Of a DNA stretch of 35,594 bases, positions 1-35,594 are shown piece by piece. Under the pieces are notes generated by a model, which was not told where the DNA came from, searched no databases, and saw only the letters and a list, made by a program, of their open reading frames with translations. Every line of letters begins with the position of its first letter. Position 1 is the first letter of the stretch. The translations under genes were made by a program, and so were the position numbers. Source of the DNA: Paracoccaceae bacterium (GTDB lineage Bacteria; Pseudomonadota; Alphaproteobacteria; Rhodobacterales; Rhodobacteraceae); contig REDZ01000097.1 in NCBI GenBank assembly GCA_007695345.1, forward strand, positions 1 to 35,594, read 5' to 3'.

Positions 1-2
1 TC

Positions 3-77
3 ATCGGACTTTACCAGATCCCGATGTATCTGACGCCGCTGGTGATGGGCTGGGTCTATCGCCGCATGGAACCCTGA
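3..77 (+). CDS. C-terminal fragment of an unidentified, probably membrane, protein (runs in from the left edge)
   Basis: Open frame 3 reads IGLYQIPMYLTPLVMGWVYRRMEP then TGA at 75-77; hydrophobic, ends with basic residues. Too short to assign. Confidence 0.45.
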   Translation: MGLYQIPMYLTPLVMGWVYRRMEP

Positions 78-162
78 CCGGCGACGCTGCCCCCGCGCCA
101 TATGGACAAGCCCGCGCCCGGCCACTAATCCGGTGAGTGCTTTGCACAGAACCGGGTCCGCC

Positions 163-1446
163 ATGCACGACCACAACACGCACATGCCGCGCCATGTCGC
201 CGTCATCGGTGCCGGGATCGTTGGCGTTGCAACCGCTGTCTGGCTGCAACGCCACGGCCACCGCGTCACACTGATCGACCGCGAGGGGCCAGCCGCAGGG
301 GCCAGCTTCGGCAATGGCGGGGTGCTTGCCTCCAGCGCCGTGGTGCCTGTGACGGTGCCGGGCATCTGGGCGCGGGCGCCGCGCATGTTACTGGACCCGC
401 GCCAGCCGCTGTTTCTGCGCTGGGGCTATCTGCCGCGCCTGGCGCCCTGGCTGCTGCGCTACCTGTCACGCGCGAATGACGCCGATGTGCGACGGATCGC
501 AGCCGCCCTGACCGGGCTGATCGGCACATCGCTCGATGATCATCAGGCGCTTGCGCAGGGAACGGAGGCAGAGAGCCTCGTGGTGCCCTCTGAATACAGC
601 TATCTCTATCGCGACCGGGCAGCCTATGACGCCGATTCCTATCTCTGGCAGATACGCCGCGCCCTTGGCTTTCACTGGGACGAGTTGGAGGGCACAGCCG
701 CCCGCGAACTGGACCCTGCGCTTGGCCCCGATGTCGGATTTGCCGTGCGCTTGCCGGGCCATGGGCGGATCAGCGATCCCGGCGCCTATGTGGAACGGCT
801 GGCCGCCCATGTCACCGCGCAGGGCGGGCAGGTGCTGCGCGCCGAGGTTCGTGACTTCACGCATGAGGAGGGGCGGCTGACCGGGCTGCGGCTGAGGGGC
901 CGGGACGGACGGCGCGACACGCTGAGCTGTGACACCGCCGTGCTGGCGGCCGGGGCGTGGTCCGGACATCTGGCCGCAAAACTTGGTGTGTCCCTCCCGA
1001 TGGAGAGTGAGCGCGGCTATCACATCGACCTGTGGGAGCCGTCGCAGCAGTTGCGCGCACCAGTCATGGTGGCCGCAGGCAAGTTCGTCGCCGTCCCGAT
1101 GGAGGGGCGTTTGCGCCTTGCGGGTGTGGTGGAATATGGCGGGGTGCAGGCGGGCGCATCGCGCGCGCCTTTCGCGCTCTTGCGGCGCAATCTGGCCCGG
1201 ACCTTCCCTGACCTGCGCTGGCGCGAAGTGACCGAGTGGATGGGCCACCGCCCGGTGACCGCCGATTCACTGCCGCTGATTGGTCCTGCGCCCGGGATGC
1301 ACGGGGTCTGGCTGGGGCTGGGGCATCAGCATATCGGGCTGACAGGGGGGGCGCGCACCGGACAGGTGCTGGCGCAGATGATCTCTGGCCAGCAGGTGAA
1401 CCTGCCGCTGGAGCCCTACGCGCCCCACAGGTTTCAGCGCCGCTGA
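163..1446 (+). CDS. FAD-dependent oxidoreductase, DadA-like (D-amino acid dehydrogenase family)
   Basis: N-terminal Rossmann motif VAVIGAGIVGVATAVWLQRHGHRVTLID; GASFGNGG motif and C-terminal GHRPVTADSLPLIG / GLGHQHIGLTGG typical of DadA-like DAO proteins. ORF opens at 133; ATG at 163 is the more plausible start. Confidence 0.88.
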   Translation: MHDHNTHMPRHVAVIGAGIVGVATAVWLQRHGHRVTLIDREGPAAGASFGNGGVLASSAVVPVTVPGIWARAPRMLLDPRQPLFLRWGYLPRLAPWLLRYLSRANDADVRRIAAALTGLIGTSLDDHQALAQGTEAESLVVPSEYSYLYRDRAAYDADSYLWQIRRALGFHWDELEGTAARELDPALGPDVGFAVRLPGHGRISDPGAYVERLAAHVTAQGGQVLRAEVRDFTHEEGRLTGLRLRGRDGRRDTLSCDTAVLAAGAWSGHLAAKLGVSLPMESERGYHIDLWEPSQQLRAPVMVAAGKFVAVPMEGRLRLAGVVEYGGVQAGASRAPFALLRRNLARTFPDLRWREVTEWMGHRPVTADSLPLIGPAPGMHGVWLGLGHQHIGLTGGARTGQVLAQMISGQQVNLPLEPYAPHRFQRR

Positions 1447-1507
1447 ATGCAGAACCGCCCGCTGGCCTGGTTGACCTGCGGGCGGCAGATTGGCGAAGCG
1501 TGACACC

Positions 1508-3715
1508 TCAGCCGATGATCGCGTTCAACCGGGCAGAGGGGCGCATGACCGCCGCGGTCTTGACCGGGTCGGTGTGGTAATACCCGCCCAGATCGACCTC
1601 TTTGCCGCGATCTGCACGCAACTCGGCAGTGATGGTTTCCTCGTCTTCGGTCAGGGCCTTTGCCACCGGGGCGAAATGCGTCGCAAGCTCCGCGTCCTCG
1701 TTCTGGTCGGCCAGAGCCTGCGCCCAGTAGCGGGCAAACCAGTAATGGCTGTCGCGGTTATCCGCCTCACCCGGTTTGCGGCGGGGCGAGTTGTCATTGT
1801 CCAGATAGCCCTGCGTCGCAACATCGACCGCGTCGCCCAGAACCTTCGCCTTGGGATTGCCCTTTACCTCTGCCAGAAAGCGGAAACTCTCGCCCAGCGC
1901 GCAGAACTCGCCCAGGCTGTCCCAACGCAGATGGTTCGTCGCCACCAGCGCTTGCACATGCTTGGGGGCAGACCCGCCCGCACCGGTTTCAAACAGCCCG
2001 CCACCCTGCATCAGCTTGACGATGGACAGCATCTTGGCCGAGGTGGCCAGTTCCAGAATGGGAAACAGATCCGTCAGGTAATCGCGCAGCACATTGCCGG
2101 TTATGGCAATGGTGTTCTCGCCCTTTGTAATCGTCTCGAGGCTGGCACGGGTCGCATCGCGCGGCGACATGATCTCGAACCGGTCCGCAACGCCCTTCGC
2201 TGCCAGGATCGGCTTGACATAGGCGATCAACTCGGCGTCATGGGCGCGGTTTTCATCCAGCCAGAAGATTGCGCGATACCCGGTCGCGGCCTGCCGGTCG
2301 ATGGCGAGTTGCACCCAATCCTCGATCGGGGCCTTGCGGGCCGAGGCAGAGCGCCAGATGTCACCGGCTTCGACCTTGTGCTCATGCAGCACGGTGCCAT
2401 CATCAAGCACCATCTGCACGGTGCCATCCGAGGGGATCTCGAAGGTGGTGGGGTGGCTGCCATATTCCTCGGCCTTCTGCGCCATCAGCCCGATATTCTG
2501 GACAGTCCCGGCCGTCGCAGGGTCCAGCGCGCCGTTTTCCTTGAAGAAGCGGATTGTCTCATCATAGACCGGCGCGTAGGAGCTGTCGGGGATGACACAA
2601 TTGGTGTCATGCTCCTGTCCATCGGGGCCCCAACCCTTGCCGCCACCCCGGATAAGCGCGGGCATGGACGCATCGATAATGACATCCGAGGGCACATGCA
2701 GATTGGTGATCCCGCGATCGGAATCAACCATATACATCGGCGGGCGGGCGTCGCGTACGCGCTCGATCTCGGCCAGGATGTCGGCCTCGCCTTTCACCCG
2801 CTCCAGCAGATCCCCCATTCCTGAATTGGGGCTGACACCCAGCGCGTCCAGCCGGTCGCCGAACTTCTCGAAAACAGGCTTCAGCCAGGCGCGAACGGCA
2901 TGACCAAAGATGATCGGATCAGACACCTTCATCATCGTGGCCTTCATGTGCAACGAAAACAGCGTGCCCTCGGCCTTGGTCTTTTCAATCTCGTCTTCCA
3001 GAAACGCAGACAGCGCCCTGGCCGACATATATGTCGCGTCCACCACGGTACCCGCAGGATAGGACACGCCGGATTTCAGAACTGTCTCGGACCCGTCAGC
3101 CGCTTTCAGCACGATATTGGCGCTGGCGGCCTTGTCCAACGTGGCCGAAACTTCGTTCGAGAAGAAATCACCCGCTTGCATGTTTGAAACGCGGGTCTTG
3201 CTGTCCGCCACCCATTTTCCCATCCGGTGCGGGTTGGACTGCGCGAATGTCTTGACGGCAGCAGCGGCGCGGCGGTCGGAATTGCCCTCGCGCAGCACCG
3301 GGTTCACGGCCGACCCCTTGATCGAATCGTAGCGCGCGCGCGCATCCTTTTCCGCGTCGGTCTGCGGCTTTTCGGGGTAATCCGGCAGCGCATAGCCCTG
3401 CCCCTGCAATTCGCGGATTGCTGCAACAAGCTGCGGGACCGATGCCGAGATATTCGGCAGCTTGACGACATTCGCTTCCGGCGTCTTCACCAGCTCGCCA
3501 AGCGCTGCCAGATCATCGGTGATGCGCTGGTCTTCGGTCAGATACTCGGGAAAGGCCGCGATGATCCGCCCGGCCAGCGAGATGTCGCGCGTGCCGATCG
3601 TGATACCCGCCGCATCAGCAAAGGAGCGGATGATCGGCAGTAACGAGGCCGAAGCCAGCTCGGGCGCTTCGTCAACCTTTGTATAGATGATGTCAGGTCT
3701 GGTGTTATCGGTCAT
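1508..3715 (-). CDS. icd: NADP-dependent isocitrate dehydrogenase, monomeric type
   Basis: About 735 aa starting [33 protein letters not shown]; motifs such as [41 protein letters not shown] are characteristic of monomeric IDH. RBS-like AGAGAGGTGG upstream. Confidence 0.96.
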
Positions 3716-3780
3716 GGGGGGCCACCTCTCTTGGATTGTGCGCACCATAGGCGAAATCGACGCTCAGGTAAACAGTGCAC

Positions 3781-3794
3781 AATGGTATACAATT
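3781..3794. promoter_or_regulatory. Imperfect palindrome upstream of icd (possible operator)
   Basis: AATGGTATACAATT; 12 of 14 positions are self-complementary around GTATAC. Confidence 0.3.
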
Positions 3795-3844
3795 ATTTTT
3801 CTGCACCGCGGCATCAGGGATCAACGCGCTTTATGACACGGACT

Positions 3845-3869
3845 CTGCCCCTGCCCTTCGCAGGGGCAG
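3845..3869. repeat. Perfect GC-rich stem-loop (10 bp stem, 5 nt loop)
   Basis: CTGCCCCTGC-CCTTC-GCAGGGGCAG, intergenic between leuB 3' end and icd 5' end; no long T-tract. Confidence 0.75.
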
Positions 3870-3919
3870 CGCCCGCGAGGCGTGCAAGGGCGGGTGGGTG
3901 GGCACCCCGAGCGGGCGCT
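3868..3919 (+). repeat. Intergenic inverted-repeat element with G-quadruplex motif in the loop (copy 1)
   Basis: Arms AGCGCCCGC (3868-3876) / GCGGGCGCT (3911-3919); loop contains GGGCGGGTGGGTGGG (3888-3902). Confidence 0.75.
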
Positions 3920-3944
3920 TACCCCGCCCGAAGTCACGACTGCG

Positions 3945-5048
3945 CTACTGGCTGGCGTCAAGCGCCGCCAGAATCGCATCCCCCATGCCAGAGGTCGAGA
4001 CCGGCGTGCCACCGTCTGGCCCCATCAGATCAGCGGTCCTCAACCCGTCGGCCAGCACGCGCTCTACAGCAGCTTCCAGCCGCGCAGCCTCGCCCCCCTG
4101 ATCGAAGGAATACCGCAGCGCCATGGCGAAACTCAGGATACAGGCGATCGGGTTCGCCTTGCCCTGCCCGGCAATATCGGGGGCGGAACCATGGACCGGC
4201 TCATAGAGCGCCTTGGGCCGGCCATTCGCCATCGGCGCGCCAAGGCTTGCCGAGGGCAGCATGCCAAGGCTGCCGGTCAGCATGGCCGCCAGATCCGACA
4301 GCAGATCGCCAAACAGGTTGTCAGTCACGATCACATCGAATTGCTTGGGCCAGCGGGTCAACTGCATCGCGCCCGCATCGGCATACATATGGCTCAACTC
4401 GACCTCGGGGTAGTCACGGCCCACTTCCGTCACGACATCGCGCCACAGAATGCCCGATTCCATGACATTGGCCTTTTCCATCGAACAGAGCTTCTTGCCC
4501 CGCTTCATGGCCAGATCAAAGGCTGACCGCGCGACCCGCGCAATCTCGGATTCGGTATAGCGCTGGGTGTTGATCCCGACCCGTTCATTGCCTTCCTTGA
4601 AAATCCCACGCGGTTCGCCGAAATAGACGCCCGAGGTCAGTTCGCGCACGATCATGATGTCCAGACCCGCCACGACATTCTTCTTCAGCGACGAAAAATC
4701 CGCCAGCGCGTCGAAACACTGCGCCGGGCGCAGGTTCGAGAAGAGGTCCATCTCCTTGCGCAGCCGCAGAAGGCCCCGCTCGGGCTTCACGCTGAAATCC
4801 AGATCGTCGTATTTCGGTCCGCCCACGGCCCCAAGCAGCACGGCATCGACTTCTTGCGCGCGGGCCATGGTGTCATCATGCAGCGGCGTGCCATGTGCAT
4901 CATAGGCACAGCCGCCGACAAGATCCTCGCTGACATCGAAGGCCAGTCCACGGTTTGCACCGAACCAGTCGATGATGCGGCGCACCTCGGCCATCACTTC
5001 GGGGCCGATCCCGTCGCCGGGCAGAATGAGCAGGGATGGATTGGGCAT
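3945..5048 (-). CDS. leuB: 3-isopropylmalate dehydrogenase
   Basis: [79 protein letters not shown]. Confidence 0.97.
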
Positions 5049-5174
5049 GTCTGGTCCTTTTCTCACGACGCGACTTCGCTAGCTTGTGCCCGGCGGGGCG
5101 TCAAGGCAGCGCCCGCTTTGGCAAAACCGGCATTTGTGATATCCTGCCCCAGGTTTTCCATGGAGGAGGAGAGC

Positions 5175-5357
5175 ATGAGCCGTCACCTGATCGACCAGCC
5201 CCGCGACAGCCATACGGGCAATATTGGCCAATTCATACGCATCGCGCGCAGCCTGCTGCCACAGATGTCCCCCCGGAAAATGCTGGCAAGGAAACGCAAC
5301 ATGCCCAGCCAGCGCGCTGCGGCATTTGCGACGCTGGAGCGCAAGCGCGACGCCTGA
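5175..5357 (+). CDS. Small basic hypothetical protein (60 aa)
   Basis: ATG at 5175 preceded by GGAGGAGGA; product MSRHLIDQPRDSHTGNIGQFIRIARSLLPQMSPRKMLARKRNMPSQRAAAFATLERKRDA. Confidence 0.55.
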   Translation: MSRHLIDQPRDSHTGNIGQFIRIARSLLPQMSPRKMLARKRNMPSQRAAAFATLERKRDA

Positions 5358-5377
5358 GTCTGGCCAAAACCCCATAA

Positions 5378-5419
5378 TCTGCTATCCCCTCGGGACGAAA
5401 CACCCATTCGGATAGCAGA
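5378..5419. repeat. Perfect 10 bp inverted repeat immediately upstream of a GTG start
   Basis: TCTGCTATCC (5378-5387) / GGATAGCAGA (5410-5419), 22 nt loop; downstream arm ends 3 nt before GTG at 5423. Confidence 0.65.
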
Positions 5420-5422
5420 CCC

Positions 5423-6391
5423 GTGACACCACAGATGGATGCCGTCGTGATCGGCCGCAATGAAGGGCAGCGCCTGTCGCTTGCCCTGAACGCAGTGGTC
5501 CCGCATGCGCGCCGGGTCATCTATGTCGATAGCGGCTCGCATGACGAGTCCGTTGCGCGGGCGCACGCCATGGGGGCCGAGATTGTCGCGCTCGACCCTG
5601 TGCGCCCCTTCAGCGCCGCGCGGGCGCGCAACGAAGGATTCGCCGCGCTGGGGCCCGCGCGCGCTGCATTCGTGCATTTCGTCGATGGCGATTGCATCCT
5701 GCAGCGCGACTGGCCGCAGACCGCCCATGCGTTTCTGCAAGACCACCCCGAAGCGGGACTTGTGATCGGGCGCTATGCCGAAGAGCAGCCTGACAGCTCG
5801 CCTTATAACTGGTTGACCGATTGGGAATGGCAGAAGCCCACCGGGCCCTGCGCGGGCGGGATCGGCACTTTTCTGACCCGCAGCACCGCCTTCGAGCAGA
5901 CGGGCGGGTTCCGTGACACCATGATTGCCGCCGAAGATGACGAGATGTTCCTGCGCATGCGCAAGGCGGGCTGGCAGACATGGGCGATCGATGCCCCGAT
6001 GGTGCGTCATGACGTGGCGCTGCATGCCTTTGGCAACTGGAACCGGCGCATGATCCGCGCGGGCCACAGCTTTGCCGAACTGGGCGCCCTGCATCCCGGC
6101 GCAGCCCGCGCGGCCCGGCGTCGCGCGCTGGTCTGGGGCGGGGCCCTGCCCGCGCTGGCACTTGTCCTTGCTGCTGTCTGGCCCCCCGGCGTGATCGGCA
6201 TTGCGGCGCTCTACGCCATGTCCATCATGCGCCAGGCCCTGCGGTTCAGGCACATGGGCCTTGCGCAGAAGCGGGCCGTGCTTGCGGCCGGGCTGGTCAT
6301 GCTCAGCAAATTCTCGAATCTTTGGGGAATGGGGCAATACTGGTGGCGCAGGCTGCGCCGTCAGGATGCCCAAATCATCGAATACCGCTGA
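5423..6391 (+). CDS. Glycosyltransferase family 2 protein
   Basis: MDAVVIGRNEGQRLSLALNAV...VIYVDSGSHDESV...FVHFVDGDC (DxD region); C-terminal hydrophobic segments. Confidence 0.88.
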   Translation: MTPQMDAVVIGRNEGQRLSLALNAVVPHARRVIYVDSGSHDESVARAHAMGAEIVALDPVRPFSAARARNEGFAALGPARAAFVHFVDGDCILQRDWPQTAHAFLQDHPEAGLVIGRYAEEQPDSSPYNWLTDWEWQKPTGPCAGGIGTFLTRSTAFEQTGGFRDTMIAAEDDEMFLRMRKAGWQTWAIDAPMVRHDVALHAFGNWNRRMIRAGHSFAELGALHPGAARAARRRALVWGGALPALALVLAAVWPPGVIGIAALYAMSIMRQALRFRHMGLAQKRAVLAAGLVMLSKFSNLWGMGQYWWRRLRRQDAQIIEYR

Positions 6392-6424
6392 CGCGTAACG
6401 CCGAATCACCACACAGGGGGCCGT

Positions 6425-8524
6425 ATGGCATCTGAGGACATATCCGTAGGTCTGGTCGGGGCGGGCTATATCGCCGGATGGCACGCCGACGCCCTGCGCC
6501 TTGTGCACGGCGTGCGGCTGGCCGCTGTCTGCGACCCGTCACGCAGCGCGGCAGACGCGCTGGCAACGGCCCATGGCGCGCAGGCGTTCGGCAGCCTTGA
6601 GGAGATGCTGCAGGCCGGTGTCTGCGATGCGGTCCACATCCTGACACCGCCCGCGCTGCACGCGCCCCTGACCCTCGCCGCGCTGGAGGCCGGGCTGCAT
6701 GTGCTGGTGGAAAAGCCCTTCGCGACCTCGACCTTGGACGCGCAGGCGATGCAACAGGCCGCCGAAAAGGCCGGGCGCAGGCTGGGCGTGAACCATAATT
6801 TCCTGGGCCTGCCCGCATATCACCGGCTGCGGCGGGCGATGGGCGATGGCCTGATCGGGCGCGTCGATCAGGCCGCGATCCACTGGCATTTTCCGCTGCC
6901 GCCTTTGCGCACCGGCCCGTTTGGCCTGTGGATGCTGCAAAGCCGCGACAACCTGATGCTGGAACTGGGGCCACATCTGCACGCCTTTGCCCATGACCTG
7001 TTCGGCCCTTTGCGAGAGATCGACTGCCGCCTGCTGCGCCCCGTCACTCTGCCGACCGGCTGCACCTTGCCGCAGGGCTGGCGCGTCCACGCCCGCGCGG
7101 GCGACACGGAACTGACGCTGTCGGTATCCCTGACCGAAGGGGCGGATGACCGGTCCGTCACCCTGCGCGGTGTGGCGGGCAGCGCACGGCTGGATTTCGC
7201 GGCCGATACGCTGATCGTGCAGCGGGGCAATGCCTCGGACATCATCCTGAACCCCTTGCGGGCAGAGATGGCGCAGGCAGGCGCACATCTGCGCGAGGGC
7301 GCGCGCAATGCATGGGTGCAGTTGCGCTCGCTCAACCGTCGGCAACCCTATGCGCTGGGGTTCGAAGGGGTGTTCAGCGCATTCTACGGCGCGATCCGTT
7401 CGGGGGCCGAAACACCGAAATCCATCGATGCAAATGCCGCTGTCGCTGTCATGCAGGATATCGACAAGCTGCGTGCCAGTCTGCCACCTGCGCCCGCCCG
7501 TCCGCAGCCCGCATCCGCTGCGAGCGGGGCGCCCGATGCGCTGATCATCGGCGGCACGGGCTTTCTGGGGCGTGAACTTGTGCGCCAACTGACGGCACAG
7601 GGCCAGCATGTCGCCGTGCTCAGCCGGGCACAGGCCAATCCCTTTGCAGGATTGGAGGGGCAGGTGACGATGATCTCCGCCTCGCTGCAGGATGAGGAGG
7701 CGCTGGTCAAGGCGATGGGCGGCATCCGCACTGTCTATCATCTGGCCAAGGCCGAGGCGCAAAGCTGGGACGCCTATCTGAAAAACGATGTCGAGGTGAC
7801 CGAACGTCTGGCGCGCGCCGCGCTGCAGGCCGGAGTCGCGCGGTTCATCTATACCGGCACGATCGCGTCCTATGACGCCTCGAACCCCGCGCAAACGATC
7901 ACCGAGGATACGCCCTTTGGCGACATGTCGGCCCGCAACCTCTATGCGCGGTCCAAGGCACTGTGCGAATCCCGCCTGCTGGCCCTGCATCGCGACCGGG
8001 GGCTGCCGCTGGTGATCGCGCGGCCGGGGATAGTGGTCGGGCCTGGCGGGCCGTTCCAGCACTGGGGCATCGGGCGCTGGCATGGCGCTGGTGCCGTGCG
8101 CATCTGGGGCAACGGGCACAACAAACTGCCCTTCGTACTGAATGAGGATGTGGCGCAGGCACTGGTGCTGATGTCGGACAAGGCCGGGATCGAGGGGCAG
8201 AGCTTCAACCTTGTCGGCCCACCCATGCTGAGCGCGCGCGACTGGTTCGCCGCCATCGCACAGCTGACCGGGACGCGGGTTTCGGTCTCGGCCGGGAACC
8301 TGACGCTGTTCTGGGCGGGGGACATGGTCAAATACACCCTGAAACGGCACGTCTTGCGGCGCGGCGGGCTGACCCGGCCGCAACTGCGCGACTGGCGGTC
8401 GCGCGCACATCTTGCGCGGTTTTCCAATGCGCGCGCGCTTTCAGAGCTTGGCTGGGCGCCCGAGGATGATCGCACGCGCTTTCAGCGCCGCGCGATAGAC
8501 GCAAAGGCGCTGTTCGGGTTCTGA
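6425..8524 (+). CDS. Bifunctional fusion: Gfo/Idh/MocA family oxidoreductase (N-term) + NAD-dependent epimerase/dehydratase SDR (C-term)
   Basis: N-term VGLVGAGYIAGWHADALRLV...HVLVEKPFATS (Gfo/Idh/MocA); Pro/Ala linker ASLPPAPARPQPASAASGAPD; then DALIIGGTGFLGRELVRQL, IYTGTIASYD, YARSKALCE (YxxxK) of extended SDR. Confidence 0.9.
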   Translation: MASEDISVGLVGAGYIAGWHADALRLVHGVRLAAVCDPSRSAADALATAHGAQAFGSLEEMLQAGVCDAVHILTPPALHAPLTLAALEAGLHVLVEKPFATSTLDAQAMQQAAEKAGRRLGVNHNFLGLPAYHRLRRAMGDGLIGRVDQAAIHWHFPLPPLRTGPFGLWMLQSRDNLMLELGPHLHAFAHDLFGPLREIDCRLLRPVTLPTGCTLPQGWRVHARAGDTELTLSVSLTEGADDRSVTLRGVAGSARLDFAADTLIVQRGNASDIILNPLRAEMAQAGAHLREGARNAWVQLRSLNRRQPYALGFEGVFSAFYGAIRSGAETPKSIDANAAVAVMQDIDKLRASLPPAPARPQPASAASGAPDALIIGGTGFLGRELVRQLTAQGQHVAVLSRAQANPFAGLEGQVTMISASLQDEEALVKAMGGIRTVYHLAKAEAQSWDAYLKNDVEVTERLARAALQAGVARFIYTGTIASYDASNPAQTITEDTPFGDMSARNLYARSKALCESRLLALHRDRGLPLVIARPGIVVGPGGPFQHWGIGRWHGAGAVRIWGNGHNKLPFVLNEDVAQALVLMSDKAGIEGQSFNLVGPPMLSARDWFAAIAQLTGTRVSVSAGNLTLFWAGDMVKYTLKRHVLRRGGLTRPQLRDWRSRAHLARFSNARALSELGWAPEDDRTRFQRRAIDAKALFGF

Positions 8525-8527
8525 TGC

Positions 8528-8953
8528 TTAATCCCGCACGACATAGACGGACTGTTTTGCATGCCGCACGATCCGTGCAGCATTGGGGCCCAGCAGGTAA
8601 TCGCGCGCCTCGGGGCGATGGGCGGCCAGGATGATGACATCCACATCCAGCGCGTCGGCGGCGCGCAGAATCTCGTCATAGATGTTGCCATGCAGCACAT
8701 GGGGGTGCACTTCAATCGCGCCGGGCACATTCTCGCGCACCCAGTTGCGAAGCGCATCGCCAAAGGTTTTCAGCGCCGTCTGCTCGAAGCCCTTCTGGAA
8801 AAACGTGCCCACCATCGACATTCCGAAATCCGGCAGCACGCTGGCGACATGCAACTCTCCCCCCTTGGCCAGCATCATCTGCGCCTCTGCCATCGGCTTG
8901 ATCCAGGATGCCGGGCTGTTCAGGTCGATGGGTAACAAGATTTTCCGCGCCAT
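8528..8953 (-). CDS. Universal stress protein (UspA family)
   Basis: MARKILLPIDLNSPASW...DVIILAAHRPEARDYLLGPNAARIVRHAKQSVYVVRD; G-2x-G-9x-like ATP-binding C-terminus. Confidence 0.9.
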   Translation of the reverse strand: MARKILLPIDLNSPASWIKPMAEAQMMLAKGGELHVASVLPDFGMSMVGTFFQKGFEQTALKTFGDALRNWVRENVPGAIEVHPHVLHGNIYDEILRAADALDVDVIILAAHRPEARDYLLGPNAARIVRHAKQSVYVVRD

Positions 8954-9138
8954 GGGGTCCTCCTCGCCGCTGGGCGCCTGTCATGCCTTGGGCGCCGGAT
9001 CATGACCCGAGTGGATACCCGCCCGGCGCGGGAATCAAGCCCAAACTGCTCTGGACAGGTGGCGCATGCAAGATGCCCTGGACGTATATGCTGTACAGCT
9101 TGCAACCCAACCAACCAGAAGGGGATCAGTCGCTGAAA

Positions 9139-9174
9139 CGGGCAGTGCCAACCCTGATACACGCGCACTGCCCG
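9139..9174 (-). terminator. Stem-loop, candidate transcription end for the EAL gene
   Basis: Perfect 10 bp inverted repeat CGGGCAGTGC (9139-9148) / GCACTGCCCG (9165-9174), downstream of the EAL CDS on the minus strand, followed there by TTTC only. Confidence 0.4.
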
Positions 9175-9256
9175 CTGGCTCGGGCGGCACCACACGGCAG
9201 ATCACCCCCGGCGCCCGGCCTTGATCCGACCCTGAAGGGCCGCGCGCCAGATATGA

Positions 9257-10102
9257 CTATCCGCTGGCCCGCACGCCAATCCCAGAGGTTTTCCAGGGCG
9301 CCTGCGTCGCTGGCGCGCCGAAATGATACCCTTGCAGGCAATCCACCCCCATATCGATCAGCATCCGCGCTTCGCGTTCGGTTTCCACCGACTCGGCCAC
9401 AGTGAACATATCGAAATGCCGCGCGATCGAGACCAGCGCCTGTGTCAGGATCTGGTTGTCCGGATTTTCCGCAATCTCGCGGATGAACATGCCGTCGATC
9501 TTGACGATATCGAAATAGAAATCCTTGAGGTAGCGGAACGCGGTATAGCCCGCCCCGAAATCGTCCAGCGCGAAACAGATGCCGCGTTCCTGCATGTCCT
9601 GCATGAAGACGGTCACCAGATCCGGCATGATCATGGCCGAGGATTCCGTGATTTCCAGGATCAGGCGTTCCCCGATATCGGGGCGCCCGCGCAGCCCGCG
9701 CTCCAGTGTTGCCAGCCATTCCGGGTAACCGATGGAGCGTGCAGACATGTTGATCGACACGCGGATCGACGGCTCTGCCGCGAGCGTCGCCAGCCCCATT
9801 TCCAGCGCCAGACAGTCGATGCGGCGGCCAAGCTCATTGGTTTCGACCGCATCCATGAAATCCACTGCCGGGATGATGCGCCCGGTATGATCGACGATGC
9901 GAATCAACCCCTCATAGAATGCGGCGCGTTTGGGCATGCGCGCCTGAACCACTGGCTGATAGGCCAACAGCCCGCGGCGCGCATCCAGCGCATCACGGAC
10001 AAGTTGCAATGTCGACAGGCGCTGTTCTTCGGCTGCCGCCGAAAGCGGCGACGCATAGGCGAGGTCATCGGGGTGCTGGCGTGCGGGTATGGGCTGCGGC
10101 AT
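9257..10102 (-). CDS. EAL domain protein (putative c-di-GMP phosphodiesterase)
   Basis: YQPVVQ (as LLAYQPVVQARMPKRAAFYEGLIRI), INMSARSI, LILEITESSAM, FALDDFGAGYTAFRYLKDFYFDIVKIDGMFIREI, VAESVETEREARMLIDMGVDCLQGYHFG. ORF opens with TTG at 10126; ATG at 10102 has a GGAG upstream. Confidence 0.92.
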   Translation of the reverse strand: MPQPIPARQHPDDLAYASPLSAAAEEQRLSTLQLVRDALDARRGLLAYQPVVQARMPKRAAFYEGLIRIVDHTGRIIPAVDFMDAVETNELGRRIDCLALEMGLATLAAEPSIRVSINMSARSIGYPEWLATLERGLRGRPDIGERLILEITESSAMIMPDLVTVFMQDMQERGICFALDDFGAGYTAFRYLKDFYFDIVKIDGMFIREIAENPDNQILTQALVSIARHFDMFTVAESVETEREARMLIDMGVDCLQGYHFGAPATQAPWKTSGIGVRASG

Positions 10103-10277
10103 GGGGCTCTCCGTCCTTTTGCACAACCATGAGTGGTCACGTTTAAGCGCAGGTTAAAACACCGCAGCTGTCTAAAATGCTGCACATTTTGTACCATGGC
10201 CGCGCTGGGTCGGGTCGATTGCCCTTCGCTGCGCATGCGCGTATAGCACCAGCGGGCGCAAGCAAGAGGGTCATGCC

Positions 10278-11669
10278 ATGGGCGAAACATCCGCGAATTC
10301 AATGTGGGGCGGGCGGTTCAGCGATGGCCCCGACGCGATCATGGAGGCGATCAATGCCTCGATCGGGTTCGACAAACGCCTTGCGCCGCAGGATATCACG
10401 GGCTCGCGTGCGCATGCTGCCATGCTGGCGGATTGCGGCATCATCAGCAAAGCGGACGCGAAAGCCATTGACGCCGGTCTGGTGCAGGTCATGGATGAGA
10501 TCACGCGCGGCGCGTTTACCTTTTCCGCCGCGCTGGAAGACATCCATATGAATGTCGAGGCGCGGCTGCGCGAGATCATTGGCACCCCTGCCGGGCGGCT
10601 GCACACGGCGCGCTCGCGCAACGATCAGGTGGCGCTGGATTTCCGGCTCTGGGTGCGCGACCAGTGCGATGCCGCGATCGCCGGGCTGGATGCCCTGATG
10701 CGCGCCTTTGTTGCGCAGGCCGAAGAGGGGGCAGATTGGGTCATGCCCGGTTTCACCCATCTGCAGACGGCCCAGCCCGTGACCTGGGGCCACCACATGC
10801 TCGCCTATGTCGAAATGTTCGCCCGCGACCGCGCGCGCTTTGAGGATGCGCGCAGGCGGATGAACGAATGTCCGCTGGGGGCGGCGGCGCTGGCAGGCAC
10901 CTCCTTTCCCATTGACCGTGGCATGACGGCAGCCGCGCTGGGCTTCGACCGGCCCACGGCCAATTCGCTCGATTCCGTCTCGGACCGCGATTTCGCGCTG
11001 GAATTCCTGTCCGCCGCGGCCATCTGCGCCACGCATCTGTCGCGCTTTGCCGAAGAGCTTGTCATCTGGTCCTCGGCCCAGTTCCGGTTTGTGCGCATGT
11101 CCGACCGCTTCTCGACCGGCTCCAGCATCATGCCGCAAAAGCGCAACCCCGATGCCGCCGAATTGCTGCGCGCGAAACTGGGGCGCATCCTGGGCGCGAC
11201 TGTCGCGCTCTTCACCGTGATGAAGGGCCTGCCGCTGGCCTATTCCAAGGACATGCAAGAGGACAAGGAACAGGTTTTCGACGCGGCCGACACACTTCTG
11301 CTGGGCCTTGCCGCGATGGAGGGAATGGTGCGCGACCTGAGCGCGAACCGCCCCGCACTGGAACAGGCCGCGAGCGCGGGCTTCTCGACCGCGACGGACC
11401 TGGCCGACTGGCTGGTGCGCGAACTGGGCCTGCCCTTCCGGGAAGCGCATCACGTCACCGGCAGTCTGGTCAAGCTGGCCGAGGACAAGGGCTGCGACCT
11501 GCCCGACCTCTCGCTGGACGATATGCAGAAAATCCATGGCGAAATCACGCAGGCGGTCTATTCTGTATTAGGGGTGCACAATTCAGTCGCCAGCCGCACC
11601 AGCCATGGCGGCACGGCCCCCGACAATGTCCGCGCCCAGATCGCGCGCTGGAAAGAGGTGCTTGGATGA
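10278..11669 (+). CDS. argH: Argininosuccinate lyase
   Basis: [27 protein letters not shown]; signature [36 protein letters not shown]-like C-terminus. Confidence 0.97.
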
Positions 11670-11809
11670 AAACGCTCCTGACTGTGCTGACCGCCGGCGT
11701 CCTGCTGGCCGCCTGCGGCGCCGATGGCCCGCCCACGCCCCCCGAAGAACGCGCCACCGGCGTTACCATCAGCGGCGATGCCCGCATCGGCGTAAGCGGG
11801 CGGCTATGA
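11666..11809 (+). CDS. Small lipoprotein (47 aa), argH-linked
   Basis: ATGA overlap with arg[48 protein letters not shown] with lipobox LLAAC. Confidence 0.8.
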
Positions 11810-12129
11810 CACCGCTGCGCATGCTCTATCTGGCGCTGGCCATCTGGGGCACGATCCATCCGATGTACTGGTTCATCACATGGTTCGTGCAGAATGAATG
11901 GTCGCTGATGGCCATGGTGGATGCCTGGCACGCCAATGCGGCCACCTCGGGGCTCGTGTGGGACCTGACCATCGCCGCGGTCGCGCTCACAGTCTTCATC
12001 CTCGCCGAATGCTGGCAACGTCGCCGTGCGCTGGGTCTCCTGGCGATCCCCGCTACCTTTTGTATCGGTGTGTCCTGCGGGGTGCCGCTCTACCTCTTTC
12101 TGCGCTCCAGCCCGTCGCAAACCAGCTGA
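11806..12129 (+). CDS. DUF2834 domain-containing membrane protein
   Basis: ATGA overlap with lipoprotein; [68 protein letters not shown]...FCIGVSCGVPLYLFLR. Confidence 0.8.
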   Translation: MTPLRMLYLALAIWGTIHPMYWFITWFVQNEWSLMAMVDAWHANAATSGLVWDLTIAAVALTVFILAECWQRRRALGLLAIPATFCIGVSCGVPLYLFLRSSPSQTS

Positions 12130-12130
12130 T

Positions 12131-12165
12131 TTCATCTTGCCCCAAATACTCCCGCCGGAGGCACC
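12131..12165. repeat. Rhodobacteraceae-type intergenic motif (TTGCCCCAAATACTCCCGCCGGAGGC)
   Basis: TTCATCTTGCCCCAAATACTCCCGCCGGAGGCACC between the DUF2834 stop and lysA; reverse complement GCCTCCGGCGGGAGTATTTGGGGCAAG. Confidence 0.5.
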
Positions 12166-12206
12166 CACATCCACCCCCGGCACACCGCCAGTCTGAGAGC
12201 CCCCTG

Positions 12207-13478
12207 ATGGACCACTTCCTCTATCGCGATGGCGTCCTGCACGCCGAAGATGTCCCCCTGCCCGATATCGCCGCTCAGGTCGGAACCCCGTTCTACTGCT
12301 ATTCGACCGCCACGCTGACCCGCCATTTCCACCTGTTCGAACAGGCGCTGGCAGGGATGGACCATCTGATCTGCTACTCGGTCAAATCCCTGTCGAATCA
12401 GGCCATTCTGCGCACGCTGGCCAAACTCGGCGCGGGGATGGATGTCGTCTCCGGCGGGGAATACCGCCGCGCGCGCGCCGCTGGGGTGCCGGGTGAACGC
12501 ATCGTCTTTTCCGGCGTCGGCAAGACGCGCGAGGAAATGGTGCTGGCGCTGAACGATGGCATCCGCCAGTTCAATGTCGAATCCGAGGCAGAACTTGTCA
12601 TCCTGTCCGACATTGCAACCGGAATGGGAGTGCGCGCCCCCATTACCCTGCGCGTCAACCCGGATGTAGACGCGAAAACCCATGAGAAAATCGCCACCGG
12701 GCGCAAGGAGGACAAGTTCGGCGTCCCCATCAGCCGCGCGCGCGATATCTACGCGCAGGCCGCGCAACTGCCCGGCATCGAGGTGGTGGGCGTCGATGTC
12801 CATATCGGCAGCCAGTTGACCGATCTGGCCCCATTCGAGGCCGCCTTTACCCGTATCGCCGATCTGACCCGCACCCTGCGTGCCGACGGCCACAATATCC
12901 GGCGCCTTGATCTGGGGGGCGGGCTGGGCATTCCCTACACCACCTCGAACGAAACCCCGCCCCTGCCGCTGGACTATGGCGCGATGATCCAGCGTGTCCT
13001 TGGTGATCTGGATGTCGAGGTCGAAATCGAACCCGGTCGGCTGATCGCGGGCAATGCCGGGATACTGGTGGCGCAGGTGATCTACCTCAAACAGGGCGAG
13101 GGGCGCGATTTCCTGATCCTGGACGCGGCCATGAACGACCTGATCCGCCCGGCCATGTATGGCGCGCATCATGACATCGTGCCCGTGATCGAACCCGCCC
13201 CCGGGTTTGAGCGGCGCGCGGTCGATATCGTGGGACCAGTCTGCGAATCGGGGGATACATTCGCAAGGCAGCGCGACATGCCGCCCCTGGGCGCGGGCGA
13301 TCTGGTGGCCTTCCGCTCTGCCGGGGCTTATGGCGCGGTCATGGCATCGGAATACAATACACGCCCGCTGATCCCCGAAGTTCTGGTGCATCGGGATCAC
13401 CATGCTGTCATCCGGCCCCGTCCAAGCTTTGACGAAATCCTGAATCGCGATAGGTTGCCGGCGTGGCTGACCGACTGA
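12207..13478 (+). CDS. lysA: Diaminopimelate decarboxylase
   Basis: MDHFLYRDGVLHAEDVPLPDIAAQVGTPFYCYSTATL; YSVKSLSNQAILRTLAKLGAGMDVVSGGE; HIGSQLTDL; LDLGGGLGIPY; GPVCESGDTFA; GAYGAVMASEYNTR. Confidence 0.97.
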   Translation: MDHFLYRDGVLHAEDVPLPDIAAQVGTPFYCYSTATLTRHFHLFEQALAGMDHLICYSVKSLSNQAILRTLAKLGAGMDVVSGGEYRRARAAGVPGERIVFSGVGKTREEMVLALNDGIRQFNVESEAELVILSDIATGMGVRAPITLRVNPDVDAKTHEKIATGRKEDKFGVPISRARDIYAQAAQLPGIEVVGVDVHIGSQLTDLAPFEAAFTRIADLTRTLRADGHNIRRLDLGGGLGIPYTTSNETPPLPLDYGAMIQRVLGDLDVEVEIEPGRLIAGNAGILVAQVIYLKQGEGRDFLILDAAMNDLIRPAMYGAHHDIVPVIEPAPGFERRAVDIVGPVCESGDTFARQRDMPPLGAGDLVAFRSAGAYGAVMASEYNTRPLIPEVLVHRDHHAVIRPRPSFDEILNRDRLPAWLTD

Positions 13479-13497
13479 CCCCCCGACCGGAGAGCGC

Positions 13498-15975
13498 ATG
13501 AACTTTCGCAAGGCGCCCGACCCGAACCCCAATCTGACCCGTGCCCTGCGCCGGACCCTTGCGGGGTTGTGGGCGGAGCGGCTGTTGCGCTGTTTCTGGC
13601 CCTTCGCGACTGTCCTTCTACTCGGCATGGCAATGCTGGGCTTTGGCGCACAGGATATCGTGCCCCCGATCTGGGCGATGTGGGGGACGATCACGCTGGT
13701 CCTGGCGATGGCGGCGGCACTGATCCTGGGCGTCTGGCGCCTGCGCCTGCCCACCCGTGCGGACGCGGCCGCTCGGCTGGACCACGCCCTGCCCGGACGC
13801 CCGCTTTCAGCCCTCGCCGATGCGCAGGCCATTGGCGCACAGGATGCCGCGTCGCAGCGGGTCTGGGCAGTGCATCTGACGCGGATGCAGGCGCGGCTGA
13901 GGGGCGCACGCCCGGTCCCTGGCGATCTGCGGCTTGCGCGGTTCGACTGGTATGGGCTGCGCTACATCGCCCTGACAGGGTTTGCCGTGGCGCTGATCTT
14001 CGGTAACCCCGCGCGCGTGATCGAGATTACAGAGATTGCGCAGATGCCCTCGCGCGCCGAAGCGGTCGGGCTTGGCCCGTCCTGGGAAGCATGGGTTCAG
14101 CCCCCCGCCTATACCGGGCGCCCCAGCCTCTATCTGAATGAGGTCGATCGCACCGCCCTGCAACTGCCGCAGGGCAGCCGCGTGACCGTCCGGTTCTACG
14201 GGCAGCAGGGGGTCATGTCCGTGCAGGAAGGGCTGTCAGGGCGCGAGGAATTCGACCCCGCTGACATGGCGCAGGATTTCGAGATCGAGCAATCGGGCCG
14301 GCTGAGCATTCGTGGCCCTGCCGGGCGCGACTGGGAAGTGGTCGCGCTGATCGACCAGCCACCCGAGGTCGCACTTGACGGTGTGGCAGAGCGGGAACGC
14401 GGCGGGCTGATGCGTCAGGACTTTGTCGCCAGTGACGATTATGGCGTGACCGGGGGCGAGGTGCGCGTCGCCCTTGACCTGGACGCTGTTGACCGCCGCT
14501 TCGGGCTGGAACGGGAACCCGAAAGCCGCGATGCGCTGACTTTGCCGCTGCCCATGCCGACCTCGGGCTCGCGCACCGAGATCGAGGATTCCTTTATCGA
14601 GGACTTTTCGGAACACCCATGGGCAAACATGCCTGTGACCGTCGCCTTCGCGGTCGAGGATGCGCGCGGCCAGCAGGGTGAGACAGAGCCGCGGCCGATG
14701 GTCCTGCCGGGTCGGCGCTTCTTTGATCCGATGGCCGCTGCCGTTGTCGAATTGCGGCGCGATCTGCTCTGGACGCGCGAGAATGCTCCCCGCGTTGCGC
14801 AGGTGATGCGTGCCATCAGCCACCGCCCCGAAGAGGCGTTTCGCTCGCCCGAAGCGCGTATCCGGTTTTCCGAGGCGCAGGACCTGCTGATGGCCAGCCT
14901 CGATACCGGTGGGCTGGACACAACAGCGCGCGATGACCTGGCCGACCGCATGTGGGATCTGGCGATCCTGCTGGAAGAGGGCGAGCTGGCCGATGCCCGC
15001 GAACGCCTGCGCCGCGCACAGGAGCGGCTGGATGAGGCCATGCGCAGCGGGGCCGACGAATCCGAGATTGCTGATCTGATGGAAGAATTGCGCGAGGCCA
15101 TGCGCGATTACATGCGCCAGCTTGCCGAGCAGCCCCGCGAACGCGGCGAGGCCCCGCCCGATGGCGACAGCATGGAAATCACGCAGGATCAGATTCAGGA
15201 CCTGCTCGACCGCATTCAGGAGCTGATGGAAGAAGGTCGCATGGATGAGGCGGCCGAGCTGATGGCGCAACTGAACGAATTGCTGGAAAACCTGCAGGTT
15301 GCCGAAGGTCAGGGCGGCGAAGGGATGCCCGGCAATGAGGCGATGGAAGGTCTGGGCGATGCGCTGCGCGACCAGCAGGAACTGTCGGATGACACGTTCA
15401 GCGACCTGCAGGACCAGTTCAGCAATGGCCACGACCAGCAGGAAGGCGAGACTGGCGAAGGAGAAGCCGGCGAAGGTGCGCCCAATGGCCTGACCGAGCG
15501 TCAGCAAGAATTGGCAGACCGGCTGCGCGATCAGCAGCTACAGCAACTGCCCGGTGAAGGCACAGCCGAAGGCGATGCCGCGCTTGAAGCGCTGGAGCGC
15601 GCGCAACGCGCAATGGAAGAGGCCGCCGAAGCACTGGAAGAGGGCGATACCGGCGAAGCACTCAGCCGTCAGGCCGACGCGATGGAGGCCATGCGCGACG
15701 GGATGCGCGCGATGAATGATGCCCAGGCACAGGACCAGCGTGAGAATGGCGAAGGCGATCAGGCGCAGGACACCGGGGATGGCGGGGATCGTGATCCTCT
15801 GGGTCGCGCACGCAATCAGGGTGGCGATGTCGGCACCGAAGACAGCCTGCTACAGGGCGAGGATGTCTATCGCCGCGCACAGGACCTGCTGGAAGAACTG
15901 CGCCGCCGTTCAGCCGAACTGGACCGCCCCGAAGCCGAGCTCGATTATCTGCGCCGTCTGCTGGACCGCTTCTGA
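13498..15975 (+). CDS. TIGR02302 / DUF4175 family protein, Glu/Gln-rich coiled-coil C-terminal half
   Basis: 825 aa; N-terminal hydrophobic segments, long Gln/Glu/Met-rich C-terminal region (QDQIQDLLDRIQELMEEGRMDEAAELMAQLNELLENLQ), located after lysA. Confidence 0.8.
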   Translation: MNFRKAPDPNPNLTRALRRTLAGLWAERLLRCFWPFATVLLLGMAMLGFGAQDIVPPIWAMWGTITLVLAMAAALILGVWRLRLPTRADAAARLDHALPGRPLSALADAQAIGAQDAASQRVWAVHLTRMQARLRGARPVPGDLRLARFDWYGLRYIALTGFAVALIFGNPARVIEITEIAQMPSRAEAVGLGPSWEAWVQPPAYTGRPSLYLNEVDRTALQLPQGSRVTVRFYGQQGVMSVQEGLSGREEFDPADMAQDFEIEQSGRLSIRGPAGRDWEVVALIDQPPEVALDGVAERERGGLMRQDFVASDDYGVTGGEVRVALDLDAVDRRFGLEREPESRDALTLPLPMPTSGSRTEIEDSFIEDFSEHPWANMPVTVAFAVEDARGQQGETEPRPMVLPGRRFFDPMAAAVVELRRDLLWTRENAPRVAQVMRAISHRPEEAFRSPEARIRFSEAQDLLMASLDTGGLDTTARDDLADRMWDLAILLEEGELADARERLRRAQERLDEAMRSGADESEIADLMEELREAMRDYMRQLAEQPRERGEAPPDGDSMEITQDQIQDLLDRIQELMEEGRMDEAAELMAQLNELLENLQVAEGQGGEGMPGNEAMEGLGDALRDQQELSDDTFSDLQDQFSNGHDQQEGETGEGEAGEGAPNGLTERQQELADRLRDQQLQQLPGEGTAEGDAALEALERAQRAMEEAAEALEEGDTGEALSRQADAMEAMRDGMRAMNDAQAQDQRENGEGDQAQDTGDGGDRDPLGRARNQGGDVGTEDSLLQGEDVYRRAQDLLEELRRRSAELDRPEAELDYLRRLLDRF

Positions 15976-15995
15976 TCTGCACACTTCCTTACCAC

Positions 15996-16074
15996 CCCTG
16001 CCTGCATCCCGGCCTCTCCGGGCACGCGGGAGGGTGGGTGGGGCGTGCCCTGAGCGGCCGGGATGCAGGCAGGG
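15996..16074 (+). repeat. Intergenic nested inverted-repeat element with G-quadruplex motif in the loop (copy 2)
   Basis: Outer arms CCCTGCCTGCATCCCGGCC (15996-16014) / GGCCGGGATGCAGGCAGGG (16056-16074), perfect 19 bp; inner arms GGGCACGC (16020-16027) / GCGTGCCC (16043-16050); GGGAGGGTGGGTGGGG at 16028-16043. Confidence 0.85.
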
Positions 16075-16088
16075 CGGGCGCAACGCGA

Positions 16089-16115
16089 AAGGCCCTGCCG
16101 CGTGGGCAGGGCCTT
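16089..16115 (-). terminator. Putative intrinsic terminator of rpsD
   Basis: Perfect 11 bp stem AAGGCCCTGCC / GGCAGGGCCTT with 5 nt loop, about 24 bp downstream of rpsD stop on the minus strand; short T-run. Confidence 0.6.
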
Positions 16116-16138
16116 GAAAAACCAACGCTTCGTGGAGA

Positions 16139-16759
16139 TCAGTTCTTCGCGTAGAATTCGACCACAAGGTTGGGTTCCATCTGCACTGCATATGGCACAT
16201 CGCCCAGGCTCGGCGTGCGCACGAATGTCGCGGTCATCTTGGAATGGTCGACCTCCAGATAGTCAGGCACATCGCGTTCCGCCAGGCCAACAGCTTCCAG
16301 AACGATGGCCAGTTGCTTCGATTTATCGCGAATCGCGATCACATCGCCTTCCTTGACGCGGTAGCTGGGGATATTCACCCGCTGACCGTTCACCGTGACA
16401 TGGCCGTGGTTCACGAACTGGCGTGCGGCAAAGACGGTCGGCACGAATTTCGCGCGATAGACCACGGCGTCAAGACGGCGCTCCAGCAGGCCGATCAGGT
16501 TTTCACCTGTATCGCCCTTGATGCGCTCTGCCTCGGCATAGATGCGGCGGAACTGCTTTTCGGTCAGATCGCCGTAATGGCCTTTCAGCTTCTGCTTGGC
16601 GCGCAGCTGTGTGCCGAAATCCGACATCTTGCCCTTGCGGCGCTGGCCGTGCTGTCCGGGACCGTATTCGCGGCGGTTGACGGGGCTTTTCGGGCGACCC
16701 CAGATATTCTCGCCCATGCGGCGGTCGATCTTGTACTTGGCAGACGTGCGTTTGCTCAC
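16139..16759 (-). CDS. rpsD: 30S ribosomal protein S4
   Basis: [64 protein letters not shown]4 domain [45 protein letters not shown]. Confidence 0.98.
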
Positions 16760-16934
16760 GGCTGATCTCCTTCATATGCGCGGAACTGCGCGTTGCGAAG
16801 GGCGTTGTCCTCTCCCGGTCTGGCCGGGCGACAGGCAACCTCTTGCGAGGGCCTCCAACACCAATGAAAACACCCGAAGCAGCGCCTCGGGATGGCGCGC
16901 TTATACAAGCGGCGCGGCCCGAGTCAAGCCCTGC

Positions 16935-17984
16935 TCAGGCGGCCAGCAGCGCCGCCTCGCCCCGGTTCAGGCAACGCCGCGCGGTTGGCCCGTAGCGCTC
17001 GGGTGCGCGCACCAGATGGTCCGAGATCCGGCGCAGCGCATAGGCGTGCAGCCGAAGCGTCGATGCGGCAGCGGATGCGGGGTGAAAGCTCTCGCTCGGC
17101 AGGCCATTGGCATAGATGACCTGATGCGCCCCAAGCAGCAGATGCATATAGGTCACGCCATGCAGCGCCAGATCGGGAAAGACGGTCTTGTAATCCACCA
17201 GATCGGCCGCTTCGACCAGAACTTCCGGGGCGCCGAACAGGTCCCGCGCCTGCGCCCCCTCGACCAATATGCGATGCTGGGGCGAGACGCACAGATCGTC
17301 GCTTGGCCGCCCGTCCTGCAGCGCGCCGCGGCGCAGGCGGATGGGCCGCAGATGCGGATGCCGCCGCAAGGCCAGCCCCGACAGCGTGGACTTTCCCAGC
17401 CACAGCACAGGCTGCGGGCCATTATCGCGCGTCAGCACCAGATCGCCCGCCCCGAGCAGGCTGATCGGCACATCGCCCGAGGGCGTCGCGATCATCGTGT
17501 CATTGGAAAAACAGATCACCCCGTCACCCGCAGGCAGCGGGTGCGCCGGCGCCAGATTGACCGATGTCACCCAGCATGTCTGGCCATAGGGCGGCAGGCT
17601 GCCTTCAAACACGACCTGACTGCCGCGCATGGTCCGGATGAAGCGGGCGATATAGACATGGTAGCCATCGGTCAGCGCAAAACCGTCTGACGGCACACTG
17701 ATCTGCGGATCGGGGCCATGTGGTGGCAACACGGTCCCGCTGATCCGCTGCGCCACATTGCGCGCGCGGGCCTTTATGTCATGCCCCCCCGGCGCGGGTT
17801 TGAGAGGGATCACCTGGGTCGGCCCGTCCAGACGCACGGGTACCCCGTCCCAGCGCCACACGGCCCCCACCCGCACCCATTGCGGGGAAAGACCGCGGAT
17901 ATTGTCGGTCTCTGTCTGGTCCAGATCGAGCGCGAAAACCCCGCCCAGTGGTGCCGCCTGTGCCATGCCTGCCTCTGCTCTCAT
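16935..17984 (-). CDS. Hint (Hedgehog/intein-type) domain-containing protein
   Basis: VICFSNDTMIATPSGDVPISLLGAGDLVLTRDNGPQPVLWLGKSTLS; LCVSPQHRILVEG; MHLLLGAHQVIYANGLPSESFHP, as in Hint_2 proteins. Alternative start at 17966 (MAQAAPLGG) has a better RBS. Confidence 0.8.
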   Translation of the reverse strand: MRAEAGMAQAAPLGGVFALDLDQTETDNIRGLSPQWVRVGAVWRWDGVPVRLDGPTQVIPLKPAPGGHDIKARARNVAQRISGTVLPPHGPDPQISVPSDGFALTDGYHVYIARFIRTMRGSQVVFEGSLPPYGQTCWVTSVNLAPAHPLPAGDGVICFSNDTMIATPSGDVPISLLGAGDLVLTRDNGPQPVLWLGKSTLSGLALRRHPHLRPIRLRRGALQDGRPSDDLCVSPQHRILVEGAQARDLFGAPEVLVEAADLVDYKTVFPDLALHGVTYMHLLLGAHQVIYANGLPSESFHPASAAASTLRLHAYALRRISDHLVRAPERYGPTARRCLNRGEAALLAA

Positions 17985-18092
17985 ACACTGCTTGACCGCA
18001 GCTTTTACACAAAGGTAACAGGTTTTTTACATTACAGCCAGCAGGATGATCCGCTTGGTGACATTTCCGTAGGTGCCGTCAAGCAGCCCCCA

Positions 18093-18731
18093 TCAGACCA
18101 GATTACGGTTGCGCGCCACGATCGCGGCCTGCGTGCGATTGCTGACGCCCAGACGGCGGTAGAGCGTTTTCACATGCAGCTTCACGGTCGCTTCGCTCAG
18201 ACCGATCTCGCGCGCGATTTCCTTGTTGGTCCGGCCGTTCGACAGGGCCGCAAGAACCTGCAACTCGCGCTTCGACAATGCGACACCCGCAGGCGACTCG
18301 GCCAGATTGGCGGGCGCGCCATCTGGTATTGCCGCTTCGCGCACAATGAAATCGACCGGAATGAACCGCTCGCCCATCAGCATGAACCGGATCGCATTCA
18401 ACAATGATGTTGCCGGCATCGATTTGTGCAGGAACCCGCGCACCCCCATCCTGAAGGCCTGCTCGACCACATCGCGTGGCGCCAACCCGGAAATCAATGC
18501 GACCGGAGGTGCGCCTTCGTCGGCCAGTATCATGCGCAGCCCTGTCAGCGCCTCCATGCCCGGCATGGCGTAGTCCAGCAGGACAAGATCAAAGCCGGGC
18601 GCAGAGCGCATCGTGTCGCGCGCCTGTTCGATATCGCCGACAGTGACGATTTCGATATCTTTCTCCTGGCCCAGATAGCTGCTCAGGGTGTCCCGCAGGA
18701 GTTGATGATCATCCGCGATCAGTAGACGCAT
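18093..18731 (-). CDS. LuxR/NarL-family response regulator (REC + HTH)
   Basis: MRLLIADDHQLLRDTLSSYL, DLVLLDYAMPGMEAL; C-term LSKRELQVLAALSNGRTNKEIAREIGLSEATVKLHVKTLYRRLGVSNRTQAAI. Confidence 0.93.
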   Translation of the reverse strand: MRLLIADDHQLLRDTLSSYLGQEKDIEIVTVGDIEQARDTMRSAPGFDLVLLDYAMPGMEALTGLRMILADEGAPPVALISGLAPRDVVEQAFRMGVRGFLHKSMPATSLLNAIRFMLMGERFIPVDFIVREAAIPDGAPANLAESPAGVALSKRELQVLAALSNGRTNKEIAREIGLSEATVKLHVKTLYRRLGVSNRTQAAIVARNRNLV

Positions 18732-21399
18732 CCAAGATGTCCAGCTTCCTTGTCGACAGTGCATTGCGTAATTTCAGATCTAAAAGCACTGTAACAAGCA
18801 CAGACTCGGAAACCGGCTTACGTAACGTCAATGCGACCTTACTTTGCCCTAAGAACGCCGAAACATACAATCTATTTCCGCCAGTGACCAGAATGACGGG
18901 CAATGAATCGCGTATCGCGCGCAGTTTGAAGGCCAGATCGATTCCGGTCATCGCGCCCATCTGATGGTCGGTCACGATCGCGTCCCATTCATTCGGGGCG
19001 GCTGCGACGGCGGCGACCGCCTCGCGCGGGTCGATGCAGCTTGCCGTTTCCGCCCCCGCAGCGCCAAGCATCCGTTCAAGCTGCATCAGCGCAGAATCGT
19101 CATTATCGACCAGCAGCACGCGCATACCCGCAAGCGGCTCCGAGCAGGCGACTGGTGCCGCGCCGGACAGGACATGACCTTCGGGTGCCAGCGGCCAGAA
19201 AACCTGCATCGTGGTTCCGGCAGCCGGGCTGGAGAGGACCGTCAAGGCCGCGTCATTCTGCAGCAGGATATCACCGACAATGGCCAACCCCAGGCCGCTG
19301 CCCTCCTGCCCCTTGGTCGTGAAATAGGGCTGCAGGATATGGTCGCGCTGCCCATCGGAAATACCGGGGCCGGTATCCGATATCTCGATCAGCGCATAGG
19401 GCTGCCCGGCAAGGATCACGCCGAAATCGGACTGTTTGATGCTATCGCGGACAGGTGCCTGCGACAGGCGAACTGAAATCCGCCCCTTCTGGTCCGTGCT
19501 GTTCGCGCGGGCGCTGTTCAGCGCGTCGCGAGCGTTCAGCATCAGGTTCAGCACAACCTGCATGGCCGAGGTCTTGTCACCAAGAATATGCAGGCCGGTC
19601 TCGGGCATCGTCAGCGTAAGGCTCGTGCCTGGCCCCAGGCTGGGGCGTATCAGGGCGGTGCCCTCTCTCAGCACTTGGGGCAGGTCCAGCGCGACGCGGT
19701 CCTGCTGGCGCTGGCCCAGTCGGGTGAGGTTGCGCACCAGCGATTGCGCCTGTTCGGTGGCGGCCTCGATCCGCGAAATGTTCTCCAGCGCCAGCGGCGT
19801 GGCGCCCCGCTTCAGCGCCTCGGCTCCGTGCGATACGACGGACAGGACATTCGCGACATCATGCGCCAACCCGCCAGCCAGTTGCGCGACAAGCTGACGG
19901 CTCTGCGCGATCTGCAACTGTTCACGCAGCAGCACCTGATCCTTCTCGGCCTGTTTTCGGGCCGTCACCTCGCGCGATATTGTCAGGAAGCTGCCATCAT
20001 CCTGCACGCTGATGGACAGCTCAAGCATTCGTTCGGTTTGCTCAGGCACATTCAGAAGGACCTCGCCATCCCAATGCCCCGTCGCATAAAGCTGGGGCAG
20101 AATTTTCGCTATATGCTCGTTGAAAGAGGCTGGTGTGAAATCATGCCAGTAATGGGTTTCGATCTGAATATCCTGCGCAACGCCCAGCATCGCGCGCAAG
20201 ACCGGATTCAGATAGGTCAGCCGGCCATCGGCCTGGCTGATGCAGATGCCGTCATGCGATGCATCGAACACGCTGATCCGGTCGCGCAGGGCGCGCACCT
20301 CTGCCAGCTTGTGCCGCGTGATATCGGTTGCGACGACCATGAAGGCTTCCCATGTTCCATCGGGACCATAAAGGGGCCGCATGTTCAGGCTGACCCAATA
20401 GGGCGCGCCGTCCTTGTCGATGGCGCGCACCTCTTCGCTGACCTCGGCCCCGCCGCTGAGCGTGGCGCAAATGGCGTCCAGAACTTCGGGGTTTGACTGC
20501 CCCAGACGCAGGATATCGGTCGGCTGTTTGCCTGCGGCCTGTTCCAGTGACACGCCCGTGCGGTTTATTGCAGCCGGGTTCATCCACATGATGAAACCCT
20601 CGGCGTCAGCCAGAAAGATCATGTTGGATGTGTGTTCCACAACGCGGACGAGGCGCCGGATCAGGTTGTCCTGCTCATAGCTCTGCGTGATATCGCGTAT
20701 GACATGAACGAAACCGCTGACGGGCGCGTCGCGTCGGTCCCGCCGCGCACTGACATGCAAGCCGAATCGTCTGCATTCGCCATCGACCTGCAGACTGTAG
20801 GAATGGGTTTCCGACCATCCGGTCTTGCGGGCCTCTGCCATTGCGACGCGCACGACCCGTGCAACACTGTCCGGAATGATCGCTTCGGGCGGTTTGCCGA
20901 TGACATCCTCGGGTTGCAGATCAAAGCTGCGCGGATTGCTTTGGTGAAACGCCGTGATGATGCCCCGTGTATCTGTTTCCACCAGAAGCTCCGGCAGCCC
21001 CGCGACCATGGCCGCCATGCGCCCCCGCAGCGTTTCCAGATCACCGGTCAGGCGGTTATTAAGGCTCAGCTTCTCGTCATTGCACAGGGCCAGATCCAGT
21101 GTCGCGGCAAACCCGACCATCAGGTTCTGCTCGAGTTCGGTGAAATGATGCGTCTTGCCGACATAATCAAACCCGATGAAACCGCGCAGAGCCTGCCCGT
21201 TCCAGAGCGGTGCCAGGATCAGCGCCTGAATGTGCTGATCCAAGAGGATCTGGCGAAACTCTGACCCATAGGCCATGGCACTGACATCCGGGCACAGGAA
21301 AACACCATTGCAACGCATGGCCGACCAGACGCGCTCTCCGACTGACAGGGGCACTTGCTGCAACTCATTGCGCATGGCGTGACGCCAGGGCGGCTCCAT
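18709..21399 (-). CDS. Hybrid sensor histidine kinase (GAF remnant, multiple PAS, HisKA, HATPase, C-terminal REC); probably the 3' part of a frameshifted gene
   Basis: PAS-like blocks, GLAHDVANVLSVVSHGAEALKRG (H-box), DTGPGISDGQRDHILQPYFTTKGQEGSGLGLAIV, C-terminal VLLVDNDDSALMQLERMLGAAG...DAIVTDHQMGAMTGIDL. 23 bp overlap with the downstream regulator gene. Confidence 0.88.
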   Translation of the reverse strand: MEPPWRHAMRNELQQVPLSVGERVWSAMRCNGVFLCPDVSAMAYGSEFRQILLDQHIQALILAPLWNGQALRGFIGFDYVGKTHHFTELEQNLMVGFAATLDLALCNDEKLSLNNRLTGDLETLRGRMAAMVAGLPELLVETDTRGIITAFHQSNPRSFDLQPEDVIGKPPEAIIPDSVARVVRVAMAEARKTGWSETHSYSLQVDGECRRFGLHVSARRDRRDAPVSGFVHVIRDITQSYEQDNLIRRLVRVVEHTSNMIFLADAEGFIMWMNPAAINRTGVSLEQAAGKQPTDILRLGQSNPEVLDAICATLSGGAEVSEEVRAIDKDGAPYWVSLNMRPLYGPDGTWEAFMVVATDITRHKLAEVRALRDRISVFDASHDGICISQADGRLTYLNPVLRAMLGVAQDIQIETHYWHDFTPASFNEHIAKILPQLYATGHWDGEVLLNVPEQTERMLELSISVQDDGSFLTISREVTARKQAEKDQVLLREQLQIAQSRQLVAQLAGGLAHDVANVLSVVSHGAEALKRGATPLALENISRIEAATEQAQSLVRNLTRLGQRQQDRVALDLPQVLREGTALIRPSLGPGTSLTLTMPETGLHILGDKTSAMQVVLNLMLNARDALNSARANSTDQKGRISVRLSQAPVRDSIKQSDFGVILAGQPYALIEISDTGPGISDGQRDHILQPYFTTKGQEGSGLGLAIVGDILLQNDAALTVLSSPAAGTTMQVFWPLAPEGHVLSGAAPVACSEPLAGMRVLLVDNDDSALMQLERMLGAAGAETASCIDPREAVAAVAAAPNEWDAIVTDHQMGAMTGIDLAFKLRAIRDSLPVILVTGGNRLYVSAFLGQSKVALTLRKPVSESVLVTVLLDLKLRNALSTRKLDILDASTDRG

Positions 21400-21653
21400 T
21401 CATGCGTGTTCTGGATAAAGGCCGCGTCGCGCACCATGAACAGATAGGCGCGGTCGGCCTTGCCCGCCTTGCCTATGATTTCCAGCAAATCATCAAGGAT
21501 CGGGCTGATCGGACCAATCCGCGTTTGCAGCAGACCCTGCGCCCTGGCAAACTCTGCCGACATTGCCAAAAGCTCTTCAGCGGTCAGATGGTGAAGCAGG
21601 ACATCGCTGGCATCTTCCATATCGGCGCGATCCTTCTGCGATACCCTGGTCAT
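21219..21653 (-). pseudogene. N-terminal GAF-region fragment of the hybrid histidine kinase, in a different frame; continuity with 18709..21399 needs a -1 shift near 21373-21381
   Basis: MTRVSQKDRADMEDASDVLLHHLTAEELLAMSAEFARAQGLLQTRIGPISPILDDLLEIIGKAGKADRAYLFMVRDAAFIQNTHEWSRPGVTP continues logically as MRNELQQVPLSVGERVWSAMRCNGVF... in the other frame. Confidence 0.7.
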
Positions 21654-21799
21654 CCGAACAGGCACGGTGGCAGGGCAACGCCGCTGGCCTGTTCAGGCAT
21701 GCTGCGCGCAACCGGGACAAAACCGCCCGGCGCGGTCTGGTTTTCTGCTGCCGCCCATTCTATGTTGCCGCAAGGCGCAAGAAAAGCGGAGTTTGAGCC

Positions 21800-22612
21800 T
21801 TGGATGACAAGCATGACGGCCGGGTGACCCGAGAAGGTATTCGCATCCACAAACCTGCGGATTTCGCAGGCATGCATGCGGCCGGGCATCTGGCTGCCTC
21901 CATCCTCGACCGGATCGCTGCGCATATCTTTCCCGGCCAGACCACCGCAGAGATTGATCGCCTGATCACCAATATGGTCGAAGAGGCCGGCGCGACCTCT
22001 GCCACGATCGGGTATCGGGGCTATCAGCATGCAAGCTGCATCTCCGTCAATCATGTGGTCTGCCACGGCATCCCCGGTGACAAGACGCTCAAGGATGGCG
22101 ATATCCTGAATATCGATGTGACGGTCGTGCTGGATGGCTGGTATGGCGACACGTCACGCATGTATGTGGCGGGCAAGCTGTCGCGCAAGGCCGAGCGGCT
22201 GATCCAGGTCACCTATGACGCGCTGATGCTGGGGATCGACGCGGTCCGCCCCGGCAACACCTTTGGCGATATCGGGCATGCAATTCAGTCCTATGTCGAA
22301 AGTCAGCGCATGTCGGTGGTGCGCGATTTCTGCGGCCACGGGCTGGGCCGGGTGTTTCATGCCCCGCCCAATGTGCTGCATTACGGGCGCGCAGGCCACG
22401 GCCCGCGGCTGGAAGAAGGGATGTTCTTTACCATAGAGCCGATGGTGAATCTGGGCCGTCCCGAAACCAAGGTCCTGTCGGATGACTGGACGGCCGTGAC
22501 CCGCGACAAGTCGCTCTCGGCGCAGTTCGAACATGCAATCGGCGTGACCGCCGACGGGTTCGATATCTTCACTCTGTCGCCTGCGGGGCGGTTTCATCCG
22601 ACATGGGGCTGA
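21800..22612 (+). CDS. map: Methionine aminopeptidase, type I
   Basis: REGIRIHKPADFAGMHAAGHLAASILD; YRGYQHASCISVNHVVCHGIPGDKTLKDGDILNIDVTVVLDGWYGDTSRMYVAG; FCGHGLGRVFHAPPNVLHYG; EGMFFTIEPMVNLG. TTG start in the ORF call; exact start uncertain. Confidence 0.96.
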   Translation: MDDKHDGRVTREGIRIHKPADFAGMHAAGHLAASILDRIAAHIFPGQTTAEIDRLITNMVEEAGATSATIGYRGYQHASCISVNHVVCHGIPGDKTLKDGDILNIDVTVVLDGWYGDTSRMYVAGKLSRKAERLIQVTYDALMLGIDAVRPGNTFGDIGHAIQSYVESQRMSVVRDFCGHGLGRVFHAPPNVLHYGRAGHGPRLEEGMFFTIEPMVNLGRPETKVLSDDWTAVTRDKSLSAQFEHAIGVTADGFDIFTLSPAGRFHPTWG

Positions 22613-23528
22613 GGACGCGGTTCTCTTCGCTCTGCTTGCGCGCGATCAATTCGCTCAGCGTGGCGTTCAGCACCCCGCCGATCAACACTGCGTAGGCCGA
22701 GATGTAGAACCACATCAAGAGTGCAACCACGGCACCCAGCGAGCCGTAAACCTCGTTATAATTGCCGAAATTCTGCAGGTAGTACGAAAACCCGACCGAC
22801 GCGCTGATCCATAGCGTCATCGCCAGTGTCAGGCCCGGCGCCATGGGCGGGCGGGTGCCTTTTTCATGGTTGGGGCCAATCCGGTAGAACAGCCATATCC
22901 ACATGACAACCAGCCCCAGCGACAAGGCCCAGCGCCCAAGTTCCACCAGGATGCCACGCAGGCCGGCAAGCGGAAAGATCGCCAGGATCACAGGCAACAC
23001 CAAGACCGACAAAAGCGCCACGATCCCCGCCAGCAACATCCCCAGTGTCATGCCCAGTACACGCAGCGCATGCAGCCAGCCGGGGCGATGCGGGGTGCCG
23101 TGGATGGCATTGATCCCCACCAGCATCGCATCGACCCCACGCCGCGCCAGAAAAAGCGCAATCAGGATCGACACGATACTCGCCCAGCCCAGCGCCCCCT
23201 CATTCGCCCAGACCAGCCGCGTGATCTGGTTGCTGAGCAGGACATAGGCATCCGGCGGCAGGAAATCCTCGAAGAACGAAAGCTGGTCCTGAATGACCAG
23301 CGGATCCGCAAACACACCAAAAACAGAAATCAGCGCCGCAATACCAGGGAACAATGCCAGTAGCGCGAAAAACGCGACACCTGCCGAAAGCAGCCCGATA
23401 TTGCGTTTCCGCATGGCCTCGAGAAAGATGCGCGCAAAGCGGTAAACCTGGCGCAGAGTTTCAAATCGTTCGCTCAAATCGCGAGGTCGTCGAGCGTCTT
23501 GCCTGCGTTCAGTGCTGCCACGACCCAT
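22569..23528 (-). CDS. YihY/virulence factor BrkB family membrane protein
   Basis: GLLSAGVAFFALLALFPGIAALISVFG; GYLL-like multi-TM; YGSLGAVVALLMWFYISAYAVLIGGVLNATL. True start may be downstream of 23528 (TTG at 23474). Confidence 0.88.
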   Translation of the reverse strand: MGRGSTERRQDARRPRDLSERFETLRQVYRFARIFLEAMRKRNIGLLSAGVAFFALLALFPGIAALISVFGVFADPLVIQDQLSFFEDFLPPDAYVLLSNQITRLVWANEGALGWASIVSILIALFLARRGVDAMLVGINAIHGTPHRPGWLHALRVLGMTLGMLLAGIVALLSVLVLPVILAIFPLAGLRGILVELGRWALSLGLVVMWIWLFYRIGPNHEKGTRPPMAPGLTLAMTLWISASVGFSYYLQNFGNYNEVYGSLGAVVALLMWFYISAYAVLIGGVLNATLSELIARKQSEENRVLSPMSDETAPQATE

Positions 23529-23788
23529 TTCGGCTTGCGCCCGCGCCCGGTCCAGGTTTGCGACGGATCAGCCGGGTTGGCGTATTTCGGCGCAACGGGT
23601 TTACGGCTGCGCGGCGGGGCGACACCGACAAGTTGCTCAATCGTAAATCCGCGCTCGCGTGCCAGCGCATCAACTTCCGCGAGTGCTTCCTTGCGCTTGC
23701 GATCCTCGAAACTCTCGATTGCCTTGGTCACGTCTTTCTGAAGCTTTTTCAACTCTGAAAGCTCCATTTCATTCAGATCAACGCTCAT
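23474..23788 (-). CDS. H-NS family nucleoid-associated regulator (HvrA-like)
   Basis: MSVDLNEMELSELKKLQKDVTKAIESFEDRKRKEALAEVDALARERGF...PKYANPADPSQTWTGRGRKPKWVVAALNAGKTLDDLAI; C-terminal YxNPxxxxxTWTGRGRxPxW motif. Confidence 0.94.
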   Translation of the reverse strand: MSVDLNEMELSELKKLQKDVTKAIESFEDRKRKEALAEVDALARERGFTIEQLVGVAPPRSRKPVAPKYANPADPSQTWTGRGRKPKWVVAALNAGKTLDDLAI

Positions 23789-23854
23789 TCCTTGCTCCCA
23801 TTCTGTTATGCCGTTCTTTCATGAAGCGCAAACCCGTGAAAAGTTCAACTGCTT

Positions 23855-24775
23855 TCAAAGAAAATCTGACCATTTTCGGTATATATAATTCGCTGTCATC
23901 AAGTCCAGATGGGCGCCCCCGCCATTCTTCGCAATTGTAATCGCCTGATCTGAAGGGCGTTCGAAGTCGTTTTTGGCCAGATCGTAAAAATCCGCCTGCA
24001 CATCGTCTGATGTAATAACGCCGCGCGCAAGCGGGTCCTTGAACTCGCCGATATGATCCAGCACTGTCGCGCGGCTGTCCACGAACAGCGCCGCACGGGT
24101 CAGCGCGGTATCATCGACCTCGCGCATATCAGGGCGAAACGCCCCGATCAGGTCCAGATGCTGGCCAGGTTGCAGCCAGTCGCCCTGTATCACAGGCTCC
24201 CGGCTCATGGTCGCCGTGCAGATGATATCGGCCCCACGAACCGCGCATTCCAGATCATCGCTGGCGACTGCATTCTCTGCCGTATCCGCAAAACGCTGCG
24301 CGGATGCAGCGGATCGGTTCCAGATGGTAAAACGGGCATCGGGAAAAAGCGCGCGATAGGCGTCATGCATGCTGTGCGCCACGGTCCCGGCCCCGACCAG
24401 TGTGATGGCGCGGCTGTCCGGGCGGGCCAATTTACTGGCAGCCAGCAGACTGTCACCCGCTGTTTTCCATTTTGTTACCAGGTGGAAATCCAGCATCGCA
24501 TCCAGCAGGCCGTTCCGGTCGGAATAAAGCGCGACGCCCCCATTTATGGTCGGCACATCCTGGGCAGCATTTTCGGGAAAAATCGTGGCGGTCTTGACCA
24601 ATGCGCCCAGCCCGTCAATCCATGCCGCACGCGAGAGCAATGTATCGCGGCCACGATACAGAAAACTGTCCGCGATTTCCGCCCGTGGCAGCGCATGCCC
24701 TGCCTCTAACGCGGCGATCAATTCCTGCCAGTCCAGGTGTTTTTCAATATCATCGGTAATGAAAGGAACGCTCAA
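23855..24775 (-). CDS. Ornithine cyclodeaminase / mu-crystallin family protein
   Basis: AALEAGHALPRAEIADSFLYRGRDTLLSRAAWIDGLGALVKTATIFPENAAQDVPTINGGVALYS; ALVGAGT-type ITLVGAGTVAHSMHDAYRALFP; IICTATMSREPVIQGDWLQPGQHLDLIGAFRPDMREVD. TTG start overlapping the HAD stop. Confidence 0.9.
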   Translation of the reverse strand: MSVPFITDDIEKHLDWQELIAALEAGHALPRAEIADSFLYRGRDTLLSRAAWIDGLGALVKTATIFPENAAQDVPTINGGVALYSDRNGLLDAMLDFHLVTKWKTAGDSLLAASKLARPDSRAITLVGAGTVAHSMHDAYRALFPDARFTIWNRSAASAQRFADTAENAVASDDLECAVRGADIICTATMSREPVIQGDWLQPGQHLDLIGAFRPDMREVDDTALTRAALFVDSRATVLDHIGEFKDPLARGVITSDDVQADFYDLAKNDFERPSDQAITIAKNGGGAHLDLMTANYIYRKWSDFL

Positions 24776-25386
24776 TCCGACACCTCCAGGCCCAGAGATG
24801 CCACATGTTCGCGCAAGGCGTGCGGATCAGAGAAATGATGCGTCTGCCAGCCACGCGCGGCGGCGGCCTCGATATTCTCGAGTCGATCATCGATAAAGAA
24901 CAGCGCGCTGGGGTCGATCCGGGTCGCGCGCTCGGTCATCGCGTATATTTCGGGCTCGGGCTTGAGAACGCCAAGATGCCCGGAAATGAAACGCTCGTCG
25001 AACATATCCAGAAACAGATGCTGTTTCCGCGCGATTTCAAACGTGTCGGTGCCGAAATTCGACAGGGCGAACACTTGCATTCCCGCAGCGCGCAACCCCT
25101 GCAATAGCGCTACGTTATCTTCGATCACAGGGCCGAGCATATCGCTCCAGCGATCATGCCACATCGCGATCTCATCTGCCCATTCCGGATGCGCCTGCGC
25201 CAGCGCCATTGCGCTGTCGCGCAAGGGGGCGCCACGGTCCACGCGCAGGTTCATGCCCTCAAGATCGACCTCGGCGAAAAGCGCCTTGCGGCGCGCCACA
25301 CCGATTTCCCGGTCATAGAATGCCTGCGGGTTCCAGCCCAGCAGCACATTGCCGATATCGAAAACGACCGCGCCGACCCCGCTCAC
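24772..25386 (-). CDS. HAD-IA family hydrolase
   Basis: VVFDIGNVLLGWNPQAFY; VFALSNFGTDTFEIA; SGHLGVLKPEPEIYAMTERATRIDPSALFFIDDRLENIEAAAARGW. GTG start overlapping the fghA stop. Confidence 0.92.
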   Translation of the reverse strand: MSGVGAVVFDIGNVLLGWNPQAFYDREIGVARRKALFAEVDLEGMNLRVDRGAPLRDSAMALAQAHPEWADEIAMWHDRWSDMLGPVIEDNVALLQGLRAAGMQVFALSNFGTDTFEIARKQHLFLDMFDERFISGHLGVLKPEPEIYAMTERATRIDPSALFFIDDRLENIEAAAARGWQTHHFSDPHALREHVASLGLEVSD

Positions 25387-26213
25387 TGTGCCAGTGCCCT
25401 TGCATGGAAGGCGATGTGATCGGCGATGAAGGTCGAGACGAAGAAATAGCTGTGGTCATAGCCCGGCTGCATCCGGAACACGCCGGGCTGACGACGGGCG
25501 GCCATGGCATGGGCCAGCGCTTCGGGGCGCAGCAGGTCAAGGAACTGGTCCTTGCTGCCCTGATCGATCAGCACCTCGCCCGCAAAGCCGTTCTGCTGCA
25601 TCAGGCAGGTCGAATCATGCGCCGCCCATTGCGCCGGGTCATCGCCCAGATAGGCGCTGAACTGCTTGCGGCCCCAGTCGCTTTCGCTGGGATTGGCAAT
25701 CGGCGCAAAGGCCGAGACCGAGGCAAAGCGCCCCGGCAGACGCATCGCAAGCGTCAATGCGCCATGCCCGCCCATCGAATGCCCGGTGATGGCCTGCCTG
25801 CCCTCATCCAGCGCGAAATTGGCGGTCAGGACGCGCGGCAGGTCATCGCTGATATAGTCCCACATCCTGAAATGCGCGGCCCAGGGCGATTGCGAGGCAT
25901 TGACGTAGAACCCGGCGCCTTGCCCAAGGTCATAGGCCTGATCATCGGCAACCCCATCCCCGCGTGGCGAGGTATCGGGGAACACCAGCGCCAGCCCATG
26001 CGCCGCCGCATGGGCCTGGGCATGGGCCTTGGTCATGGCGTTCTCATGCGTGCAGGTCAGCCCGGACAGATACCAGAGCAGCGGCACCGGATGCCGGCGC
26101 GCCTGTGCGGGCAGGAACAGGCCAAAGGTCATGTCGCAGCCAGTGCTGACAGAGGCATGACGATACACGCCCTGCACACCGCCGAAGCAGTTATTTTCAG
26201 AAAGGGTTTCCAT
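25383..26213 (-). CDS. fghA: S-formylglutathione hydrolase
   Basis: METLSENNCFGGVQGVYRHASVSTGCDMTFGLFLPAQARRHPVPLLWYLSGLTCTHENAMTKA; GHSMGGHGALTLAMR; QGSKDQFL; QPGYDHSYFFVSTFIADHIAFHA. Confidence 0.96.
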   Translation of the reverse strand: METLSENNCFGGVQGVYRHASVSTGCDMTFGLFLPAQARRHPVPLLWYLSGLTCTHENAMTKAHAQAHAAAHGLALVFPDTSPRGDGVADDQAYDLGQGAGFYVNASQSPWAAHFRMWDYISDDLPRVLTANFALDEGRQAITGHSMGGHGALTLAMRLPGRFASVSAFAPIANPSESDWGRKQFSAYLGDDPAQWAAHDSTCLMQQNGFAGEVLIDQGSKDQFLDLLRPEALAHAMAARRQPGVFRMQPGYDHSYFFVSTFIADHIAFHARALAQ

Positions 26214-26243
26214 GGTGACTCCTGTAAATCCGGGCGCACGATG

Positions 26244-27173
26244 TCAGAAGCCGGTCACCCATGCAATGACGACCGGAACCGTCGCGATACTGACCAGCGT
26301 GGACACAAGGATCGCCGCAGATACGCGAGCAGGGCCCGCATTGTAATGCTGTGCAAGGATAAAGATGTTGCCCGCCACCGGCAGCGCGGCTGCCGCGATC
26401 AGTACACCGGCCACGGCTGGGTCCACGCCGAAGATCAGCAACGCGCTGATCGCGACAAAGGCCGGGTGCAGAACCAGCTTGCCAAAACTCAGCCAGCTGA
26501 CGATCTGCAGACGCTCTACCTTTTTGTCGGCAAGCGAGGCGCCAATGGCAAACAGCGCGCAGGGGGTGGCAGCGGCGCCCAGCAATGTAAGGAACTCATT
26601 CGCCAGCACCGGCACCTGCCAGCCCGTCGCCGACCACGCCAGCCCCAGCGCCATGGCCACCACCATCGGGTTTTTCGCAACCGCAACGATCAGCTTGCGC
26701 GGCAGCGTGGCATCGATCCGGCCATCGCGCGCCAGCGTGATCAGGATCACGAACAGTGTCGAGAACACGATCATGTCCAGCGTCAGCACCAACAGTACCG
26801 TCGGCACCGAATAGGCCCCGAGCAGCACCACGAGCATCGGCACGCCCAGAAACCCGGTATTGCCGATAATGCTGCAATGCGCCTCTATCAGCGCGGCCTC
26901 CAGCCGGACGCGGCGCATAAATGCGATGCCCATGACCAGCAGATAAAGCGCCGCACAGGCCAGCAGATAGGCCGAGGCCGCCCGCATGTCGAACACTTCG
27001 GACAGGGACAGATTGGCGGCAAACCCGAACAGCATGGCCGAGAGCGCAAAGTAGAACACGAATTTCGTCAGATAGGCCGTTGCCTCTGGCGGGAAGAACC
27101 CCGACCGCCCGGCGCCGTAGCCCAGCCCGATCAGGCCGAAGAAGGGCAGCGTTTTCAGAAAAATCTCGATCAT
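26244..27173 (-). CDS. AEC family (auxin efflux carrier-type) transporter
   Basis: About 309 aa, multiple TM segments; IGNTGFLGVPMLVVLLG; NPMVVAMALGLAWSATGWQVP; central and C-terminal AEC-like pattern. Confidence 0.85.
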   Translation of the reverse strand: MIEIFLKTLPFFGLIGLGYGAGRSGFFPPEATAYLTKFVFYFALSAMLFGFAANLSLSEVFDMRAASAYLLACAALYLLVMGIAFMRRVRLEAALIEAHCSIIGNTGFLGVPMLVVLLGAYSVPTVLLVLTLDMIVFSTLFVILITLARDGRIDATLPRKLIVAVAKNPMVVAMALGLAWSATGWQVPVLANEFLTLLGAAATPCALFAIGASLADKKVERLQIVSWLSFGKLVLHPAFVAISALLIFGVDPAVAGVLIAAAALPVAGNIFILAQHYNAGPARVSAAILVSTLVSIATVPVVIAWVTGF

Positions 27174-27273
27174 GTTCTGAACGTGTTAACAGGACTCTTG
27201 TGCCGCTTCCAGTCAGGCGCGCTTTTCTTCGGCAACGCAAGGCATTATCTTGCGATACACAAGAGGGAGCATC

Positions 27274-27894
27274 ATGTCAGTCACAGCCGGCGCGATCCGA
27301 CAGGGGCGCAAACTGGATCAGGTTCTGCAAGGCGCGCGCGAGGTGTTCGTCCGCATGGGCTATGAGCGCGCCAGCGTCGATGAGATCGCGCGCGTGGCCA
27401 ATGTTTCAAAGGCGACGCTTTACAGCTACTTCCCTGACAAGCGCCACCTGTTCACCGAAGTTTACCGCACCGAAATCCTGCGGCTGGCCGATGACGCGGT
27501 AGAGCTGAGTTGCGGCACACCGCCGGAAAAGGCCCTGCGCGAGGCGGGGCGACGCCTGGTTGACTACATGATGTCGGATTTCGCGATTGCCATGTACCGC
27601 ATCTGCATCAATGAAACGCCGCGCTTCCCCGAAATCGGGCAGGCTTTCTATGAAAGCGGGCCGGAACTGGGGCGCGCGCGGCTTGGGGCCTATTTCCGCG
27701 AAGCACAGGTGCGCGGGCAGCTAAAGATCGACGATGTCGATCTGGCCGCCGACCAGTTCTTTCAGTTGTGTCAGGCGACAATCTGCGATCGTCGCCTTTG
27801 CGCGGTACAGACACGCTTTTCCGAAGACGAGATCATGCGCGTCGTTGACGGGGCAGTCGCCATGTTCCTGGCACGCTACGGTGTGCGGAACTAG
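27274..27894 (+). CDS. TetR/AcrR family transcriptional regulator
   Basis: VLQGAREVFVRMGYERASVDEIARVANVSKATLYSYFPDKRHLFTEVYRTEI. Confidence 0.94.
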   Translation: MSVTAGAIRQGRKLDQVLQGAREVFVRMGYERASVDEIARVANVSKATLYSYFPDKRHLFTEVYRTEILRLADDAVELSCGTPPEKALREAGRRLVDYMMSDFAIAMYRICINETPRFPEIGQAFYESGPELGRARLGAYFREAQVRGQLKIDDVDLAADQFFQLCQATICDRRLCAVQTRFSEDEIMRVVDGAVAMFLARYGVRN

Positions 27895-28355
27895 GCAATC
27901 TCGAAGACCCCTTCAATCTCGACAGCAACGCCCAGTGGCAGCGATGGCGCGCCCACGGCGGCGCGGGCATGGCGACCCGTCTCGCCAAAGACGGCGACCA
28001 TCAGGTCAGAGGCACCATTGACGACCTTGGGCTGATCGGTGAAATCGCCCGTGCAATTCACGAAACCGGTCAGTTTGACAACGCGTTGCACCCGCGTCAG
28101 ATCGCCTGCGCAGGCTTCGCGCAGTTGCGCGATCAGGGCCAGCGCGCAGGCGCGCGCGGCGTCCGCGCCCGCTTCGACATCCAGATCATCCCCCAGCTTG
28201 CCGCAGATCAGCCCGTCTGGCCCGGCGCTGATCTGACCAGAGATGAAGACAAGGTTGCCGGACTGGACAAAGGGCACGTAATTTGCGGCGGGCGCCGGAG
28301 CGTCAGGCAGGGCGTGGCCAAGCTCTGATAGGCGGGTTTCGATCTGATTGGTCAT
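27891..28355 (-). CDS. RidA family protein (YjgF/YER057c/UK114)
   Basis: YVPFVQSGNLVFISGQISAGPDGLICGKLGDDLDVEAGADAARACALALIAQLREACAGDLTRVQRVVKLTGFVNCTGDFTDQPKVVNGASDLMVAVFGETGRHARAAVGAPSLPLGVAVEIEGVFEI. Confidence 0.94.
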   Translation of the reverse strand: MTNQIETRLSELGHALPDAPAPAANYVPFVQSGNLVFISGQISAGPDGLICGKLGDDLDVEAGADAARACALALIAQLREACAGDLTRVQRVVKLTGFVNCTGDFTDQPKVVNGASDLMVAVFGETGRHARAAVGAPSLPLGVAVEIEGVFEIA

Positions 28356-28499
28356 TGGGTCGGTCCCTCTTGTTCTGCGTTTCTCGCGCGCAATATGGGC
28401 GAAAACGGCCCCGAAGCGAATACTCGATTTGAGATTGGGTTGGCATTTTCTTCAGGCGCATTCCAGACGCCGCGCCCACAACCAGGACGGGTTACCGCG

Positions 28500-28796
28500 C
28501 TATCCGGCCTCTGGGATGTTCAGAATATAGCGTCCCGATTTGCACCCGTTTGGATAGGTCAGAACACCCCGATCCAGCAAGGAGCGCAGCGCACGGTGCA
28601 GGGTTGCCCGAGGCACTGGGTCCAATAGCGGATGCGAGGCGAGCGTTTCGGTCCTGACATGCGCGTCCCCGTTTTCCATATGCTTCCCGACGACGGCGAT
28701 GATGTCGCGCTCGACTGGCGAGAAGGCCTCCAATCCCAGCTCTGCCTGAAGTCCAGCCGCCATCTCCAATAGATTGGCGAGGGTTCTCATGCTCAT
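28500..28796 (-). CDS. Small winged-helix/MarR-like DNA-binding regulator (putative)
   Basis: MSMRTLANLLEMAAGLQAELGLEAFSPVERDIIAVVGKHMENGDAHVRTETLASHPLLDPVPRATLHRALRSLLDRGVLTYPNGCKSGRYILNIPEAG; reads as HTH plus wing. Frame opens at 28838, ATG at 28796 preferred. Confidence 0.65.
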   Translation of the reverse strand: MSMRTLANLLEMAAGLQAELGLEAFSPVERDIIAVVGKHMENGDAHVRTETLASHPLLDPVPRATLHRALRSLLDRGVLTYPNGCKSGRYILNIPEAG

Positions 28797-28985
28797 GGGT
28801 GTGCCTCTGAAAATTTTTCTGATCGTAAATATTCTCAATCTGCAAAGGCTGACAATCGCGTGTCAACCAACTTGCCGCCACATCGCCGCCTTAATGTCGC
28901 CCCATTTGATTTTCGATGCAAAAAAAACGCGATTCACAACCTATAGTTGTATTTTGCGACCGGTTTTTCGCTTGCCTTTTATGAA

Positions 28986-29003
28986 AAATATCTCAATCTG
29001 AGA
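28986..29003. promoter_or_regulatory. Candidate operator palindrome TCTCA-ATC-TGAGA, with a related site at 28827-28842
   Basis: AAATATCTCAATCTGAGA at 28986-29003; AAATATTCTCAATCTG at 28827-28842 is the same string with a 1 nt insertion; both in the AT-rich divergent intergenic region. Confidence 0.45.
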
Positions 29004-29053
29004 CATGAGGTTCAGGGGCAGGTTGCCCTTGAAACTGTGCTTGAGGGTCGAAG

Positions 29054-29716
29054 ATGCTGATGGGTTCAATCAAGGATAGCGTTGCGGACAGGGTGATCCT
29101 GCCGGGGGCCGCGCTGCCTGGCCAGTCCTCCGGTGAACACCAGTGGCTGCGGGACTGGACCGTTTTGCTATGCGTCCAGAACAACGAAGAAACCGGCTTT
29201 CTTGCCCGTTGGGTCAGCGATCGTGGCGGCCTGCCGGTCCGCGTTGGTGCATGCCGCGACATGGCCCGGTTCTTTACCGACTCTGATCCGTCCCCGAGCA
29301 TGATTATCCTCGAAGTGTCGGATAATGCCGATATGAGCGATGTCATCGACCGTTGTCTGGAACTGCGCAAGCTTGCGCCCGGATCGCCGATCATCCTGAT
29401 CTCGCGCAACTTCAGCTATGATGATTTTTCGACCTCGCGGCTGGAAATCTGTGATGCCAGCCTGCGCATCCCGATCCTGCGCAGCGCGTTCGAAGATGTC
29501 GTGCTGCTGGCAATGACCAACAATGCGCAGTATTGCGAACGCAAGGGCAAGGCGCAAGGCTTCGATCTGGCAACAGTCGTTCAACACATGACCGAAGGCA
29601 TGGCCGAACCGGTCGAGGACCATGATCGTCTGAAACGGTCAGGCTGGTGGATCATCCCCTTCATGCTGCTGGGGCTGGGCTTCTGGGCAACCTTGCTGGT
29701 TTTGCTGTTCTGGTAA
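29054..29716 (+). CDS. Hypothetical protein with degenerate receiver-like domain and C-terminal transmembrane anchor
   Basis: WTVLLCVQNNEETGFLARWVSDRGGLPVRVGACRDMARFF...SMIILEVSDN...PIILISRNFSYDDF...LRIPILRSAFEDVVLLA follows a REC-like pattern without the conserved Asp/Lys residues; C-terminus WWIIPFMLLGLGFWATLLVLLFW. Confidence 0.6.
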   Translation: MLMGSIKDSVADRVILPGAALPGQSSGEHQWLRDWTVLLCVQNNEETGFLARWVSDRGGLPVRVGACRDMARFFTDSDPSPSMIILEVSDNADMSDVIDRCLELRKLAPGSPIILISRNFSYDDFSTSRLEICDASLRIPILRSAFEDVVLLAMTNNAQYCERKGKAQGFDLATVVQHMTEGMAEPVEDHDRLKRSGWWIIPFMLLGLGFWATLLVLLFW

Positions 29717-29724
29717 ACGGTGGT

Positions 29725-29749
29725 TCGGCGCGTGCCTCTTGCGCGCCGA
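29725..29749. terminator. Stem-loop between convergent genes (candidate bidirectional terminator)
   Basis: TCGGCGCG (29725-29732) / CGCGCCGA (29742-29749), 9 nt loop; lies between stops of the 29054..29716 and dddL genes. Confidence 0.45.
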
Positions 29750-29761
29750 TACCTGCCCGTA

Positions 29762-30442
29762 TCAGGCCCCGCCACGGCGGGATTTACGGGTAAACACCAT
29801 TCTCTGCGACACCAGCTTTTCCGGCGCCCCCAACCAGGCATAGGCCAGCAGTGAAGGTTCCAGATCCGCCACCGTAATGCGATGCGTACGCCCCGGCGGG
29901 TTGAAGATCATCGATCCCGGCACATACACGCCCTGGTCGTTCTGCGACATCGCGCCTGACAGGCAGATATAGGATTCGGTGATCCCCTCATGCGCATGCG
30001 CGGGGTAGACACAATCGGGCGCGAACAGCACCAGGCCGAGGATGATCTGATCGCTGGGCACCGGTCCGGTCGGTCCGACCAGTTCCGTATAGGCATATTT
30101 CTGGTCCAGCCCGCGCGGCACCTTTTCATAACCGTATTGCCAGGACAATTCGCCCTTCAGCCCGTCAATGCTGCGGATGACATCAGACATCGGGGTCTTG
30201 CGCCCCTGATCCAGCGCGCGCGGCAGATGCGCTGTCACGGGTTTGCGCGCGGCATCCGTTTCGCGCAGGACAGGATTTGCGCGCAACACGCCGCCGATAC
30301 GTTCGCGCACCTGTCGCTGATGCGCCCGGATCGTGGCGCTGCCCCCGGCGGGAATGGCGCGATACATGGCCAGAAAGTCACGCAGCAGATAGACCCAAGA
30401 GGGGCTGGCTGACAACAAGGGCGGGGGTGACGCGTTTTCCAT
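29762..30442 (-). CDS. dddL: DMSP lyase, DddL-type cupin
   Basis: SWVYLLRDFLAMYRAIPAGGSATIRAHQRQVRERI; YAYTELVGPTGPVPSDQIILGLVLFAPDCVYPAHAHEGITESYICLSGAMSQNDQGVYVPGSMIFNPPGRTHRITV; His-X-His...Glu...Tyr...His cupin set. Confidence 0.85.
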   Translation of the reverse strand: MENASPPPLLSASPSWVYLLRDFLAMYRAIPAGGSATIRAHQRQVRERIGGVLRANPVLRETDAARKPVTAHLPRALDQGRKTPMSDVIRSIDGLKGELSWQYGYEKVPRGLDQKYAYTELVGPTGPVPSDQIILGLVLFAPDCVYPAHAHEGITESYICLSGAMSQNDQGVYVPGSMIFNPPGRTHRITVADLEPSLLAYAWLGAPEKLVSQRMVFTRKSRRGGA

Positions 30443-30515
30443 GCGCCGCTACATGGCACAACGCGCGCCCTTGTGTCCGTCTGGCTGCGACATGGGCTTG
30501 TCTGCCCACGACAGA

Positions 30516-32159
30516 TCAGACCAGACGGCTGACCTCGACCGCGGCGCGCACGAAATCGGCGAATAGCGGGTGCGGGTCGAAGGGCTTGGACTTCAGTTCG
30601 GGGTGGAACTGCACCCCGATGAACCACGGATGCCCCTCATGCTCCACGATCTCGGGCAGCTTTCCATCAGGTGACATCCCCGAAAAGTTCAACCCCTTGC
30701 CTTCCAGCGCTTCGCGAAAGGCGGTATCGACCTCATACCGGTGGCGGTGGCGTTCCTCGATCCGGGTGCTGCCATAAATCCCGGCAACGCGAGAGCCCGG
30801 TTGCAGCGTGGCGGTATAGGCGCCCAGTCGCATGGTTCCGCCCTTGTCGTCACTGACCTTGCGTTCCACCTTGTGATTGCCCTGCACCCATTCCTTGAGG
30901 TGATAGACCACAGGCGTAAAACGCCTCTTACCGGCCTCGTGGTCAAATTCCTCGGACCCGGCATCCGGTATCTCGGCCAGATTGCGCGCGGCCTCGATAC
31001 AGGCCATCTGCATCCCCAGGCAGATACCGAAATAGGGGATCTTCTTCTCGCGGGCATAGGTCGCGGCCCGGATCTTGCCTTCGGTGCCGCGTTCGCCAAA
31101 CCCGCCGGGGACAAGGATCGCATGGAAATCTTCCAGCGCATGGGACGGGTCGGCACTGTCAAAGACGCTGGCATCGATCCATTCGACATGCACCTTGACC
31201 CGGTTGGCGATGCCGCCATGCACCAGCGCTTCCTTGATCGATTTATACGCATCCTCCAACTGAACATATTTGCCGACAATCGCGATACGCACTTCGCCTT
31301 CCGGGTGGGTCAGGCGGTCCATCACGTCCTCCCAGCGCGTCAGGTTCGGGCGCGGGGCGGGGGTGATGTCGAATGCATCCAGCACAGCCTGATCCAGCCC
31401 CGCCGCGTGATACGCAAGCGGCGCCTCATAGATCGATTTCAGATCATAGGCGGGGATCACTGCTTCGGGGCGGACATTGCAGAACAGCGCAATCTTCTGG
31501 CGCTCTTTTTCGGGGATGGGCTGTTCGGACCGGCAGACAAGCACATCGGGCGCAATGCCGATGGATTGCAGCTCCTTGACCGAATGCTGCGTGGGCTTGG
31601 TTTTCAACTCGCCACTGGCCGACAGATAGGGCAGCAATGTAAGGTGCATGAAAATGCACCGCCCCCGCGGGCGTTCATGGCTGAACTGGCGAATGGCCTC
31701 GAAGAATGGCAGGCCCTCGATATCTCCGACCGTGCCGCCGATCTCGCACAGCATGAAATCGACCTCATCTTCGCCTATGGCAAGGAAATCCTTGATCTCG
31801 TTCGTGACATGCGGGATCACCTGAATGGTCTTGCCCAGATAATCGCCACGGCGCTCTTTCTCCAGCACGTTGGAATAGATCCGCCCCGATGACACCGAAT
31901 CAGTCCTGCGCGCGGCCACGCCGGTAAACCGCTCGTAATGGCCCAGGTCGAGATCCGTTTCCGCCCCGTCATCAGTGACGAAAACCTCGCCATGCTCAAA
32001 GGGCGACATCGTGCCGGGATCGACATTCAGATAGGGGTCTAGCTTGCGCAGCCGCACGGTAAACCCGCGTGCCTGCAGCAACGCCCCCAGCGCGGCAGAG
32101 GCCAGCCCCTTGCCCAGCGACGAGACCACACCGCCTGTAATGAAAACGTAACGCGCCAT
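30516..32159 (-). CDS. pyrG: CTP synthase
   Basis: [123 protein letters not shown]. Confidence 0.98.
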
Positions 32160-32269
32160 GTATGCCGGGCCCCCGTGAGTGCAGAATGAAATGCGTTGCG
32201 GGCAGTGCGCATGTCACTACCATCACGGGATTTGAGATGTAGCTCAGATCGCGGCGCACCGCAAGATGA

Positions 32270-32290
32270 TGGCGCCAGAAAGCGGCGCCA
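32270..32290 (-). terminator. Putative stem-loop downstream of secG
   Basis: TGGCGCC (32270-32276) / GGCGCCA (32284-32290), 7 nt loop, just past the secG stop on the minus strand; little T-run. Confidence 0.4.
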
Positions 32291-32311
32291 CTCTACCGAT
32301 TGTGTTTTGGA

Positions 32312-32677
32312 TCAGTCCGCAGGCGGCGGCGTCAGCGAATCGTCATCCGCCGGCGGGGGCAGAAGCGTATCGCCTACCGGAAGGTCCGGGGTGGTGGGTG
32401 CGCTGGGTTCGGTGGGCGTGCCCATCCGGTCAAGCACCGAGGAGGTCGCCGATTGCTGGGCCGCAATGATGGTCAATGTCAGCGAGGTTGCGATGAATGC
32501 AATCGCCAGGCCCCATGTCAGCTTGGCCATCGCTGTCAGCGGCGGACGACCCGCAGTGGGGTTGCTGTCGCCACCACCGCCAATGCCCAGACCGCCCCCT
32601 TCGGAGCGCTGCACCAACACGACACCGATCAGCGACAGCGCCAGCAGGAGATGGACAATCAGAATGACATTCTGCAT
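32312..32677 (-). CDS. secG: Preprotein translocase subunit SecG
   Basis: MQNVILIVHLLLALSLIGVVLVQRSEGGGLGIGGGGDSNPTAGRPPLTAMAKLTWGLAIAFIATSLTLTIIAAQ; long Pro/Asp-rich C-terminal tail. Confidence 0.94.
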   Translation of the reverse strand: MQNVILIVHLLLALSLIGVVLVQRSEGGGLGIGGGGDSNPTAGRPPLTAMAKLTWGLAIAFIATSLTLTIIAAQQSATSSVLDRMGTPTEPSAPTTPDLPVGDTLLPPPADDDSLTPPPAD

Positions 32678-32847
32678 CAGGACAACCCGTCTTTCATGTT
32701 GCGCCCTACTTAGGCGCTGGCCGCCTTGCCCGCAACCCCTGTCGCAAGCGCCCCGGCAAAGCGCTGCCGCATGCGTTTGCGGTTTTCCCCCGCGCGGCAA
32801 AGCGCTAAGAGAGGCGTCGGTTCACGCTGCATCTGGAGGAGCCTTGC

Positions 32848-34140
32848 ATGGCCAATGTGGTTGTCGTCGGCGCCCAATGGGGGGACGAGGGGAAAGGCAA
32901 GCTGGTTGACTGGCTGTCCGAGCGGGCCGATGTGGTGGCCCGCTTTCAGGGCGGCCATAACGCCGGCCATACGCTTGTCATAGATGGCAAGGTCTACAAG
33001 CTGCATGCGCTGCCCTCGGGGGTGGTGCGCGGCGGCAAGCTGTCGGTGATCGGCAATGGCGTCGTGCTGGACCCCTGGCACCTGCTCGAGGAAATCGAGA
33101 CAGTTCGCGCCCAGGGCGTGGCAATCACATCCGACACTCTGATGATCGCCGAAAACACGCCGCTGATCCTGCCCTTTCATGGGGAACTGGACCGCGCGCG
33201 CGAATCGCAGAACTCGGTCGCCAAGATCGGCACCACCGGGCGCGGTATCGGCCCCGCCTATGAGGACAAGGTCGGCCGCCGCGTGATCCGCGTGGCCGAT
33301 CTGGCCGATGATGCGACATTGCAGACCCGTGTCGACCGTGCGCTGGTCCATCACAATGCGCTTCGCACCGGTCTGAGCATGGACCCGATCGACCGTAACA
33401 CGCTGCTGGACAAGTTGCGCATGCTTGCGCCGCAGATCCTGCCCTATGCCGCGCCTGTGTGGAAAGTGCTGAGTGAAAAGCGCAAGGCGGGCAAGCGCAT
33501 CCTGTTTGAAGGGGCGCAAGGCGCGCTTCTGGATGTGGATTTCGGCACCTATCCTTATGTCACCTCGTCCAACGTGATTGCGGGGCAGGCGGCGACGGGC
33601 GTGGGCCTTGGGCCGGGCGCGATCGATTATGTGCTGGGGATCGTCAAGGCTTATACCACCCGCGTCGGCGAAGGCCCCTTCCCCACCGAATTGTCGGATG
33701 ATGATGGCCAGCGACTGGGCGAGCGCGGGCATGAATTCGGCACCACCACGGGCCGCAAGCGCCGCTGCGGCTGGTTCGATGCCTGTCTGGTGCGCCAGAC
33801 CTGCGCGACATCGGGTGTCAACGGCATTGCACTGACCAAACTGGATGTGCTGGACGGGTTCACCACCTTGCGTGTCTGTGTCGGTTACCGGCTGGACGGG
33901 CAGGTGCTGGACTATCTGCCCACGGCCTCGGACGCGCAGGCGCGCTGCGAACCGGTCTATGAGGATATGCCGGGCTGGACCGAGTCGACCGAAGGGGCGC
34001 GGTCCTGGGCTGACCTGCCCGCCAATGCCATCAAATATGTCCGCCGGATCGAAGAGTTGATCGATTGTCCTGTGGCACTACTTTCCACATCACCGGAACG
34101 CGAAGATACCATCCTGGTCAGGGACCCGTTTGCAGATTGA
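32848..34140 (+). CDS. purA: Adenylosuccinate synthetase
   Basis: [103 protein letters not shown]. Confidence 0.98.
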
Positions 34141-34364
34141 TGACCTTATCGTGGAAAGCCCGTCGCCGCTGGGCGCTGTTTGCGCTCGTGATCGCATTGC
34201 CGCTCTATATCATCGTGGCGCTGAATGTGGTGGCGCTTTTCGAGCGGCCACATTTCCTGATCGAACTCGTGATCTACGCTGTGCTGGGGCTGATCTGGGC
34301 CATCCCCCTGAAACGCCTGTTTCTGGGAATCAGTCAGCCCGACCCCGACGCGCCGAAAGAGTGA
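34140..34364 (+). CDS. DUF2842 domain-containing small membrane protein
   Basis: TGATG overlap with pur[75 protein letters not shown]. Confidence 0.78.
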   Translation: MTLSWKARRRWALFALVIALPLYIIVALNVVALFERPHFLIELVIYAVLGLIWAIPLKRLFLGISQPDPDAPKE

Positions 34365-34377
34365 CCCGGCACCTGGT

Positions 34378-35594
34378 CTAGCTGCCGTGCAGTTCCTTGG
34401 TGGCGGTCAGGCGGATGCCGGGATAATCGCGCGCGACACGGTCGATATCCCACTGCAGGCGGGTCATGAAGACCGGGTCGCCATCGCTGTCGGTGGCCAT
34501 GTGCTGCTTGTTGGCGGCAGCAAAGGCATCGACCTCGGCCTTTTCGCCTGCGACCCAGCGGGCCGAGGTGAACTGCGTCGGCTCGAACCGCACGGGCAGC
34601 CCGTATTCCATCTCGATCCGGCTCGCCAGAACCTCGAACTGTAGCTGCCCGACCACGCCGACCACGAACCCCGACCCGAATTGCGGCTTGAACACCTTGG
34701 CCGCACCTTCCTCGGCGAATTGCATGAGCGCCTTGTCCAGATGCTTGGCCTTCAGCGGGTCCCCCGCCCTGCAGGCCTGCAGCAATTCGGGCGCGAAACT
34801 GGGGATGCCGGTAAAGCGCAGCCCCTCGCCCTCGGTCAGCGCATCGCCGATGCGCAATTGCCCGTGGTTCGGAATGCCGATGATATCGCCCGCCCAGGCT
34901 TCTTCCGCCAGTTCCCGGTCCGCCGCCAGAAACAGGACCGGAGAAGCCACTGTCATCTGCTTTTTCGTGCGCACATGCGCCAGCTTCATCCCGCGTTCAA
35001 AATGCCCCGAGGCGAGGCGCACAAAAGCAACACGGTCGCGGTGCTTGGGGTCCATATTGGCCTGCACCTTGAACACGAAGCCCGTGACCTTGCCTTCTTC
35101 GGGCGCGATCTCGCGGGTATCGGTGCGCTGGGGCTGCGGTTCGGGCGCATAACTGGCGATGCCCTGCATCAACTCCTTGACACCGAAGGAATTGATCGCC
35201 GATCCGAACCAGATCGGCGTCAGATGCCCTTCCAGCACGGATTTCGGGTCCAGGGGTGGCAGCAATTCGCGCGCCATCTCGACCTCTTCGCGAAGCTGCG
35301 CCAGCATGTCGGTCGGGATGTGCTGTTCCATCGCCGGGTCATCCAACCCTTCCAGCACGACACTTTGCCCGACCTTGTTGCGGTCCGCGCGGTCCATCAG
35401 CTCCAGCCGGTCGTTCAGCAGGTCATAGCATCCCAGAAACTCGGCCCCCTGCCCGATGGGCCAGCTTGCGGGCGTGACGTCAATTGCCAGATTTTGCTGG
35501 ATCTCGTCGATGATATCAAAGGTCTCGCGGCTTTCGCGATCCATCTTGTTGCAGAAGGTCAGGATCGGCAGATCGCGCAGGCGGCAGACCTCGA
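34378..35594 (-). CDS. prfC: Peptide chain release factor 3 (partial, runs off the right edge)
   Basis: Frame continues past 35544 to the edge (EVCRLRDLPILTFCNKMDRESRETFDIIDEIQQNLAIDVTPASWPIGQGAEFLGCYDL); GLRFTGIPSFAPELLQACRAGDPLKAKHLDKALMQFAEEGAAKVFKPQFGSGFVVGVVGQLQFEVLASRI. Confidence 0.96.
   Translation of the reverse strand, partial: EVCRLRDLPILTFCNKMDRESRETFDIIDEIQQNLAIDVTPASWPIGQGAEFLGCYDLLNDRLELMDRADRNKVGQSVVLEGLDDPAMEQHIPTDMLAQLREEVEMARELLPPLDPKSVLEGHLTPIWFGSAINSFGVKELMQGIASYAPEPQPQRTDTREIAPEEGKVTGFVFKVQANMDPKHRDRVAFVRLASGHFERGMKLAHVRTKKQMTVASPVLFLAADRELAEEAWAGDIIGIPNHGQLRIGDALTEGEGLRFTGIPSFAPELLQACRAGDPLKAKHLDKALMQFAEEGAAKVFKPQFGSGFVVGVVGQLQFEVLASRIEMEYGLPVRFEPTQFTSARWVAGEKAEVDAFAAANKQHMATDSDGDPVFMTRLQWDIDRVARDYPGIRLTATKELHGS

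Follow-up and report, generated by a model that had tools for sequence, protein, structure and literature searches.

The palindrome between a TIGR02302 family gene and rpsD in the window (the whole 35,594-nucleotide stretch of DNA analyzed) is one member of a dispersed family, far broader than the two copies found there. Each member has a near-perfect, locus-specific stem whose tip holds four GGG runs separated by single bases. The family may represent an undescribed kind of transcription end-stop across a bacterial family. The source genome is a 3.26-Mb draft in which the window forms contig C10; its nearest named relatives are Roseinatronobacter and Natronohydrobacter, soda-lake Rhodobacteraceae.

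Structure of the hairpin beside rpsD

The copy 2 inverted repeat consists of 32-bp arms that are 94% paired (15996-16027/16043-16074) around GGGAGGGTGGGTGGG (Table 1). The initial annotation had described a nested palindrome with perfect 19-bp outer arms and 8-bp inner arms. Both tiers are read directly from the sequence, and the inverted-repeat score of 26 is the highest in the window compared with 10–12 in 12 Markov shuffles. The G-rich core quoted at that time does lie in the innermost loop, except that its 16th G pairs in the stem and the loop is 15 nt. The two structural checks proposed with it were positive: RNA folding returns the same two-tier hairpin at −74 kcal/mol on either strand (z scores of −6.6 and −8.4), and the loop has a G4Hunter score of 2.69. 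When G-quadruplexes are allowed, the predicted fold of the plus strand retains the stem and gains a G-quadruplex in the loop. By sequence, conservation and prediction the tip has the features of a G4 element, with four runs of at least three Gs and short, conserved loops.

Table 1. Features of the two palindrome copies and of the genes and hairpin flanking copy 2
Feature	Positions	Strand	Description
Copy 1 abutting hairpin H2	3847–3867	−	GCCCCTGCGAAGGGCAGGGGC on the minus strand
Copy 1 type B hairpin H1	3868–3919	−	AGCGCCCGC...CCCACCCACCCGCCC...GCGGGCGCT on the minus strand
TIGR02302 family protein gene	13498–15975	+	365 bits, slightly below the curated cut-off of 394
Copy 2 outer left arm	15996–16014		19 bp, perfect with right arm, locus-specific sequence
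Copy 2 left junction	16015–16019		1x1 mismatch + CTC + 1x1 mismatch
Copy 2 inner left arm	16020–16027		GGGCACGC, 8 bp
Copy 2 G4 core/loop	16028–16042	+	GGGAGGGTGGGTGGG, 15 nt, conserved, G4Hunter 2.69
Copy 2 inner right arm	16043–16050		GCGTGCCC, 8 bp
Copy 2 right junction	16051–16055		mismatch + GAG + mismatch
Copy 2 outer right arm	16056–16074		19 bp
Separate short rpsD terminator hairpin	16089–16115		11 bp; U-tract on the rpsD strand only short
rpsD (30S ribosomal protein S4)	16139–16759	−	275 bits

The flanking genes converge on copy 2, and protein family matches for both (365 and 275 bits) bear out the placement given in the initial annotation. The element starts 20 nt past the TIGR02302 stop codon and lies beyond rpsD's own short terminator, a hairpin that is kept beside rpsD in relatives. 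The sequence directly after the copy 2 stem is CGGGCGCA, which contains no U-tract.

A dispersed family with a constant tip and private stems

The source genome contains 36 exact matches to the core GGGHGGGTGGGTGGG and 20 to a backwards-read control pattern, and inverted arms flank nearly all of the core copies listed, including copies 1 and 2. A covariance model built from 13 gap-free copies of the form represented by copy 2 (type A) gave 41 matches at E ≤1, corresponding to about 40 copies in the genome. The earlier description of a second copy was right in that copy 1 exists (3868-3919) with arms that differ from those of copy 2, but the pair belongs to this much larger set.

Type A stems are mostly 18–32 bp long with an outer sequence private to each locus. 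Their G-run tip does not vary between copies, and the inner arms next to the loop follow the consensus GCGC / GCGTG. In the 13-copy alignment 96.5% of the cells pair, and both sides have changed in 19 of 22 pairs. Outer arms compared paralogue against paralogue share a mean of 6.7 matches versus 6.5 for letter shuffles.

Among relatives, covariance-model matches range from 0 to 94 copies within the genus. Of 249 genera sampled from the family, 25 have a match to the type A model at E ≤1e-4; for the type B model the figure is 14 of 397. Nearly all matches read beyond the genus repeat the four-run tip, but their stems are shorter, differ in sequence and are often perfect. One genome of another genus (G083) holds ~20 or more copies. 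The stems of genome G015 are AAAGCGCC...GGCGCTTT with short T tracts, and locus-specific palindromic extensions of at least 3 bp continue beyond the conserved unit at 35% of its loci versus 7% for mismatched loci. At one source-genome site (L032, G000:C5 around 4719) a run of at least 15 Gs replaces the spaced core, where the G001 orthologue reads GGGTGGGAGGGTGGG; this may be a true variant, or sequencing may have produced the poly-G artefactually. Contig breaks are frequent at these hairpins in the draft genomes. Other long poly-G runs lie at contig ends of the source-genome draft, and poly-G matches there were put down to faulty assembly.

Rfam gave no gathering-threshold match in the window and no relevant hit for five loci at E ≤5. 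No earlier description of this G4-tipped hairpin family was found in the open-access literature.

Elements lie at gene ends and usually lack a U-tract

Gene context was taken from a home-made ORF caller trained on the window, genes outside the window being its predictions, and some counts pool orthologous copies. Placements in the source genome are ~16 convergent and 0 divergent, and G083 has 13 convergent versus 0 divergent. In several convergent pairs the element fills nearly the whole gap between the two stops. Tandem copies in the source genome typically begin 0–15 nt past the upstream stop codon. The expanded G015 set includes 4 divergent calls out of 27. A short G4 hairpin also occurs within ~20 nt of a start codon, adjoining the Shine-Dalgarno sequence, in several species (L078, L094 and L098), an exception to the gene-end location.

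The elements share with intrinsic (Rho-independent) terminators a GC-rich hairpin at predicted gene ends, right after stops and between convergent genes. They differ from them in mostly lacking a U-tract, in stems of up to 32 bp, in the conserved 15-nt G4 loop and in strand bias. Of the 23 tandem copies in the source genome, just 2 have at least four Ts within 8 nt after the stem. Of the four copies more than 40 nt from a stop, three come after a canonical terminator; no canonical terminator precedes the stop-adjacent copies. Ordinary intrinsic terminators with incidentally G-rich loops, already disfavored, are a very improbable explanation. Location at gene ends and the G015 stems with their T tracts are what they would account for, but not the scarcity of T tracts in the source genome, the loop identity far over chance and conserved between genera, or stems that reach 32 bp and more. 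The absence of a textbook U-tract agrees with the view in the initial annotation that the palindrome is no ordinary terminator.

In tandem gaps the G-runs mostly occupy the template strand

G-runs lie on the template strand in tandem gaps by 21:2 in the source genome and by 21:2 in other genera, the latter counted by hand after duplicates were removed. Overall 42 of 46 tandem cases have template-strand G-runs (combined p = 5e-9). The bias persists despite core flips at 2 of 23 orthologous sites and is weaker in the expanded G015 set (8:3). An RNA G-quadruplex on the transcript, as first envisaged, is not supported by these counts. Because in these cases the sense mRNA carries the C-rich loop, any G-quadruplex would be expected either in the template DNA or in antisense RNA.

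Stem mismatches are also asymmetric. Read on the G-strand, G.T exceeds A.C by 17:2 in the source genome and by 10:1 in relatives (27:3 together), counted in pattern-found copies only, that is, those found without a structural model; the G.T excess of copies found by the covariance model was set aside because it is biased by the model. Strand bias and mismatch bias both suggest that it is folding of the G-strand that matters, although a skew toward purines close to the tip could add to the mismatch bias.

Position alone fits a template-strand hairpin and a C-rich RNA loop alike. The main rival to a DNA barrier is an RNA C-loop hairpin affecting termination or stability, in which the sense mRNA would end in a stem exposing a (CCCA)3CCC loop, which would recruit a C-specific RNA-binding protein, Rho being one candidate, or block 3′ exonucleases. 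C-rich-loop sRNAs of the cuckoo/CcsR kind were considered from the literature as a candidate class and set aside. This RNA-level explanation is rather unlikely. It would draw on the C-rich loop of the sense strand in the 42 tandem cases, on closeness to the stop codon and on the type B form, in which the C-strand folds cleanly in context, the G-strand misfolds when G-quadruplexes are ignored, and a second, perfect hairpin of private sequence abuts the C-strand 3′ side (≥6 bp in 84% versus 2% of shuffles). The G.T mismatches of the G-strand are, however, A.C mismatches on the C-strand, and runs of exactly three, separated by single bases of free identity, suit a G-quadruplex better than a generic C-rich site. 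The Rfam searches of the window and the five loci also returned no matching family.

Stem pairing and G-runs are conserved while stem sequence varies

Orthologous sites were compared between the source genome and its nearest genome, G001 (91% nucleotide identity), and between G039 and G004. Over 21 comparable sites, 1 of 252 essential G-run positions has changed, a figure counted by eye from the comparison table, versus 10 of 63 spacer positions (p = 5e-7). The arms diverge by 4.7% from the sister genome compared with 13% in the flanks, and an arm alignment of the kind proposed in the initial annotation finds 11 compensatory double changes where 0.3 are expected. Variable arms, compensatory changes and G-runs kept while spacers change uphold its suggestion of selection on structure plus core over simple duplication. 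The core is inverted between two species at 2 of the 23 orthologous sites, and some orthologues have lost the core and retained part of the hairpin.

At the copy 2 locus the sister genome has both arms and G tracts. The prospect that sister strains would lack both, which was to count against the element, did not materialize for this nearest genome, but several distant relatives do lack the element here. In more distant species the gap beside rpsD contains G-run hairpins whose arms are unrelated and which in some cases lie on the opposite strand, or it contains no such hairpin. Relatives without the element show no visible replacement except the short terminator, and other relatives have up to two copies in this one gap. 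A different repeat, GTTGCTCAAAAGTGGGAACCGGTTTTGAGC, stands beside rpsD in one or two copies in G012 and G045 (L253, L255). An ancient element whose stem would have drifted under pairing constraint, with losses, fits this sequence pattern; repeated acquisition would fit as well.

Several candidate insertion events were examined and rejected. Flank-duplicating insertions at G001 L186 and L192 first seemed to have clean empty sites, but L192 retains the canonical inner stem. Core remnants remain in the empty-site cases of G004, which makes deletion an equally good or better explanation than insertion. The G001 element L294 faces a rearranged, partly type B site in the source genome instead of a clean empty site. 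No clean insertion event was found among the orthologous-site comparisons, and the apparent empty sites look like deletions because one arm and often core remnants persist.

These results bear on whether the family is a REP-like selfish palindrome, spread by an enzyme that acts on single-stranded G-strand DNA, with gene ends as tolerated insertion sites. REP/BIME elements with RAYT transposases are likewise dispersed extragenic palindromes of variable copy number, and REPs consist of a GT(A/G)G head and a conserved palindrome (PMC2817692). Compared by sequence features, the REP palindrome is conserved, whereas here the stem varies and the loop is constant; type A arm likeness between paralogues is no better than chance (6.7 versus 6.5 matches), and type B stems are partly conserved. 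A REP-like origin is unlikely. The 0–94 copies inside one genus, two copies per gap, patchy distribution across the family, strand-specific mismatches and inverting cores would all suit it, but the deletion-like empty sites do not, and neither arms that evolve more slowly than their flanks nor conserved G-runs are expected of a neutral insertion.

A candidate template-strand barrier

The explanation preferred here, tentatively and at somewhat less than even confidence, is that the elements are selected 3′-end barriers without U-tracts, in which a template-strand hairpin would be capped by a G-quadruplex. The placement at gene ends, the strand and mismatch biases, and the conservation of G-runs and of pairing speak for it. 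The stem would let the DNA extrude or hold the tip single-stranded, and on the template strand this tip would fold as a parallel G-quadruplex. The capped hairpin would halt RNA polymerase and the polymerases that follow, acting alone or behind a normal terminator, and between convergent genes it would insulate both sides. The weaker bias and the four divergent calls in G015, the absence of the element at the rpsD locus in relatives and the core-less orthologues count against this barrier.

A catalogue of G-quadruplexes spanning the tree of life reports that in bacteria they are enriched on the template strand beyond transcript ends (PMC12581993), and the family would be a structured example of that trend. 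If the barrier reading is true, it would define a terminator class with a template-strand DNA G-quadruplex in place of the U-tract and would offer a mechanism for the reported enrichment past gene ends. Dozens of natural replicates, with the core lost, flipped or changed in its spacers, are available for studying the role of a G-quadruplex at a gene end.

Two other repeat types resemble the family in part. The GGGAATC quadruplex repeats of Xanthomonas and Nostoc are stemless tandem heptamers near stops on the sense strand (PMC4692102). They too are dispersed intergenic G4 motifs near stops and are scarce between divergent genes, whereas each element described here has a single G4, which lies on the antisense (template) strand and is enclosed in a hairpin. 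The intrastrand triplex motif TM_ECO has a conserved stem, less conserved loops and no strand bias (PMC4666352). It shares with the family a G/C-rich, intergenic, non-B-DNA-forming character, but here the loop is constant, the stem variable and the placement strand-biased; an intrastrand triplex motif was ruled out on this opposite conservation pattern.

The range of 0–94 copies within one genus raises the question of how a loop sequence spreads when its stem does not. A minimal G4 core of ~25–30 nt could disperse and arm each site by inverted copying of the flank, through template switching or fold-back synthesis. Every copy of such a self-arming core would then share its tip with the others but have a stem of its own. 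This origin is doubtful, with hints in the absence of shared type A arms, the private abutting hairpin of type B, the G015 extensions and the mismatches between the inner and outer tiers.

Copy 1 and the type B form

Copy 1 is a two-hairpin type B element (3847-3919) placed between leuB and a monomeric isocitrate dehydrogenase gene. RNA folding of copy 1 with its flanks forms a hairpin on the C-strand and misfolds the G-strand, with G-quadruplexes ignored. The partly conserved type B stem reads AGCGCCC.C...G.GGGCGCT. In G279, from another genus, five type B copies (L432, L446, L450, L454 and L457) lie on a single 72-kb contig, C258, and none off that contig at the threshold used; this clustering suggests a transferred region.
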